Source: Desulfopila sp. IMCC35008
Lineage (GTDB): Bacteria; Desulfobacterota; Desulfobulbia; Desulfobulbales; Desulfocapsaceae
Length of the DNA stretch: 64,000 nt
Direction of reading: 5' to 3'
Assembly: GCF_010646885.2 (NCBI RefSeq)
Contig: NZ_CP050700.1
Location: forward strand, 904,001 to 968,000
Shown here: piece by piece, positions 1-64,000 of the stretch
Layout: each line of letters begins with the position of its first letter
How positions within the stretch are numbered: position 1 is the first letter of the stretch
The notes under the pieces: generated by a model
The model's input: only the letters and a program-made list of their open reading frames with translations
Database searches by the model: none
What the model was told of the DNA's origin: nothing
Translations under genes and position numbers: made by a program

Positions 1-1668
1 CAACAAGAACAATTATGGCTGAAGACAAGAACAGGAGGCATCAGGGGTTTCGTTGAAATCGGCAACAGGAAAGAGGCAATACACAGCGCCATTTGCAGTG
101 CCGGCAGTGGCGATATCGTTCTTATTGCCGGTAAAGGACACGAAACGTACCAGCTGACCATGCAGGGTAAACAGTTCTTTGATGACTGCCTGGAGGCGGA
201 AGATGCCCTTTGCTCCTGGAACTGTCACTCCCTGGCTAAAGCAACCGGAGGAGACCTGGTGCAGAAGGAGGGGTGTGAAGGAAAATGTCTCGGGAGTGTT
301 TCAATAGACAGCAGGAACATTCATCCGCGTGATGTGTTTGTCGCTCTCAGGGGAGAGAATTTTGATGGGCATAGCTTTCTGGAATCCGTTGTCGAAAAGA
401 AGAGTGGCTGCCTGGTTGTGGAAAAAGGCAGTGACAAAACAATACCTTCATCAATTTCGAGGATTGAGGTGGCAGATACCCTGCGGGCACTGGGTGACCT
501 TGCCGGCTACAGGCGTCGCTTACTCGCAGCAGACAGGAACCTTGCAGTAGCGGCGATAACCGGAAGTTGCGGTAAGACAACAGTTAAGGAAATGACTGGA
601 GCCATTTTGCAGCGTAGATGGCCGGCCGGGCCGGATTATCCGCCTGAGAGTGTACTGTTAACCAAGGGAAACCTGAATAACCTCATTGGACTGCCACTTT
701 CCCTCTTACCTATTTCTCGCCGACACAAGGCTGTGGTTCTTGAGATGGGAATGAATATACCGGGTGAAATTCGGAGGATGACAGAGATAGCCGATCCGGA
801 TATCTGTTGTATTACCAATATCCACGGAGTGCATCTGGAAGGGTTGGGATCTATTGATGGTGTCGGGGATGCGAAGGAGGAACTCTTTGCCCAAGCCTCA
901 AAGAAGTCGATATTTATTGTTAATATTGATGATGAACAGATATGCAGACGAGCAGAAAAATATTCTCAACGAAAGATATTGTTTTCCGCAACTCCAGAAC
1001 ATGTACACCAGAAACCTGATCTTTTTGCCTCTGACGTCAATGGGTCGGAACCGGGTGTCTTGACGTTCACGCTGCATAAAGGAGAAGAACAGGAAGAGAT
1101 TCATCTTTTTACTGCCGGGATCCACAATGTCGCCAACGCGGTTGCGGCGGCAGCCATTGCAACTGCCGGAGGGGCAAGTTTAAAGGAAATAGCAGCAGGT
1201 CTTGCGGATTTCAGACCTGCAGACAGAAGAATGGTCATCGAGAAGGGCAAAAATGGTCTGACAGTCATTAATGATACCTATAATGCCAATCCGGTTTCCA
1301 TGGCTGCAGCGATCGATGCACTTGTCGAGTTGTCACCGGGGAAACGTGGGGCGGTATTAAGCGATATGCTTGAACTTGGTGAAAGTTCGGCAGATCTGCA
1401 TTATCAACTTGGGCGTAAGGTCGGTATTTCCGGTCTCGATTTCCTGGGAGTTGTAGGGAACTTTCGTGACGATGTTGTGAGAGGAGCAGTTGATGCGGGG
1501 ATGAATCCGCAAAAAGTCGCGGCTTGTCCCGATAAAGAGGACATTCTAAGAGTTTTGAACACACTTATAGACAAAGGTGAACTTGGTGAAAATGACTGGC
1601 TGCTGGTCAAGGGGTCCAGGGGTGGAAAAATGGAAACCATTGTCGAAAAAATGATTGAAAGCCGTTGA
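1..1668 (+). CDS. murE-murF: MurE-MurF fusion (5' part outside window)
   Basis: The frame is open from the first base. The first ~65 residues are the end of MurE, with GDIVLIAGKGHETYQ, the usual C-terminal motif of the enzyme that adds the third peptide residue to UDP-MurNAc-L-Ala-D-Glu. The same frame then runs straight into MurF, the D-Ala-D-Ala adding enzyme: SLAKATGG at its N terminus, the ATP loop ITGSCGKTT, and the typical INDTYNANP segment. There is no stop and no ATG, GTG or TTG between the last MurE residues (FDDCLEAEDAL) and the MurF domain, so MurF cannot easily start on its own. Both are cytoplasmic Mur ligases acting in sequence, so a fusion would couple two steps. MurE/MurF fusions are known in Bordetella. 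The gene opens the visible dcw operon and lies 48 bases before mraY. Confidence 0.9.
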   Translation, partial: QQEQLWLKTRTGGIRGFVEIGNRKEAIHSAICSAGSGDIVLIAGKGHETYQLTMQGKQFFDDCLEAEDALCSWNCHSLAKATGGDLVQKEGCEGKCLGSVSIDSRNIHPRDVFVALRGENFDGHSFLESVVEKKSGCLVVEKGSDKTIPSSISRIEVADTLRALGDLAGYRRRLLAADRNLAVAAITGSCGKTTVKEMTGAILQRRWPAGPDYPPESVLLTKGNLNNLIGLPLSLLPISRRHKAVVLEMGMNIPGEIRRMTEIADPDICCITNIHGVHLEGLGSIDGVGDAKEELFAQASKKSIFIVNIDDEQICRRAEKYSQRKILFSATPEHVHQKPDLFASDVNGSEPGVLTFTLHKGEEQEEIHLFTAGIHNVANAVAAAAIATAGGASLKEIAAGLADFRPADRRMVIEKGKNGLTVINDTYNANPVSMAAAIDALVELSPGKRGAVLSDMLELGESSADLHYQLGRKVGISGLDFLGVVGNFRDDVVRGAVDAGMNPQKVAACPDKEDILRVLNTLIDKGELGENDWLLVKGSRGGKMETIVEKMIESR

Positions 1669-1716
1669 TGAGAATTGACGTTGATGAAGAAAAAAGAGAA
1701 GGGATAAGAAGACAGG

Positions 1717-2796
1717 ATGCTGTACCATTTACTATACCCATTACATAGCACATTTATCGGCTTCAATGTCTTTAGATACATAACCTTTCGCTGTATCTGC
1801 GGGGCGGTGACAGCGTTTGCCATAATGATTATTTTTGGTCCGATGTTTATTCGGGCTATGAAACGGTTGCAGATAGGACAAGTTGTCCGCGACGACGGAC
1901 CGGAAACTCATCTTGCCAAGCGGGGTGTACCGACTATGGGGGGGATATTGATCCTTTTCTCCATTTCCGTTGCAACTCTGCTCTGGGCGAACCTTACCAA
2001 TCCCCTTATCTGGTTGATCCTTTTTACCATGCTGTTTTACGGAATTATTGGTGGTCTGGATGATTACCGCAAGGTAAGCAGGAAATCGAGTGCGGGGTTA
2101 AGTGCCAAAGGAAAGCTTGTGCTGCAGGTGGCAGGGGCGATGGTAGTCGGCCTTTTTATTTTCATTCATCCCGGTTATGACGGCCAGCTCAGCTTGCCCT
2201 TTTTTAAGGACATTCAACCGGATCTTGGTTGGTTCTACATTGTCTTTGCTGTTGTTGTTATTGTCGGTGCTTCAAATGCTGTAAACCTGACAGATGGTTT
2301 AGACGGGCTTGCGGCAGGGCCAACGGTTGTGTCGGCGGCGGTGTACCTGGTGTTTTCATACCTGGCTGGGCATGTGGTTCTGGCAGAGTATCTGCAGATA
2401 CCCTATGTTCAGGGAAGCGGTGAGCTGGCGATCTTTTGCGGAGCCCTGTTTGGAGGGTGTCTTGGGTTTCTCTGGTTTAATGCATACCCTGCCCAGGTCT
2501 TTATGGGAGATGTTGGGTCGCTCTCGCTTGGTGGTGCTCTCGGGGCTATTGCAATAATCATTAAACAGGAATTTCTACTGGCCATCGTTGGTGGTATTTT
2601 TGTTATGGAAGCGCTGTCGGTGATTATGCAGGTTGGATATTTTAAGATGACCCACGGTAAACGGATTTTTCTCATGGCTCCGTTTCATCATCATTTTGAA
2701 AAGAAAGGCTGGCATGAACCGAAGGTGGTGGTTCGATTCTGGATCGTGTCAATAATTTTGGGTCTCTTTGCGATAGCAACATTGAAACTACGTTGA
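1717..2796 (+). CDS. mraY: Phospho-N-acetylmuramoyl-pentapeptide-transferase
   Basis: MraY transfers phospho-MurNAc-pentapeptide from UDP onto undecaprenyl phosphate in the inner membrane, giving lipid I. The 359 residues are of normal family length and strongly hydrophobic with about ten membrane segments. Family motifs are clear: the start [20 protein letters not shown], the Asp-rich [15 protein letters not shown], the Mg-binding FMGDVGSL and the histidine run [12 protein letters not shown]. The start follows a purine-rich stretch (gggataagaagacagg). It overlaps murD by four bases. Confidence 0.97.
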
Positions 2797-4172
2797 AGGC
2801 GACAACGGGACATATTGGGCCGGGAATGTGTGTGGCGGTAATGGGGTACGGGGTTACAGGCCGTTCTGCTGCATCATATTGTCTGTCCTCCGGTGCCAAG
2901 GTCATCGTTTCGGATTCCGGCAATGAGCAAGGATTCGTGCAACAGTACGGAGATTATTTTTGGCAAAACAACATCCAGTATGAGGCGGGGGGACATAGCT
3001 GGCAGTTCCTGAAGCAGGCGGACATGGTCATTGTAAGCCCAGGTATCGCCCTGGATAGTTCCCTCGTAAAAAGGCTACGTCAAAAAGGTATCCCTGTTGC
3101 GGGTGAACTGGCAGTGGCGGCTCCGTTGCTTCGAGTTCCTGTGGCTGCAATTACTGGTACAAATGGAAAAACTACCGTCACTTCTTTACTCGGTCACATT
3201 CTGCGGCAGGCGGGTAAAAAAGTTTTTGTCGGAGGTAATATTGGAATTCCTCTTCTCAATTATTTACAGAATGGGGATGCTGAGTACCTGGTGCTTGAAT
3301 TGTCCAGCTTCCAACTTGAAACGGCGGGTGACTTCCGGGCCGATATTGGCATATTGCTTAATATAAGTCCTGATCATATTGACAGGCATAAAGGTTTCAC
3401 AGGGTATGTACAGGCCAAGAAGAATCTCTTTTCTCATCAGCGGGAAACAGATGTGGCAATCCTGTACGGTGATGATTCCGTCTGCATGGACGGTAAAGAA
3501 AACCTCACCGCGGAGCTCCTGACTTTTGGTGCAAGTCCAGCGTGCGATGCAATAACGAAAGGGGTAACTGTCCGAACAGAACGTAGCGGGAAAGAGGTGC
3601 TCTACGATCTTACCGGTACTCAACTTGCTACCCCAATTGGTGTGAGAAACAGTGCAGCAGCCATTCTTGCTGCACACCGATGGGAGGTAGAGCCTGAGGC
3701 GATACGATCGGCCTTATCCTCTTTTCGGCTGGAGTCCCACAGGATGCAATGGGTGGGGGAGTGGAATGGTGTTACGTATATAAACGATTCGAAAGCCACC
3801 AATACCGGTGCTGTTATAGCTGCTCTCGAGCAGTTTGACAATGGTGTCATACTCATCGCAGGTGGTAAGCATAAGGGAGAAGACTATTCGGTTCTGCAGG
3901 AGGTATTGCGGGAAAAGGTGAAGGCTTTGGTACTGCTGGGAGAGTCGGCTGAACAGATACATTCGGCAGTAAAAAATAGCTGTTCGATCATAATGGTTTC
4001 CTCATTGCAAGAGGCTGTCACTAAGGCCAGGACACTCAGCGAGCCAGGTGATACTGTATTGTTATCACCCGCCTGTGCCAGTTTTGATATGTTCAGTAGT
4101 TACGGTGAGCGCGGCCTTGTATTTATGGAAATCGTACACGCCTTATTGGAGGAACCGGTGCATCATGGCTGA
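2793..4172 (+). CDS. murD: UDP-N-acetylmuramoylalanine--D-glutamate ligase
   Basis: MurD adds D-glutamate to UDP-MurNAc-L-Ala in the cytoplasm. Seen are the N-terminal Rossmann motif GYGVTG, the ATP loop ITGTNGKTT, the central LELSSFQLE and ISPDHIDRH, and YINDSKATN, all standard for Mur ligases. The assigned start is a TTG that overlaps the mraY stop (TTGA); an ATG at 2826 is also possible and leaves the whole Rossmann motif. Neither start has a strong ribosome binding site. The 3' end overlaps murG by eight bases, so ftsW, which normally lies here, is absent. Confidence 0.94.
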
Positions 4173-5304
4173 TTCAAAGGACTCCTTACGGATGTTGATT
4201 ACAGGCGGTGGAACCGGGGGACATCTGTTTCCGGCAGTGGCAGCTGCCCAGGAGTTAAAAAGAAGGGAGCCTGGTAGTGAGGTTTTGTTTGTTGGTACCC
4301 GTAGAAAGATTGATACCACCAGTCTGGATCAATACGGTTTCAGGAGTTGTTCAATTTCCAGCTTTGGTTTGAAGGGGAAGAAAATCATGGACCTGATAAA
4401 GGCTCTGGCCATATTGCCGGTTTCCTTTTTTCAGGCATTGTCTCACATCAGGCACTTTAAACCGGATGTCGTATTGGGCGTCGGTGGCTATGTGACCGGT
4501 CCGGTAATGGTTGCAGCACGATTTGCCGGTGTTGCAACCGTCATACATGAACAGAATTCGATTCCTGGAATGGCGAACCGTAAGTTGGGTAAATTAGTTG
4601 ATAGGATATGTGTTTCATTACCGGGAAGCGAGGACTATTTCCCCCCAAAAAAAGTAATTTTTACCGGTAACCCGGTTCGCCGGAATATCTTGGAACTTGC
4701 CAAGCTGGAATCCCTGGATATGCAAGCGAAACCTACACTTCTGGTACTCGGGGGAAGTCAGGGTGCACATGCTGTCAATAAGATGATAGCAGAGGCCTTT
4801 GTCAGTGAAACGAGTAGGTTGAAAGATCTGGTTCAGCTGATTCACCAGACGGGGCCGGCAGATTATGATTGGGTTAATAAGGCATACAGGGAAAACGGTA
4901 TAACTGCTGAGGTCGCTACGTTTTTTCAGGATATGAGAGCTGTTTATGAGAAAGCTGACCTTCTGGTATCCAGGGCAGGCGCGACAACGCTTACAGAGAT
5001 AGCTGTACTTGGTAAACCGGCCATTTTGATACCGTACCCCCATGCGGCCGACAATCATCAGGAAAAAAACGGGGACTATTACGTTCAGGGTGGTGGAGCA
5101 CTTCAGTTCAGGGAGAATACGCTCAAGGCAGAAAAACTTGCCGGGATAATTGCTGAGTTGGTGGCGGATAGAGGCCGGTTAGACCAAATGTCAAGCAGGA
5201 TGAAAGAGCTCGGGCGACCGGATGCGGCAGAAAAACTGGTTGATGTCTGTATGGGGATCACCAAAAGCAATAGAAGGATGGGAACCGGTGTACAGGAAAA
5301 GTAA
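4165..5304 (+). CDS. murG: MurG N-acetylglucosaminyl transferase
   Basis: MurG adds GlcNAc to lipid I on the cytoplasmic membrane face to make lipid II. The N-terminal glycine loop ITGGGTGGHLFPA, the central GVGGYVTGP and HEQNSIPG, and the UDP-GlcNAc-binding part VSRAGATTLTEIA with PYPHAADNHQ are all present in 379 residues, close to normal length. The start at 4165 is chosen because GGAGG lies at 4148-4152 and the glycine loop follows ten residues later. The gene starts inside the last codons of murD and ends inside the start of murC. Confidence 0.96.
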   Translation: MADSKDSLRMLITGGGTGGHLFPAVAAAQELKRREPGSEVLFVGTRRKIDTTSLDQYGFRSCSISSFGLKGKKIMDLIKALAILPVSFFQALSHIRHFKPDVVLGVGGYVTGPVMVAARFAGVATVIHEQNSIPGMANRKLGKLVDRICVSLPGSEDYFPPKKVIFTGNPVRRNILELAKLESLDMQAKPTLLVLGGSQGAHAVNKMIAEAFVSETSRLKDLVQLIHQTGPADYDWVNKAYRENGITAEVATFFQDMRAVYEKADLLVSRAGATTLTEIAVLGKPAILIPYPHAADNHQEKNGDYYVQGGGALQFRENTLKAEKLAGIIAELVADRGRLDQMSSRMKELGRPDAAEKLVDVCMGITKSNRRMGTGVQEK

Positions 5305-6664
5305 GCATATACATTTTGTGGGAATCGGCGGGATAGGCATGTCCGGTATTGCCGAACTGCTTCTGAATCTGGGCTACACGGTTTCCGGATCTGACCTGGG
5401 CTCATCCATGATAACCGAGAGGCTGGCAAAGTTAGGTGGTGTCGTCCGCCAAGGACATAATGGTGAGAACATAATTGGTGCCGATGTGGTTGTAACCTCC
5501 TCGGCGATTGATCCTGCCAACCCGGAAGTGGTGGAAGCCAAAAAAAATCATATACCGGTTATCCAGCGAGCGGAGATGCTCGCGGAACTGATGCGGCTTA
5601 AGAAATTCGGAATTGCCATTGCAGGAAGCCATGGCAAAACTTCGACAACATCCATGGTTAGTTGGATTATGGCTGAGGCGGGACTTGATCCAACCATTGT
5701 TGTTGGCGGTAAGGTGGATTGTCTTGGTGGTAACGCCAAGCTGGGTGAGGGTGAGTTCCTGGTGGCGGAGGCTGACGAGAGTGACGGTTCGTTCCTGAAG
5801 CTGTCACCGGTCCTCGAAGTCGTGACCAATATTGATCTGGAGCATCTGGACTATTACAGAGATCTGGATCACATCAAGGAAACATTTCTTGAATTTATAG
5901 ATAAGATACCGTTTTACGGGGCAGCTATTCTTTGTCTTGATGATGAAAATGTGGCTGAGTTACTCCCCAGGATTAGCAGACGAATGATAACCTACGGCAT
6001 GACCGCACAGGCTGATCTGCATGCTGAAAGTGTTGAGTTCAAGGATGGCCGTGTTCATTTTTCCGTCTACCGGGGCGTTGACCACCTTGGTCAGGTCGAC
6101 TTGGCACCACCGGGAAAACATAATGTCTATAATGCTCTGGCGGCGCTTTGCGTAGGTTTTGAACTCGATATTAAATTTGATGTGATGGCGAAGGCGTTGG
6201 GCAGTTTTAACGGTGTGCAGCGGCGAATGCAGAAAAAGGGTGAATGCCAAGGCGTGACTGTGGTGGATGATTACGGTCATCATCCCACCGAAATCAGGGC
6301 GACACTTGCAGCGATCAAGAAAGCCTGGCCACGGAAACGGCTTGTGGTGCTTTTTCAACCACACAGATACTCGCGAACTAAGGCGTTGTTTAAGGAATTC
6401 CTGACGGCCTTTCATCGGGCGGATGTGTTGATTATGACAGATATCTATGCGGCGAGTGAAGAGCCCATAGAGGATGTCAGTACGGAGTGTTTATTGGCAG
6501 AGATAGAACGCCATGGGCAAAAACATACTCTGTATATTCCCGAGGTTGAAACCATGGCTGAAGAAGTAATAGGGATGGTCCGGGAAAATGATCTGGTCCT
6601 GACCCTTGGTGCCGGGAACATCGTGAGCGTTGGTGAAAAACTTGTGAAGTTGCTTGAAAAATAA
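5288..6664 (+). CDS. murC: UDP-N-acetylmuramate--L-alanine ligase
   Basis: MurC adds L-alanine to UDP-MurNAc, the first of the peptide additions. Seen are HFVGIGGIGMSG at the N terminus, the ATP loop IAGSHGKTSTTS, EADESDGSF, the NIDLEHLDYY segment and DDYGHHPTEI. A GTG at 5288 is preferred: it follows gaaggatggga and puts the Rossmann glycines about ten residues in, giving 458 residues, which is typical. It overlaps the murG 3' end by 17 bases. No murB or ddl follows, unlike in many dcw clusters. Confidence 0.95.
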   Translation: MYRKSKHIHFVGIGGIGMSGIAELLLNLGYTVSGSDLGSSMITERLAKLGGVVRQGHNGENIIGADVVVTSSAIDPANPEVVEAKKNHIPVIQRAEMLAELMRLKKFGIAIAGSHGKTSTTSMVSWIMAEAGLDPTIVVGGKVDCLGGNAKLGEGEFLVAEADESDGSFLKLSPVLEVVTNIDLEHLDYYRDLDHIKETFLEFIDKIPFYGAAILCLDDENVAELLPRISRRMITYGMTAQADLHAESVEFKDGRVHFSVYRGVDHLGQVDLAPPGKHNVYNALAALCVGFELDIKFDVMAKALGSFNGVQRRMQKKGECQGVTVVDDYGHHPTEIRATLAAIKKAWPRKRLVVLFQPHRYSRTKALFKEFLTAFHRADVLIMTDIYAASEEPIEDVSTECLLAEIERHGQKHTLYIPEVETMAEEVIGMVRENDLVLTLGAGNIVSVGEKLVKLLEK

Positions 6665-6720
6665 TAGAGCCCGGCTGTCAGGTTGAGCGGGCATTGCGGG
6701 GAATCGTAAGAAAACAGGTC

Positions 6721-7743
6721 ATGAAGAATAAATTGGCGACAGATATCCGAAAAAATCTCCAGGTGCTGATAATGAGCCTGAGGGGAAAAGGGAAGGATAC
6801 GTCCAGCAACAGTGAGTTGCCGAAGTCGGCCTATTGTTATGACCAGCAACCAGTCGGAAAAAGAACAAGGTTTTCCCTTGAAGCCTTACGTAACCGTATA
6901 ACGCAGAAGAGAAGGTTAAGAAAAGAAAGTTTTGCATCACCGGCCCGGGGCAAGGAAGTAAAAAAGAAAATTAGACCCTATGCTGCAATATGTCTAGTAC
7001 TTCTACTGTTCCTTGCCTGCAACGGTCCTTCTCGGGTCGGGTATCTGTTGAAGGATATTTCAAAATTCAAGGTGCGAAGGCTGGTTATCGAGGGGGGCAG
7101 TGCTGTAACCGTCAAGCGCATAAAGGAATTAAGTGGTATCACCCTGTATAAAACCAGCTTGCTCGAACTCGATATTCAAAAAATCTCGAAAAGGCTGGAA
7201 CAGGAACCCTGGGTGAAAAGTGCCGAGGTAAGCAGGGATTGGCCGTCCGGTGTAGTTGTCGATGTGACGGAATACAAGCCTGTTGCCCTGGTAAATGTGA
7301 GTACGGAAGATAATCCGCAGCTCTATTATATTGATAAAAAGGGCAACACCTTTCTGAGAATAGATCCGGGACAGGATGTGGATTACCCGGTTATAACCGG
7401 GCTGGATATGGTAACGGACAAAAAGAAACGGCAAGAGATATTTTCGGATATCATGACATTCCTGGTCAGGGCACGCAGGAACAACCCCAATCTGCCAGCT
7501 CAATCCGTTTCTGAATTGCATATAAACAGACAGGAAGAGATGGTACTGTATCTTGTGGATCACCCTTTCCCTATTTTTTTCGGGAAAGGTAATATTGAAA
7601 TCAAGTTTTATAGGCTGTTGCGGGTAATGGAATCTCTGTACAGAGAGAAAAAGAGCAGTCTGCAGTTGGCCGGAGTACAGTATATAAGGATGGATTATTT
7701 TAACGATAAGGTGCTTGTGGCACAGAGTGATCGGGTTAAGTAA
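6721..7743 (+). CDS. ftsQ: Cell division protein FtsQ
   Basis: FtsQ is a bitopic inner-membrane protein that links early and late divisome proteins. The sequence has a long basic cytoplasmic N terminus (about 85 residues), one membrane segment (PYAAICLVLLLFLAC), then a POTRA-like domain (FKVRRLVIEGG, ITLYKTSLLELD, EPWVKSAEVSRDWP), and a FtsQ/DivIB domain (LYYIDKKGNTF). Position between murC and ftsA supports the call. An upstream TTG at 6694 would add nine residues; ATG at 6721 is preferred. The stop overlaps the ftsA start by one base. Confidence 0.9.
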   Translation: MKNKLATDIRKNLQVLIMSLRGKGKDTSSNSELPKSAYCYDQQPVGKRTRFSLEALRNRITQKRRLRKESFASPARGKEVKKKIRPYAAICLVLLLFLACNGPSRVGYLLKDISKFKVRRLVIEGGSAVTVKRIKELSGITLYKTSLLELDIQKISKRLEQEPWVKSAEVSRDWPSGVVVDVTEYKPVALVNVSTEDNPQLYYIDKKGNTFLRIDPGQDVDYPVITGLDMVTDKKKRQEIFSDIMTFLVRARRNNPNLPAQSVSELHINRQEEMVLYLVDHPFPIFFGKGNIEIKFYRLLRVMESLYREKKSSLQLAGVQYIRMDYFNDKVLVAQSDRVK

Positions 7744-9005
7744 TGGATGAGAACAACGAAATTGAACCGGTTATGGCTGATCGTGACGATGAGCGGGAGT
7801 ATGGTGAACTTGTCGTCGGTCTGGACATCGGTACTACGAAGATCTGTTGTACCGTCGGTGAGGTTTTTGACGACCGTGTCGATGTTATAGGTACCGGTAC
7901 TGTCCCATCCCAGGGGGTCCGAAAGGGTGTGGTTGTCAATATAGAGAGCACGGTCAACTCTATTAAGCAAGCCATACGTCTGGCTGAGGAAGATGCTGAC
8001 TGTGATCTCAGTTCAACCTATGTGTATGTCGGGATTGCCGGGAATCACATCAAGGGATTTAACAGTCCAGGTATTGTCGCGGTAAATAACAGGGAAATCA
8101 AACAGTCAGATATTGATGATGTCATTACTGCAGCCAGGACCGTGAAGATTTCGGAAAATCAACGGGTAATCCATGTTATGCCGCAGGAATACATGGTGGA
8201 TGACCATACCGGCATCCAGAACCCGGTGGGTATGACAGGGGTCCGCCTGGTGACAAACGTGCATATTGTTACCGCCGATATCGGTGCTGTCCACAACTTG
8301 GTCACCTGCTGCAACAAGGCGGGGCTTGAGGTAGCAGAGTTGGTACTTGAATCCATAGCTTCGGCCAATGCCGTACTCAGTTCAGATGAGATGGAATTAG
8401 GTGTTGCCTTGGTGGATATCGGCGGTGGTACTACCGATATGGCTGTTTTTTGTGATGGCACTATTCGGCATACACGTGAAATTGCACTAGGCGGGCACAA
8501 CCTGACCAATGATCTTTCAGTTGGACTCCGTACTCCGTTGCAGGAGGCGGAACGATTAAAGGAGGATTATGGCGGAGCTATTGCGTCCATAATCAAACCG
8601 AACCTGGTGGTCGATGTACCGACTGTCGGGGATCGGGAGCCACGCAAAGTGACCCAGAAAGTGCTGGTGGATATCCTTGAAGCCAGGATGATAGAGATCC
8701 TGGAGATGATAGACAGGGAACTGGTGGCAAGCGGACAGAAGAATAAGATCAACGGAGGCGTGGTTATTACCGGTGGAACAGCCCTGCTGGCAAACCTTGT
8801 TGACCTTGCGGAACAGATATTCGATCTGCCTGTCCGAATCGGTTATCCGGCTGGAGTCGGAGGAAAAGTTGAAGATATACACAGTCCCCGTTGTACAACG
8901 GCGGTCGGTTTGGTGATGTTTGGCAGGGACAAAGTCCGTGGAAGCCAAAATCGTGAACCATCTGCAATAGATAAGCTCAAGGGATGGGTCAGGAAAATAA
9001 TGTAG
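7743..9005 (+). CDS. ftsA: Cell division protein FtsA
   Basis: FtsA is an actin-like ATPase that anchors FtsZ to the membrane. The phosphate-1 motif VVGLDIGTTKICC, the 1C region, the phosphate-2 motif LVDIGGGTTDMAVF and the adenosine motif VVITGGTALL are present. The C terminus ends in DKLKGWVRKIM, which looks like the usual amphipathic membrane-targeting helix. The 420 residues match the family. The ATG overlaps the ftsQ stop (TAATG), suggesting translational coupling. Confidence 0.96.
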   Translation: MDENNEIEPVMADRDDEREYGELVVGLDIGTTKICCTVGEVFDDRVDVIGTGTVPSQGVRKGVVVNIESTVNSIKQAIRLAEEDADCDLSSTYVYVGIAGNHIKGFNSPGIVAVNNREIKQSDIDDVITAARTVKISENQRVIHVMPQEYMVDDHTGIQNPVGMTGVRLVTNVHIVTADIGAVHNLVTCCNKAGLEVAELVLESIASANAVLSSDEMELGVALVDIGGGTTDMAVFCDGTIRHTREIALGGHNLTNDLSVGLRTPLQEAERLKEDYGGAIASIIKPNLVVDVPTVGDREPRKVTQKVLVDILEARMIEILEMIDRELVASGQKNKINGGVVITGGTALLANLVDLAEQIFDLPVRIGYPAGVGGKVEDIHSPRCTTAVGLVMFGRDKVRGSQNREPSAIDKLKGWVRKIM

Positions 9006-9121
9006 GAAGTTTGATTTTTTTGTTTATGGGACAGGGTGCAGATGATATATTTGCACTACTTATACGTTATGCATGTCACGGCTTATCAGGTGACTTCTTA
9101 ATATAGATTTGGGAGAAGCAT

Positions 9122-10372
9122 ATGCCTTTCAGAATGGCGGAATCAGAGGGTGTTGCGGTTGTAAAGGTAATAGGCGTCGGTGGCGGTGGCGGAAATGCCA
9201 TAAACACCATGATTACCGACAAACTACAAGGTGTAGAGTTCATTGCAGCCAATACCGATAAGCAGGCATTATTGCAGTCTAAAGCCGATATATGTCTCCA
9301 GCTTGGCATGAATGTTACCAAGGGCCTGGGGGCCGGTGCTGATCCTGAGACCGGGGAACAATCCGCAATTGAATCCATGGAGGAGATCAAAGAGACCCTG
9401 AAGGGTGCTGACATGGTTTTTGTAACTGCGGGTTTAGGTGGAGGAACGGGGACAGGAGCGGCGCCTGTAGTAGCCAAGATCAGCAAGGAACTTGGAGCTC
9501 TCACCGTGGCGGTTGTGACCAAACCTTTCAGTTTTGAAGGGAAGTTTCGAGCACGAAACTGTGAGTATGGGTGGTCTGAACTGCATAAATATGCGGATAC
9601 GATTATCACCGTTCCAAACGACAGGCTGTTATCGCTGATGCAGAAAAACAGCAAGCTTTCCGATATGCTGTCCATGGCCGATAATGTCCTTCTGCAGGCA
9701 GTTAAGGGCATTACCGACCTGATAAACGTACCGGGACTTATCAATGCAGACTTTGCCGATCTTCGCACCGTAATGAAAGAGGTTGGACCGGCGATTATGG
9801 GGTCAGGTTCGGCAGTCGGGGAAAACCGTGCTCTCGAAGCCGCGCGCCGGGCGATTGACAACCAGTTGCTTGAGGATTTTGGTATCGACGGTGCACGTGG
9901 GTTGCTCATCAATATTTCAGCATCTGAAGAGACCTTCGCCATGTCAGAGTTCATGGAGGCTTCCACCCTGATTCAGGAACGGGTCGACGAAGATGCCAAG
10001 GTTGTTATTGGTGCCTTGTATGACGACTCTCTTGAGGATGAAATGCATGTTACGGTGATTGCTACCGGTGTCGGGGATATGGCTGAAAAAAAAGAGACCA
10101 TAGCCCAGGTTAACGATCTTCACAGAAAAAAAGCAAACACCCAGCCGGCCAGAACTCCGGATCCGCGTGAAAGGGACATGGAACCGCTGAATACCATCAG
10201 TGCACCGGTCAATACCCAGTCTAAGGTTGCCCGTCTTCCCGGCTCAAATTTTGAAACTATTGAGCATCTTTCCAGCAATAACGGAGGGGACAGTGAACGC
10301 AGGCGGGATCTGCCGGTATGGCATGAAGATCATCTGGAGACTCCTGCCTACCTGCGCAAAAAAGCAAACTGA
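9122..10372 (+). CDS. ftsZ: Cell division protein FtsZ
   Basis: FtsZ is the tubulin-like GTPase that forms the division ring. Seen are GVGGGGGNAINTM, the tubulin signature GLGGGTGTGAAPV, the T7-loop region NADFADLRTVM, a variable linker after about residue 320, and the C-terminal peptide TPAYLRKKAN, which is the site for FtsA and other partners. The start follows gggagaagc, a good ribosome binding site. The 116-base gap after ftsA is the largest in this cluster. Confidence 0.98.
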   Translation: MPFRMAESEGVAVVKVIGVGGGGGNAINTMITDKLQGVEFIAANTDKQALLQSKADICLQLGMNVTKGLGAGADPETGEQSAIESMEEIKETLKGADMVFVTAGLGGGTGTGAAPVVAKISKELGALTVAVVTKPFSFEGKFRARNCEYGWSELHKYADTIITVPNDRLLSLMQKNSKLSDMLSMADNVLLQAVKGITDLINVPGLINADFADLRTVMKEVGPAIMGSGSAVGENRALEAARRAIDNQLLEDFGIDGARGLLINISASEETFAMSEFMEASTLIQERVDEDAKVVIGALYDDSLEDEMHVTVIATGVGDMAEKKETIAQVNDLHRKKANTQPARTPDPRERDMEPLNTISAPVNTQSKVARLPGSNFETIEHLSSNNGGDSERRRDLPVWHEDHLETPAYLRKKAN

Positions 10373-10512
10373 TACGGATCGTATCCATTATCCTCTGAAG
10401 GTGTCCTATCAGGAAACAAGGCAGGAAAGGCGACGGCCACACTGGTAAAAGGGAGAAGCAGTCGGAACGGGAGAAGGGCAGTTTCCTGAAAAAATGGACT
10501 GGCCGCGTTCCG

Positions 10513-12195
10513 GTGGCGCTGCTCTATCCCAATACCTATAGTGTCGGGATGTCAAGCCTGGGGTTCCAGCTGGTTTACGAAATGCTGGGGCGTCAGGATG
10601 AGCTTGTCTGCGAGCGTTTCTTCCTTCCCGAACCGTCCTCCTCATTTCGTTCGGTTGAATCTTCAAGCCCGCTTTCTTCCTTCCCCATTGTTTTCATTTC
10701 CATAAGTTTTGAACACGATTACCTGCACCTGGTTCAACTGTTGCAGCTTGCTAACATCCCTGTTTTTGCAGAGGACAGAGGGGATGTGATTTCGGCTGAA
10801 AACCCACTGGTTGTTTGTGGTGGTGTGGCAACAGCGATGAATCCTGAGCCACTTGCTCCTTTTGTCGATCTCTTCATTATAGGTGAGGCCGAACCACTAC
10901 TCGAAAAGGTTGCTACCACGATTGCTGACCGTTTTAAGAGTGAAGGCAGGACGTCTCTTCTGGGGTCGCTTTGCAAGCAGTACTGCAGTTGTTACGCTCC
11001 ACGTTTTTATAGCCCTGTTTATGATGAAAAGGGAGATTTTAATGGCTACACGGTTGAGCCGGGTTTTCGCCCGAGGATTACCCGGGAGTATCTAGAGACA
11101 ACGACTGTTGCTTCCCATTCAGTACTCAGCAGTCCTGATATCGAATTTTCAGATATGCACCTGACGGAACTTGGACGTGGTTGCTCGCGGGGGTGTCGGT
11201 TCTGTGCCGCAGGTTTTATCTATAGACCTCCACGTTTATGGGATGGAGATGCGATTGTTGAGGGCATTCGCCAGCGGCATGAAGGAATAGGTAAGGTGGG
11301 ACTGCTCGGTATGGAAATGGCCGAAATGGAATCACTCAACATGATCAGTGATTATTTGCAGGAGAGCGGTTGTGCACTCTCTTTTTCCTCTTTGCGCGCT
11401 GACCGGCTGAGTGAGCCTCTTCTCAACCTCCTCGAAGTGAGTAATCTGAAAAGTGTTGCCATCGCCCCTGACGGTTCATCTGAAAGGCTGCGTTCTGTGA
11501 TAAATAAGGGGCTATCTGAGAAGGATCTCCTGAACGGGGCAATACAGCTTGTCGAGGGTGAAATCTACAAACTCAAGCTGTATCTCATGATTGGTTTGCC
11601 ATCTGAAACAGATGAAGATCTGCTGGAAGGTGTCCGGTTTATTAAAAAGATGAAGCAAACTATAGATCTCATAGGGAAAAAGCGGGGCCGGCTCACTGAG
11701 ATTATGGTTTCTGTAAACTGTTTTGCACCAAAACCCTGGACACCGTTCCAGTATCATCCATTTGGTATGAGTGATTCCCTCCATCCTGATGAATACGGGG
11801 ATGCATTTAAATCGGTGTCGGAGCTCAAACGTCGACAGAAACTACTCAAGAAAGGACTCATGGCCACCGCCAATGTACACATACAGTTCGATAAACCCGA
11901 TAATGTATTGTTTCAGGCAGTGTTGGCCAGGGGGGATCGTCGACTCGCACAGGTCCTGGAATATATGGCATCAAGCGGAAAAAACTGGAAAGCTGCCATG
12001 AAAGAATTTGATCTGCGGCCTGAACAGTTTACTCATAAAGGGTGTGATGCAGGGACCCCTTTTCCGTGGGAGATTATTGATCACGGGATTAATTCTTCCT
12101 ATTTATGGAAAGAATATCAGCGTGCTTTTGAAGAGCGGTTGACACCATCGTGTGATACGTCAGTCTGCAGAAGATGCGGAGTCTGCAATGATTGA
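10513..12195 (+). CDS. B12-binding-type radical SAM protein
   Basis: The protein has an N-terminal region like the cobalamin-binding domain (ALLYPNTYSVGMSSLGFQ, VFISISFEHD), then a radical SAM core whose cluster motif is GCSRGCRFCAAGF at about residue 225, then a C-terminal domain ending in CRRCGVCND, a possible extra metal site. The substrate is unknown; the family includes proteins linked to tRNA or methylthio-type chemistry, but I cannot assign one. Start is doubtful: GTG at 10513 lacks a ribosome binding site, while the same frame is open back to 10399 and codes for a plausible GSFLKKWTGRVP. A CTG at 10486 follows GAGAAGGG (10471-10478). The 3' end overlaps the next gene by eight bases. 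Confidence 0.85.
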   Translation: MALLYPNTYSVGMSSLGFQLVYEMLGRQDELVCERFFLPEPSSSFRSVESSSPLSSFPIVFISISFEHDYLHLVQLLQLANIPVFAEDRGDVISAENPLVVCGGVATAMNPEPLAPFVDLFIIGEAEPLLEKVATTIADRFKSEGRTSLLGSLCKQYCSCYAPRFYSPVYDEKGDFNGYTVEPGFRPRITREYLETTTVASHSVLSSPDIEFSDMHLTELGRGCSRGCRFCAAGFIYRPPRLWDGDAIVEGIRQRHEGIGKVGLLGMEMAEMESLNMISDYLQESGCALSFSSLRADRLSEPLLNLLEVSNLKSVAIAPDGSSERLRSVINKGLSEKDLLNGAIQLVEGEIYKLKLYLMIGLPSETDEDLLEGVRFIKKMKQTIDLIGKKRGRLTEIMVSVNCFAPKPWTPFQYHPFGMSDSLHPDEYGDAFKSVSELKRRQKLLKKGLMATANVHIQFDKPDNVLFQAVLARGDRRLAQVLEYMASSGKNWKAAMKEFDLRPEQFTHKGCDAGTPFPWEIIDHGINSSYLWKEYQRAFEERLTPSCDTSVCRRCGVCND

Positions 12196-13633
12196 ATCCG
12201 AGAAGGAGAAGCAGGCCAAGGAGAATGATGGTGGCTTGCAACCGTTCAAGCTCGTTAAGTATTTCACCTTTTCCAGTCTTGCCGTAATGCTGGTTTTTGC
12301 CTTACTGCTCTCCTGGATAATTTCAAACAATGCCAGAAAGGTTATGCTTAATCAGAGTGAGGAGTATTCTCTGGTCCTTGCCGAAACACTTAACCAGCAG
12401 GTCTTTCGCCGTTTCGTTCTGCCAACCGTCGTCCGTTATGGCAATATAGCACTGAGTAATCCGGAACAGTTCGACGCCCTTGATAAAATAGTCAGCTCAA
12501 TTATCCAGGGTATGAAAATCAAGACGGTTACGATCTATGACTCCCAGGTCAATATAACCTCCTATTCAACTGATCTCAAACTGGTCGGGAAAGAGGGGCT
12601 TGGAGGTCCCGAATATCATCGTAGCCTGCAGGGGGAATCGAATTCGCTACTGACCAGTACGGGAACAATATTTAATCTTGTACCAGGTTCCACCCCGCCC
12701 AGTTGTGAACTGCAGACTTTCATTCCTTTCAGGCAGGTGCGCCAGGGGGGAGAGAGTAGCGATGTCATTATGGGGGTGATTGAAATTACAAAGGATCTTT
12801 CGCGGGAATATACCAATATCATCCGTTTACAGTCGAGCATCATCGGTATATCGGTAACGGTGATGATGATCCTGTTTCTGATTCTGCGATCAATCGTCAG
12901 CAGGGCCGATAATATCATGGAGAGGAGAAACGAGGAGCGGCTTCGCCTCAAAGAAAAACTGAACCAGGCAGAGCGCCTTGCCCATCTTGGGACCATGGTT
13001 GCAACCGTTTCGCATGAGATCAAGAGCCCGCTCGGTATTGTCCGAAGTACGGGTGAGATTCTTGAAAAGAGAATAAAAAAGGTCGCGCCCGGTAATGAAC
13101 ATCTGGCCCGTATCATTGTAGAAGAGACCGGCAGGCTCAACGATATCGTTATTGAATTTCTCGATTTTGCCCGTCCGCAGGAGCCCAGACCGGAAATCAC
13201 CAATGTAAATGGGGTGCTGGAAAAGGCTGTCAATTTTATCTCCCCGAAATTATCAGAACAGGACATAAAGCTGAACCTGTCCCTGGACCAGAACCTGCCG
13301 TCGGGCAATATCGATGTAAATCTTTTTTACAGGGCTCTCTTAAATATTCTTGTCAATGGGATGCAGGCCATGGGGGAGGGGGGGCAACTTGATGTCTCTA
13401 CCAGGCGAGCGGATGACGGCTGGATAGTGATTGCCATTGGTGATAATGGTTGCGGTATGTCTGAGGAAAAATTAGCCAGGATTTTTCAGCCATTTTTCAC
13501 GGATAAACATAAGGGGACGGGGCTTGGCCTGGCAATAACGAAGAACATAATAGAAAGCCATAATGGCGATATACACGTTACCAGTGAACCTGATAGTGGA
13601 ACAACCTTTACCATACTGCTCCCCGCCGTCTAA
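12188..13633 (+). CDS. Membrane sensor histidine kinase, NtrB-like
   Basis: Two membrane segments at about residues 22-44 and 216-238 enclose a periplasmic sensor domain of about 170 residues. A HisKA domain follows (VATVSHEIKSPLG, with the phosphorylated His near residue 275) and then a HATPase_c domain (NILVNGMQAMGEGG, GDNGCGMSEEK, GTGLGLAITKNI). No response regulator lies next to it, so the partner is elsewhere. ATG at 12188 has ggag upstream and overlaps the radical SAM stop. The start of the FetA-like gene lies inside its 3' end, so the three may be one transcript. The ligand is unknown. Confidence 0.9.
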   Translation: MIESEKEKQAKENDGGLQPFKLVKYFTFSSLAVMLVFALLLSWIISNNARKVMLNQSEEYSLVLAETLNQQVFRRFVLPTVVRYGNIALSNPEQFDALDKIVSSIIQGMKIKTVTIYDSQVNITSYSTDLKLVGKEGLGGPEYHRSLQGESNSLLTSTGTIFNLVPGSTPPSCELQTFIPFRQVRQGGESSDVIMGVIEITKDLSREYTNIIRLQSSIIGISVTVMMILFLILRSIVSRADNIMERRNEERLRLKEKLNQAERLAHLGTMVATVSHEIKSPLGIVRSTGEILEKRIKKVAPGNEHLARIIVEETGRLNDIVIEFLDFARPQEPRPEITNVNGVLEKAVNFISPKLSEQDIKLNLSLDQNLPSGNIDVNLFYRALLNILVNGMQAMGEGGQLDVSTRRADDGWIVIAIGDNGCGMSEEKLARIFQPFFTDKHKGTGLGLAITKNIIESHNGDIHVTSEPDSGTTFTILLPAV

Positions 13634-14240
13634 CCGCCCACGACTGGAGGTTGTCGATGTCGCTTTTCTGCAAAACGGTCCTTACAGGTTTAGTGCGACA
13701 GGGGGCGAATGTATCGGCTTAAGCGGTGACTCCGGAGTTGGGAAAACACTGTTGCTGAAGGCTGTTTGTGATCTGATACCGCATTGGGGCCGTGTTTTGC
13801 TCGACGGGGTTTCAAGTGAGGCTATGAGTGCACCGGTATGGCGCAGAAGGGTATGCATGGTGCCTGCCGACCCGGCCTGGTGGCATGATCGGGTGGGAGA
13901 TCATTTTATTACCCCCTCTGGAGTGGTGAATCTGTTTCCTGAAGTGCTTGAACAACTCGGTTTTACAACGGAAGTGCTGGAATGGGAGGTGCGTCGTTTG
14001 TCTACCGGCGAGCGGCAACGTCTGGGGTTGGCCAGGGCTCTGTTGCTCCAGCCTGAGGTTCTGCTTCTGGATGAACCGACATCCGGACTCGACGACTATA
14101 ACCGTGGCCAGGTTGAAACACTGATTGGTTCCCTGCAGAGAACGAGAAATGTAGTGGTCGTCTGGGTAGGACATGATTATGCGCAGCTGGAGAGGGTAGC
14201 TCAAAGAATCCTGAAAGTAAAAAAGGCAGGACTTGAGTAA
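13563..14240 (+). CDS. fetA: FetA-like ABC transporter ATPase
   Basis: This is a short ABC ATPase: Walker A GDSGVGKT at about residue 57, a signature LSTGERQRL in place of LSGGQ, and Walker B VLLLDEPTSGLDD. It is paired with a UPF0014/FetB membrane protein directly downstream (TAATG overlap). In E. coli FetAB exports iron and protects from peroxide stress; a like role here is inferred from family and pairing. The start is unclear: the ATG at 13563 overlaps the kinase by 71 bases, and GTG codons at 13584 and 13596 are alternatives. The conserved part begins at LEVVDVAFL (about 13650). Confidence 0.8.
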   Translation: MAIYTLPVNLIVEQPLPYCSPPSNRPRLEVVDVAFLQNGPYRFSATGGECIGLSGDSGVGKTLLLKAVCDLIPHWGRVLLDGVSSEAMSAPVWRRRVCMVPADPAWWHDRVGDHFITPSGVVNLFPEVLEQLGFTTEVLEWEVRRLSTGERQRLGLARALLLQPEVLLLDEPTSGLDDYNRGQVETLIGSLQRTRNVVVVWVGHDYAQLERVAQRILKVKKAGLE

Positions 14241-15034
14241 TGAACGTGATAGAACTTTCAGCAGTTGATCTCGGCATAGCTGCTCTGCTTGTCGTCGTCT
14301 TGGCAGCTACCAGTATGGTGATGAGCCTGGGCGTTGAAAAAAAGATCCTGCTGTATAGCTGCAGGATGACGGCTCAATTGCTTCTTGTTGGCCTGATACT
14401 TCGTTACCTGTTCAGCAATGCCAGTGGCTGGCTTGTGATACTCATGTCGTTGGTGATGTTGGCAGCTGCGGGCCGTGAGGTTCAAGCGAGACAAAAAAGA
14501 AAGGTGCGGGGCTGGAACGGATATATGATCGGCACCTCCGCCATGTTCATCTCATCTTTTTCAATTGCTCTCTTGGCCCTTACCGTAATTATCCAGGTCA
14601 AGCCTTGGTATACACCGCAATATGCGGTCCCGCTCCTGGGTATGTTGCTTGGCAATACCATGACAGGGGTGTCCCTTTCCATCGACATGCTCGTATCACA
14701 GCTCTACGAAAAACATACCATTGTTGAGCAGAGGCTGATGCTGGGGCAGGAGTGGCAAGAGGCCAGCTCAGATATTCGCAGGGATGCAATGCGCAACGGT
14801 ATGATGCCAATCGTCAACTCAATGGCTGCTGCCGGACTTGTAAGTCTACCGGGCATGATGACCGGCCAGATTCTTGGCGGAACACCACCGGTAGAGGCAG
14901 TCAAGTACCAGATACTTATTATGTTCCTTATTGCAGCCGGAACAGGATTCGGGGTGATTACCGCGATTGGCTTGACGGCAAGGCACCTCTTTGACAAACG
15001 GCACCGTTTGCGACTCGAGCTCATATCTCAATGA
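14240..15034 (+). CDS. fetB: FetB/UPF0014 membrane permease
   Basis: The 264 residues form about seven membrane segments and carry clear UPF0014 landmarks: GVEKKILLYSCRMTAQLLLVG, LLGMLLGNTMTGVSLS and the region SLPGMMTGQILGG. It would form the channel of an ABC exporter with the ATPase before it; metal (iron) export is the known role in E. coli FetAB. The start overlaps the upstream stop. It ends 38 bases before a convergent small gene, with a short hairpin (TCCACT/AGTGGA, 15052-15067) in between. Confidence 0.9.
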   Translation: MNVIELSAVDLGIAALLVVVLAATSMVMSLGVEKKILLYSCRMTAQLLLVGLILRYLFSNASGWLVILMSLVMLAAAGREVQARQKRKVRGWNGYMIGTSAMFISSFSIALLALTVIIQVKPWYTPQYAVPLLGMLLGNTMTGVSLSIDMLVSQLYEKHTIVEQRLMLGQEWQEASSDIRRDAMRNGMMPIVNSMAAAGLVSLPGMMTGQILGGTPPVEAVKYQILIMFLIAAGTGFGVITAIGLTARHLFDKRHRLRLELISQ

Positions 15035-15072
15035 GCGGGTGACGCTCCCGTATCCACTATAAAGTGGACAAT

Positions 15073-15300
15073 TCACTCTGTTTTATCTTCGCTTCCGAGG
15101 TAATGGCAGCAACTGATAAGCTTGTTTCTCATTTCATTGTCAGGCTTTTCGGTCGCCAGGAACCATCTCCACACGTTTATTAATGATGCAATAAACAGAA
15201 GATATGATAAAAGTTTGAACCCTGTGGTTCGAAAAAAAAAGGCGGCTGCGAGGAGTAAAAGCAGTATGGTGATTATCCTGAAACGTGGTTTGTCAAACAT
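15073..15300 (-). CDS. Small two-segment membrane protein
   Basis: The 75-residue product has two hydrophobic stretches (ITILLLLLAAAFFF and LLSYLLFIASLINVW) and a charged C-terminal tail. A possible ribosome binding site (aaagg) lies upstream of the start. I do not recognise a family. The overlapping + frame at 15122-15304 looks like noise. Function unknown; it is likely a real small inner-membrane protein. Confidence 0.5.
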   Translation of the reverse strand: MFDKPRFRIITILLLLLAAAFFFRTTGFKLLSYLLFIASLINVWRWFLATEKPDNEMRNKLISCCHYLGSEDKTE

Positions 15301-15406
15301 CTAAAAACCTTTTGTTGGCCGGACAATTGGATGAATGTATAGTGTCTTATTTAAAGTATATCATTTTCGTGACAAGCATTAAACCAGGAATATAAAGGTT
15401 GGGACA

Positions 15407-16267
15407 ATGTTTCGTTATGTAGTGTTCTTGTTCACAGCTTTGCTGGTCTGTTCATGTGAGGATACCAATATTGGTATTATGGCAGGGGCGGCTTCCGATG
15501 CGGTAACCGCCGTTACCCTGGACGATGAGGATGTGTATAAAATAGCACAACGTGCTGCAGCTATTTCAGATAGCAAACACCGGGTGGCTCAAAGAGGGAG
15601 TGTTTATGATGCCCGTCTCCAGAAACTGGTTGCCAGGCATGCGGTACAGGATGGCAGGGCATTCAATTTCAAAGTGTACCTGACAGAGCAGGTAAACGCC
15701 TTTGCCATGGCAGATGGCACGGTTCGCGTTAACAGCGGCCTGATGGACTTGATGAACGACCAGGAGTTGCTGTTTGTTATCGGTCATGAGATGGGACATG
15801 TGGTGAAGACCCACTCTCGCCGAAAAGTGGTTGTGGCTTATGGATCGAGTGCCCTAAGAAAGGCTGTTGCCTCACAGGAAAATGAGATCGGTCAGCTAGC
15901 TCGTTCTGTGCTGGGTGATTTTGTCGAACAGTTGACGAATGCCCAGTTTTCTCAGCATGAGGAGCGGCAGGCCGATCTATATGGATTGAGATTCCTGGAA
16001 GAGGAGGGGTATGATAAAAGTGGTGCAGTTTCTGCCTTGGGGAAACTTGCCGATCTGGCACGTCAGCATACCTTCCTTTCCAGTCATCCCGACCCTGAGG
16101 AGAGGGCCGAACTTATGTTGAGCGGGGCTCTTGAAGACGGAGCGAAGGGCGATGAGGAACATTCTCTGTTAAGCAGCCTCTTCGGTTTTGTCAAAGATGT
16201 CGTGTTGTTCATTGTCGGGATGGTTGTCGGCTTGGTAAAATGGTTCTTTCACGTAATTACCGGTTGA
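15407..16267 (+). CDS. M48 family zinc metalloprotease lipoprotein
   Basis: A lipoprotein-type signal peptide (FLFTALLVCSC) is followed by an M48 peptidase domain with the zinc motif VIGHEMGHVVKTHSRR near residue 126 and the third zinc ligand region EERQADLYG. SSHPDPEERAELM is the usual M48 C-terminal element. A hydrophobic C terminus (VVLFIVGMVVGLVKWFF) may hold it to the membrane. Related proteins such as BepA and LoiP act in envelope quality control. No TPR repeats are present, so it is closer to LoiP in layout. It stands alone. Confidence 0.88.
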   Translation: MFRYVVFLFTALLVCSCEDTNIGIMAGAASDAVTAVTLDDEDVYKIAQRAAAISDSKHRVAQRGSVYDARLQKLVARHAVQDGRAFNFKVYLTEQVNAFAMADGTVRVNSGLMDLMNDQELLFVIGHEMGHVVKTHSRRKVVVAYGSSALRKAVASQENEIGQLARSVLGDFVEQLTNAQFSQHEERQADLYGLRFLEEEGYDKSGAVSALGKLADLARQHTFLSSHPDPEERAELMLSGALEDGAKGDEEHSLLSSLFGFVKDVVLFIVGMVVGLVKWFFHVITG

Positions 16268-16445
16268 TCTGTAGATCTCATTAGTCTCTTCATTTTGCAT
16301 TCTCGGTTGAGGCGGCAGCTGGTAGATGTGAGTGGGGCCATCCGCGAGATCCCTACGGTTTTACTCCAAATATTCTTGTCTTTTTTCGGTATTAATGTTC
16401 ATATGTTTAAAATTTTGTCGTACCTGTTTTTCGTACTGTTGTCTT

Positions 16446-16457
16446 TTGTAAATACAA
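16446..16457 (+). promoter_or_regulatory. Palindrome before the CoA-disulfide-reductase-like gene
   Basis: TTGTA-AA-TACAA is a perfect dyad 16 bases before the GTG start and close to its ribosome binding site. Two near repeats of TCGTAC (16418 and 16431) lie just upstream. This may be an operator, but the regulator is unknown. Confidence 0.3.
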
Positions 16458-16473
16458 GTTAGCGGAGGGCGAA

Positions 16474-18192
16474 GTGAGTAAGCGTATAGTGATAATCGGT
16501 GGTGTGGCTGCGGGCCCTAAAACGGCAGTCAGGGCAAAACGGTTAATGCCGGATAGTGACGTAACGTTAGTCGATCAGGACAGCATGATATCCTATGGGG
16601 GTTGCGGAATTCCATATTACGTGTCCGGGGATGTTCCGGATGAGAAGGAACTGCGGTCCACCAGTTTTCATATGGTGCGGGATGCGACATTTTTTGAAAA
16701 TGCAAAGGGGGTCAAAACCATTACCTCCACAAGGGCCCTCTCGATTGACAGGGAGAAAAAAACTGTTACCGTCGAGTATGTAAAAACCGGTGACAAGAGC
16801 GATCTTGAATATGACATCCTGATGCTTGCCACCGGTTCAGAGCCTGTAAGACTTCCTTTGCCGGGCGTCGACCTCGAAGGTGTCTATACCATCAGTGATT
16901 TGCATAAAGCTATTGAGATCAAGGATCGTATTGCCAAGGGTAAGGTCGGAAAGGCTGTTGTCGTCGGCGGAGGTGCCATTGGTCTCGAGATGGCAGAAGC
17001 ACTTACCGATCTCTGGGGCGTTGAAACAAGCGTTGTAGAGTTTATGGACCAATTGCTGCCAAGTGCCGTCGGCTGGTCGATGGCTTCCATGCTCACAAAA
17101 CATCTGCGAGATAATAATATTGAGGTCTTTCTGGGTGAAGCGGCGCAGGAGGTCCTGGGTGAGGATGGTAAAGTTGTCGGCCTCAAGACGGGTAAACGAA
17201 CACTTGAGGCGGATCTTGTTATTCTGGCGGCAGGTGTCAGGCCACGCTCTCAACTTGCGGTTGAGGCGGGTCTGCAGGTTTCGAAAAATGGTGCAATTGT
17301 CGTCAACGAACGGATGCAGACCTCCGACCCTGCAATCTATGCTGCGGGAGACTGTGTTGAGATCATGCACCTTGTAACCGGAAAGCGTTTTTTCGCCCCA
17401 TTTGGCAGCCTGGCAAACAAGGAAGGTCGTGTGGCTGCCAATAATATGGCAGGAATCCCAACGGTATTCAAGGGTGCTGTGGGCAGTTTTATCATGAAGG
17501 CCTTTGATATCTGTATTGGTGCCGTCGGTCTCAGTCTTGAACAGGCAAAGGCGGAAGGGTTCGATGCCGAGAGTTCCTATACCTCTCCTTCGGATCGGGC
17601 ACATTTCTATCCTGGTCAGGCCGTTATGTGTCTTGAATTGGTCTTTGATAAAAGGACCAGAAGAGTTCTGGGAATGGAAGGTGTGGGTCCTATGAATGAT
17701 GGGCTGTCGGCCAGGATTGATGCGGCCGCTGTTGCTATTTCTGATGGAGCGACAATCGATGAATTCTATAATATTGAGATGTGTTATGCGCCTCCGTTCT
17801 CTGCAGCTATTGATGCAATTAATGCTGCTGGATATGTGGCAGAAAACATCTGCGATGGAAGAATGAATCAGATCTCCCCACAGGAGTTCTGTCGTTGGAT
17901 GGATGACCAGTCACTGTATCCTGACTGGCTGGTTCTGGATGTTCGTCACACCAAGGAGGCAGCACCGCTGGTTGAAAAATATCCAGAGAAATGGTTATCC
18001 ATCCCCTATGATCAGGTGCGAGCACGACATGGTGAACTGACAACAGATAAGACTGTTATCGTCGTCTGTAACGCCGGATCAAGATCGTATGAGATCCAGC
18101 TTTTTATGGGAACAGTTGGAAAAGAAAATTATCTCGTACTCCCGGGTGGTTTAAATTTTATCCGTCGTGTCGGTGCTGATTGGTTGGAGTAA
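16474..18192 (+). CDS. CoA-disulfide-reductase-like flavoprotein with rhodanese domain
   Basis: The N-terminal ~450 residues are a FAD/NAD(P)H disulfide oxidoreductase: the FAD motif IIGGVAAGPKTA, the single redox Cys in SYGGCGIPYY, the second nucleotide motif VVVGGGAIGLEMAE and IYAAGDCVE. A C-terminal rhodanese domain (about 470-572) has DVRHTKEA and the active loop CNAGSRSYE. Proteins of this layout reduce CoA disulfides, CoA persulfide or polysulfide (CoADR-Rhd, Npsr). In an organism that probably handles reduced sulfur, sulfane-sulfur reduction is a reasonable inference. The GTG start follows gcggagggcgaa. A strong terminator follows. Confidence 0.9.
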   Translation: MSKRIVIIGGVAAGPKTAVRAKRLMPDSDVTLVDQDSMISYGGCGIPYYVSGDVPDEKELRSTSFHMVRDATFFENAKGVKTITSTRALSIDREKKTVTVEYVKTGDKSDLEYDILMLATGSEPVRLPLPGVDLEGVYTISDLHKAIEIKDRIAKGKVGKAVVVGGGAIGLEMAEALTDLWGVETSVVEFMDQLLPSAVGWSMASMLTKHLRDNNIEVFLGEAAQEVLGEDGKVVGLKTGKRTLEADLVILAAGVRPRSQLAVEAGLQVSKNGAIVVNERMQTSDPAIYAAGDCVEIMHLVTGKRFFAPFGSLANKEGRVAANNMAGIPTVFKGAVGSFIMKAFDICIGAVGLSLEQAKAEGFDAESSYTSPSDRAHFYPGQAVMCLELVFDKRTRRVLGMEGVGPMNDGLSARIDAAAVAISDGATIDEFYNIEMCYAPPFSAAIDAINAAGYVAENICDGRMNQISPQEFCRWMDDQSLYPDWLVLDVRHTKEAAPLVEKYPEKWLSIPYDQVRARHGELTTDKTVIVVCNAGSRSYEIQLFMGTVGKENYLVLPGGLNFIRRVGADWLE

Positions 18193-18253
18193 CCCCTGAT
18201 TTATCCGTATAGTGTATGCCTTGGCTCACTGGTCATCCGGTGATCACTTTTTG

Positions 18254-18299
18254 AAGCCTTCCCGACTATCATTTTTGTGTTATGCCGGGAAGGCTTTTT
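18254..18299 (+). terminator. Rho-independent terminator
   Basis: Arms AAGCCTTCCCG (18254-18264) and CGGGAAGGCTT (18286-18296) pair over 11 bases and are followed by a T run. It ends the CoA-disulfide-reductase-like gene. Confidence 0.9.
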
Positions 18300-18471
18300 C
18301 ATTTTTGCCTATTTTTCCCTCCTGTTAGACAACACTTGTTTCTTTGTGCTAGTATGTCATTATGGGGTTGCTATCGACTATTGGTTTTTCAGTACATATA
18401 GAGTAAGAATGATTATCAGAGCAGAATGTAAAATGGACGGATGAAGTATTTAAATTTTGAAGAGGTAATGC

Positions 18472-20091
18472 ATGTCTGTGTTAAACGGCCAACATATGAT
18501 TGAGGAAATTCAAGCAAATGTACAAACTGGCGACAGTATGAAGGCCAGACTGGTATTGTCGCACATTGAAGATATAGACCCAAAGACGCGTAACAGGTTA
18601 CTCTATGAGTTATCCCGTGCTGATGTCGATTTTTCTGTGCCATTGTTGATTTACCTGTTGACGGAGAAGGTTGAGATTGCCGATGAAATGCCTATTATCA
18701 GGGATACCCTGTTATCAAGTCTCATGGCATTTCCTGAGAAATTGCCGGAATTTCTGGTCAGCGAAGAGATTGATAACAGGATTGAGCTGATTCGAGCCGT
18801 TGGTGAACTTCAGTGTACGGAAGCCACCGCGACTCTTTTAGAAATCGCCGGAGCAACCGATGATGATTCGGAGATTTTACTCATCATCGAAACGTTTGGG
18901 ATACTGGGAGATCCGCTGGCTGTAAATTTCCTTACCGATTATCTCTATTCTGCAAATCGTGACATGATTATGGCGGCTGTGCACTCACTTGGGCAGGTCG
19001 GCACACCGACAGCCATGCATCGGCTGGCAGAAAGGATGGGGACTGATAACGAAATCGATTTCATGATTCTCTCTATCTTTTCCACAGTTCAGGATCAGGT
19101 GTCCCTGGAAAAGTTGAACGACACTCTCCGTTCCCATTATGCCCATATGAGAAGCTATGCCAAGAGGGAGCTGGTCAATATTGGTCCGAAGGCCGTACCT
19201 ATACTTATTGCTAACCTGACCCACGACGATCCCGATTTTTTAATCCATACCTTAAACGTCCTTGGCGATATTGGTGATGAGTCAGCTATTGTCCCCATCC
19301 GTAAGCTTCTCGATACCATGCCAAGAAGTGCTAATGTCAGGTTTGCTGCATATGAGGCGCTTGCATTGCTGCCTTTGAAAAAAGGTGCCTATACTTTGAC
19401 AGCCGGATTAAACGATCCCGAGGATCATGTCTGTGTGGCGGCGGCGCGGGCAATAGATCGAAATTTTTCATCCATTCTGGGAGTCGGTATCAGGAACCTG
19501 TTGCAGGGACCGGATGAAGACGCCAGACATATCGTGAAGATCCTGGTCAACACTCAGGTGGACCAGGTATTCCTCAGCCTGGCTGGTGATGAGAAATTCC
19601 AGGAGTTGGCCCTCTATTACCTGCCGCATACCCACAAGGATATTCGCGAGCATTACCATGACCTGCTGGTTGAGAACGGCAAGGCGGATTTCGCCGCACG
19701 TATTGAAGGTGGAGAAGAAAAGGCTGAACGGCTGAAGGTTGTCGCGGTGGATGACTCACGCATGATTCTTAACATATACAAGGCAACCCTGCATGAGTTG
19801 GGATATGATCCTGTACTCTTTGAGTTTCCCGCTTCAGCGCTTGAGTGGCTCAAGGATGAAAAACCACTCATGGTGCTGACCGACCTGAATATGCCGGAAA
19901 TAACTGGTGTACAAATGACCAGGCAGATACGGGACTCCTATCCGCTTGAGGAGTTGCCGATAATTATGGTAACAACCCAGAACGAGGCTAAAGACAATGA
20001 TGCAGCCTATGAAGCTGGTGTCAATTCCATATTGCACAAGCCGTTTAACGCAGCCTCGCTCAAGAAGGCAATGTCTGAAATACTGAATTGA
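18472..20091 (+). CDS. HEAT-repeat protein with C-terminal receiver domain
   Basis: Residues 1 to about 400 are helical HEAT-like repeats (for example AVNFLTDYLY and AVHSLGQVGTPTAMHRL), a scaffold for protein contacts. Residues from about 420 to 539 form a response regulator receiver domain with VVAVDDSRM, the phosphorylated Asp in VLTDLNMPE (about 469), and the conserved Lys in LHKPF. There is no DNA-binding or catalytic output domain, so phosphorylation likely changes protein binding. HEAT and receiver in this order is uncommon. The 3' end overlaps the convergent PHP gene by 32 bases. Confidence 0.87.
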   Translation: MSVLNGQHMIEEIQANVQTGDSMKARLVLSHIEDIDPKTRNRLLYELSRADVDFSVPLLIYLLTEKVEIADEMPIIRDTLLSSLMAFPEKLPEFLVSEEIDNRIELIRAVGELQCTEATATLLEIAGATDDDSEILLIIETFGILGDPLAVNFLTDYLYSANRDMIMAAVHSLGQVGTPTAMHRLAERMGTDNEIDFMILSIFSTVQDQVSLEKLNDTLRSHYAHMRSYAKRELVNIGPKAVPILIANLTHDDPDFLIHTLNVLGDIGDESAIVPIRKLLDTMPRSANVRFAAYEALALLPLKKGAYTLTAGLNDPEDHVCVAAARAIDRNFSSILGVGIRNLLQGPDEDARHIVKILVNTQVDQVFLSLAGDEKFQELALYYLPHTHKDIREHYHDLLVENGKADFAARIEGGEEKAERLKVVAVDDSRMILNIYKATLHELGYDPVLFEFPASALEWLKDEKPLMVLTDLNMPEITGVQMTRQIRDSYPLEELPIIMVTTQNEAKDNDAAYEAGVNSILHKPFNAASLKKAMSEILN

Positions 20092-20935
20092 TGTAGTCCG
20101 GTACTTCGTCAAAGTGTCTGCCCACCTGTTCTGGCGAATGGGCGTCGGAGCCGAGTGTCAAGGGAATATTCATTTCCAGGACGATGGCGAGAATGGCGCG
20201 GGCGGGGAAAGGCATGTTGCGAAAAGGGAAACCAGAGGTGTTGATCTCAACCGCCATTTCTTTTTCTTTTACAGCTCCCAGCAATTTTCTAATCTTTGTT
20301 TCATGTACTGGCAGGTATTCAGTTTCCGGCAGGTGACGAAGGGCCGCATCCAGGTGGCAGAGAGTTGTGCCCGGCAGGGTTTGGACAGCTTCTGTGAGAT
20401 CATCAAAATAGTCGTTTAGAATCTTTCTGGTACCCACAGCCCTTGCCAGAGGGAAATTGGCAGGATTCCGACTTAACAGATTAATGTGCGTGCCCTCCTG
20501 GTCGTAACGCAGGTAGTGGCAGGAGATACCGACCCTGTCCCACTTCCTTGCTGCCAGCCTTTCCTGAATGTCTTCTTTGCACTCCCTGTTATAACCGAGT
20601 TCTACACCGAGCCCGAGATGGATACGCCCAGCGTATTTTTTCTTTAGTCTTTCACCCTCTTTGAAATAATAGTCGAAATCCTCTTCAGTCAGCCAGGCCG
20701 GCTCCAGGTAATTTATACCTGTTTCCATATGTTCGAGAAAAATCAGTTCCTGAAGTCCACAAGCTATTGCACTTTGGACATACTCCTCCATTTCACCTGT
20801 GGCGTGATGGCAGAGCCGGGTGTGAACATGGCCGTCACAATAGGTGTTTATATGCCTTTGTGTGGTCCTCACTGGAGGGGTTTTTAAGGTGTTTTGTGGG
20901 GGTGAGGGGAATGATCCGGTGTCAGTATCAGGCAT
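20060..20935 (-). CDS. PHP-domain phosphoesterase, histidinol-phosphatase-like
   Basis: The N terminus has the PHP metal motif DGHVHTRLCHHA, followed by FLEHME, GVELGY, CHYL, CHLDAALRH, EINTSGF and GSDAHSPEQ. These are the metal-ligand blocks of PHP proteins of the HisK histidinol-phosphatase type. The real substrate is not certain. The start at 20935 is chosen because it overlaps the stop of a small upstream gene (ATGCCTGA) and follows gggga; a longer frame back to 21058 exists but is out of keeping with that gene. No other his gene is near. Confidence 0.82.
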   Translation of the reverse strand: MPDTDTGSFPSPPQNTLKTPPVRTTQRHINTYCDGHVHTRLCHHATGEMEEYVQSAIACGLQELIFLEHMETGINYLEPAWLTEEDFDYYFKEGERLKKKYAGRIHLGLGVELGYNRECKEDIQERLAARKWDRVGISCHYLRYDQEGTHINLLSRNPANFPLARAVGTRKILNDYFDDLTEAVQTLPGTTLCHLDAALRHLPETEYLPVHETKIRKLLGAVKEKEMAVEINTSGFPFRNMPFPARAILAIVLEMNIPLTLGSDAHSPEQVGRHFDEVPDYINSVFQTLPS

Positions 20936-21122
20936 TTCCCCGTGGAAAGAAATGGACGACTCCGTCGATATCAGAGGTATCGCAGACGTGCCCCTGTTCA
21001 AGTTCGAGGTCGATGTATTCTTCGATACCCTCGACCTGTACGGTGAGGGCAGGACCACCCGGCAGGTGGTATATAACGGTACTGGCTGAAGAAAGATCGA
21101 CAGGTGTTAAAAAAATCTTCAT
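20928..21122 (-). CDS. Small conserved-looking protein, 64 residues
   Basis: A short acidic protein (KIFLTPVDLSSASTVIYHLP at its start, then an acidic middle) whose stop overlaps the start of the PHP gene by eight bases. That overlap and a gagg upstream suggest a real, translationally coupled gene. I do not recognise the family. Confidence 0.5.
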   Translation of the reverse strand: MKIFLTPVDLSSASTVIYHLPGGPALTVQVEGIEEYIDLELEQGHVCDTSDIDGVVHFFPRGNA

Positions 21123-21542
21123 GAAAATAAACTACCTCAAGGTAAAAATACAGCTGGATTCCTGAAAACCTGGTCTCTCACTTTCCTGTAAAAATAGGTA
21201 AATAACGAGCGAAAAGAAAGTAGTTCCGGGATTGTTGATTCAAAACGTCGATCAAGACATATGTCCCGTTTCTCGGGGTTCAGGCGAAAAGATATGCTCC
21301 ATAGCAACTTCATCACTCATATACGAATATTCGGGTAAAACTGCAAGGCGAATCAACCATAGTTGAAACAATAGCCGTCACTTTGTCATACACAGAGATA
21401 TTTCTTCCACTATAACGATGTGGTAGCGTGCTTTTTCTGAAATGCATTTGACAGTGCAGGAGTGGAGGTTTAATATACGTGTTTGCTGTCAGTTTTTCGG
21501 CACCTTTGCAATCAAGTAATCTTTTACATATAAGGTGGAGCA
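21123..21542. other. Divergent intergenic region
   Basis: About 420 bases between a leftward pair and the rightward YkgJ-type gene. It must hold both promoters. I see no gene and no clear consensus promoter; there is aggtggagc just before the start at 21543. Confidence 0.5.
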
Positions 21543-22511
21543 ATGAGTGAAAATCAAGATCAGATGAGCGCCAAGGAGAAAACTCTCTTTGGTAAGGAAA
21601 AAAATCCATCCAGCATTATGCCTAAAAAGTTGACACTGGACAGCATGATCCAGTTCCGCTGTCATCCAGGTGTTAGCTGCTTTACGGCTTGTTGCGGTGG
21701 AATCAAGATTGTATTGACCCCCTATGATATCCTGGTGCTGTCAAAGAGACTGGGAATCGAAGCACATGAGTTTCTGCATCAGTATACCACTCCGACCTAT
21801 CTCGAAAAAACGGATATGCCCGGGGTCATGATCAAGATGCGTGAGGAGGATAACAAGTGCCCGTTTGTCACCCCGGATGGTTGTACTGTCTACAGTGATC
21901 GACCTTCTGCTTGTCGTTATTACCCGGTTGGTATGGCAGACTTTCATGAAGGTGGAACAAAAGATGCCAGTGGTAATGAGGTTCATGGTGCCGATGATAA
22001 ATTCTTCTTTGTGGTCAAGGAAGACTATTGCAAGGGGCATGAGGAAGACAAGACTTGGACAGTAAAGGAGTGGCGTGAAGATCAGGGCATTGATGTACGT
22101 GACGAAATGAACCGGGAATGGCTGCGCCTGGTTATGCGTCGTAAATCCCATGGCCATCAGGCTACGCTTTCCGAACAGGGGAAGCGCATGTTTTTTATGG
22201 CCTCAACCGACCTTCAGCATTTCAAACGCTTTATCTTTGAGAGTTCTTTCCTTGACACCTATGTCGTCGATGAAGAAACGATACAGAAAATAAAAGAAGA
22301 TGATGTTGAGTTGATGCATTTCTCGTTCAAATATCTCGCTTCGAGTCTCTTTGGCGTACAGTTTCCGGAACTACAGATCAAGGAAGAAAAGATCAAGGCC
22401 AAGGTCTCTGAGATGAAGACAAAGCAGGATGATTCAGTCCTGCAGGCGATTCGTCAGTATGAAGATTTAAAGGCGGATATCGACTCTATGAAGCCGGAGA
22501 ACAAGAAGTAG
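21543..22511 (+). CDS. YkgJ family cysteine cluster protein
   Basis: The N-terminal half holds the cysteine pattern of the YkgJ (Fe/Zn-chelating) family: FRCHPGVSCFTACCGG, then CPF..GCTVYSDRPSACRYYPVG and a later EDYCKGHEE. The eight or so cysteines likely bind a metal ion or cluster. The C-terminal ~130 residues are helical, charged and specific to this group. Function is unknown; proteins of this type are common in sulfate reducers. The start follows aggtggagca. Confidence 0.83.
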   Translation: MSENQDQMSAKEKTLFGKEKNPSSIMPKKLTLDSMIQFRCHPGVSCFTACCGGIKIVLTPYDILVLSKRLGIEAHEFLHQYTTPTYLEKTDMPGVMIKMREEDNKCPFVTPDGCTVYSDRPSACRYYPVGMADFHEGGTKDASGNEVHGADDKFFFVVKEDYCKGHEEDKTWTVKEWREDQGIDVRDEMNREWLRLVMRRKSHGHQATLSEQGKRMFFMASTDLQHFKRFIFESSFLDTYVVDEETIQKIKEDDVELMHFSFKYLASSLFGVQFPELQIKEEKIKAKVSEMKTKQDDSVLQAIRQYEDLKADIDSMKPENKK

Positions 22512-22765
22512 TCTTCCTGTTCAGCTAACCCGAATTTCTAAGGAATAAGGTGTCTATTTGGTTTTGAAACAGCTCAATAGAAGGCATCAGGCATTTCAGG
22601 GACGATTACCGAATCGTACAAAATGTTCACCAAAGGTTGGCGTATAAGGTACCGATTTATCTAGTGTTTGTAGTGATGTATGTAGTCTGCTATGATATGC
22701 TGCTAAAAACCTCGAGGTCGGTATCGTCTTAACTGATGAGAATTTCGGGCTGCAAAAAATAAAAA

Positions 22766-22799
22766 GGGCGGTGGAAAAATATCCACCGCCCTTTTTTTA
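22766..22799 (-). terminator. Terminator, works on both strands
   Basis: GGGCGGTGGA (22766-22775) pairs with TCCACCGCCC (22782-22791) with an A run on the left and a T run on the right. It can end nifJ on the minus strand and stop reading from the YkgJ side on the plus strand. Confidence 0.88.
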
Positions 22800-22810
22800 T
22801 GCGTTGCTCG

Positions 22811-22836
22811 CTCCTGACCCGTTACCGGGTCAGGAG
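22811..22836. repeat. Perfect 11-bp inverted repeat after nifJ
   Basis: CTCCTGACCCG and CGGGTCAGGAG are separated by TTAC. It lies between the nifJ stop and the terminator and lacks its own T run, so it may guard the mRNA 3' end or be part of a two-part terminator. Confidence 0.6.
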
Positions 22837-22854
22837 TTGTACTCGGATAAATGC

Positions 22855-25800
22855 TTATTCTTCTTCTTTCTCAGGCTCAAGAGCGTCACGGCGACCTTTG
22901 AGGAACTTCCAGGACTTCACTGCATCTTTTTCCGCCTGGGCGATCAAACCTTCCGCCTCATCAGGATTGATACGCTTGAGTGCCTTGTAGCGGTTCTCAC
23001 TCAGGATGTAATCTGAGAATTTCATAGTCGGCTCTTTGGAATCGATGGTCAGTGGGTTTTTACCTTGGTCTTCGAGTTCCGGGTTGAAGCGGTACAGTGG
23101 CCAATGACCACAGCTAACGGCTTTCTTCTGCTGTTCGAGGCCGTTTGCCATGTTGATACCATGGTTGATGCAGTGTGAGTAAGCAATAATCAGGGATGGT
23201 CCGTCATATGCCTCTGCCTCTGCAATAGCCTTGGCGGCCTGACCCGGGTTGGCACCCATGGCGATATGGGCGACGTAAACGTTCCCATATGTCGAGAAGA
23301 TCATACCGATATCTTTCTTCGGTGATTTCTTGCCACCGAAGGCAAACTGTGCGGTAGCTGCACGCGGGGTGGACTTGGACATTTGACCACCGGTGTTTGA
23401 GTATACTTCAGTGTCGAGAAGCAGTACGTTGACATTCTCACCGGATGCCAGAACATGGTCGAGACCACCGTAACCGATATCGTATGCCCAACCGTCACCA
23501 CCAATAATCCAAACGGACTTTTTAACCAGATAGTCGGCAATTGGCATCAAGCGTTTGGCCAGGATGTCCTTGCTTCCTTCAAGGGCAGTTTTCAGTTCGG
23601 TCACACGCTGGCGCTGGGCCTCGATATCCATCTGGGTTCCCTGCGGGGCGTCGGCAATTGCCTTGGCCAGATCTTCACTGACAAGACCGGCATCGGCTAT
23701 CTTGGCAACCAGCTCGAGTGCCTGGGCACAGAGCTTGTTGGCGGTAAAACGCATACCCAGACCGAATTCGGCGTTGTCCTCGAACAGCGAGTTGGCCCAG
23801 GCCGGTCCACGACCATCGGTACGGGTACAGTACGGAGTGGTCGGCAGGTTGCCGCCGTAGATGGATGAACAACCTGTGGCGTTAGCCACAACCATTCTGT
23901 CACCAAAAAGCTGGGAAACCAATTTGACGTATGGGGTCTCACCACAACCGGCACAAGCGCCGGAGAACTCAAATAGTGGGCGAAGCAGCTGGCTACCCTT
24001 GACGGTGCCAGGGCTGATAAGCGCCGGGTCGATTTCAGGAAGACTGAGGAAGTAGTCTACTTTGGGGATCTCGGTGGTCTTTAATGTTTCGGTATTCGGG
24101 ACCATTTCGAGAGCTTTTGTTTTTGCCGGACAAGCACTTACACAGAGGGTACAACCGCAACAATCCTGGGTGAAAACCTGGAGGATGAATTGCTGTCCCT
24201 TGAAGTTTTTACCGACAGCATTCAGAGATGTAACACCTTCTTTTACTTCAGGTACGATCTTGGTCCTGATCGCGGCGTGCGGACATACAAAAGAACACTG
24301 GCCACACTGGATACAGTTATCAGGAATCCAGCTCGGTACGTTAACAGCGATGTTACGCTTCTCGTACTGAGTGGTTGCGGTCGGCCAGGTACCGTCATCC
24401 GGGAGCTCGGAGACTTTCAGCTTGTCGCCTTTACCCTCGATGATTTTGGCTGTGACATTCTTGACGAAGTCAGGTGCGTGCTCCGGCACGGTCGGGGGAA
24501 GTTCGTGGCCGGTAATATCGGACTTGATCTCGACCTGGAAGATATTTTTAATAGCTCCATCGACAGCGTCATAGTTCATTTGGACGACTTTGTCGCCTTT
24601 GCTGCCGTAGGTTTTCTTTATGGCGGTTTTAATGGAGCGTATCGCATCCTCTTCGGTGAGGATACCGGAGATCATAAAGAAAGCGGTCTGCATGATCATG
24701 TTAATGCGGGCCCCGAGGCCAAGAGCCTGGCCGAGTGCGATCGCGTCGATGACATAGAATTTTGCTTTCTTTTCGATCAGGTCACGCTGCACGCGATCGG
24801 GCATATGATCCCAAACCTCATCTTTATTGTACCCGGAGGTCAATAAGAATGTGCCACCCTCTTCAAGGTTACAGAGCATGTCATAACTATCGAGGAAAGT
24901 GAAGTTATGACAGGCGATAAAGTTGGCCTTGTTGATTAGGTACGGTGCGGATATTTTGTTGTCACCGAAACGTACGTGGGAGGTGGTTATGGAACCCGAC
25001 TTTTTGGAGTCGTAAACGAAATAACCCTGGGCAGAGTTGTCAGTTTCACCACCGATGATCTTGATGGTGTTCTTGTTGGCACCAACGGTACCATCAGAAC
25101 CGAGGCCGTAGAACAGGGCACGGAAAACGTCGTCACTTTCAATGTTGAAGGATGAGTCGTAATCGAGACTGGTAAAAGACACATCGTCGTGCGGTCCAAC
25201 ACAGAATTTATTCTTGGGAGCCATGGCTGTCATGTTTTCGAATACAGCCTTAACCATTGCCGGGGTAAACTCGGCAGATCCCAGACCGTAACGACCGGCG
25301 TAGATGACCGGCGGAATAGCGCTCGGGTTGGCTTCAATTGCCTCAGAAACAGCAGCGCGGACATCAAGGTACAGTGGCTCGCCGATGGATCCCGGCTCCT
25401 TGGTACGATCGAGAACGGTAATCCTCTCAACGGTTTTCGGCAGTGCATTGACCATAGCCTTCGCGTCAAACGGACGGTAAAGACGGACAATAACCATGCC
25501 GACACGCTCGCCTTGGGCTACCATGTAATCGATGGTTGCTGCAGCAGTCTCAGCACCGGAGCCCATGATGACGATGACATCCTCGGCATCTTCCGCTCCA
25601 TAGTAGTCAAAGAGGTGGTACTGCCGACCGGTGAGCTCTGCCAGTTTGTCCATGGTCTCCTGTACGATGGCAGGAGTTGCATTATAATATTTGTTGACGG
25701 TCTCACGGCCGGTGAAGTTAACATCAGGATTCTGGGCGGTTCCTCGTATTGACGGACAATCCGGGGTGAGGGCGCGTTTGCGATGCTCTGTGATAAGGTC

Positions 25801-26391
25801 TTCATCAACAACGGCACGCATATCATCCATGGTGAGTTCCTCGATTTTCTGGACCTCGTGGGAGGTGCGGAAACCATCGAAGAAATGCATGAAAGGTATT
25901 CTGGACTTCAGGCTCGCCTGGGTTGAGATGAGAGCCATGTCCATACATTCCTGAACATTTTGGGCACACAACATTGCCCAACCGGTCTGACGGGCGGCGT
26001 AAACGTCGCTGTGATCGCCGAAAATTGAAAGACCCTGATATGCCAGTGCACGTGCGGAAACGTGAAAAACGGTCGGGGTTAATTCTCCGGCAATCTTGTA
26101 CATGTTCGGGATCATAAGTAGAAGACCCTGGGAGGCGGTGAAAGTGGTGCACAGGGCACCTGTGGTCAGGGAACCGTGAACCGCCCCTGCAACACCTGCC
26201 TCTGATTGCATCTGGGTCACTACGGGGATGCTTCCCCAGATGTTTTCCTGCTTGCCCGCAGCCTTGGCATCGGATTCGGCCGCCATCGGTGAAGAAGGTG
26301 TGATGGGGTAAATGGTGATGATCTCGCTCGTGGCATAGGCGACATGGGTACAGGCCTGGTTGCCATCAATAGTAACCATTTTACGCGACAT
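22855..26391 (-). CDS. nifJ: Pyruvate:ferredoxin (flavodoxin) oxidoreductase
   Basis: This single-chain PFOR of 1178 residues oxidises pyruvate and CoA to acetyl-CoA and CO2, reducing ferredoxin or flavodoxin. Domains in order: the pyrimidine-binding domain (ITIYPITPSSPMAE-like start), domain II and the CoA-binding part, two 4Fe-4S clusters (CIQCGQCSFVCPHAAIR and CCGCTLCVSACPAKTKAL near residues 690-770), and a TPP-binding domain with FSGACAGCGETPY plus the Mg site GGDGWAYDIG. The length matches the family. The start has aaaggag upstream. It is alone in its transcript, as expected for a central enzyme of an anaerobe. Confidence 0.97.
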   Translation of the reverse strand: MSRKMVTIDGNQACTHVAYATSEIITIYPITPSSPMAAESDAKAAGKQENIWGSIPVVTQMQSEAGVAGAVHGSLTTGALCTTFTASQGLLLMIPNMYKIAGELTPTVFHVSARALAYQGLSIFGDHSDVYAARQTGWAMLCAQNVQECMDMALISTQASLKSRIPFMHFFDGFRTSHEVQKIEELTMDDMRAVVDEDLITEHRKRALTPDCPSIRGTAQNPDVNFTGRETVNKYYNATPAIVQETMDKLAELTGRQYHLFDYYGAEDAEDVIVIMGSGAETAAATIDYMVAQGERVGMVIVRLYRPFDAKAMVNALPKTVERITVLDRTKEPGSIGEPLYLDVRAAVSEAIEANPSAIPPVIYAGRYGLGSAEFTPAMVKAVFENMTAMAPKNKFCVGPHDDVSFTSLDYDSSFNIESDDVFRALFYGLGSDGTVGANKNTIKIIGGETDNSAQGYFVYDSKKSGSITTSHVRFGDNKISAPYLINKANFIACHNFTFLDSYDMLCNLEEGGTFLLTSGYNKDEVWDHMPDRVQRDLIEKKAKFYVIDAIALGQALGLGARINMIMQTAFFMISGILTEEDAIRSIKTAIKKTYGSKGDKVVQMNYDAVDGAIKNIFQVEIKSDITGHELPPTVPEHAPDFVKNVTAKIIEGKGDKLKVSELPDDGTWPTATTQYEKRNIAVNVPSWIPDNCIQCGQCSFVCPHAAIRTKIVPEVKEGVTSLNAVGKNFKGQQFILQVFTQDCCGCTLCVSACPAKTKALEMVPNTETLKTTEIPKVDYFLSLPEIDPALISPGTVKGSQLLRPLFEFSGACAGCGETPYVKLVSQLFGDRMVVANATGCSSIYGGNLPTTPYCTRTDGRGPAWANSLFEDNAEFGLGMRFTANKLCAQALELVAKIADAGLVSEDLAKAIADAPQGTQMDIEAQRQRVTELKTALEGSKDILAKRLMPIADYLVKKSVWIIGGDGWAYDIGYGGLDHVLASGENVNVLLLDTEVYSNTGGQMSKSTPRAATAQFAFGGKKSPKKDIGMIFSTYGNVYVAHIAMGANPGQAAKAIAEAEAYDGPSLIIAYSHCINHGINMANGLEQQKKAVSCGHWPLYRFNPELEDQGKNPLTIDSKEPTMKFSDYILSENRYKALKRINPDEAEGLIAQAEKDAVKSWKFLKGRRDALEPEKEEE

Positions 26392-27023
26392 GTGATGTTC
26401 TCCTTTAAGATGTCTGATGGTTTATGTGTATGTTCTATCTCAATAGAAACAAACGTTTGACATTCTTGTCATTAAGGCCGGACTATAGGGGTCCCGCCAG
26501 CCGGTCGAAAAGAGCCGGTATGAATAATAAAAATAACCTTTGAACCTGGAAGTGCGGCTGGTGGGGGGCTGCGAGTTTTTCTCGGTTACAGGGCCGAAGT
26601 GGACCGAAACCGAAAGAGTGGAGCAATATCATGTTGAGATCGTTTCCTATACGTTTGCTCAACGCATGAAAAAGCCGTTGACAACATCCACTGGAACAAT
26701 GTTATCTTCTGGCTTATGCATCCTGCGTTTTTTACTGATCGTTGATGATCGGTTGATGACGCTGTTTTGAGTTCAGGTTCAGTAAGCTGCTGTAAAGGAG
26801 CATAGCCTGATTTTTGAAATGCAGACCATAAAACCAAATGCAGCGGGCTCTACTTACTAGCACGCCATTATATGGTATTTATTCAGTCCATGCAAGAAAG
26901 GAATTGGTCTAAAAACTGTGAATTATTGCGGCATAGAAAGGACATCTTCCCTTTTTTGCTGTAATTCCGTTTAATAGGTATGTTGGTAGTACCATATGGG
27001 AAACCTGGTTTCCGGAGAAGTTC
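26392..27023. other. Long divergent intergenic region before nifJ and pabBC
   Basis: About 630 bases without a convincing gene. Near nifJ lies a 10-bp palindrome CAAACGTTTG (26450-26459), a possible operator. In the middle, TTGACA (26678-26683) with TGTTAT 16 bases later resembles a sigma-70 promoter pointing right. A possible reading frame on + at 26540-26770 shows no family features and is not called. Confidence 0.45.
26678..26705 (+). promoter_or_regulatory. Possible sigma-70 promoter, rightward
   Basis: A perfect TTGACA is followed after 16 bases by TGTTAT (or after 18 by TTATCT). The next + gene is pabB-pabC, about 320 bases on, which would give a long leader. The -10 match is only partial. 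Confidence 0.3.
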
Positions 27024-28940
27024 ATGTATACAGTCCCTGACTCCCTGCTTAAACAGCTGTTGGGCTATTTTGCACAAACCGAACAATTTGCTTTTTTTGA
27101 CACTTCCCGGCCTTGTCTTGAAAACAGTGCCAGCTATCTTTTTACTTCTCCTGTGAAACGGCTGAAGTGCAGCATTGACGGGGATGGTTATCACTTTTTG
27201 AATGAAGTCCAGTTGTGGCTCGATAAGGGGTATTGGGTCGCAGGTTGGTTTGGGTATGAATTTGGTTACTTGCTGGACAGACAAGTGTCTGGTCTAACCA
27301 CTGGTCCAGGGAAAACGGGGTCATGTGTTGCAGACCTTGGTGTTTTCGAACAGCCGCACACGTTTAATCATGTTACGGGAGTAGAAGACTTTTCAAAATT
27401 AGATTGTACAGCGGCCTTTTCTCCCGGCACATATTCAGTCCAGGACATAACCCCAAATATAACAGAGCAAGACTATCTCGATGCCTTAAAGCGGGTTAAG
27501 GAATACATTTGTGCCGGGGATACCTACCAGGTGAACCTCACGCTGAAACTTTTGTTCGGCTTATCCGGTTCTCCAGAGAGTTTGTATAGAGATCTGCGAA
27601 GGAACCAGTCCGTTGCGTATGGGGCATATGTCAGGTGGGGAGATGAGCGAGTGATGTCGTTTTCACCCGAGCTGTTTTTTCGTAAAAACGTGGAACTGCT
27701 TACTGCCAGGCCCATGAAAGGAACATTGAAGCGAGGCCGCACCCTCAAGGAAGACCAGAGTGCCAGGGAGTTTTTGCAAAATGATGGGAAGAATCGCAGT
27801 GAAAACGTGATGATTGTCGACCTGTTGCGTAATGATCTAGGTCGCGTACTTCACGAAACGGGGGGCGGTGAGGTGACGGTCCGCTCGCTTTTCGATGTAG
27901 AAACCTATGAGGGTTTGCTGCAAATGACCTCGACCGTCCATGGCAGGGGGAATGACAGGGATTTGAATGGCATTTCACTTGCAACCCTTTTCAAAGGGTT
28001 GTTCCCCTGTGGTTCGGTCACAGGGGCGCCTAAAATCAGGACCATGGAAATTATTGCCGAACTCGAAAAGGAGTATCGCGGTGTGTATACAGGGGCAATC
28101 GGTTTTTTTGGACCGGATGGCAGTTCTGTTTTTAATGTGCCGATTCGTACTGTGGTGTTAAATGGTGAGCGGGGTGAAATGGGGATTGGTTCAGGAGTGA
28201 CTCATGATTCCGATTCCGGTGATGAGTGGCAGGAGTGTTTATTGAAAGGAAAATTTCTGACAGATCCTGTGCCTGAATTCAAATTGATTGAAACTCTCCT
28301 GTGGGAGCCGAAGGCAGGATTTTGGCTTCTTGAAAGACATCTGCAGCGTTTGGGTGGCTCAGCTGAATATTATTATTTCAGCTATGATCGGGATGGGATT
28401 GAACGTGCGCTTCAGCACTGTGTCGAAGGCCTTACAGAGCCTGCCCGGGTTCGCTTGACGCTTGCTAAAGATGGAACATTTGAATTAACCACCGCCGATT
28501 GTAAACTACCAGGGAATAGGACTTTGCCTGAATGCCCGGTGGCTGGTGGAAAATCACTGCCGAGGGTAAGGTTTTCAAAGCATGCAGTAGATTCCACCCA
28601 GACTTGGCAGTATCATAAAACAACCATGCGTTCACTATATGATGAAGAGTTTGTCAGGGCGTGTGCGGAGGGGTGCCTGGACTACCTGTTTGTCAACGAG
28701 TCCGGAGAAGTGACGGAAGGAGCAATTACAAATATCATTATCTATAAAGATGGCTCGTACCTCACTCCCCCGGCATCCAGTGGTCTGTTAAAAGGTGTAA
28801 TGATACAGGAATTGATGGGCTTGGTAGAGGTCCCTGTGAATGAGCAGGTTCTGTATCCGCACGATATCCTCGGTGCCGACGCCCTCTATTGCTGCAATTC
28901 TGTCCGTGGTGTGATCCGGGTCCAGCTCATTGAAGGATAA
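27024..28940 (+). CDS. pabBC: PabB-PabC fusion: aminodeoxychorismate synthase I and lyase
   Basis: Residues 1 to about 415 are a chorismate-binding aminodeoxychorismate synthase subunit (GDTYQVNLT, ARPMKGTLKRG, ENVMIVDLLRNDLGRV, FPCGSVTGAPKIRTME, GIGSGVTHDSD). From about 420 the chain is a PLP-dependent class IV aminodeoxychorismate lyase (LLWEPKAGFWLLERHL, the lysine region in TWQYHKTT, NESGEVTEGAITNI and PPASSGLLKGV). Together they turn chorismate and ammonia into 4-aminobenzoate for folate. The fusion is a known layout in many bacteria. pabA, the glutaminase, is not in the window. folC, also for folate, lies about 8.5 kb on. Confidence 0.95.
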   Translation: MYTVPDSLLKQLLGYFAQTEQFAFFDTSRPCLENSASYLFTSPVKRLKCSIDGDGYHFLNEVQLWLDKGYWVAGWFGYEFGYLLDRQVSGLTTGPGKTGSCVADLGVFEQPHTFNHVTGVEDFSKLDCTAAFSPGTYSVQDITPNITEQDYLDALKRVKEYICAGDTYQVNLTLKLLFGLSGSPESLYRDLRRNQSVAYGAYVRWGDERVMSFSPELFFRKNVELLTARPMKGTLKRGRTLKEDQSAREFLQNDGKNRSENVMIVDLLRNDLGRVLHETGGGEVTVRSLFDVETYEGLLQMTSTVHGRGNDRDLNGISLATLFKGLFPCGSVTGAPKIRTMEIIAELEKEYRGVYTGAIGFFGPDGSSVFNVPIRTVVLNGERGEMGIGSGVTHDSDSGDEWQECLLKGKFLTDPVPEFKLIETLLWEPKAGFWLLERHLQRLGGSAEYYYFSYDRDGIERALQHCVEGLTEPARVRLTLAKDGTFELTTADCKLPGNRTLPECPVAGGKSLPRVRFSKHAVDSTQTWQYHKTTMRSLYDEEFVRACAEGCLDYLFVNESGEVTEGAITNIIIYKDGSYLTPPASSGLLKGVMIQELMGLVEVPVNEQVLYPHDILGADALYCCNSVRGVIRVQLIEG

Positions 28941-29088
28941 GGGAGCGACCTGGATGGTTGTATGGGAATGCACGTCCCCCAGTTTCCCCTTGTTCATGAA
29001 TATAATGCATTTTATATCAGTGATATGGCCGATCTTCTTTTTCTACAATTCCGAAGAGATTGAGAAATAGCCATTCTCGGACACGCTC

Positions 29089-29598
29089 CTAGTGAATGAT
29101 TTTATCCTGCTCCGGGCTGATCTGGACAGGTGGAATTATCAGGTTGTGCTGGTGGCCGAGCATCCGGACCATGGTCATAAAGGCTGATGGCAGTGGAACA
29201 TCACGGTCAAGCAAGAGAAAGCCCAGTTCCTTCGCCCGTGCCAGTGCCGCTGAGCCGTCAAGGCCATCCTGGTTATCGCAGAGTGCCTGGACGCGGAGGG
29301 CATCTGTCAGAGGAGACAGCAGGGTGGGATAATCCTCTTTTAATGAGAGAAGCTCCTGCTCGATTGTGGCTTTGTTTTTTTCACGAAATTTGAGAAATGT
29401 TCCTTCCGTGTTCGGTGTTCCAAAAAGTTCGTTAGTGATTGCCCCAGCCAGTAAAGACTGAAATTGTTTGTCTTGGTCCCGGAACTTGATAGCGAGTTCC
29501 GCTCGAACTTCCTTAAAAACAATCATCTGGACAACGCTTATACCCTCGCGAAGAACTGCGAGAAGCTGGGATTTTTTTTCTGGTGATTCGTTACTCAT
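29089..29598 (-). CDS. Uncharacterised protein, 169 residues
   Basis: I do not recognise this family. The product is charged and probably mostly helical, with no signal peptide, membrane segment or cysteine cluster. It lies 22 bases after the DUF493 gene on the same strand and may share its transcript. The ribosome binding site is weak. Confidence 0.6.
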   Translation of the reverse strand: MSNESPEKKSQLLAVLREGISVVQMIVFKEVRAELAIKFRDQDKQFQSLLAGAITNELFGTPNTEGTFLKFREKNKATIEQELLSLKEDYPTLLSPLTDALRVQALCDNQDGLDGSAALARAKELGFLLLDRDVPLPSAFMTMVRMLGHQHNLIIPPVQISPEQDKIIH

Positions 29599-29620
29599 AC
29601 GTCTGTTGATCCGATGGAGA

Positions 29621-29896
29621 TTAAAGCACGACTTTTACAGCGGGATGCTGTTTCAGCAGTTCGTATATTTGCAGCCTGGTTTTTTCGTCCTCAACAGTAA
29701 GTTTTGCATTGAGGCTGTGGTATTTGCCGCCGGAGCTTGAATGAGAGTGGGAGATAGCCACCTCAGTCGGGGCACATGCCGTTACAATAACTTCCTGTAA
29801 AACCTGAGTGTCTTCCCCTATGACCTTGTAAACCCAGGTGCAGGGGTAATCGATATCAGGCTTGTCAGGCATTTTATTTGTGGTGTTGCTCATCAT
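29621..29896 (-). CDS. DUF493 (YbeD-like) protein
   Basis: The family pattern DYPCTWVYKVIGEDT near the start, ACAPTEV in the middle and the KYHSLNAKLTVEDE block match the small DUF493/UPF0250 family. Such proteins have an ACT-like fold; in E. coli YbeD lies by the lipoate genes, but no lipoate gene is seen here. Two adjacent Met codons are possible starts (29896 and 29893). Confidence 0.8.
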   Translation of the reverse strand: MMSNTTNKMPDKPDIDYPCTWVYKVIGEDTQVLQEVIVTACAPTEVAISHSHSSSGGKYHSLNAKLTVEDEKTRLQIYELLKQHPAVKVVL

Positions 29897-30186
29897 GTAT
29901 CTTTAGTTTTATACGTGTTGATCTCGTGTAATGAAGTTGCCCACAGCAACTGTTAACGGTACCACTTTCTTTTGAGAGTGCAGCTTCTGTGGCGCAAGTA
30001 TTACCGAGTGGTGTTGAAGAGTCAAGTAAAACGAGTGGTGGCCTGACGAGCAAAACGGGTTGTAATGGATGGCCATTATGGATAGAATCAATATTTAAAG
30101 AGTGTAAACGTTTATAACGATCAGTACTGAAGGGGATTTCATGGAAGAATACCGAAAATCTCAAGGTACTCATAGTACAGAACTTC

Positions 30187-31770
30187 ATGGATGAGGCTGG
30201 AATTGTGGTTGAAAACATAGCAGATATTGAGGTAGCCGAGGTTGCAGCCGAATTGGATCGAATAAAGAAAGCCCTGCTTGCAAGTGAGTCAGAGAAGAAG
30301 GCTATTCTTGATGGGTTCCCCGGAATTATCTGCCTTGTGGATGACAAGGACCAGATCGTCTGGGTCAATGAGCAGGTAAAAAAACTGCATAAGGACCCGG
30401 TTGGTAAAAGCTGCCATGAAGTTTTCTGCGGTCGGCAGGAACCTTGTGAGCTCTGCTCTATCCCAAAGGGAAATGAGAACGGTACCCGGGAACCAATCAT
30501 AAAAGCCTTTGATATTCAGAATGGGGGGAGTGAAGAGTATATGGTTGAGATGGCGGGGACGCCGGTTCTGGGAGCCGATGGTGAAATGCTTTCCTATCTT
30601 ATAATCGGTTGGGACGTCACTGAAAAGCTCAAGCTGGAAAAACAGCTGCGTCATAGCCAGAAGATGGAGGCTATTGGTACGCTAGCCGGAGGTATTGCCC
30701 ATGATTTTAACAATGTGTTGACCCCTATCATGGGCTATTCGGAGATTATTCGGCTGAAAATGCAGCAGGATGGTATTGAGGACAAGGCGATTCAGGATTA
30801 CCTGGACGGCATACTGAGAGCTGCCAAACGGGCCAAAAAACTCGTTGAGCAGGTTTTGACGTTTTCCCGTTCAAGCGAAAAAAAAGAGACCCTTCAGTAT
30901 ATGCATCCTATCATCAAAGAAGTTATGAAACTGATGCGGGTTTCCTTGCCTAGTACGGTAATCATTCACGAGAGGATCGATGAAAACTGTGGAATGGTAT
31001 CTGTGGACCCGGTCCAGATCCATCAGGTGCTGATCAATCTCTGTACCAACAGTGCCGAGGCCATGGCAGGAGAGCACGGATCCTTGACCGTATCGCTCAG
31101 TCAGGATGAATCGGAAAGCGATGAGAAGTTCATTAAGTTGAGCGTGGCAGATACCGGATGCGGGATTGAGAAAGACAAACTGGAGCGTATCTTCGAACCG
31201 TATTTCACCACCAAGGAAAAAAGCCGTGGTACCGGCATGGGACTGGCTATGGTTCACGGTATCGTAAATAGGCAGGGGGGTAGGATTGAGGTGGAAAGCA
31301 AGGTTGGTGAGGGAACCACCTTTGACCTCTACTTTCCGGTGGTTGAACAGGCAACCAGTTTTGATCACGTTGTTAATACAACGGATCTCATCCAGGGTTC
31401 GGGGCATATCCTTCTGGTAGATGATGAAGCACAGGTCGTCCAGGTAACCGGTGAATTGTTAACCAGTCTTGGCTACAAGGTTACTGGTAAGACCTCGGCA
31501 TTTGACGCCCTTGCCCTCTTTTTAAAGAGTCCGGCAGACTATGACCTATTGCTCACAGATCTGACAATGCCTGAACTCACCGGCATTGAGTTGTGCAAGA
31601 AAGTCAAAGCGTTGCGCAGCGACCTGCCGGTGGTTCTCATTACTGGTTATTCAGAGCAGTTACCCCGTGAGGCTGCCGATGAGGCAGGGGTGGATCAATA
31701 CTGCATGAAACCCGTTTCCATGCGCGAACTCTCGGCCATTGTACACAACACGATGGCCAAGGCACTGTAG
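30187..31770 (+). CDS. Hybrid histidine kinase: PAS, kinase, receiver
   Basis: A soluble protein of 527 residues. An N-terminal PAS domain (about 40-150: [20 protein letters not shown]) holds four cysteines, [15 protein letters not shown], which could bind a metal or sense redox state. HisKA follows ([13 protein letters not shown], His near 172), then HATPase ([32 protein letters not shown]), then a receiver domain (about 405-527: [20 protein letters not shown], and the Lys in MKPVS). No separate response regulator is adjacent. The start lacks a strong ribosome binding site. Confidence 0.9.
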
Positions 31771-31782
31771 GTCGCACTGCAG

Positions 31783-32178
31783 TTATTGTCTGCCGTTAAT
31801 GACCGTGATCTGGTCATTAAGGGTCCAGAGATCGTAGATGACACCGATACCGACAAAGCCGAGGGTTACCAGATAGAGAAGGCCGCTGATCCACTTGCCA
31901 ATATACATGCGGTGTATACCGAAAGCACCGAGGAAGGCAAGTAACAGCCAGGCGATATTGTAATCGACATCGCCGTCCGCAAAACGGATATCCGCTTCCC
32001 TATCCATTCCCGGAATAAGAAAAAGATCAACAATCCAGCCGATGCCGAGAAGGCCAAGGGTAAAAAACCAGATGGTGCCGGAAATGGGTTTACCGTAGTA
32101 GAATCTATGCATTCCCAGGAATCCGAATATCCACATCAGGTAACCAAACATAACGGAATGAGTTTGTTGTTTTGGCAT
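31783..32178 (-). CDS. TM2 domain protein with two TM2 units
   Basis: Two copies of the TM2 pattern are present: GFLGMHRFYYGKPISG and GAFGIHRMYIGKWISG, each followed by a hydrophobic span ending in Asp (GIGWIVDLF, GIGVIYDLW). This makes four membrane segments. TM2 proteins are of unknown function. It lies ten bases after the NagZ-like gene on the same strand, so probably in one transcript. Confidence 0.85.
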   Translation of the reverse strand: MPKQQTHSVMFGYLMWIFGFLGMHRFYYGKPISGTIWFFTLGLLGIGWIVDLFLIPGMDREADIRFADGDVDYNIAWLLLAFLGAFGIHRMYIGKWISGLLYLVTLGFVGIGVIYDLWTLNDQITVINGRQ

Positions 32179-32187
32179 GACGTTCCT

Positions 32188-33273
32188 TTACTGTTGTAGG
32201 GGTTGTTTGAGTTTTTGAACTCGATGATACGCATCGTATAATCGTTGTTCAGAAATATCACCGCGCTTTATACTGTTGAGTACTGCCTTGACCAATTTAC
32301 TGAGGATATTTTGGTCGTACGCGAGGTTGTTGCCAACCACGACCATGTCGACACCGGCCTGTATGGCAAGGCAGACCGCCTGCTCCAGCCCGTAACGGCT
32401 GGTGATGGCACCCATTTGCATGTCATCCGAAAGTAGGGGGCCGTTAAACCCCAGGTCCTTTTTGAGGATGGAAATGGTGGAGGCAGATAAGGTCGCCGGA
32501 TATTCAAAATCTATACTACGATTATATAAATGTCCAGTCATTACACTGTCTACCAGGCCTTCTTTCAGTAACGATCGATACGGGGTAAGCTCGCTGGATT
32601 GCCAACTGTCTGTGATGTCGACAAAGCCGAGATGAGAGTCTGCTCTTGAACTGCCGTGCCCGGGAAAGTGCTTAAGACAGCAATGGATTCCTCTTTGGTG
32701 ATGTTCTTCTATCCAAGCTGCTGCATGTTTGGTGACCATGTCGTGAAGGTCGGAGAAGCTTCTCTTGTATCTGCCGATAATTGGATTGTCTGGAAAACTG
32801 TTTATATCGACAACGGGTGCAAGATTGAAGTTGCAGCCGATGTCAAGAAGCAGGCGAGCGGTGGCTGATGATGCATTCCTGGTTCGAGTAGTGTCTGTTG
32901 ATTCACCCAATTCCTGGGCCGGAGGGGTCTGGGGGAATCCCGACTCCTTTCTGAAGCGGTTGACCTGGCCGCCTTCCTGGTCAACGGCAATGAGCAGTTG
33001 TCCACCCGCAGTATCTTGTAATCTGCTTGTCAGTTCTTTGACTTGGTTATGGGAGATGATGTTGTTGAACTGCTTTTTACCTGCCAGGAAACGGTCGAAG
33101 AAAATGACACCTCCGAGGTTTCTTTCCTGTATGTCGTGTATCACCGGGCTTTTTGCTGTGACGCTTTCTCCATAGAATCCAGTTAGAAAGAGCTGACCTA
33201 TCAGTTGTTCTGTTTGCATGTATTCCGGTGTATGTGTATGTGTCAAATTAATGGCAAGAGCAGTTGGTGTCAT
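32188..33273 (-). CDS. nagZ: Glycoside hydrolase family 3, NagZ-like
   Basis: The motifs AVDQEGGQVNRF, NLAPVVDIN, the catalytic-loop motif KHFPGHGSSRADSH and the nucleophile region LSDDMQMGAI are those of GH3 beta-N-acetylhexosaminidases. NagZ removes GlcNAc from muropeptides in cell wall recycling. The start at 33273 has ggag seven bases upstream; an internal ATG at 33219 has a poorer site. No clear signal peptide is seen with either, which fits a cytoplasmic NagZ. A TM2 gene follows closely. Confidence 0.88.
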   Translation of the reverse strand: MTPTALAINLTHTHTPEYMQTEQLIGQLFLTGFYGESVTAKSPVIHDIQERNLGGVIFFDRFLAGKKQFNNIISHNQVKELTSRLQDTAGGQLLIAVDQEGGQVNRFRKESGFPQTPPAQELGESTDTTRTRNASSATARLLLDIGCNFNLAPVVDINSFPDNPIIGRYKRSFSDLHDMVTKHAAAWIEEHHQRGIHCCLKHFPGHGSSRADSHLGFVDITDSWQSSELTPYRSLLKEGLVDSVMTGHLYNRSIDFEYPATLSASTISILKKDLGFNGPLLSDDMQMGAITSRYGLEQAVCLAIQAGVDMVVVGNNLAYDQNILSKLVKAVLNSIKRGDISEQRLYDAYHRVQKLKQPLQQ

Positions 33274-33608
33274 ATATTCTCCCAGAGAATGTACCTCTCA
33301 GAAGAGTGTTTGCCAACTCAATTCCTATACTTTTTTGCAGGTCCTAATTATGGGAAAATACACTACTAATAAATAGTCAACAGGTTCTCTGGTAAGGATG
33401 TCGATGGAGTATGGCATTAATATTGCTATGTTTAGGGTGTTTCCGGTTGCATGTTCATATTGTAGCACCTGTGATTTGACGGAGTTATCTTTTCAAGAGG
33501 TTCAAAAGAGGGGGAGCGGGTAAAAAAGCAGTAAAGTTTTCAGCCATCCTGTCGATACATAAGTAGAGACTAAAAACAGCAGGCAATTTACTTTTAGAGA
33601 TAGCATTC
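33274..33608. other. Divergent intergenic region
   Basis: About 335 bases between the leftward NagZ-like gene and the rightward GGDEF gene. No gene is visible. No promoter could be assigned with confidence. Confidence 0.5.
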
Positions 33609-34622
33609 ATGAACGAACTTACACTCAAACAGAACACCATGACACCCGGGACTGAGTCTGCGGAGATGTCTGATGTGTTGGTTGAGCTCGATCACCTGAA
33701 ACGGCAGTCGCAAAGACTGGACCTGATGAACCAGCTTCACGGTCGTATGGCCGGGGTTCTTAGCATCACAGGCATGATTGAGGCATATTCTGTATGGCTT
33801 ATGCCGTTGGTCGCCCATGAACTGATCGGTTATAACAACTCTACCCGTAATAAAAAACATCTCTTCTGTTCCGGGCACGGACCGAACCGGCGGAAGGCCA
33901 TGGCCTATGCCGAAAAACTTTTGACCTCTCAGTCTGCCAAAGACGGAGACTATACCAGCCAAGATGGGCAGTACGCCCATAAGTGGTTGTTTGAGACTTC
34001 CGAAGATGCCGGAATATTGCTGATCTTAAAAGAAGGTCGCCAGCTGTCGAACGAAGAAGTTGGGCTCATAAACGAATCACTTGTTGTCCTGGCAGAATCC
34101 CTTCAGCGAGGACTTGAATACGAGGAACTGTTCGAGCGGGCCAGTAACGATGCCTTGACCGGTTTAGCCAATCGCCGCAGTTTCGAAGAGCGAATTCATG
34201 GGATGATGGATAGTGCCATTCGTTATAACAATCCGCTGAGCATGATCGCTATGGACCTTGACAGGTTTAAGTCCATTAATGATCATCTCGGTCATTTGGC
34301 AGGTGATGAAGCGTTAAAAGCTGTGGCCAGGGTTTTCAAAAATGCGGTTCGCTCAAGCGACCTGTTGGTGCGGATGGGTGGAGACGAATTTCTGTTGATC
34401 CTTGATAATACCGACCATGAAAATGCCTGTTATTTGGCAGAGCGTTTATGCGCTGCAGTTGACGAACTCGATATTCGTGCCAATGAGGATATAAAGCTTG
34501 GGGTCAGTATAGGGTTATCTCAGTTACAACAGGGTGAAGGGTTGGATGAGTGGCTGGAAAGAACAGACGATATTTTATATCATGCGAAAGCGCAGGGACG
34601 TTCACGGGTTGCTACCCTGTAA
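33609..34622 (+). CDS. GGDEF diguanylate cyclase
   Basis: The C-terminal ~170 residues form a GGDEF domain: DALTGLANRRSFEER, MDLDRFKSINDHLGH, and an intact MGGDEF active site at about residue 255. An RxxD inhibitory site (RSSD) sits five residues before it, so feedback by c-di-GMP is likely. The first ~180 residues resemble a GAF-like soluble sensor without a family I can name (cysteine in HLFCSGHG). No membrane segment. It is likely an active c-di-GMP synthase. A terminator follows. Confidence 0.9.
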   Translation: MNELTLKQNTMTPGTESAEMSDVLVELDHLKRQSQRLDLMNQLHGRMAGVLSITGMIEAYSVWLMPLVAHELIGYNNSTRNKKHLFCSGHGPNRRKAMAYAEKLLTSQSAKDGDYTSQDGQYAHKWLFETSEDAGILLILKEGRQLSNEEVGLINESLVVLAESLQRGLEYEELFERASNDALTGLANRRSFEERIHGMMDSAIRYNNPLSMIAMDLDRFKSINDHLGHLAGDEALKAVARVFKNAVRSSDLLVRMGGDEFLLILDNTDHENACYLAERLCAAVDELDIRANEDIKLGVSIGLSQLQQGEGLDEWLERTDDILYHAKAQGRSRVATL

Positions 34623-34646
34623 CAGCATCGTAATAAATTGAATGAA

Positions 34647-34679
34647 AAAGGCCGGTTCATTTTCGAACCGGCCTTTTTC
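34647..34679 (+). terminator. Rho-independent terminator
   Basis: Arms AAAGGCCGGTTC and GAACCGGCCTTT with a short loop, A run before and T run after. It ends the GGDEF gene and may serve the convergent gene at 34701 as well. Confidence 0.9.
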
Positions 34680-34700
34680 ATTTTGGTAAACGAACGGAAA

Positions 34701-35099
34701 TCAGGCGATCTCAATATTTATTGTAAGCGGGATAACGTGGGTCGATTTGCTTCGTTGTTCAGTGTATCCAAGCTTCCAGTCCTTGCAGTTGACAGTATCA
34801 CCAAGAAGTTCATCAATTTTTTCAACTACACCGTTGAGATTTATAATGGGGTGGCGACTGAAAACCTGCGGTAGTCCCTGGGTGAGGTTGCATGCCAGAC
34901 AATGCCCCGGTCTTTCGTGGAGGTGCAGTTCCATAACCAGTTTATTGTTGCTTGCTGACCCATAGGCGAGCTCGATGTCGTATGCTCCCTCACTTGCATC
35001 CCCGAACAGGGCGTCAAAGAATTCGTTTGAACGGTCCTGCGGGAAAATCGCCGTCAGTGTTTCCCTGCTAAATACCTTTGCGAAAGATTCTGTCTGCAT
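34701..35099 (-). CDS. Conserved hypothetical protein, 132 residues
   Basis: A soluble protein with FPQDRSNEFFDALFGDA, a block RPGHCLACNLTQGLPQVFSRHP with two cysteines, and a hydrophobic C-terminal strand. I recall similar proteins as conserved in sulfate-reducing Deltaproteobacteria under unhelpful names, but no function is known to me. Starts divergently from the helicase gene, sharing a 140-base upstream region. Confidence 0.7.
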   Translation of the reverse strand: MQTESFAKVFSRETLTAIFPQDRSNEFFDALFGDASEGAYDIELAYGSASNNKLVMELHLHERPGHCLACNLTQGLPQVFSRHPIINLNGVVEKIDELLGDTVNCKDWKLGYTEQRSKSTHVIPLTINIEIA

Positions 35100-35203
35100 A
35101 GTTTCCCTTGCTGTTGTAGATGAGGAACATGAGCTGCTTCCTATACAAAACAGCCCCTTTGGGACAGGTACTATACCTCCCCCAGCCTATTTGTCAACCG
35201 ACG

Positions 35204-35232
35204 TTGCCAGCGCCTGATCCCTGTGATATAGT
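35204..35232 (+). promoter_or_regulatory. Sigma-70 promoter just before the helicase start
   Basis: TTGCCA (35204-35209), a 17-base spacer and TATAGT (35227-35232). The expected transcription start falls on or next to the ATG at 35240, which suggests a leaderless mRNA. Confidence 0.55.
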
Positions 35233-35239
35233 GGCCGCC

Positions 35240-37429
35240 ATGAATTCAGAATTTTTACCCAATACAGGTACGCCTTCGCTCTCCGGAATCAACCTGGAGG
35301 ACCTCAATGAACAGCAATATGCCGCTGTAACCAGGACTGATGGACCAGTTCTTGTTATTGCCGGGGCCGGCAGTGGTAAAACCCGCACCCTGGTGTATAG
35401 GGTTGCTCACTTGATGGATAAGGGAGTGGCACCGGAGTCAATCCTGCTTCTTACGTTTACCCGAAAGGCATCCCAGGAGATGCTTTGGAGGGCAGGACAT
35501 CTGCTGAATGAGTCGTGCAGCAGGGTCGTTGGCGGAACCTTCCACGGTCTTGCCAACATGCTGCTCAGGAGGTACGGCTCACATATAGGTTTTGGATCCG
35601 CGTTTACCATCATAGACCGGGCTGACGCGGAGGGTATCGTCAACCTGTTGAAATCATCGTTAGGTCTGAGCGGTCGATCGAAGCAGTTTCCGTCAAAACG
35701 GGCCGTTATCAATATCATCAGCGGTTCTGTCAATAAATCTATTGAACTTGAGGACCTGGTCTACGAGCAGTACAGCCATTTGAGCGATCATCTGGAAGAT
35801 ATTATCAAGCTGCGCGAAGAGTACCAGACCTTTAAGTACAATCACGGTTTGATGGATTACGACGATCTGCTGGTGAACTGGAAACGGTTGCTCGAGGAGT
35901 CGCTTGAGGTTCGTGAGATCATTTCAAACCGTTTCTCCCATATCATGGTTGATGAGTACCAGGACACGAACCTGATCCAGGCCGATATCGTACGTCTCGC
36001 CGCCTATACCCATGACAATGTTATGGTGGTGGGCGATGACTCTCAATCCATATATAGCTTCAGGGGTGCGGATTTCTATAACATCATGCGTTTCCCCAAG
36101 GTGTTCGAGAATACCTGTATCGTCAAGCTGGAAGAAAATTACCGTTCCTCCCAACCGATTCTCTCACTTACCAATGATATCATCCGAAACGCCGAGGAAA
36201 AGTACACCAAGACACTTTTTACCCGCATAGAAGGTGACCGGAAGCCTCGATATTATGGGGCGAGAGACGAGCGTGCAGAGGCTGGTTTTGTGGTGAAAAA
36301 GATCCGCCAGCTGCATGAGGGCGGCCTTCCTCTCGAGGAGATCGCGGTACTGTTTCGCTCCGGGTTCCACTCTTATAAACTGGAGATGGAGCTCAATACC
36401 GAAGGATTCGATTTTGAGAAACGAGGCGGGCTTAAACTGACGGAGTCGGCCCATATGAAAGATGTGTTGTCTTTTCTACGGCTTCTGGTCAACCCCTACG
36501 ATAATCTGAGCTGGAACCGAATCCTGCTGCAGTTGGATAAGGTCGGTCCCAAAACCGCGCAGAAAATTACCGGTTCAATTGCTGCAGCAGAAAATCCGTT
36601 TGTGGCCCTGCAGGCCTATAAGCCGGGGAAAACCTGGAAGTATGGACTGGATCGTTTGAATAAGCTGTTTCGTGACCTTCATGACAGTGACCAGCGCCCG
36701 TCCGGATTGTTCGAGATCATCACCGAATATTATCAACCTGTTTTCATGGATCTTTACAGCGATGATTATCCGAAACGTCAAAAGGATCTGGATCAGCTTA
36801 AAAATATAATGGCAGGATATGATGACCTGCAATCCTTTATAGATGATACGGCTCTTGATCCGCCAGAGTCAGAAAAACAATCAGACAGCAGTGGTGAACG
36901 GCTGATTCTTTCTACCATTCACTCTTCCAAGGGGCTTGAATTCGATGCAGTTTTTGTTATAGGTCTGGCGGAAGGACGTTTCCCCCACGGTGCTGCGGCT
37001 CAAGGCGAACAGTGGGAGGAAGAACGGCGCCTGCTGTACGTTGCTGCAACCAGGGCCAGGAAACATCTGTACCTCACCTATCCCCGGGAGTTGATGACTC
37101 CGGACAGGCAATTTCGTCGGGTCGGTATGTCTCCGTTTTTATCTGAGATCAGTTCCGGTTTGTATGAACGGGTTGAGGCTGAAGCATCGAGTTATTTTGA
37201 TCGACCGCCAAGACGGCAGGAGTCGTATTCTTCTCCTCCAATTCCCAAGAAGAAAAAAGAGCGGAAACTGACCATGGAAGACCTGAGTGTGGGGGCCAGG
37301 GTTCAACATCCTTTTTTTGGACAGGGCGTGGTCAGGAAATTGGCTCCACCGCGGTCCCTCGATGTTGCTTTTGATCGCCATGGCATGAAGACGTTACATC
37401 TCGATTATGCCAAACTTAAAATTTTATAG
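35240..37429 (+). CDS. UvrD/PcrA/Rep-type SF1 DNA helicase
   Basis: A 3'-5' DNA helicase of superfamily 1A. Motif I IAGAGSGKTRTL, motif Ia TFTRKASQEM, motif II HIMVDEYQDTN, motif III VVGDDSQSIYSFRGA, motif IV LEENYRSSQPIL, motif V TIHSSKGLEFDAVFVIG and motif VI AATRARKHLYLTYP are all seen. A C-terminal Tudor-like tail (VQHPFFGQGVV) matches PcrA/UvrD. The start at 35240 is preferred over an upstream ATG at 35120, because the extra 40 residues are not conserved-looking and lie across a good promoter. Its role is repair or replication restart. Confidence 0.92.
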   Translation: MNSEFLPNTGTPSLSGINLEDLNEQQYAAVTRTDGPVLVIAGAGSGKTRTLVYRVAHLMDKGVAPESILLLTFTRKASQEMLWRAGHLLNESCSRVVGGTFHGLANMLLRRYGSHIGFGSAFTIIDRADAEGIVNLLKSSLGLSGRSKQFPSKRAVINIISGSVNKSIELEDLVYEQYSHLSDHLEDIIKLREEYQTFKYNHGLMDYDDLLVNWKRLLEESLEVREIISNRFSHIMVDEYQDTNLIQADIVRLAAYTHDNVMVVGDDSQSIYSFRGADFYNIMRFPKVFENTCIVKLEENYRSSQPILSLTNDIIRNAEEKYTKTLFTRIEGDRKPRYYGARDERAEAGFVVKKIRQLHEGGLPLEEIAVLFRSGFHSYKLEMELNTEGFDFEKRGGLKLTESAHMKDVLSFLRLLVNPYDNLSWNRILLQLDKVGPKTAQKITGSIAAAENPFVALQAYKPGKTWKYGLDRLNKLFRDLHDSDQRPSGLFEIITEYYQPVFMDLYSDDYPKRQKDLDQLKNIMAGYDDLQSFIDDTALDPPESEKQSDSSGERLILSTIHSSKGLEFDAVFVIGLAEGRFPHGAAAQGEQWEEERRLLYVAATRARKHLYLTYPRELMTPDRQFRRVGMSPFLSEISSGLYERVEAEASSYFDRPPRRQESYSSPPIPKKKKERKLTMEDLSVGARVQHPFFGQGVVRKLAPPRSLDVAFDRHGMKTLHLDYAKLKIL

Positions 37430-37470
37430 TCATCCCATATGTAAATGGACCGTATTAGGCAAAGGAAATT

Positions 37471-38811
37471 ATGAACTTTAATGAGGCCATTGTCTTTCTC
37501 GATAACCTCCAGCTCCACAAGATTAAGCTTGGCCTGGAGGCAATGCGCTCCTTTCTGGCACGGGTAGATCAGCCGGATAGGAAACTCCGTTTTATCCATG
37601 TGGCAGGCACAAATGGGAAAGGTTCTGTAAGTGTATCACTGTTGACCGTCCTGCGTGAAGCGGGGTATCGGGTAGGGTTGTACACCTCTCCTCATCTTTC
37701 CAATGTGCGGGAGCGTTTCCGGGTAAACGAGGATTATATAAGTGAGGAGGCATTTGCCCGCCATGCATCTCGTATTGTTGAGGCGCTAGGTGAAGATACC
37801 ATTACCTATTTTGAATTCACCACGGCCCTGGCCATGCTCTGGTTTGCAGAATCGGATCTGGATGTTGTGATTCTTGAAACGGGCCTTGGGGGGCGCATGG
37901 ATGCTACTAATGTGGTTTTGCCGATGGTTTCGGTTATCACCTCGATAAGCATGGATCATGAGGCGTACCTTGGTACGACCATTGCTGAAGTGGCGGGTGA
38001 AAAGGCCGGTATCATAAAAGAGAATATACCGGTTGTGGCTGCGGGTGGTGGCCGTGAGATAATTGATGTGTTGACCGGGAAGGCAGCTGAGTGTAATGCA
38101 CCTCTTTATCTACTCGGGCGGGAATTCAGCTATAGCGGGCAAAGCAATGATAACTGGGACTGGAAGAGTGGTGCAATACAACTTGGTGAGGACGTAACCG
38201 GGCTGCAATGCACCATGCGGGGTGCTTATCAGCGTGAGAACGGTTCGCTCTGCCTGGCCACTCTAAAGTTACTGGCCAAGCATGGCTTTGAGGTGTCAGG
38301 TGAGCAGATCCGGAAAGGATTGACCAAGGTGCGATGGCCGGGGAGGTTGGAGTATCTGGTGCTTGACCGTCTCAACCGTGAGCAACTCCCTGTTGGCTCA
38401 GCTGCAGGGGAAAGGCATGTGAGGTATCTGCTTGATGGTGCGCACAATCCGGAAGGTGTCAAAAATATGTCAATGACACTTGCCAACGAGTATAGCTATC
38501 GTCATATCGTGTTGGTCTGGGGAGCCATGATTGATAAGGATATCGGAGCGGGGTTAAGGGAGGTGTTGCCCCTGGCTGATACGGTTATTCTTACCAGACC
38601 GGAAGGTGAACGCTCAGCGGAACCTGAACAACTGGCAGCGTGTCTTCCCGAAGACTCGGGAGTTGAGGTTTTTCTGGAGCGGGATGTGGCAAAAGCTCTG
38701 TCTCAAGCGGAACAACTTGCGACGGAAGAAGATCTTATAGTGGTTGCCGGTTCACTCTATCTGGTAGGTGCCGTCCGTGCAGATCTGGTCGGACAGTTAG
38801 TTGATCAGTAA
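37471..38811 (+). CDS. folC: Folylpolyglutamate/dihydrofolate synthase
   Basis: FolC adds glutamate to dihydropteroate and folates in the cytoplasm. The Mur-ligase-like core is clear: HVAGTNGKGSVS (ATP loop), YTSPHLSNVRERF, FEFTTALAMLWF, ETGLGGRMDATN, SMDHEAYLG and LLDGAHNPEGVK. Length (446) is normal. A ribosome binding site aaaggaa precedes the start. Its stop overlaps the start of an HNH gene by one base. Confidence 0.95.
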   Translation: MNFNEAIVFLDNLQLHKIKLGLEAMRSFLARVDQPDRKLRFIHVAGTNGKGSVSVSLLTVLREAGYRVGLYTSPHLSNVRERFRVNEDYISEEAFARHASRIVEALGEDTITYFEFTTALAMLWFAESDLDVVILETGLGGRMDATNVVLPMVSVITSISMDHEAYLGTTIAEVAGEKAGIIKENIPVVAAGGGREIIDVLTGKAAECNAPLYLLGREFSYSGQSNDNWDWKSGAIQLGEDVTGLQCTMRGAYQRENGSLCLATLKLLAKHGFEVSGEQIRKGLTKVRWPGRLEYLVLDRLNREQLPVGSAAGERHVRYLLDGAHNPEGVKNMSMTLANEYSYRHIVLVWGAMIDKDIGAGLREVLPLADTVILTRPEGERSAEPEQLAACLPEDSGVEVFLERDVAKALSQAEQLATEEDLIVVAGSLYLVGAVRADLVGQLVDQ

Positions 38812-39116
38812 TGGAATATTTCAGTATTGACGGGACAGACGAGGCGATCCTGCGAACAGAGCGGGCTAAAGCCAGGGAGTTGCGGAAAAGTCGTTGGTGG
38901 CAGCGTAAAACCGCATCAGGGCTCTGTCATTACTGTGGAAAAAAGTTCAGCTACAAACAACTAACCATGGACCACCTTGTACCACTGGCACGAGGTGGAA
39001 TGTCTACCAAGGATAATCTTGTACCCGCCTGTAAGGAGTGCAATACCAAAAAAAAAGCGATGCTTCCCCTGGAGTGGGAAGAGTACTGGGATGATTTGAA
39101 AAAAAGCCAGGTATAA
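38811..39116 (+). CDS. HNH endonuclease-like protein
   Basis: A 101-residue protein with a compact HNH nuclease domain: CHYCGKKF, the catalytic MDHLVPLARGG, NLVPACKECNTKK. The two CxxC pairs bind zinc. The ATG overlaps the folC stop (TAATG), so it is co-translated with folC. Free-standing HNH proteins of this size are common in bacteria, and their role here is unknown. Confidence 0.85.
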   Translation: MEYFSIDGTDEAILRTERAKARELRKSRWWQRKTASGLCHYCGKKFSYKQLTMDHLVPLARGGMSTKDNLVPACKECNTKKKAMLPLEWEEYWDDLKKSQV

Positions 39117-39413
39117 ATCCGGCCACCAGCTATTTGACGAGCGAGTGTTCATCTGCGAACCTGGGAATGGATTCGAAATCGGGTCCGGTTGCTGTTACTG
39201 GTCCTTGTCTGTTCTGTATATGTCTTTCTGGAGGTTGTCCGAGATTTGACATTTTTTCTCAGAGCGGGGCATTTTAGAATAATAAGCGCAGTCATATGGT
39301 TGATATACCGAGTATTGGTTTTATATACTAACGAAGAACTGGGGTGAAAGGGCCTTCTCGGACAGCGACTCCTGGTCGCTGTGTGTATTGGTTGCTTATC
39401 CGGAGGTGATGTT
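39117..39413. other. Non-coding stretch before a lipoprotein gene
   Basis: About 300 bases. A hairpin CAGCGAC/GTCGCTG lies near 39362-39381, and GGAGG at 39402-39406 serves the next gene. No gene is supported here. Confidence 0.45.
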
Positions 39414-40046
39414 GTGCTCAGAAAAAGCATCAGTTGTACTGCTATTGCGATATCCTTTACTCTGCTTCTCTTGTCGGGATGTTCTTCAACCAAGCTTGTG
39501 ACCAGTTGGAGTGACAAATCTTTTTCTGGCCCCCCTATTCAGAAAGTACTTGTTGTCGGGGTTATGAAAAATGATATCCAGCGGAAAATGTATGAAAGCC
39601 AATTTGTCGCGCGCATAAATGAGGGCGGTATAACGGGAATTCCCGCCTACACTATTATCCCGGATTCGGTTAAACCATATAGCGAAGAGGCAATTCGTAA
39701 AGCGGTTGCGGAGACCGGGGTGGATGCAGCGATTATCGCCTGTCTTGCAGATATTGAAAAAAAGCAGAGATATGTACCACCCACCTATGAATACGAGCCG
39801 ATGTTCGGTCGCAGACATGGTTTCAACAGTTATTATGGAAGGTCGTACCGGTATGTGAGTACACCGGGATATACGACCACCGATACCATAGTCAAGCTAG
39901 AGACCACAGTATTTGCCACCAGCAGTGGCAAAATGATCTGGGCCGGTGCGACCAGGAGTTTTAATCCTTCATCGGCAGAAGGCATTGTAAAGAAAAATGC
40001 CGACCTTATTATCAAGGATATGAGAGACTCGGGTTTGCTGAAGTGA
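39414..40046 (+). CDS. Lipoprotein, DUF4136-like
   Basis: The GTG start is fixed by GGAGG seven bases upstream and gives a lipoprotein signal peptide (IAISFTLLLLSGC). The mature protein begins CSSTKLVTSW and has a folded domain of about 190 residues with a Tyr/Arg/Phe-rich insert (GRRHGFNSYYGRSYRY). The layout, including the TKLVTSW start and the late WAGATRS, resembles small envelope lipoproteins of the DUF4136 type. Function unknown; probably periplasmic face of a membrane. Confidence 0.7.
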   Translation: MLRKSISCTAIAISFTLLLLSGCSSTKLVTSWSDKSFSGPPIQKVLVVGVMKNDIQRKMYESQFVARINEGGITGIPAYTIIPDSVKPYSEEAIRKAVAETGVDAAIIACLADIEKKQRYVPPTYEYEPMFGRRHGFNSYYGRSYRYVSTPGYTTTDTIVKLETTVFATSSGKMIWAGATRSFNPSSAEGIVKKNADLIIKDMRDSGLLK

Positions 40047-40245
40047 TTTTATGCCCTGGACGTTTCGTCAGTATACCTGTTAATGAAGCACCTGGCTTTT
40101 GTGAAGATCAGGTGTGATCAACGCCATATTTGGAGATCTTTGGTTTTCTGTAAACTTTTGACTTTTATTATTTCCCCGTTTCTCATGGCAGCTTCGATTT
40201 TGAATTATATATCTTCCATTGGTACCTTTCCTGGTAGGCGATTGA

Positions 40246-40839
40246 TCAGTTTTCAGAGCATTCAGGCCAGCCGTATCCCCACCTCCAGGGGAGACCGGTA
40301 CAAGGCATACCACCAACCCGAACGGCCCGGTACATCAGCTTGGCAATTACACCGTAGAGCCTTTCAACTTCCTCCGGCGGAAGGTGATACTCCTTACTGA
40401 GTAAAGTGCTTCGTTCAATCCCTGTTTGTACCACACAGTTTTGCAATTCTTCATCTGCCTTCTTCCGCGCCTCAAAGCTGGCTTCCGGGGTGGTTACACC
40501 GGAACCTCCGCTATGGTACACACGGTCATGAGTTATGCAACATGATTCCCATGCCGGCTGGGTACCGTGTATCTCGTGGAAACTCTCAATTTTGCCAGCC
40601 AGATACTCCCAGCCGACAGAGAGACCGCCGCTGCATCCATCGGTGCTGAATTCGTTGAGGACGTTTTCAGAATGCTGTTTTATTTCGATGAACTGATCGT
40701 GTCTTCCCATTTCCAACTGGATCTCGAGTGCATCGACCGCTGAATTCAGCTTCCCATGAGATTGGGCATGGGCGTTACACCCGGCAAATACTAAAACACC
40801 TGTAAGAAAAAGGATAATGGGAGAGCGGAAATCTTTCAT
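40246..40839 (-). CDS. Phospholipase-A2-like secreted lipoprotein
   Basis: A lipoprotein-type signal peptide (LFLTGVLVFAGC) is followed by about 170 residues with the core of a secreted phospholipase A2: STDGCSGGLS and then WESCCITHDRVYHSGG, in which the CCxxHD motif would hold the active His-Asp pair. Further cysteines (NCVVQTG, MPCTG, PECSEN) could form disulfides in the periplasm. It starts 14 bases after the membrane GDPD gene on the same strand. The two activities fit together: one frees fatty acids, the other cleaves glycerophosphodiesters. The PLA2 call rests on motif and is not proven. Confidence 0.6.
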   Translation of the reverse strand: MKDFRSPIILFLTGVLVFAGCNAHAQSHGKLNSAVDALEIQLEMGRHDQFIEIKQHSENVLNEFSTDGCSGGLSVGWEYLAGKIESFHEIHGTQPAWESCCITHDRVYHSGGSGVTTPEASFEARKKADEELQNCVVQTGIERSTLLSKEYHLPPEEVERLYGVIAKLMYRAVRVGGMPCTGLPWRWGYGWPECSEN

Positions 40840-40853
40840 AATCTTGATTTGCC

Positions 40854-42725
40854 TTATGGTGATTGGTCTCTGTATTGTCTACTTGGTATGGGGCGACCTA
40901 AAAGTACGGTGGTATGGAGCAGGAGTCTCTCTGTGAGATTCAACTCTTCCCGTTCAGCCAGGACTGTACGGGCCAACTCCGGCTCGTCTGTTATAAGGCC
41001 GTCGACACCAAGTGCAGTCATTCGGGATATGGATATTTTATCGTTGACTGTCCACACATACACCTGTTTCCCGTCGTTGTGTACCCGCCGAATGAAACCT
41101 GGGGTCGTTGTTGCCATGTTCACCGCCAGAAAATCCATGTTGAGATTGGAGATGTCGCCTATTGATTTTGAGGACAGAAGACCAAAGGACCACCCGGGCC
41201 GGAGGGTGGAGGCTTTTTGAACACCATCCAGTTTAAGCGACATTATAGCAACATCATGTATCATATCCGTTTCTTCCACGATATCAATGACACGCTGTTC
41301 CAGGTGCTCGTCGTAGCCATAATATTTCAGTTCAATTAGAAGTTTGGATTTGCCTTTGACAACATCAATCACCTCTCTCAGACTCGGAATACGTTCTGAT
41401 GAATACCTGGGATCGAACCAACTTCCGACATCGACAGTCTTCAGGTCCGACAGGGGAGCATTCCATACCTTCATCGGGTTGTTGCCAATCTTCATCAGGT
41501 CGCTGTCGTGTATAACAGCGATTTGCCCATCGCTGCTCTCCTGAACATCAATTTCGACCCAGTCGGCCTGATCGTCGATTGCCTGCCGGATTGACGCCAG
41601 GGTGTTTTCAGGTGCCTTGCCAGCTGCTCCGCGATGGGCAATGATGGCAATATCATTATCAGTGGGTATGCCGTTGAATAGATATGCCCCGACTGCCATA
41701 GCTACACCCGTGCTAAAAATCAGGGACAGGAATACGAGCGGCACGGACAGAAAATTTTTTTTTACTTGTCCGGAATTGACTGGAGTGTCGGCATTCAGGG
41801 GCGTGAGGTCAAGTCCGGAATAGGTCGAGAAAACAACCAGAAAGGAACAGAAGGTTGCTGAGGCAAAGGTCGTAATGAAAATATTGCCAACCGAATAGAG
41901 TGCGACCAGGCCTCCAAGAAAGAGAACCAGTACAGGGAGCGCTGCATAGACATATGGGATGAGGAAGGTGCCAGAAATTTGTAGAATTCCGACCAGTACG
42001 ATTTGTAGTATGAAAATTATCGAGGCCCACAGAAGAAAGATCTTGAGCAACAGGCGTTTAAACCCCTCAGTAAGGGTTTCACTTTCGGCAAATGATTCCT
42101 GGGGCCTTGTGTCAGTAAGTAATATTAGGGGTAGGGCTAGAATCCAGGAAAGCAACTTTTGTACGACAAGTATTACCATCAACAAGAGGAGCAGGCCTAT
42201 ACCACCAGCAGCGAGAAGAAAGACAGGCGGTTTTTCAAGCAGGTAATAATTGATGTCGTATTCGGTAAGTAGTAGCCAGGCGATCCCCCCGCTTACAACA
42301 AGAAACGGCAACACGATAATCAGGATTTTTATGATAAGGCGCAGGGAAAAAAGATATATGGTCTTCAACCGGTTGAGAGTAAAGAGAAGGGCAGAAGCAA
42401 TAGTAACTCTTGTCCCCTTGATGGTATTTGAGATAATGGCCATCAGTGAGGCTTGTTCAAAGACGACGATTGTGATTAAGATTCCGCCCATAAGCAGGGC
42501 GGATATCATGCCCGGAGGCGTCAGGATGAAGTAAGCGATATCCAGGTCCGAGAGCATCGGCTTACCGGAAATATGTAGCAGTATCCGGGTTAAAAAACCA
42601 ACCAGAGGAGTGAAAACTGTTAGACCTATAGCTATATAGACGAGGTGGATGATGAGAATCTGACCAATACAGTGCTTCATTGCCAGTAGTATTTCTTTCC
42701 AGACTTCCTCTACGGTATGATTCAT
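40854..42725 (-). CDS. Membrane glycerophosphodiester phosphodiesterase
   Basis: The N-terminal ~340 residues are a multi-pass membrane domain of about eight segments (GPDPase membrane domain). The C-terminal part (about 355-600) is a GDPD domain with IAHRGAAGKAPENTLAS, WVEIDVQESSDGQ, VIHDSDLMK and LLIELKYYG, the usual catalytic His and metal ligands. It hydrolyses glycerophosphodiesters to an alcohol and glycerol-3-phosphate. It probably shares its transcript with the PLA2-like gene downstream. Confidence 0.92.
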   Translation of the reverse strand: MNHTVEEVWKEILLAMKHCIGQILIIHLVYIAIGLTVFTPLVGFLTRILLHISGKPMLSDLDIAYFILTPPGMISALLMGGILITIVVFEQASLMAIISNTIKGTRVTIASALLFTLNRLKTIYLFSLRLIIKILIIVLPFLVVSGGIAWLLLTEYDINYYLLEKPPVFLLAAGGIGLLLLLMVILVVQKLLSWILALPLILLTDTRPQESFAESETLTEGFKRLLLKIFLLWASIIFILQIVLVGILQISGTFLIPYVYAALPVLVLFLGGLVALYSVGNIFITTFASATFCSFLVVFSTYSGLDLTPLNADTPVNSGQVKKNFLSVPLVFLSLIFSTGVAMAVGAYLFNGIPTDNDIAIIAHRGAAGKAPENTLASIRQAIDDQADWVEIDVQESSDGQIAVIHDSDLMKIGNNPMKVWNAPLSDLKTVDVGSWFDPRYSSERIPSLREVIDVVKGKSKLLIELKYYGYDEHLEQRVIDIVEETDMIHDVAIMSLKLDGVQKASTLRPGWSFGLLSSKSIGDISNLNMDFLAVNMATTTPGFIRRVHNDGKQVYVWTVNDKISISRMTALGVDGLITDEPELARTVLAEREELNLTERLLLHTTVLLGRPIPSRQYRDQSP

Positions 42726-42940
42726 CGCACCTGCTTGAGATTGAATGATATTCTATTTGTTTTGGTGATGTATTTTAAACGAGGGAGTTACTTCCATAAG
42801 CATATCCAAACCTGTTAGAATTACAAGTGACTTCAAAAAAATGTTAGATGAGGCATGGAACTGTTCATCTGATCTGTTTTTTCTGATATGATCTTTATTG
42901 GGATGAAATTACCGTTTGAATTTGGTATAAACGTACCTCC

Positions 42941-42946
42941 TATAAT
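42941..42946 (+). promoter_or_regulatory. Likely -10 box of the tRNA-Arg promoter
   Basis: A perfect TATAAT ends ten bases before the tRNA. The best -35 candidate is TTGAAT at 42916, with a long 19-base spacer. Confidence 0.5.
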
Positions 42947-42955
42947 AATTCACTC

Positions 42956-43032
42956 GGGCGGGTAGCTCAGCTGGATAGAGTGACGGCCTCCGAAGCCGTA
43001 GGTCGCGGGTTCGAATCCCGCCTCGCCCACCA
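42956..43032 (+). tRNA. tRNA-Arg (anticodon CCG), CCA encoded
   Basis: A full cloverleaf: acceptor GGGCGGG with CTCGCCC, D arm GCTC..GAGT, anticodon stem ACGGC/GCCGT with loop CTCCGAA (anticodon CCG, reads CGG), T arm GCGGG TTCGAAT CCCGC, discriminator A and encoded CCA. A terminator-like hairpin follows at 43069. The integrase gene starts 245 bases on in the same direction, so the 3' half is the likely attachment site of the element. Confidence 0.97.
43005..43032. other. Presumed attachment site (tRNA 3' end)
   Basis: The T arm and acceptor end of tRNA-Arg next to a P4-type integrase is the usual integration point. The tRNA stays intact, so the element carries its own copy of the 3' end. 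The matching copy at the other end was not found in the window. Confidence 0.55.
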
Positions 43033-43068
43033 CATTTAAGTTTCATGAAAGTTTGAAACGCTCCAAAA

Positions 43069-43093
43069 GGCCCAGTTTTGCTGGGTCTTTTTT
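43069..43093 (+). terminator. Terminator after tRNA-Arg
   Basis: GGCCCAG (43069-43075) pairs with CTGGGTC (43081-43087), followed by six T. Confidence 0.75.
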
Positions 43094-43132
43094 GTTTCTC
43101 GTGTTCACTGTGATCCAGAACGATCCTTGACA

Positions 43133-43277
43133 TACCGTCAAGATGGCGGTATTTTATACGGTATAAATCGGTAACATCCATTTTGTACCGTCAAATCATA
43201 TCATTTCGATTTTCCAGTGTTTTTTTTATTGGAAATATCGTCGGCGGTACCGTCACTCCATAAAGGAGATACCGTCA
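43133..43277 (+). repeat. Cluster of TACCGTCA repeats before the integrase
   Basis: TACCGTCA occurs at 43133, 43186, 43248 and 43270; the last includes the A of the integrase ATG. Between the first two, the inverted core CGGTA occurs at 43147, 43159 and 43169. Candidates are arm-type integrase sites or operators for an AlpA or excisionase-like protein. An overlap with the start codon would fit autoregulation. Confidence 0.6.
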
Positions 43278-44497
43278 TGCCCCTTACTGATGTCGCCATA
43301 AAGAACGCCAAGTTTGTCGACAAGCAGTTCAAGCTGTCCGACTCAGGTGGTCTCTACCTTCTCGTCACCAAATCAGGAAAGTATTTTCGATTAGACTATC
43401 GATACCTGAAAAAGAGGAAGACGCTCGCTCTTGGCGTTTATCCAAAGATATCATTAGCCAATGCTCGGAAGAAGCGGGACCAGGCGAAAGAGCTTCTTGG
43501 AGAGGGAATTGACCCTGGCATTAAACGGAAGCAGGAGAAGCACCTACGTAAACAGGCTGTACAGAATAATTTTGAAGCTGTGGCCCGTGAGTGGTTCGAG
43601 AAGAAAAAACCGAAATGGGCTCCTGGCTATGCGAGAACTGTAATCGGGCGATTGGAGCTCAACATCTTCCCCTATATTGGTACAATTCCTGTCGGAGAAA
43701 TCAATGCTCCGTTATTGCTATCCGTGTTACGAAAAATGGAATCCCGTGAAGCACATGATACAGCAAGGCGTGTTAGAGGTCTTTGTAGTAAGGTCTTTCA
43801 GTATGCAGTTGCGACCGGTAAGGCTGAACGTGATCCCGCTAGTGATTTGAAAGGTGCGCTGACCGAGGTCACAGTAACTCATATGGCGGCGATAACTGAA
43901 CCTGCAGAGATTGGTGCTTTGCTACGAGCCATTGATGGTTATGAGGGTGCATTCCAGACAAAATGTGCAATGAAGCTTGCTCCTCTCACATTCGTCCGTC
44001 CTGGAGAGCTGAGGCATGCTCAGTGGAGTGAGATTGACTTAGACGAAGCCTTGTGGAAGATACCGGCAAAGAAAATGAAAATGCGAGGGGCGCACCTTGT
44101 CCCTTTGTCTAGGCAGGCGATAAATGTCTTACGGGAAATAGAACAACTAACAGGCGCATTGGAAGGGGCAGGGTACGTTTTCCCTTCAATACGGACGACC
44201 AGTAGGCCGATGTCAGAAAATACCGTAAACGCGGCTCTTCGTCGGCTTGGTTACGACAAAACGGAGATGACTGGGCACGGCTTCAGAGCCATGGCTTCTA
44301 CAAACCTGCACGAGCAAGGTTGGAAGTCTGAAGTGATCGAACGACAACTCGCCCATGTGGAAAAAAATACTGTCAAGGCTGCATATAACCATGCTGAACA
44401 CCTACCAGAAAGAAGAAAGATGATGCAGTATTGGGCCGATTACCTCGACGGGCTGAAAGCTGGAGGAAAGATTATACCGATCAGAAAACAAGCGTAA
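43277..44497 (+). CDS. int: P4-type tyrosine integrase
   Basis: The N-terminal DUF4102 domain (LTDVAIKNAK, KLSDSGGLYLLVT, GVYPKISLANAR) marks a P4-like integrase of phages and islands. A core-binding domain follows, and the catalytic domain shows the Arg box FVRPGELRHAQW, the HxxR box GHGFRAMAST and the nucleophile Tyr in KAAYNHAEHL. The start at 43277 follows aaaggag and gives 406 residues; a frame back to 43217 adds nothing useful. It inserts the element into tRNA-Arg. A terminator follows. Confidence 0.95.
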   Translation: MPLTDVAIKNAKFVDKQFKLSDSGGLYLLVTKSGKYFRLDYRYLKKRKTLALGVYPKISLANARKKRDQAKELLGEGIDPGIKRKQEKHLRKQAVQNNFEAVAREWFEKKKPKWAPGYARTVIGRLELNIFPYIGTIPVGEINAPLLLSVLRKMESREAHDTARRVRGLCSKVFQYAVATGKAERDPASDLKGALTEVTVTHMAAITEPAEIGALLRAIDGYEGAFQTKCAMKLAPLTFVRPGELRHAQWSEIDLDEALWKIPAKKMKMRGAHLVPLSRQAINVLREIEQLTGALEGAGYVFPSIRTTSRPMSENTVNAALRRLGYDKTEMTGHGFRAMASTNLHEQGWKSEVIERQLAHVEKNTVKAAYNHAEHLPERRKMMQYWADYLDGLKAGGKIIPIRKQA

Positions 44498-44501
44498 CTT
44501 T

Positions 44502-44572
44502 CGGACACGGATAGGGTCGCTCCCGAAAAGCCGTTCCCCTACGGTTTTCCGTGTCTGTTTTTTTCTAGGGGA
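44502..44572 (+). terminator. Terminator after the integrase
   Basis: An outer stem (GACACGG with CCGTGTC) encloses an inner stem (AGCCGT/ACGGTT) and ends in a T run. Confidence 0.75.
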
Positions 44573-44587
44573 TTCTGCGGGGAGAAG

Positions 44588-45622
44588 ATGACTGACAAAT
44601 CTAATGATTCTACGACAAATGAAATTCTGTGGAAACAGATTGAAAAAGCACGTGAAGATGACCTATGGGTGGAAATTGATCTTGCACGAAAGCTGAATAT
44701 TCCTGCTCAAGACGTTCAAGAATCGCGCAAAAAAGACATCTTCCTAAAAAAGTATATCGAGTTGAAACAGACGGCCATGAAAGACTCAGTGGTGCAGAAG
44801 TACAAAAAGGCTCTCTGGATGCGGGATAAGATTGAAGATCTTCCCCAAGATGATCAAGCCGGGATAGACTCCTATGAAAATAATGTGGAAAGATATGATG
44901 GTAGGATAGAAGAAGCAGAAAAAATAATCTTTCAGTCAAATAACAACAATCTCGCCTCTGTCAATCATGAGACATCAGACAATTATTTTATACGATCAGG
45001 GGAGTATTGGAGAATACGTTTTCAAGGGCAGAAAGAAATATATATGAATCACCAATTAGGATTTGGGATCATAGCAGATTTTTTAAATAACAGGGATGTT
45101 GAACTGAATCGATCTGAGGTTTGCCGTTCGTGGAAAGGTGTAACAAGTCCAGTCTTGAGTACAGAGCAAGCCATTTCTGAAGGACAAGATAGTATTGACA
45201 ACAGAGACCCTCACGGGGGAGGAGATAGAGTGGATGAAAAAATCACCCAGAAAGGTAAAGAAAAAATTAAAGAAAATGTTCAGGGAATACTAGGTCAAAT
45301 CAATCGACTTCAACAAGAGGGAAAGTCTGAGAAAGCTCTGGTGAAAAGTGAAGAACTTGAACGAGTAGGATTGGTTCTAAAAAAAGAATATGGCGCCTAT
45401 TTAGACACTGACACTGGCTCAATCAGGTGGGTGTACAATACAGAGAGGAACCCAAAAAACAATACGGAGTCAAATGCACAGCGAGCTATTAAGCGAGCTA
45501 TAGAAGTGTTAAAGAAGGAGGCGTACACCGACCTCGCCGATCACCTTACAAGGTATCTACTCAAAAGGGTTAACGTATATAGCCCACCACACGATTTTCC
45601 TGATTGGTACATATCTATCTAA
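44588..45622 (+). CDS. Uncharacterised element protein, 344 residues
   Basis: No family recognised for the whole protein. Residues 1-120 are charged and helical. A segment near residue 140 (YWRIRFQGQKEIYMNHQLG, then a short hydrophobic helix) resembles a small domain that in other proteins sits beside winged-helix regulators or ATPases. The C-terminal half is helical and charged with QGILGQINRLQQEGK. It lies between integrase and alpA and ends before a terminator, so it is its own transcript. Ribosome binding site ggggaga. Confidence 0.7.
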   Translation: MTDKSNDSTTNEILWKQIEKAREDDLWVEIDLARKLNIPAQDVQESRKKDIFLKKYIELKQTAMKDSVVQKYKKALWMRDKIEDLPQDDQAGIDSYENNVERYDGRIEEAEKIIFQSNNNNLASVNHETSDNYFIRSGEYWRIRFQGQKEIYMNHQLGFGIIADFLNNRDVELNRSEVCRSWKGVTSPVLSTEQAISEGQDSIDNRDPHGGGDRVDEKITQKGKEKIKENVQGILGQINRLQQEGKSEKALVKSEELERVGLVLKKEYGAYLDTDTGSIRWVYNTERNPKNNTESNAQRAIKRAIEVLKKEAYTDLADHLTRYLLKRVNVYSPPHDFPDWYISI

Positions 45623-45654
45623 AACCCTCCATACCCATATCTTATATCAACCTT

Positions 45655-45688
45655 CCCATTGTCCTTAGTGTCAATGGGATTTTTTTTC
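45655..45688 (+). terminator. Terminator after the 344-residue gene
   Basis: CCCATTG (45655-45661) and CAATGGG (45672-45678) are followed by eight T. Confidence 0.85.
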
Positions 45689-45710
45689 TCCTTTTTCACT
45701 TTTTTTTACA

Positions 45711-45751
45711 ATCCGCAGCCCAATTGCTGATATCCGCAGTCAATTTGCTGA
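45711..45751 (+). repeat. Two 20-bp direct repeats before alpA
   Basis: Two copies beginning ATCCGCAG and ending TTGCTGA match at 17 of 20 positions and are 21 bases apart, two helical turns. They lie about 60 bases before the AlpA-like gene and may be its operator. Confidence 0.5.
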
Positions 45752-45809
45752 CCTCTATACCAGGAGGGCCACTAAGGTCCATATCAACCCACTGGCATAG
45801 GAGAATACA

Positions 45810-46016
45810 ATGCGGAGAATTATACGATTGGGCAGAGTGACGGAGATCACAGGACTGAGCAAGAGCACAATCCGACGGATGGAGCTTGAAGGACGATTTC
45901 CACGTCGAGTGAGACTATCAAGACGCACATCTGGTTTTTTTGAAGACGAGGTAGAAAGTCATCTTGAAAACCTTCAGCGGGTTGACCTTGTAGGGAAAGA
46001 GGAGGTGGCAGCATGA
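45810..46016 (+). CDS. AlpA-family DNA-binding regulator
   Basis: A 68-residue helix-turn-helix protein (EITGLSKSTIRRMELEGRFP, followed by the typical W-less version of the AlpA C-terminal half, FFEDEVESHLEN). AlpA and related P4 Vis proteins control the integrase and excision in satellite elements. It starts the replication operon and overlaps the next gene by four bases (ATGA). Confidence 0.88.
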   Translation: MRRIIRLGRVTEITGLSKSTIRRMELEGRFPRRVRLSRRTSGFFEDEVESHLENLQRVDLVGKEEVAA

Positions 46017-46318
46017 AATCCACCAAAAACAACCATCTTACGGCTATGGTGGCACGGCAAGGAGTTTCAAACAAATTATTACGCAATAGTAGCAACCTTG
46101 GGAGATATCCGCAAGCGCTCCTCTCCCGGAAAAATTCCAATTCTTTACAATGTAGACAGGTAATCATCTCTAACCAGATTGATAATGTGGAGTGGATCGC
46201 GAATAGCCAAATTAGCGGCAGCGGGAAGGATTCCGAAATCGAAAAAACCGCATTGCTCTTGCATGCCATGCTTGTAAAAGAACGGAATCGTATCGAAGAG
46301 GTATTGGAAAATGCCTGA
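46013..46318 (+). CDS. Uncharacterised small protein, 101 residues
   Basis: A basic N terminus (KSTKNNHLTAMVARQG) and an acidic, helical C terminus. Overlaps both neighbours by a few bases, which supports it being real. No family recognised. Confidence 0.6.
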   Translation: MKSTKNNHLTAMVARQGVSNKLLRNSSNLGRYPQALLSRKNSNSLQCRQVIISNQIDNVEWIANSQISGSGKDSEIEKTALLLHAMLVKERNRIEEVLENA

Positions 46319-47075
46319 CACATCATATATCACAGTTCCATCATTGCATAAGTGGCAACACTATAAGGATCGTTGCCCTCCCTGGATCAAACTTCATCGT
46401 GACGTTCTTAACGATTATGAATTCTCATGCTTGCAAGATGCTAGCAAAGCGCACCTATTGGGTATTTGGTTATTGGCAAGCCAGCTTGAGAACAAGGTTC
46501 CCAATGACTCCAAATGGATTGCCCGTCGGATTAATGCAACTGACAAAATTGATCTCAAATCTCTTGTAGCCAGCGGTTTTATTGAGGTGGTGCATGTCGA
46601 TAGCGATATGCTAGCACCGTGCAAGCAAAATGCTCTTGTAGAGACAGAGACAGAGACAGAGACAGAAACTACTCTCATGCCGGAATCAAATTCCGACGAG
46701 AATTCTTTATCTGACAATCATGATTTGCCAGCAATCAAAACAGAGGGATTCAAGATTGCTTCATTGATGGCAGATACCATCCTCCAGCGTGATCCTGGCT
46801 ATAGGTTCCTTGTTGCTGGTGAACGTGAGAAGACTCTCGCAAACTGGTCTGACGATATCGAGAAAATTCATCGACTTGATGATAGACCATGGGAGCAGAT
46901 CAGGTCGGTTGTTGAGTGGTGTATGGATGATGACTTCTGGAGTCGCAATATTTTGTCGGGATCGAAGTTGAGGAAACAGTTCGACCAACTGGTTCTCAAA
47001 ATGCCTGCCGCTAATAACGGATCAGGTATTGCTGGAGATAACGACTATCCAGATTTCATGCAGGGGGTTCAATAA
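46311..47075 (+). CDS. Phage replication-type protein with ET repeat linker
   Basis: The N-terminal ~100 residues (VPSLHKWQHYKDRCPPWIKL, LLGIWLLASQLENKVP, WIARRINATDK) are of the winged-helix type seen in phage replication proteins such as O or DnaT-like helicase loaders. A linker follows with four to five ET dipeptides, encoded by perfect repeats of gagaca from about 46640. The C-terminal ~90 residues contain a DnaT/DnaD-like helix (WEQIRSVVEWCMDDDFWSRN, ILSGSKLRKQFDQL). Probably it loads the primase-helicase that follows, with which it overlaps by one base. Confidence 0.8.
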   Translation: MPDTSYITVPSLHKWQHYKDRCPPWIKLHRDVLNDYEFSCLQDASKAHLLGIWLLASQLENKVPNDSKWIARRINATDKIDLKSLVASGFIEVVHVDSDMLAPCKQNALVETETETETETTLMPESNSDENSLSDNHDLPAIKTEGFKIASLMADTILQRDPGYRFLVAGEREKTLANWSDDIEKIHRLDDRPWEQIRSVVEWCMDDDFWSRNILSGSKLRKQFDQLVLKMPAANNGSGIAGDNDYPDFMQGVQ

Positions 47076-48853
47076 TGACTCCCAGAGAATTACACCGTTT
47101 GCTTGAAGGTAATATCGTCGCAGTTGTTCAGCATCTCTTGCCTGCAGGTAAACGAAGAGGCCGAGAATGGGTCATTGGTAGTGTTGCTGGGGAAGAAGGT
47201 AGTAGCCTCGCTATCCACCTTGAAGGGGATAAAACCGGCGTTTGGAGTGATTTCGCTACAGGTGATAAAGGTGATCTATTTGACCTGTGGGGATCTGTAC
47301 GCGGAGTAAGCTTTCAGGATGCACTTGCAGAAATCAAAAATTATCTCGGCGTTGATGACCCTCCCCAATTTAAACAACCAAAATACAAGCTTCCTGAAAA
47401 ACCGAAGTGCACAAAGCCTAATGCCAAGATGCTGGAGTGGTGGAAGGACTGCGGGATAAGTGAAGTGACAGTTGCAAAGCTCCGGATTGGTCAGAGAGGA
47501 AACGCGATAGTCTTTCCGTACATCAACCCTAACGGTGTACTGGAGTTAGTGAAGTACCGTGACATGGATGAAAAGAAGTTTTGGAGCAACGAGGCACCTT
47601 GCCCTTGCCTTTTTTCTTGGCAAGCTGTTGGGGATAACCATCGAGATATCGTCATTTGCGAAGGTGAAAAGGACTGTCTCACATTTTGGGAACAGGGAAT
47701 TCCGGCGTTATCGGTTCCTAAAGGTGCCGGTAGCGGTGGAAAACACGACTGGATTGAGTATGAACATGATCGCCTGGAACGCTTTGACCAGATTTACATC
47801 TGCATGGATTCCGACAAAGCTGGACAGGAAGCAGTGATCGAAATTCTAGACCGACTCGGTAGACACCGTTGCAAAGTCGTAAAACTTGAATGCTGTGGTG
47901 TCACGTACAAAGACCCCAACGAAGCACACCAAGACGGCGTACTACTTCAAACGTTTCTCGATGCAGCCAGTACCGTAGACCCTGAAGAATTGCGTCTCTT
48001 GAGCGATTTCCATGACGACATCCTTGATGAACTGGACCCGAATAAAAATACCGAGAGCGGGCTCCGCTTGCCATGGCAGAAATCATTCGATTCAGTTCGC
48101 CTTCGCCCTGCTGAGGTTTCAGTATGGGGAGGGATCAACGGACACGGTAAATCTGAACTCCTCGGACAGGTAATGCTTGACGGCGTGTATCAGTCGACGA
48201 AATGGTGCGTTGCCTCTCTTGAGATGCCAGCCAACAAGCTGGGAGCGAGGATCTACCGGCAGGCCGGTTGCGTATCAAACCCCACCCCGGAGTATGCCAC
48301 CAAGATCAAGCAACTGATTGACAACAATATCTTTATTTTCAACGCATACGGTACCGCTAAATCATCTCGCATTCTTGAGGTCTTTGAATATGCAAGAAGA
48401 CGTTACGGGGTAACCCACTTCATTCTGGACTCACTGAGTAAAGCGGGATTCCGTGACGATGACTATCCATCCCAAAAATCCTATGTGGACGAATTATTTG
48501 AATACGCTCTGCAGCATAAGGTTCATGTCGCCCTCGTTGTCCACATGCGGAAAGGCGAAACCGAGGAGAAGCCTCCAGGCAAGTTCGACCTAAAGGGCAG
48601 TGGTGGAATAGCCGACATGGTCAGTTCGGTCTTCATCGTGTGGAGGAATAAGCGGAAAGAACGGCTCTTGAGAGGGGGCGACGAGGCAAAAATTGAGAAA
48701 GCCAAGCAAGAGGCCGATACGCTCCTGATCTGCACGAAACAGAGGGAGAATGGAAAAGAACCAAGTTTTGGACTTTGGTTCCACCCTCAAAGCTGCCAGT
48801 TCCTGGAACGCCAATCGGCGGAACCAAAACGATATATCCACCAAGAGGTGTAG
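47075..48853 (+). CDS. TOPRIM primase-helicase
   Basis: A T7 gp4/Twinkle-like replication enzyme of 592 residues. The N terminus resembles a degenerate zinc-binding primase domain (WSDFATGDKGDLFDLW). A TOPRIM domain at about 190-275 has VICEGEKDCLTF and MDSDKAG. A RecA-like DnaB helicase domain from about 340 has Walker A GGINGHGKSEL, Walker B FILDSLSK and VVHMRKGETE. It supplies primer and unwinding for element replication. The TAATG overlap ties it to the upstream loader-like gene. Confidence 0.92.
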   Translation: MTPRELHRLLEGNIVAVVQHLLPAGKRRGREWVIGSVAGEEGSSLAIHLEGDKTGVWSDFATGDKGDLFDLWGSVRGVSFQDALAEIKNYLGVDDPPQFKQPKYKLPEKPKCTKPNAKMLEWWKDCGISEVTVAKLRIGQRGNAIVFPYINPNGVLELVKYRDMDEKKFWSNEAPCPCLFSWQAVGDNHRDIVICEGEKDCLTFWEQGIPALSVPKGAGSGGKHDWIEYEHDRLERFDQIYICMDSDKAGQEAVIEILDRLGRHRCKVVKLECCGVTYKDPNEAHQDGVLLQTFLDAASTVDPEELRLLSDFHDDILDELDPNKNTESGLRLPWQKSFDSVRLRPAEVSVWGGINGHGKSELLGQVMLDGVYQSTKWCVASLEMPANKLGARIYRQAGCVSNPTPEYATKIKQLIDNNIFIFNAYGTAKSSRILEVFEYARRRYGVTHFILDSLSKAGFRDDDYPSQKSYVDELFEYALQHKVHVALVVHMRKGETEEKPPGKFDLKGSGGIADMVSSVFIVWRNKRKERLLRGGDEAKIEKAKQEADTLLICTKQRENGKEPSFGLWFHPQSCQFLERQSAEPKRYIHQEV

Positions 48854-48854
48854 C

Positions 48855-49121
48855 ATGACTATTCCAGAAATATTCAATCTGGAGCCAAGACTGAAACAAC
48901 TGGAGGATGACATCCAGGCCGTTGACAGTGACGTTCCGAACTTCTGTGCCAATCACCTGTGGTACAGGACTCTGGATGGACCAAACTTCAAAGCTCGCAT
49001 GGGCCAGCTGGTGGGTTGGTTTTCAGATAACCCCGCACTGCAGTCCCATGACACCTATAGCACAGTTTACCACTATCTCTACAAACAACTCCCACACTGT
49101 AAAGACTGCGGGTGCTGGTAA
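48855..49121 (+). CDS. Small cysteine-tailed element protein, 88 residues
   Basis: Starts one base after the helicase stop with gaggtg as binding site. It has a conserved-looking C terminus, VYHYLYKQLPHCKDCGCW, with three cysteines that may bind metal. No family recognised, but similar short proteins follow replication genes in small prophage-like elements. Confidence 0.7.
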   Translation: MTIPEIFNLEPRLKQLEDDIQAVDSDVPNFCANHLWYRTLDGPNFKARMGQLVGWFSDNPALQSHDTYSTVYHYLYKQLPHCKDCGCW

Positions 49122-49137
49122 AAAGGAGAATTTCAAA

Positions 49138-49914
49138 ATGGACACAGTAGGAAAACTCGTTAACAGGTTTGCAAAGAGAGATGGACTTAACGCCGCTTCA
49201 AAGAATGACCAATTTGGCCCTGGTCCGGAAGATATTGACTGCCTCTGGAGTTTTTCATCCAACGGCAAGCCTATTGATGGCTTGCAGGAATTGTGTGATG
49301 CAGAGATCATTGGCTACCTTCACCAGTGGAAAGAAATCACTGACGAAGAGCTTAAAGAGGCTGACAAAGAATTGTTCGGCGAGTCCCGTCCTGGTAGTGA
49401 CATGCCAAGGTGTCCCTACGGTAATGAATCATACCCTGATCAGATCTGCTCAACGTGTCCGAACTGCAAGGTAAAGGCCGGAGAACTGCATAAGCCTGGA
49501 TGTCCGCTGGAGTCCTGCCCCCTGTGTGGTCAGAAAATTCTTACCTGCAGCTGTAAGGCCCTTTCAATTGCTGATGGCATTGCCACAGCTGGCGCCGTAT
49601 CAAAACGGATATCCCGGCAAGAGGTCCACCAGGCTCTTCAGCACAGTGAAAAACTCGACCGAACTTATCACGAAGAGGGTTGTCTCCACTTCATTGTCGA
49701 TGACCTCTGTAAACGTGATCCAGAGGCAATGGCCAAGATGGACGGATTCATCTCTGACATTGGATTTAAACAGGTAAACGGAGGAGTAGCGATTACCGCC
49801 GAACAACTCGCAGAGAACATGGGTATATCGGTTGAGGAGGCTGATGATGCCTTGCGTGAAATACAAGTAAAATCACAATTTCCTGGATGGGAGAAACATT
49901 GTCATCCGGTGTGA
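49138..49914 (+). CDS. Element protein with zinc-ribbon-like cluster, 258 residues
   Basis: The start is fixed by aaaaggag ten bases upstream. The middle has a dense cysteine cluster (CPYGN, CSTCPNC, GCPLESCPLCGQ, LTCSC), a likely zinc-binding site. The first ~100 residues are acidic and have no known domain. The last ~90 contain ITAEQLAENMGISVEEADDA, a possible helix-turn-helix. Function unknown. Confidence 0.7.
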   Translation: MDTVGKLVNRFAKRDGLNAASKNDQFGPGPEDIDCLWSFSSNGKPIDGLQELCDAEIIGYLHQWKEITDEELKEADKELFGESRPGSDMPRCPYGNESYPDQICSTCPNCKVKAGELHKPGCPLESCPLCGQKILTCSCKALSIADGIATAGAVSKRISRQEVHQALQHSEKLDRTYHEEGCLHFIVDDLCKRDPEAMAKMDGFISDIGFKQVNGGVAITAEQLAENMGISVEEADDALREIQVKSQFPGWEKHCHPV

Positions 49915-49945
49915 GAATTCTGCCTAACAAATCAAAGGAGGCCGC

Positions 49946-50254
49946 ATGGCGCGAATTACCAGAATTAAATCAAAAAAAGAACGAGACCACGAGAAAAGTC
50001 GTAAACCTTTTCGAGACGCTGACCGCTTAATTGAAAAAGCAAGCCGAGAGGAATTGACCCAAGCACTCTATCTGCTTGCGGATGTTCAAGCGGACCTGCA
50101 TTTCAAGGAAACGGGTCTGGATCGAGGTTGTGGGCTGACGGAGGGTAACCTGGATCGTGAACGGCAAAGGTTTAAGGCTGCTTCTGTGGCGAGTGCACTT
50201 AATTCGATAGCCATGAATCCAGGCCCCAGTTATCAACCATTATTGACAGAGTAG
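49946..50254 (+). CDS. Uncharacterised small protein, 102 residues
   Basis: Very basic N terminus (ARITRIKSKKERDHEKSRKP), then a helical part. aaaggagg lies just upstream. It is part of the tightly packed run from the replication genes to 51.9 kb. No family recognised. Confidence 0.65.
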   Translation: MARITRIKSKKERDHEKSRKPFRDADRLIEKASREELTQALYLLADVQADLHFKETGLDRGCGLTEGNLDRERQRFKAASVASALNSIAMNPGPSYQPLLTE

Positions 50255-50260
50255 GAGCAA

Positions 50261-50632
50261 ATGGCAAGTAGAGAAGGGGTAAAAAACAAGACGACACTGG
50301 CCCGGAACCGACTGATCGAAGGACTTGAGCCATTGGTTATTGATAAGCTTTTCGATCTCCTGGAAAAGGGAGACACTCAAACGGTATTACAAACATCGAA
50401 AATCCTTTACGGCGATAAAGGTTTCCCTCGTAAGCCTCTTGGCCTCCCGAAGGTGATCGATGTTCAAACCTGCAAGGATGCCCTGGCCAAGCTGTCACTG
50501 TTGGTCAACCAAGGGAAATGCAGTTCTGCAGATGCCGCCAGGATAGCGAACATATATGAGAAGTATTTGTCAGTAACCGAATTGGCAGATTTGAAAACAC
50601 GAATTGAAAAACTCGAAGAGGGAATGAAATGA
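50261..50632 (+). CDS. DUF5681-like phage protein
   Basis: The layout matches DUF5681: a start GVKNKTTLARNRLIEGLE, a GDTQTVLQTSKILYG core, a short proline turn (RKPLGLPKV), a helix with LAKLSLLVNQGKCSSADAARI, and a C-terminal coiled part ELADLKTRIEKLEE. Such proteins occur in phage-type clusters and are sometimes suspected to act like small terminases, but this is not shown. Overlaps the next gene by ATGA. Confidence 0.65.
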   Translation: MASREGVKNKTTLARNRLIEGLEPLVIDKLFDLLEKGDTQTVLQTSKILYGDKGFPRKPLGLPKVIDVQTCKDALAKLSLLVNQGKCSSADAARIANIYEKYLSVTELADLKTRIEKLEEGMK

Positions 50633-50841
50633 GCACAATGCAGAAGCGAGTGAAACGGCTGGAACAGCAAAATGGACAGGGGCTTAAAAAGGTCATTACC
50701 TTCATGAAACACGTGAACGGTCACGTTACCCTCCTTAATGATGATCGGGTCTTGACAGAGCGGGAAGTTGAAGAGCTTTCAACTGGAAAGCAAGTAGTTA
50801 TGTACCGCATTGTACGGCCTAACCACACTGACGGAGAGTAA
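50629..50841 (+). CDS. Uncharacterised small protein, 70 residues
   Basis: A short basic protein (QKRVKRLEQQNGQG start) with the later block LTEREVEELSTGKQVVMYRI. Translationally coupled to the DUF5681-like gene. No family recognised. Confidence 0.6.
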   Translation: MSTMQKRVKRLEQQNGQGLKKVITFMKHVNGHVTLLNDDRVLTEREVEELSTGKQVVMYRIVRPNHTDGE

Positions 50842-50844
50842 AAC

Positions 50845-51861
50845 ATGACGAACGCAATAATCAACGGGGTACTTCAGGGGATCGCCGGTGGCGCAAAAGC
50901 GCAGCAATCTGAACTTGTAAAAGACGCTGCTGAGTTGAGGAGAGAGAGCTACGCCAAACTTCTTCAGGAGCATCGCCTTGATGACCATGAGTTTTTGAAC
51001 CGCCTGGGTATTCAGCGTGACGAAATCACCCACAACCGTAATGCTAAAAGGGCAGATGAGTTGTGGGACAAGAACACAGAAAGGGAAGATACGGTTTACA
51101 AAAGGGGTAAGGAAGACGCCAAGGAATTCGCCACCTTCCAGAACAACATGAAGGATAAGCGAGGACAATACGGGAAAATGTACGATGACCTTGCGCGTGT
51201 TTTCGGTGACGAGAAAGCAAAAGGCATTATCCAGGCATCCATGAGCAAGCAAAACAGCGGCGGCTCACTAAGCGCCAAGGAAAAAGCGGGGCTGAAGAAA
51301 GATGCTTACGAGGTGGCGACAAGTGAAATGCAGATGGATATTGCCAGAGCTGAATCTTCTGAAGAAAAGCAAAGGATCTCTGCTACCATCAAAAAACGAG
51401 TAGACCAGCTTTATAGCGAATGGACCGGGGATGAAACAAGTGGTGGTTCTGAGTTTGCTTCAGGGCTGATCAATGAAGCAACCGGCGCTCAAGATGGATC
51501 TGGCGGATGGGATAAGTTTTTTGGCAATATAAAAACAATATTTGGTGATCGAGAAGAACAATTGCAGGAGGCTGCAGGGCATAGCACAGAGGTTGCTGCA
51601 AGTGAGAAATCATCTCATACCCCAAACAAAACCGTTGGTGAACTCAGGCCCGGAGGTAACAGCCCATTGGCATCTTGGTATGATCGTGTTTCAAAGCATT
51701 CACCGGAAGAAAAAAACAAATTAGCAGACGCAAAACGGGAGCGATTGAAGAAAAACATTCTGAAGATGATGAGTCCACAACAGAGACAGGCATTTTATCA
51801 ATTGTCGGAAGAGGATCGGGGCGCCTATCTGGAAAAGATACTCGCAACGCGAAAAGGGTGA
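50845..51861 (+). CDS. Uncharacterised helical protein, 338 residues
   Basis: Almost wholly helical and charged, with an Ala/Gly-rich N-terminal segment (IINGVLQGIAGGAKAQQSE) and a Gly/Ser-rich hinge near residues 190-220. The C terminus has LKKNILKMMSPQQRQAFYQL. It resembles phage or satellite structural or DNA-binding proteins by composition only. It is the last gene of the rightward run that starts at alpA. Confidence 0.65.
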   Translation: MTNAIINGVLQGIAGGAKAQQSELVKDAAELRRESYAKLLQEHRLDDHEFLNRLGIQRDEITHNRNAKRADELWDKNTEREDTVYKRGKEDAKEFATFQNNMKDKRGQYGKMYDDLARVFGDEKAKGIIQASMSKQNSGGSLSAKEKAGLKKDAYEVATSEMQMDIARAESSEEKQRISATIKKRVDQLYSEWTGDETSGGSEFASGLINEATGAQDGSGGWDKFFGNIKTIFGDREEQLQEAAGHSTEVAASEKSSHTPNKTVGELRPGGNSPLASWYDRVSKHSPEEKNKLADAKRERLKKNILKMMSPQQRQAFYQLSEEDRGAYLEKILATRKG

Positions 51862-51883
51862 TTGACTACCCTGAGCAGATGAA

Positions 51884-52011
51884 AGTGCGCACCAACATAA
51901 CCCCTATCGGGGTGCGGACCTCACTGCGGACTTTCTTAGTTTGCCCCCCCTATTCAGGTGCGAACTTCAGGTGCGAACCAAATGGCACAGGCTTGGAGTT
52001 CCGGTGCGGAC
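51884..52011 (+). repeat. Iteron-like GGTGCGRAC repeats, 46-bp period
   Basis: GGTGCG(A/G)AC occurs at 51911, 51957, 51970 and 52003, with a looser copy ACTGCGGAC at 51923 and AGTGCGCAC at 51884. Copies at 51911, 51957 and 52003 are each 46 bases apart, and the inner pair adds a 12- to 13-base offset. Such arrays next to replication genes often form origins. Confidence 0.6.
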
Positions 52012-52480
52012 TATCTCAGTACAAGGAGACTTGAGATGCCGTTCCTAATAGCCATATAGTGCCGTATTGAGAAAAAGCCTTGCCTGACACATTCATGATG
52101 TCAACATTGAGGCATTTATTGCATTCGAATACATGACCATGCAAAACTTATAATCGTTAAAATTTGGGCTATCCTGGACGTTTTTATTGCTATTCAGTTT
52201 TTTGGATCATTTGGCAAAAATGCCAAACATTAAAAAATGAGTAAGGTATTATGTAGTTAACCCTTTTAAGCGAAACCCTATCGCTTATCATTCCCCATGT
52301 AGCAGTACCTCACGCCCCCAGTTGTGAGCAAAGAAAGGGAGGGCCTTCGGGTTCTGTCTTTCTCAATTAATCCCCCCCATATTGCTTTAACAATCCCGAC
52401 TATAGTAATGCTGTCAATAACGCTTTAAACGATAAACTGATCATATATATTTGGGCGATCTTTTCGAAAGAGCGGTCTTC
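52012..52480. other. Possible replication origin, AT-rich non-coding region
   Basis: No gene is seen. Besides the iterons to the left, the region has AT-rich tracts, a perfect dyad TTTGGCA-AAAA-TGCCAAA (52209-52226), and a hairpin TAAGCGA/TCGCTTA (52267-52287). An IHF/HU gene follows on the other strand. The combination resembles an element origin with a helper site. Confidence 0.45.
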
Positions 52481-52768
52481 TCATTTTCCATTCACTTTAC
52501 TCCGCAACTTGCCAGACGGCTTGAACGTTATGACTCTACGGGCATCGAGAATAAGGGTTTCTTCAGTCTGAGGGTTACGCCCTATTCGCGGCTTCTTCTC
52601 CTTCACATTGAACTTCCCAAAACCGCTCAAAAGTAGACCTGAACCATCAATGAGAGCGTCCTTGGCAATTCGCAGAAATGATTCCACCGCCTCTTCAGCT
52701 TGTTTTTTCGTTAAATCATCGTGGTTTTTGTAAATGACTTCGGCAAGACTGGCCTTGGTTATTTTCAT
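52481..52768 (-). CDS. IHF/HU-family DNA-bending protein
   Basis: 95 residues with the HU/IHF pattern: KITKASLAEVIYKNHDD, LTKKQAEEAVESFLRIAKDAL, the surface loop GSGLLLSGFGKFNVKEKK and the DNA-wrapping arm PRIGRNPQTEE, ending VITFKPSGKLR. The start at 52768 has ggag upstream; a frame back to 52918 is not needed. An IHF-like protein carried by the element could bend its origin or attachment sites. Confidence 0.9.
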   Translation of the reverse strand: MKITKASLAEVIYKNHDDLTKKQAEEAVESFLRIAKDALIDGSGLLLSGFGKFNVKEKKPRIGRNPQTEETLILDARRVITFKPSGKLRSKVNGK

Positions 52769-53430
52769 GACTTGGTTGCTCCATGATCGAATAATTAATG
52801 TAATTTCAATATGAAAAACATACCAAGCATGTACCTTTTTGATCCAGTAAGGATTTGGTAAATAAAAACAGGATGATGCATTGCGAGAGACATCATCCCG
52901 AGAGGAGAAGCAGAACACGCAGTTCTACTAAGAAGTATATGCCCCATCAGCTCGGATGATTACAGGGTCTTATGGTTGTGGATGTTGAATGGTTTTATAC
53001 GAGAATTATCCGTGAGCGGCTATGCTCAATTCTGAATGAGTATTAATCACATTACTACCTTAAAAGAGTGGGAAACTGGAGAGTACAATCTGTCATGCCT
53101 TTGACCAATAAGAACAATTTATGCAAAACTGAAAGTTGATCCTGATCTCATCGTATGGTATATGACGGGCAATGCAAATTGCAATAAGCTCTATATTAGA
53201 GTCATAAATAGCATATAATTCCTTTTGTGCTGAGATTGATTTGTGTTTTGACTCAGAACTTAGAATATGTCACTTTTATCTCGTTTTAAGATGCTCAACT
53301 AACAGGGAAAACGGTTTTATCTGAGAGCATAATGTGCGAGTTGAAATTTTAAAATATAGTTTTCAATAAAATATTAAGACGAAACCTGATCAGCAGACAT
53401 TGGCACAAATAAAAATGATGCTCATGTCAG
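52769..53430. other. AT-rich intergenic region
   Basis: About 660 bases without a gene. A small dyad TGCAA-A-TTGCA lies near 53173. Otherwise nothing recognised; the insertion sequence starts to its right. Confidence 0.4.
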
Positions 53431-53555
53431 CGATTCCCGGCTGAATTTTATGTAATTGAAAATAGGTGTTATTTAAGTTTGAGCTTTCGTAAACATTTGA
53501 CACAAGGCATGAGTACAATAGACTGAAATAACAGAAAATAAATATCCACAAACAT

Positions 53556-53591
53556 GACATTTTTTATTTGACATCTCCAATAAAAAATGTC
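53556..53591. repeat. 13-bp inverted repeat before the transposase
   Basis: GACATTTTTTATT and AATAAAAAATGTC are perfectly paired across ten bases. The 3' arm ends 43 bases before the transposase start. It could block incoming transcription or hide the ribosome binding site on read-through mRNA, a known way of limiting transposition. Confidence 0.6.
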
Positions 53592-53634
53592 GTGCGTTTT
53601 CTATGGAATATCATATATATACATAGGAGACGTG

Positions 53635-54990
53635 ATGAGATTGTCAGTATACAACACAAGCAAAGCCTTAACTCTGACATTAGCAGGCAGAAAAGTGAGA
53701 AAACACCTCAATGCAGATTCACTTCTTGCAGCAATCCGGCTAGATTTTCAGAAGATCCCGGACAACCGAGGTGCGAACTCGAAAATAACCCTTGATGATG
53801 CTTTGATGTCCGCATTTGCTATGTTTCAGCTCAAAGATCAATCACTTCTGGCGTTTGATAAGAGACGTAGTGAAGAAGATCATAATCTTCGTTCTGTCTA
53901 TGGCCTCTCCAATATCCCTTGTGACAGCCAGATGCGTACAATTTTGGACCCGTTACCCTTGTCTGTACTGAGAGCGCCATTCCTTTCTGTATTCAGACAA
54001 ATACAACGAGGGAAGGACTTCGAGAAGATGGCCTATTATGATGGGCACTATCTCCTCAGTGGTGACGGCACCGGCTTCTACAGCTCTGAAAAAGTTTCTT
54101 CACCGTACTGTATGGGAAAAAAGAGCAGGAACGGGAATACCCTGTACCATCAGCAAATGTATGCAGCCTGCTTTGTCAAACCAGGGTGTAAAGTTGTCAT
54201 CCCTGTCTTTCCAGAGATGATAACCCAGAATGACGGCACCCGTAAAAATGATTGTGAGCGCAATGCTGCTAAAAGATTTTTCAAAGATTTCAGGCGTGAA
54301 CATCCTCACCTGAAAGTTATCGTTGTTGAAGATGCACTCAGCAGTAACGGACCACACGTAAAAGAGCTGAAAAAGCACGATTTACGCTTTATTCTCGGAG
54401 CCAAACCAAAAGATCACAAGGCGCTCTTTACAGAACTGGATCGGGCTACAAATGAAGGCCGAGTATCTGAGATTCAATTCCTGGATCCAGAAGATCAGCA
54501 GACAGGTCATATTTTCAAATACCTGAACAATGTACCGCTCAATCAATCTCATCCCGACCTTTTGGTCAACGTACTGGAATACTACCAGGTGAACAAGAAA
54601 GGTAAGGTTACGGAATTCAGCTGGGTTACAGATCTTGAGATAACAGATGACAATGTCTACCAGCTGATGAGGGCCGGACGTGCGCGGTGGAAGATCGAAA
54701 ACGAGACGTTCAACACCTTGAAGAATCAAGGGTATAACCTTGGTCACAATTATGGTCTGGGCAAGAAGAACTTGAGCGGTGTTTTCACTATCCTGATGAT
54801 GTTGGCTTTTCTTGTAGATCAGGCACAGCAGTTGAGTTGCTGGTTATTCCAGGCCGCACTGATCAAGGGGAGGATAAAAAGAACCTTGTGGGAACTCATT
54901 CGTTCTACAATGCAGTTGTTTGAAGTTGACTCTATGGAACGGGTTCTGCGCATTATAGTCTTTGGAAGCAAGGAGGCGTTCAAGACGTAA
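53635..54990 (+). CDS. DDE transposase
   Basis: 451 residues after the start at 53635, which has ggag upstream. Candidates for the catalytic Asp and Glu are SGDGTGFYSS, VVVEDALSSN and ARWKIENETFNTLKNQGYN; the last resembles the IS4-type YREK region. An N-terminal part LTLDDALMSAFAMFQLKDQS is also typical. It is likely an ISNCY- or IS4-like family member; the exact group is not certain. No frameshift or stop interrupts it, so it may be active. Confidence 0.85.
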   Translation: MRLSVYNTSKALTLTLAGRKVRKHLNADSLLAAIRLDFQKIPDNRGANSKITLDDALMSAFAMFQLKDQSLLAFDKRRSEEDHNLRSVYGLSNIPCDSQMRTILDPLPLSVLRAPFLSVFRQIQRGKDFEKMAYYDGHYLLSGDGTGFYSSEKVSSPYCMGKKSRNGNTLYHQQMYAACFVKPGCKVVIPVFPEMITQNDGTRKNDCERNAAKRFFKDFRREHPHLKVIVVEDALSSNGPHVKELKKHDLRFILGAKPKDHKALFTELDRATNEGRVSEIQFLDPEDQQTGHIFKYLNNVPLNQSHPDLLVNVLEYYQVNKKGKVTEFSWVTDLEITDDNVYQLMRAGRARWKIENETFNTLKNQGYNLGHNYGLGKKNLSGVFTILMMLAFLVDQAQQLSCWLFQAALIKGRIKRTLWELIRSTMQLFEVDSMERVLRIIVFGSKEAFKT

Positions 54991-55066
54991 TGGTTTATTG
55001 CTTAATTGAAAATCGAATTGTCAAAGATCAGGTGCCCTTGAAAACCTATGTTTTCATAGGGAATCG

Positions 55067-55320
55067 GGTATGTGTGCCCGAAAAACTTGTATTTTCAGTA
55101 AGAAATGGCCATCAACACTGTAGAATTACGGTTGAGGTCTCTTCTTACTAGTAAACTTAGAATAGCAATGGTTCGATTGGTGGTAATTCCTCATTTTTCA
55201 TTGAGTAAATTGCCATAACGGGAATAGCTGTGCTCATGTCGATGTAATTATAGCCTATTGTTCCTGGTCTAATGTCGACTGTCCGGTGTACGGATTAATA
55301 ACTTGAATTTATAAGAAATA
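55067..55320. other. Intergenic region right of the insertion sequence
   Basis: About 250 bases, AT-rich, with no gene seen. The next gene lacks a clear ribosome binding site. Confidence 0.35.
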
Positions 55321-57060
55321 ATGCAATCTAAATACATCAAAATTTTTATTTATTCACTCATAGCCGGGTGGCTTGTTGTCAGTTTTGCTGCATTAGCAGC
55401 AATGTATAAGCTTTGGTGGGAAAGAGAAAGAGTTGATTATCTATCAAAGTCAGTTACAGAGCAACGCGAAATAATTTGGCAAAAGGCAGGATTTTATAAA
55501 CCATTATTGGCAACAACTGAGAAACTAACACAGATATGGCCTGAAAATATTGATTATAAAAGAAAAGAAGATAGGGTTAAATTTTCATATGCAGCATACT
55601 TACTACTGCCAAGAATGCCTTATGGAGAAAAGGATTATATTGTCTATGGTGATGGTGGATATTTCCCTTTAGCAGGTGAGATAACTGATACAACTAATCC
55701 TTCAAAATTGAGCACAATATGGGGGCCGATTACTGCTGTTATTCTATTACTTGGAATTACTCTCATTCTAAAAAATACTAATCATGGTTCTAATTTTAGT
55801 TTTCCAGAAGTTGCCGGGTGTTCTTTATTGTTTCTGGTTATTTGGCCAATCATATCAAAAGGTTTAACCGGCTCTGCCTCGTACGGATTCATTATTAATA
55901 CAATTGTTGGAGTCATTTCGTGGCTCTTGCTATTCACTATTTGGCGAAAAAAAAGATCCTCTAATATTACAATCCACATGATTGACCACCCTAATAACTT
56001 CGAAAAATTTTTGGGCTGGACATTTATGATAATAATTTGTCTCAGTGTTATCTGGGTAATGCTAATGTCGGTAGTTGTTGTCCCTGATGACTGGGATGCA
56101 TGGGCGATATGGGGTTCGAAAGCAAAGGTGTTAGCTCTTGTCCAAGGTCCGCTGCAAGATGTTACTGCATTTGATCAAGCAGATTATCCTCTTCTTTGGC
56201 CTACAATCTGGGCTTACTCAGGTTGGTTGAGTGGTGGATGGGAAGAAATGTGGAGCAGAGGTTGGGGAGGCATATTCCTGATCCTTTGTTGTTGGGAAAT
56301 TGCGGTTATTATATATCGCTGGAAGCATAATATTCTTTTAGCTCTGTTCGGTGCGGCTCTTTTCTCGTCAATGCCAATGGTTCCACTTGTTGCTTCTTGG
56401 AGCTATGCTGAAGCCCCATTTTGGTTATTCATCATAACCTGTGTAGGGTGTCTTTTAATGAGAAAAGATAATGATAAAATGTTAATAACTGTGATAGCAG
56501 CATTGCTGGCATCAGGAGCGGCTTATACCAAAAATGAAGGAGTGTTATTTAGCTGTTTAGCTTCAATATGGATTTTATTTTTACCGGGTCGTCGTCCACT
56601 AGCCCATTTTTCGATCTTTTTAGTCGTATTCTTTGTTACATATGCACCTTGGTTTTGGTGGGTAAAAATATATTTAGGGTTAGGATCTCACGCTACCTCT
56701 GGGTTACACTTTGACATAGGTAATATACAACGGGCTTTAGGTAGAGCTCCAATCGTGGCAGAAATTATTGCCCGTATGTGGATTGATATAAAGCAATGGA
56801 ATATAGTTTTGGCCATTACAACTCTTGCCATAATTCCTATGTCTTTCCATAAAGAATTTCGAATTATGCTTTTTTTACCTGTGCTCTTACTCGTAGGTTA
56901 CTTTGTTATCACTGTTTTTCACGACGCTGATGTCTATTGGCAAACTGGTGGGTCATGGAATCGCTTAACAATTCATGTCATGCCTGTGATTGTAGTCATA
57001 CTAATAGGTCTACTAGATAAATATGTAGCATTAGGAAAAGAAAAAATAGACATGATTTAA
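55321..57060 (+). CDS. GT-C-type glycosyltransferase-like membrane protein
   Basis: 579 residues with about twelve hydrophobic segments. The region VPDDWDAWAIWGSKAK between membrane spans, with Asp and Trp residues near a membrane face, and the later WSYAEAPFW resemble GT-C glycosyltransferases of the GT39/ArnT kind, which use polyprenyl-phosphate sugars. AT-rich codon use unlike the core genes suggests recent transfer. It lies between an insertion sequence and a flavoprotein. Function is inferred from layout only. Confidence 0.6.
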   Translation: MQSKYIKIFIYSLIAGWLVVSFAALAAMYKLWWERERVDYLSKSVTEQREIIWQKAGFYKPLLATTEKLTQIWPENIDYKRKEDRVKFSYAAYLLLPRMPYGEKDYIVYGDGGYFPLAGEITDTTNPSKLSTIWGPITAVILLLGITLILKNTNHGSNFSFPEVAGCSLLFLVIWPIISKGLTGSASYGFIINTIVGVISWLLLFTIWRKKRSSNITIHMIDHPNNFEKFLGWTFMIIICLSVIWVMLMSVVVVPDDWDAWAIWGSKAKVLALVQGPLQDVTAFDQADYPLLWPTIWAYSGWLSGGWEEMWSRGWGGIFLILCCWEIAVIIYRWKHNILLALFGAALFSSMPMVPLVASWSYAEAPFWLFIITCVGCLLMRKDNDKMLITVIAALLASGAAYTKNEGVLFSCLASIWILFLPGRRPLAHFSIFLVVFFVTYAPWFWWVKIYLGLGSHATSGLHFDIGNIQRALGRAPIVAEIIARMWIDIKQWNIVLAITTLAIIPMSFHKEFRIMLFLPVLLLVGYFVITVFHDADVYWQTGGSWNRLTIHVMPVIVVILIGLLDKYVALGKEKIDMI

Positions 57061-57176
57061 ATACATTAAAGTGTTCTTTAGCATATTGATTAGCGAATGA
57101 AGGCAAAGTCTTTTTTCACCATAATATGGTACTTATTATATTCAAATTAAATACTAATGATTAGCAATTTGGCATT

Positions 57177-58751
57177 ATGAATAAGAAAGTCGTTATTATT
57201 GGCGCAGGTCCAGCTGGTCTTACTGCGGCATATGAATTACTAAAAAATAGTAATAGTGAAGTAATAATATTTGAGATGTCACCAGATATTGGTGGGCTGT
57301 CAAAAACGATTGTATATAAAGGCAACCGTATAGATATCGGAGGGCACAGATTTTTTTCAAAGTCAGAAAAAGTGATGGACTGGTGGCAGGCAATTATGCC
57401 AGTACAAGGAAAACCAGCTAGAGATGATCTGGAACTTGGTAGAAAAATAACCTTTCCCCCGACCGGTAACGTTGACCCCGAAAAAACAAACAGGGTAATG
57501 CTCATCAGGGAAAGATTGTCACGAATATTTTTTCTTAGATCTTTTTTTGATTATCCCATATCCTTGAAATGGTCTACTTTTAAAAATCTTGGATTCCTTA
57601 GACTCATTAAAATAGGTTGGACATATGTATTGATCAAACTGCAACCAATAAAAAACGAAAAAAATCTAGAGGAATTTCTAATTAACCGTTTCGGTAAAGA
57701 ATTGTACAATACATTCTTTAAAGATTATACGGAAAAGGTGTGGGGCGTTCCTTGTAGTAAAATCCCTGCAGATTGGGGAGCTCAAAGAATAAAAGGTCTA
57801 TCCATTAGTAAAACACTGATACATGCAATAAAAAATGTTTTCTTTAAAGACAATTCAATTAGGCAGAAAAATACTGAAACTTCTCTTATCGAGCAATTTC
57901 TTTATCCTAAATTAGGCCCTGGACAACTTTGGGAAGAAGTTGCGTGTAAGATCGAAGAGATGGGAGGGTGTATTGAAAGACTACATGAGGTTATCAAAGT
58001 AGATATTTCTTCTGGAATTGTTACTGGCGTGCACGTCAAGAATACTGCGACCAGTGAAACTCTCGATCTAGAATGTGATTGTTTAATCTCTACTATGCCA
58101 ATCAAAACCCTCGTGAATTCTATGCCAAGCAATGAAGTGCCTATTGAGATTAATAGTATTGCTTCAGGGTTAGTTTATAGAGATTTCATCACGGTTGGTT
58201 TATTATTGAAAAGAATGCAACTAACTAATGATACAAAAAGAAAAACGATAAATGATGTGGTCCCAGATAATTGGATATATATCCAAGAAAGAGATGTTAA
58301 GATTGGACGCTTACAAATATTTAATAACTGGAGCCCTTATCTCGTCGCTAATGAAGATAATGTTTGGATAGGGCTTGAGTATTTTTGTAATGAGGGTGAC
58401 GAATTATGGGAAAAAGAAGATTCTGAATTTATTTCATTTGCTATCAATGAGTTAGAAAAGATTAATATGATAATGAAAGAAGATGTCCTTGATTCAACAA
58501 TAATAAGAATACCTAAAACATATCCTGCTTATTTTGGAACATATAACAGGTTTGCAGAACTCATTGAATTTACTGATAAAATTGAAAATCTTTTCTTAAT
58601 CGGAAGAAATGGAATGCATCGGTATAACAATGCAGATCATTCCATGTTGACAGCAATGGCTGCTGTTAAAAATATTTGTAGCGGAATTAAAACAAAACAT
58701 AATATCTGGGATGTCAATGTTGAAAAAGAATATAATGAGACAAAACAATAA
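57177..58751 (+). CDS. FAD oxidoreductase, UDP-galactopyranose-mutase-like
   Basis: An N-terminal FAD motif [17 protein letters not shown] is followed by DIGGLSKTI and DIGGHRFFS. The middle part [18 protein letters not shown] and the C-terminal [14 protein letters not shown] are typical of a group of NAD(P)-binding flavoproteins related to UDP-galactopyranose mutase and protoporphyrinogen oxidase, often found in glycan clusters. AT-rich like its neighbour. It likely modifies a sugar or lipid-linked sugar, but the substrate is unknown. Confidence 0.8.
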
Positions 58752-59295
58752 TGTAGTATGATTTAAATGATTTGATTGAACTTTTTTAGATAAAAAACAA
58801 TCATACACTTCATATGTTGCATATTAGTATGTTTTGGAAAGATTAGCATGGTAATTGGTTCATTATTTCATTTTTCTTATAGAGTAATATAAAGATTGAT
58901 ACTCGTATAGAGTTGGTCCGAGTCTAACGGTCTAGTTCATGACCAATAGTACTCTCGTGCCAGTCACGATCATAGAATGGGAAGATGGTTGAAGGTGCTT
59001 TCTTTTCAATCGAAACAACGCACGGAGTATTAGTGTTTGGCCTAAAGCTTCACTATGCACAGGTTGTCGAGATGGTGGGAACGAGACAGGAGGATTGAAC
59101 AACCTCCTGTGCCAATTATGGGTGACGATTTCACTAGCATCAAAACATCATTCTATATCACGTTAGCACAATTTCCTCGCTTTTATCAATGGGTATAATT
59201 GCCTAATTTTCTAATTGATCACGCCTGTTTTCAAGTCGAATATTCTTAATATCTTAAGAAAAAAGACCCGACTTAATAATTCATATAATGCAAAC
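58752..59295. other. Non-coding stretch between cargo and leftward genes
   Basis: About 540 bases without a supported gene. There is one hairpin, ACAGGAGG/CCTCCTGT (59086-59110), with no T run. Base composition shifts from AT-rich to more even near 58900, so a junction between elements could lie here. Confidence 0.4.
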
Positions 59296-59330
59296 AAAAA
59301 CGCCCTGACACCGTAGCACCCAGGGCGTTT
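59296..59330 (-). terminator. Terminator after the leftward pair
   Basis: ACGCCCTG and CAGGGCGT arms, with a T run on the minus strand, 11 bases after the stop of the 122-residue gene. Confidence 0.85.
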
Positions 59331-59341
59331 AAAAGGTAACC

Positions 59342-59710
59342 CTAACTCTCTATAGCCAAGATCTCCCTCTTCACTTCACCTTTATCATCAATCAACTGCC
59401 GAAACAGGTGCTCCTGGATCTTACCTCCAGGATCGATATTGACCAGTAACTCGAAAAGGGTTGATGTGATCTGTGGACCGTTCTCCAGTTTGTCCTGCAA
59501 GGGCCACAGGAATCCTTCAGCATCTTCGCAGTATTGCATAGGGATGGCGAGGTCTTGTTGAATATCTTCGATGTTCAGAATCATTGCAGAAAGGATGTTT
59601 TCAGTAAGGCTGTTCCGTGACGCATTATAAAGGGTGTGATGCAAGAGGGATAGGCGCTGGTCAATAGTCTGCAGATAAATTCTGGGATCGATGTCTTTCC
59701 AATTCTCCAT
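59342..59710 (-). CDS. Uncharacterised protein, 122 residues
   Basis: A helical acidic protein (YLQTIDQRLSLLHHTLYNAS) without known domain. Its start overlaps the stop of the upstream 127-residue gene by one base, so the two are co-translated. A strong terminator follows. Unknown function. Confidence 0.65.
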   Translation of the reverse strand: MENWKDIDPRIYLQTIDQRLSLLHHTLYNASRNSLTENILSAMILNIEDIQQDLAIPMQYCEDAEGFLWPLQDKLENGPQITSTLFELLVNIDPGGKIQEHLFRQLIDDKGEVKREILAIES

Positions 59711-60093
59711 TATGCCACCTCCCTTTTCATGATTGCTTCTATTCCGAGAGCAAATACAGCCTGGACCTGTGTCAGGAAAGCCATTTCGATCGTTTCCAGA
59801 TCACCCTTATTGCTGTGAGCCATATCCTTAATGATGTCGAACAGCCATTCACGGCGCTCATCTGGGTCCACGGCAACGAATTTCATGAACTCTGTAGCAT
59901 AGATGATGCCCAAGGCTTCGTCGGCGTGGATTATATCCGTTGGGTGTACATGCCAACACTTGTGGTGGTTATTGCTTCTGACAACAAAGGGAAGTTCGAA
60001 GAAGGGATCCTCATCCTTGTACTTTTCGCTGTCGGTGATGAAGAATGGAATACAGGGGGTAGTTGTGTAGGTGGGTTGGGTTTGTTCATTCAT
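59710..60093 (-). CDS. Uncharacterised protein, 127 residues
   Basis: An acidic protein with a His-rich patch (RSNNHHKCWHVHPTDI). The start at 60093 follows gaggag; a frame back to 60144 has a poorer start. No family recognised. It forms a two-gene unit with the next gene. Confidence 0.65.
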   Translation of the reverse strand: MNEQTQPTYTTTPCIPFFITDSEKYKDEDPFFELPFVVRSNNHHKCWHVHPTDIIHADEALGIIYATEFMKFVAVDPDERREWLFDIIKDMAHSNKGDLETIEMAFLTQVQAVFALGIEAIMKREVA

Positions 60094-60144
60094 GGCTTGC
60101 TCCTCTGAAAAAGGTTTGGAAATATCCGCCCCTTTTGCCGTCAA

Positions 60145-60435
60145 ACAAAAAGGGCAGAACCGAGCAGGTTGACGGACCAGTCAGAGGGCTGGCGAGCATA
60201 TAGCTCCCTGCTCAGCCTGCCCAAGCAAAGAGCAATGGCTGAACTACGGGCACAAAAATACCGCCAGTATAGAATAGTGGCGGTGCGTCCGCCTCTGAAG
60301 TCGGGCCGTCAAACCCGGTGCTGGATTTTGCCAGCAACAATTAGAGAATACTCCACTGGCTGGTCAGAATCAAGAATATATTTTATTGTATCAATCAGAA
60401 CCCTACAGATATCTATCAAGCCAAAGGACAAGACG
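60145..60435. other. Divergent region of the excisionase-like gene
   Basis: About 290 bases between divergent units. A hairpin near 60128-60150 pairs GCCCCTTTTG with CAAAAAGGGC-like bases. No gene is supported; the frame open from 60169 is the upstream extension of the next gene and lacks a good start. Confidence 0.35.
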
Positions 60436-60726
60436 ATGGAAAATTTAAGTGAAAAAGAGATACGGAAAATTGTCCGTGAAGAAATGGCAGTATTGCAGAA
60501 CGAAAACGATAAAAAGCAATGCAATAGCATGATCCCTGAAACCATCACATATGCAGAAGCAGTGAAGCGCTATACGTGTGACCGCAAGGCTATCAAGCGG
60601 GCTGTTGATTCCAAAAAGATCGACGCTTACAAACCTGGTAAAAGCTACCTGCTCGACCTTACACAAGCAGACGCATGGTTTATGTCCACAAAGGTGCACC
60701 GCAGAAGCAGAGACCCGAGAAAATGA
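60436..60726 (+). CDS. Excisionase-like DNA-binding protein
   Basis: 96 residues; the start at 60436 follows aaagga. The C-terminal half is a helix-turn-helix of the MerR/excisionase kind: TYAEAVKRYTCDRKAIKRAV, KPGKSYLLDLTQADAWF. The N-terminal part (LSEKEIRKIVREEMAVLQ) is helical. It may steer excision or regulate the element. Confidence 0.65.
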   Translation: MENLSEKEIRKIVREEMAVLQNENDKKQCNSMIPETITYAEAVKRYTCDRKAIKRAVDSKKIDAYKPGKSYLLDLTQADAWFMSTKVHRRSRDPRK

Positions 60727-60816
60727 TACAGGGTATTTTGTAGGGCTTACTAGGCTTGACACGACTCACATTGCTCTCAATACACAATCCAAAAGCAAGG
60801 CGAAAAGGAGACTGAC

Positions 60817-60990
60817 ATGACTACCATCCGAGAACTCGAAAAGCGTGTTGCCATTTTAGAGGAAACAATCGCGCGCCTCAACAACCCACGATCAGCAATG
60901 ACAATCAGAGAACAGGCGGCGGCTGCAAGGGCCGCGATGCTGTCTGGAGACAAGGAGCGCATCAAACAAGCAAAAAAAGGGGCGACATGA
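60817..60990 (+). CDS. Small coiled-coil protein, 57 residues
   Basis: A short gene with a near-perfect ribosome binding site aaaaggag eight bases upstream. The product begins MTTIRELEKRVAILEETI and looks like a coiled coil followed by an Ala-rich basic part. It lies 90 bases after the excisionase-like gene, in the same direction. Unknown function. Confidence 0.6.
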   Translation: MTTIRELEKRVAILEETIARLNNPRSAMTIREQAAAARAAMLSGDKERIKQAKKGAT

Positions 60991-61035
60991 ACATTGTACC
61001 AATAGTAAAATCAGATGGCGGCGGATTCACCCGCA

Positions 61036-61152
61036 ATGTCCAGCTTGGAAATATCAGAACTGGCTGAAAAGTGGCGCGATGGGTTTCACACAAAGCGTGG
61101 AAAACCCGCTAGCCGTTATGTGATATCCCATAACAGGATCTCGCTCGGATAA
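61036..61152 (+). CDS. Possible tiny protein, 38 residues
   Basis: A short frame (SSLEISELAEKWRDGFHTKR near its start) after the 57-residue gene. A second short frame of 26 codons (60987-61067) overlaps the preceding stop. Either could be real, or they could be parts of one gene broken by a frameshift. Weak support. Confidence 0.3.
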   Translation: MSSLEISELAEKWRDGFHTKRGKPASRYVISHNRISLG

Positions 61153-61384
61153 TTTTACGAGCCAATCTATTCCAAGATTTCAAATCTAGGAATCTCGTAA
61201 GGAAATATTTCCCAGTCAACTTGTGGCGCAATTTTGCGCCGTAAAAACTCGGTCTATTAAAGTGAGGAACTAGTTTAAAAAGTAGAAAAGCATAGTACCG
61301 TCACAGGCACTTAGCGCAATCTGGCACCAGGATGAGCGCTTGTTTTATGCTTTCTAAAGCAACCATAATTGGCTTACATTTGCA

Positions 61385-62470
61385 TCAAAAGAGAGAATGA
61401 TGGGCTTTGCATTTACACTGCAATTCGCCAAATAGTCGTGGTATTTTATTAGATAGCCCCCCTTTGAGGATATTCTCATCATAATCATAGCATTGACATA
61501 GCAAGTTTGTGGCGGCTTCAGTAATTGGCATAAAGTCAATTGCATGTCCTTGCTGAATCAAGTACCACCTTTGTCGTATTTCTTTGGAAGAATTCCGGAA
61601 GACTTCATTTACAAGTTCATACAGGTCAAACAAAAACTCATAGGTCAAATCGTCTTCAATATTGTAATTATAAAAATTAGTGAGGGCTCCATAATAGTTA
61701 CTGGGAAGGTTCAAATCTCCTATTGATAAGCTCATGCGGTTGGCCATTATGAAATTATCAAAAACCTCTTTTGCTTGAGGTTCTGAAATGCGCGCCACTC
61801 TCTCATCGCTAATGTGAAAGACTTTTTGGATGCATTGTTCAGATATTGCCAATATTAGCATTCTCAAGACTATATCGGTGTTGGGAAGTCGTCGGAGGTT
61901 TAGGTCATCAAAAATTCCACTATATGATGAAAGCCATGTGCAATACTTACCCATCTCCATGCCAAATTGACGCTCAATAGTCCCATTGGTATTGTACGTA
62001 TCGACTTTAGGTGTATTTATTTTCCCCCACTGATTCGTCAGAGGATTGTTTTGCTCGATAAAGCAATTCATGGCTAGATCACAGAAACCGCCGACGCCAG
62101 ATCTCTCCATAGCTCCTCTGTGCGAACTGTCCCATACAGGAGTAATGTTTAAATAATCATTTTGGGAAACATCGGCTCCGTGCTCAATTAATAGTTTTGC
62201 TATTAGCAAGTTCCTCTTCTTAATAGCTATTGATAATGGATTCGATGCTGTTTTATCGTATTCGTTTATCGGAATGCGCCGACCTGATTCTAATATAGCC
62301 TCTACACATTGGTAATCCCCCGCATCAACTGCATATGTTAAACCATGTTTGCCATGTCTGTCTGTACGAACGGTTAAATATGGGGAGTTTTTCAACAGCG
62401 AAACTATAGACCAATAATCAGATTTTTTACAAGCTGACCAAAACTTTTCTTCTTTGGATAAACCAAACAT
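61385..62470 (-). CDS. Ankyrin-repeat protein
   Basis: The first ~110 residues hold ankyrin repeats (HGKHGLTYAVDAGDYQCVEA, NPLSIAIKKRNLLIAKLLIEHGADVSQ). The remaining ~250 residues have no domain I recognise. gaggg lies before the start. It is the last gene of a leftward group and lies in the accessory part, so a role in host interaction or defence is possible but unproven. Confidence 0.8.
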   Translation of the reverse strand: MFGLSKEEKFWSACKKSDYWSIVSLLKNSPYLTVRTDRHGKHGLTYAVDAGDYQCVEAILESGRRIPINEYDKTASNPLSIAIKKRNLLIAKLLIEHGADVSQNDYLNITPVWDSSHRGAMERSGVGGFCDLAMNCFIEQNNPLTNQWGKINTPKVDTYNTNGTIERQFGMEMGKYCTWLSSYSGIFDDLNLRRLPNTDIVLRMLILAISEQCIQKVFHISDERVARISEPQAKEVFDNFIMANRMSLSIGDLNLPSNYYGALTNFYNYNIEDDLTYEFLFDLYELVNEVFRNSSKEIRQRWYLIQQGHAIDFMPITEAATNLLCQCYDYDENILKGGLSNKIPRLFGELQCKCKAHHSLF

Positions 62471-62569
62471 GCTACCCTCTCACGTAGATGATTCATTTAC
62501 CTATCCAAATCAATATGCAATATGTTAACAATTAGTTAGAGAAGAAAACTGACATGAATATCATTAAAG

Positions 62570-62857
62570 CTAAAAGCCAAATGACATATCCGACAATATA
62601 TCAATAGGAGAGTCTGAAGTATGCCGAGGTCTTGCTAGCCAATTCTGATATCGCAGTTCCTTTTCTGCAGCGGCTCGGCGTTTCATGACTTGAGCCAACA
62701 GCGGTTTCCCATCCGCATCTACTCGCCCGATAAAAGGAGTCAAACATAGAGCTGGTAGGAATCGTGTACGCCTTGCAGCATATTCTTTAAGGCTTAGAGG
62801 TATTGAATGAAATTCTCTCATAGTAATATGCCTGGAATAAAGAGTATGGAGCGCCAT
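62570..62857 (-). CDS. Uncharacterised small protein, 95 residues
   Basis: A basic protein (KEYAARRTRFLPALCL, VMKRRAAAEKELRYQNW). It lies 12 bases after the 309-residue gene on the same strand, but has no clear ribosome binding site. An internal Met at about 62821 is another possible start. Unknown. Confidence 0.45.
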   Translation of the reverse strand: MALHTLYSRHITMREFHSIPLSLKEYAARRTRFLPALCLTPFIGRVDADGKPLLAQVMKRRAAAEKELRYQNWLARPRHTSDSPIDILSDMSFGF

Positions 62858-62869
62858 GTCATTAAGAAC

Positions 62870-63799
62870 TTAGATCTGTTGAAGGGCAATGTATTTTTTC
62901 TGGTTAGCTAAGATTCGCTTTATACAATCCTGGAAGCCCATCATAATGTGATAAGCATTATGGTTATGGTAAGTTATTTCTTTTTTGTAATCTGAGTACT
63001 TTACAGACAGGCATAGAATCGTAGGCCCATCCTCCCTCATCCAAGTAGTAGTCTCATCATGCATAAGCGTGTGTTTAAAAGCGTTAAATAGCTGATTTAT
63101 GACTGGCAGGAAATTCGTTTCGTCCCTTTCATACTGATCACCACCCATGATTATTTTTGTAACCAATTGATCAGAATTTTTAGAAGCAAACGTAGATCCT
63201 ATAGACTCAAAGTACAGTTTTTTCTTTTCCACAAAAGCATCAAAATTTACTAATAGGTCAGTCAATTGAACTAGTGAATCAATGATTCGACGCATTATGA
63301 ATACCAGTGACTCTACCTCACATTTATATTCGTATAGGGTTGTCGGGCTTAAAACTAAATCATTCCTTTTGGGTGAGTCTAATATCTGAATATCATCGCG
63401 ATCATGGCACTTCTTAAGTAGCGACAATGACTTCAAAAATTTCTTATTGACCACCCTTATGCTTTGGATAATTTTTTGGACTACCAGCTGGGTATTACAT
63501 AATTGTGGCATCTCAGGGTAAACAGGAAAATCCATATACGACAGATCCTCGAAATGAAAATCTGATATAGATCTGCCAGCATCATAATTAACTTCAACAA
63601 TCTGCGGCCTCCAGAACCTGTCTTCTACAATGAGCCACTCCCCATCAGAAAAAATTGGGATTTCATCTTCCTGACATTGATCCAGCGGTGGTGGTATTTC
63701 AGTACTACTGGCTGGTAATCCCTGGCCTTCTATCCTGTCAACAATATTTTCAGAATGTGTGTAGAATTTGTAGAACTTGTCGTAGTGGTATATCTTCAT
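62870..63799 (-). CDS. Uncharacterised protein, 309 residues, tail-assembly-like start
   Basis: The first ~75 residues (YHYDKFYKFYTHSE, STEIPPPLDQC, IPIFSDGEWLIVEDRFWRPQ) recall small tail-fibre-assembly proteins in spacing and composition: an aromatic start, PPP and a GEW block. The remaining ~230 residues are helical, with VFIMRRIIDSLVQLTDLL and a late NAFKHTLMHDE, and match no family I know. Related tail-assembly domains usually end near residue 200, so the long helical part is unusual. gagtg is the best ribosome binding site. Confidence 0.65.
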   Translation of the reverse strand: MKIYHYDKFYKFYTHSENIVDRIEGQGLPASSTEIPPPLDQCQEDEIPIFSDGEWLIVEDRFWRPQIVEVNYDAGRSISDFHFEDLSYMDFPVYPEMPQLCNTQLVVQKIIQSIRVVNKKFLKSLSLLKKCHDRDDIQILDSPKRNDLVLSPTTLYEYKCEVESLVFIMRRIIDSLVQLTDLLVNFDAFVEKKKLYFESIGSTFASKNSDQLVTKIIMGGDQYERDETNFLPVINQLFNAFKHTLMHDETTTWMREDGPTILCLSVKYSDYKKEITYHNHNAYHIMMGFQDCIKRILANQKKYIALQQI

Positions 63800-63883
63800 T
63801 TTACAATCACTCGAGTTATTTGGAATCTACATACGCTTTAACCTGAAATTTTTGTTGATGTTCATTTGTATATAATTCTAACC

Positions 63884-64000
63884 TCATTCTTGATCTACAC
63901 AGCGAAAAAGAAGAGTAGCCTCAGGCCAACCACCGAAAGGACGAGCCTGTTTCGATTCCATGTTGATAGTTTCAACAATCTTTCCCTGTTGAGCGCAAAA
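63884..64000 (-). CDS. 3' end of a leftward gene (partial)
   Basis: The minus-strand frame is open from the window edge for 38 residues and ends in FRCVDQE and a stop. Composition (RPFGGWPEATLLF) looks coding. It lies 84 bases upstream of the 309-residue gene in the same direction. Too short to identify. Confidence 0.35.
   Translation of the reverse strand, partial: FCAQQGKIVETINMESKQARPFGGWPEATLLFRCVDQE

Follow-up and report, generated by a model that had tools for sequence, protein, structure and literature searches.

The question raised by this locus is which protein reads a short array of direct repeats that lies downstream of the replication genes of a putatively integrated element in Desulfopila sp. 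IMCC35008. The window that was analysed is the whole stretch of 64,000 nucleotides between positions 904,001 and 968,000 of contig NZ_CP050700.1, and its relevant features are collected in Table 1. An earlier note on this DNA had interpreted the repeats, together with an AT-rich region and an IHF/HU gene, as the layout of an iteron origin.

Table 1. Features of the element and of the repeat array (window coordinates).
Feature	Position	Strand	Basis or remark
tRNA-Arg(CCG), likely integration target	42956..43032	+	
Tyrosine integrase	43217..44497	+	Arm-DNA-bind_3 domain
int-alpA RNA	44504..44570	+	Rfam RF02996, 49.1 bits (gathering 35.8)
AlpA-like winged-helix regulator	45810..46016	+	phrog_2790, phrog_66
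DnaD/O-like helicase loader	46311..47075	+	
TOPRIM primase with DnaB-type helicase	47075..48853	+	phrog_239
Last ORF before the array, 338 aa	50845..51861	+	no family
GTYCGCAC-type unit array, candidate TerS-binding, cosB-like	51885..52011	-	repeats; same unit at phage terS/cos
Plus-strand form of units, GTGCGNAC	51885, 51912, 51958, 51971, 52004		
Plus-strand form of unit, CTGCGGAC	51924		
Short inverted repeat CCCC..GGGG running directly into a unit (CCCCTATCGGGGTGCGGAC)	51901..51919	+	by eye
AT-rich intergenic tract	52050..52480	.	no ORF of at least 60 aa wholly within
Perfect 7-bp dyad TTTGGCA-AAAA-TGCCAAA, 4-nt spacer	52210..52227	.	
Weak cosN-block look-alike, GGGGGCGTGAG	52309..52319	-	order and strand as in phages
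IHF/HU-family gene, 95 aa	52481..52768	-	PF00216

A word search of the window revealed four exact copies of GGTGCGRAC in the array (51911-51919, 51957-51965, 51970-51978 and 52003-52011), all on the plus strand and separated by steps of 46, 13 and 33. Weaker members were also found, namely ACTGCGGAC at 51923-51931 and the palindrome GTGCGCAC at 51885-51892. On the minus strand, the unit reads GTYCGCAC; five units share one strand and the sixth is the palindrome. The spacing of the units is 27, 12, 34, 13 and 33, so that they form pairs in which 12-13 bp alternates with 33-34 bp. The 46-base period reported in the earlier note is real, since the copies at 51911, 51957 and 52003 are spaced by exactly this distance, and it represents one side of the alternation. 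The clustering is far above chance: the maximum per 150 bp was four copies in the window versus one in 200 dinucleotide shuffles of it. In the whole 6.3-Mb genome, both strands together contain 91 exact copies versus 49 of the reversed word, and a fifth copy in the window, at 53770, is located outside the array and within a transposase gene. In a literature search with the 9-mer, the titles listed resembled chance primer matches.

The surroundings of the array were also largely as the earlier note had described them. The GC content was 0.39 in 300-bp windows across 52050-52499, the dyad lies within this tract, and the IHF/HU gene follows it; the best NCBIfam model for the latter was IHF-alpha, at 96.8 bits and thus below the cut-off of 111. 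For the intergenic region 51862-52480, no similar DNA was found elsewhere in the genome, and matches to phage records were at chance level. The position of the array directly behind the replication genes had to be corrected, as the primase-helicase gene ends at 48853 and five ORFs, or approximately 3 kb, lie between.

The Rfam scan matched the tRNA and the int-alpA RNA alone, and no structural gene was found among the scanned proteins of 43217-51861, several of which match nothing. No second copy of the 23 nt at the 3' end of the tRNA was found in the genome with up to three mismatches, so attR was not detected. The right end of the element is undefined, and its status as a satellite, as opposed to a decayed prophage, is therefore something that we infer rather than observe. 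Searches for close relatives of the primase-helicase found none in IMG/VR or GTDB contigs, and those for the last ORF before the array found none in IMG/VR or phage records. With a TerS profile built from frame-checked seeds, the window element and the loci L135, L136 and L167 gave no TerS-like match (best E-value 2.7).

Several side observations were made in this region. Four TACCGTCA repeats (43133, 43186, 43248 and 43270) between the tRNA-Arg gene and the integrase start are candidate arm sites; the array unit was considered as an integrase arm site and rejected, as the integrase-proximal repeat is TACCGTCA instead. An IS4-like insertion occupies 53429-55230, about 1.4 kb from the array. 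An uninterrupted relative of its target (G000:C1:160696-160831) joins 53372-53428 to 55231-55319, and the 10-bp overlap at the junction is a likely target duplication. A partial second copy of the insertion element (98%, 929 bp) is present at G000:C1:3462681.

The array could be the relic of the cos region of a decayed prophage that has lost its terminase and structural genes and now serves no function. The nearby insertion and the missing attR would agree with this, as would the C-terminus of the last ORF, which is 36% like the gene that immediately precedes a small-terminase-like gene in L024 (G000:C1:3446662-3449886), a second prophage of this genome; the relationship is weak and distant. 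However, the units are intact even though no cosN is seen, and three other satellite-like elements carry equally intact arrays; we therefore consider a relic very unlikely.

To place the unit in a wider context, IMG/VR and GTDB contigs were scanned for two units 13 bp apart, with a slightly narrower pattern for GTDB. Paired-unit stretches numbered 49 in IMG/VR and 47 in the GTDB contigs; the reversed pattern gave 16 in IMG/VR. In 34 of the 49 IMG/VR stretches, three or more units lay no further than 150 bp from the pair. In the examples inspected, the genes beside the arrays encode either a small terminase of phrog_57 together with a GpA large terminase or a ParB-methyltransferase located ahead of terS. 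A terS relative lies within 3 kb of 18/34 IMG/VR arrays versus 0/16 reversed-pattern contigs, where the TerS queries included proteins of motif-selected loci and one seed, also used in the motif-locus helix reading described below, was in the wrong frame (L049:2900-3603). When terS, GpA large terminase and ParB-methyltransferase were counted together, 22/34 arrays and 2/16 controls had such a neighbour within 3 kb; five queries for replication proteins gave 0/34 and 1/16, respectively. In five of the 34 arrays, the neighbour was an integrase instead. With the same queries, a packaging gene was near 5/47 GTDB pairs and near 4/21 of those with three units, and many GTDB pairs look like chance or other repeats. 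Four GTDB contigs (L086, L093, L107 and L110) are from Pseudomonas and have arrays similar to the one in phiAH14b. Overall, GTYCGCAC-type arrays are found in many phages at the cos region or within the TerS gene. Clusters of GTGCGAAC adjoin an integrase in L028, L025, L045, L058 and L076, some also near an endolysin-like gene; these loci contain a repeated 150-bp cassette, and no terminase was found nearby.

The unit was then compared with the recognition helix of TerS, which was identified by its membership in phrog_57 and its position adjoining the GpA terminase. The residues D..R were found in the helix of all 18 TerS that were read from motif-selected loci, with five further motif-selected TerS lying outside this set. 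The helix of RcKemmy, RcOceanus and AcaML1 TerS contains H..G or H..A, and the arrays of RcKemmy, RcBaka and AcaML1 use GTTTCCA, a word that clusters in 7/178 loci, compared with zero for any of 40 letter permutations. For a motif-independent test, TerS relatives were chosen by protein (80 kept of 414), and whole records were searched for 47 of these 80 loci, on contigs of approximately 15 kb or more, and for three named phages. The 15-kb criterion was set after earlier scans, among them that of 4-kb flanks, and L241 (15,553 bases), which carries a threefold GTTCGCA array, was left out of the 47 despite its size.

As evident from this test, the unit changes with the helix. Pairs of GTTCGCA were present in 25/28 D..R, 0/19 D..H and 0/3 H-type records (reversed word 1/50), and pairs of GTTTGCA were present in 2/28, 14/19 and 0/3, respectively (reversed word 0/50). 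L190 and the motif-selected L026 are one contig; when L190 is omitted, the D..R count is 24/27. Of the eight records that lack the expected pair, seven are contigs that stop less than 3.4 kb upstream of terS, and measured arrays sit at 2.1-3.9 kb on that side. The remaining record, L203, carries a degenerate array, still at the same cos block. Fisher's test gave 2e-10 and 3e-6 for rows that are related by descent. Since the D..H group has a single origin on the TerS tree, these rows correspond to one or two matched switches and not to forty. In the code that fits, base 4 of GTTCGCA is C for R and T for H, and base 5 is G for D and C for H. When 4-kb flanks of distinct TerS were scanned, GTYCGCA pairs occurred in 10/33 D..R and 0/18 D..H cases, GTTTGCA (at least three) in 4/33 and 4/18, and one unrelated control word reached 1/33 and 6/18. 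A second, longer array of CAGTTTGCA or CAGTTGGCA, with many copies over approximately 200 bp, was observed in the D..R phages L192, L196, L197, L203 and L190, about 1.3-1.7 kb further upstream than the cos array.

To locate the arrays relative to the cohesive ends, 30 of them (20 D..R and 10 D..H) were fetched with their flanks from the 39 records that bear the array of their class. Upstream of these arrays we found a conserved block, GGTCCTTCC..ATGCGGGGGGCGCGAGCGCG..TAGCG, with the core GCGGGGGGC or a near form in 29/30 and exact CTAGCGT in 16/30. The RcKemmy record ends with ..GGTTCTTCC..CTATGCG and starts with GGGGGCGGAAGCGCG..CTAGCGT, and the GTTTCCA arrays of RcKemmy and RcBaka are situated 47-80 bp from the published cohesive end. 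According to the excerpted text of PMC8601537, the genome ends of both phages are 11-base 5' overhangs. On the strength of homology to this published end, the block is assigned as cosN, and the array in RcKemmy occupies the position of cosB. A cos profile also found the block beside the arrays of L113, L060, L115, L059, L057, L054, L077, L087 and L038 with E-values below 0.01; L026 is part of the training set of this profile, through G257.

In the window, the cosN block in the form GGYCCTTCC..GCGGGGGGCG..TAGCG was not found upstream of the array, and the cos profile gave no match at an E-value of 10 in the window, L135 or L136; in phiAH14b, it matched parts of the array and no cosN. The look-alike GGGGGCGTGAG was rejected as cosN because several chance sites of the window outscored it. 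The window locus thus shares the one-strand unit array with the phrog_57/GpA cos family, and not its cosN block. CTAGCGT-type cos arrays have a unit spacing of 7-9 bp, unlike the window array, whose 12-13 bp pairs are like those of the RcC arrays and of arrays embedded in terS.

Comparison with other elements revealed that the unit is not tied to one replication module. The paired unit is present in 4/93 genomes of the host family (reversed word 2/93), and two of the three loci other than the window are satellite-like: L135 encodes Prim-Pol and SSB, and L136 encodes an integrase, DnaB-N/AAA and SSB. By eye, joins resembling the inverted repeat that runs into a unit in the window were seen in both. 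In phiAH14b, a late array consists of three GTTCGCAC and one inverted copy, with a GTTTCCAC array 50 bp beyond, and these two arrays also lie side by side in L048 and L066. In L137 (1855-1890), also from the host family, three GTCCGCAC units with 14-bp steps were observed upstream of a contractile-injection-like cluster.

In P4, a satellite with a primase-helicase, the origin contains short repeats for the alpha protein, and the iteron reading assumes a comparable arrangement here, in which the loader or the primase-helicase would bind GGTGCGRAC and open the AT-rich tract with the IHF-like protein. The direct repeats and the AT-rich tract with its dyad are present, the element has its own primase, and in L135 two unit sets, approximately 150 bp apart, directly follow the primase and SSB genes. 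In addition, the excerpted text of PMC6092414 describes the origins of Gram-negative PICIs as iteron sets on either side of an AT-rich region, immediately 3' of the replication gene. However, the replication modules of the window element, L135, L136 and phiAH14b are mutually unrelated, yet all four share the unit with its 12-13 bp pairing, so the repeat is not specific to a cognate initiator gene. The absence of matches to the five replication queries within 3 kb of the 34 phage arrays argues in the same direction, as does the window array itself, which is one-sided and distant from the primase. Additionally, another candidate origin exists inside the loader gene, where 4.5 copies of AGAGAC (46640-46666) encode ETETETET; the lambda origin is likewise situated inside gene O. 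No member of the P4 alpha family was among the family matches of the window element's proteins. The evidence supports the earlier proposal in so far as the array is real, probably binds a protein and adjoins an AT-rich tract of an element that is P4/PICI-like. An iteron origin we consider unlikely: with one unit shared by four unrelated replication modules, found at phage terS/cos and co-varying with the TerS helix, the array is better read as a TerS-binding, cosB-like site, although both functions could be served by the tract in a satellite.

A regulator or excisionase, such as an AlpA-like protein with a TerS-related winged helix, could alternatively use the array as its operator. TerS proteins weakly match the excisionase families phrog_66 and phrog_575, the element encodes AlpA, and promoter-like sites adjoin the array, in numbers near those seen in shuffles. 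In the elements that share the unit, however, the AlpA-like or equally placed proteins have differing recognition helices or none that is recognisable, while the unit stays constant, which makes this explanation quite unlikely. Constancy of the unit across unrelated modules is best explained by a reader that is supplied in trans.

The search for such a helper revealed no candidate in the host genome or the host family. Neither the host genome nor three congeners yielded a GpA terminase, and the window unit was absent from all 17 GpA terminase regions of the host family, as judged from the three commonest clustered 8-mers of each, three of these regions being shortened by contig ends. Four of the GpA phages (L304, L306, L313 and L314) carry a weak GGGTCCTTCC-type cos box with ATGGGAGG/ATCCTCCC repeats approximately 2.1 kb further downstream, and these repeats are perhaps another TerS unit class. 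The excerpted text of PMC4936722 reports phiAH14b as packaged in capsids of phiAH14a, and phiAH14a as headful. We found neither a GTYCGCAC nor a GTTTCCA array in phiAH14a (55,060 bp). Since phiAH14a lacks the arrays and is headful, its own terminase probably does not read those of phiAH14b.

Judged from these sequence comparisons, the window array is, on balance, probably a cosB-like (or pac-like) TerS site of a helper phage within an integrated satellite. In this mechanism, a helper TerS with a D..R winged-helix recognition helix would dock on the units, the IHF-like protein possibly bending the DNA there as at lambda cos, and docked TerS would bring the large subunit to satellite concatemers for packaging. 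Alternatively, TerS might be titrated away from helper DNA, which would result in interference. We infer the binding of TerS, the use of the array by terminase and the role of the IHF-like gene. The missing window cosN, helper and attR count against the TerS-binding reading, as do phiAH14a without an array, a spacing that differs from CTAGCGT-type cos, and an R-to-H switch that is a single event on the tree.

More tentatively, and with considerable doubt, several satellite lineages may bear stand-alone TerS-binding arrays without the helper cosN, some with two specificities that recruit or titrate two helper classes; two helix residues and two unit bases would then set specificity and make the helper range predictable. 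Within the literature searched, a cos family with a readable unit code and stand-alone satellite arrays appear to be new, whereas recognition-helix specificity for cosB and PICIs with their own cosB are already known. Should the reading hold, a short DNA unit and two helix residues could be enough to predict which class of helper an orphan satellite uses, and a cos family whose TerS-DNA code can be read would become directly testable.

The proposed site was finally compared with known systems. In lambda, 21 and N15, recognition-helix residues pair with bases of the cosB unit, and IHF bends the DNA in lambda (PMC4669245, excerpted text). As in lambda-type cosB, the repeated units of phrog_57 phages adjoin cosN, and the recognition helix pairs with unit bases; in contrast, the TerS family is phrog_57, the units are GTTCGCA, GTTTGCA or GTTTCCA, the cosN is another one, and none was found in the window. 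RcKemmy and RcBaka of the RcC cluster resemble the window locus in having three units at 13-bp steps, there by the cohesive end, and a phrog_57-type TerS, but they are full phages and their unit is GTTTCCAC. The window element is similar to phiAH14b in its integrase, AlpA, primase and late unit array, although the replication genes of phiAH14b differ, it carries a second array (GTTTCCAC), and its reported helper is without both arrays. The window element also contains the Gram-negative PICI set of integrase, AlpA and primase or replication genes; where such PICIs have an AT-rich region with an iteron set on each side, just 3' of the replication gene, it has one set, 3 kb downstream. EcCICFT073 has integrase, AlpA and primase as well, is packaged by a helper and carries a cos sequence (PMC6092414, excerpted text). 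It keeps the helper cosN and has its own cosB, which is read by an Rpp-TerS complex (PMC6739421, excerpted text), whereas in the window element the helper-type cosB unit is present and no cosN was found. If the TerS-binding reading is true, such satellites separate the landing site of terminase from its cutting site, which would be the converse of the solution found in the E. coli PICI.
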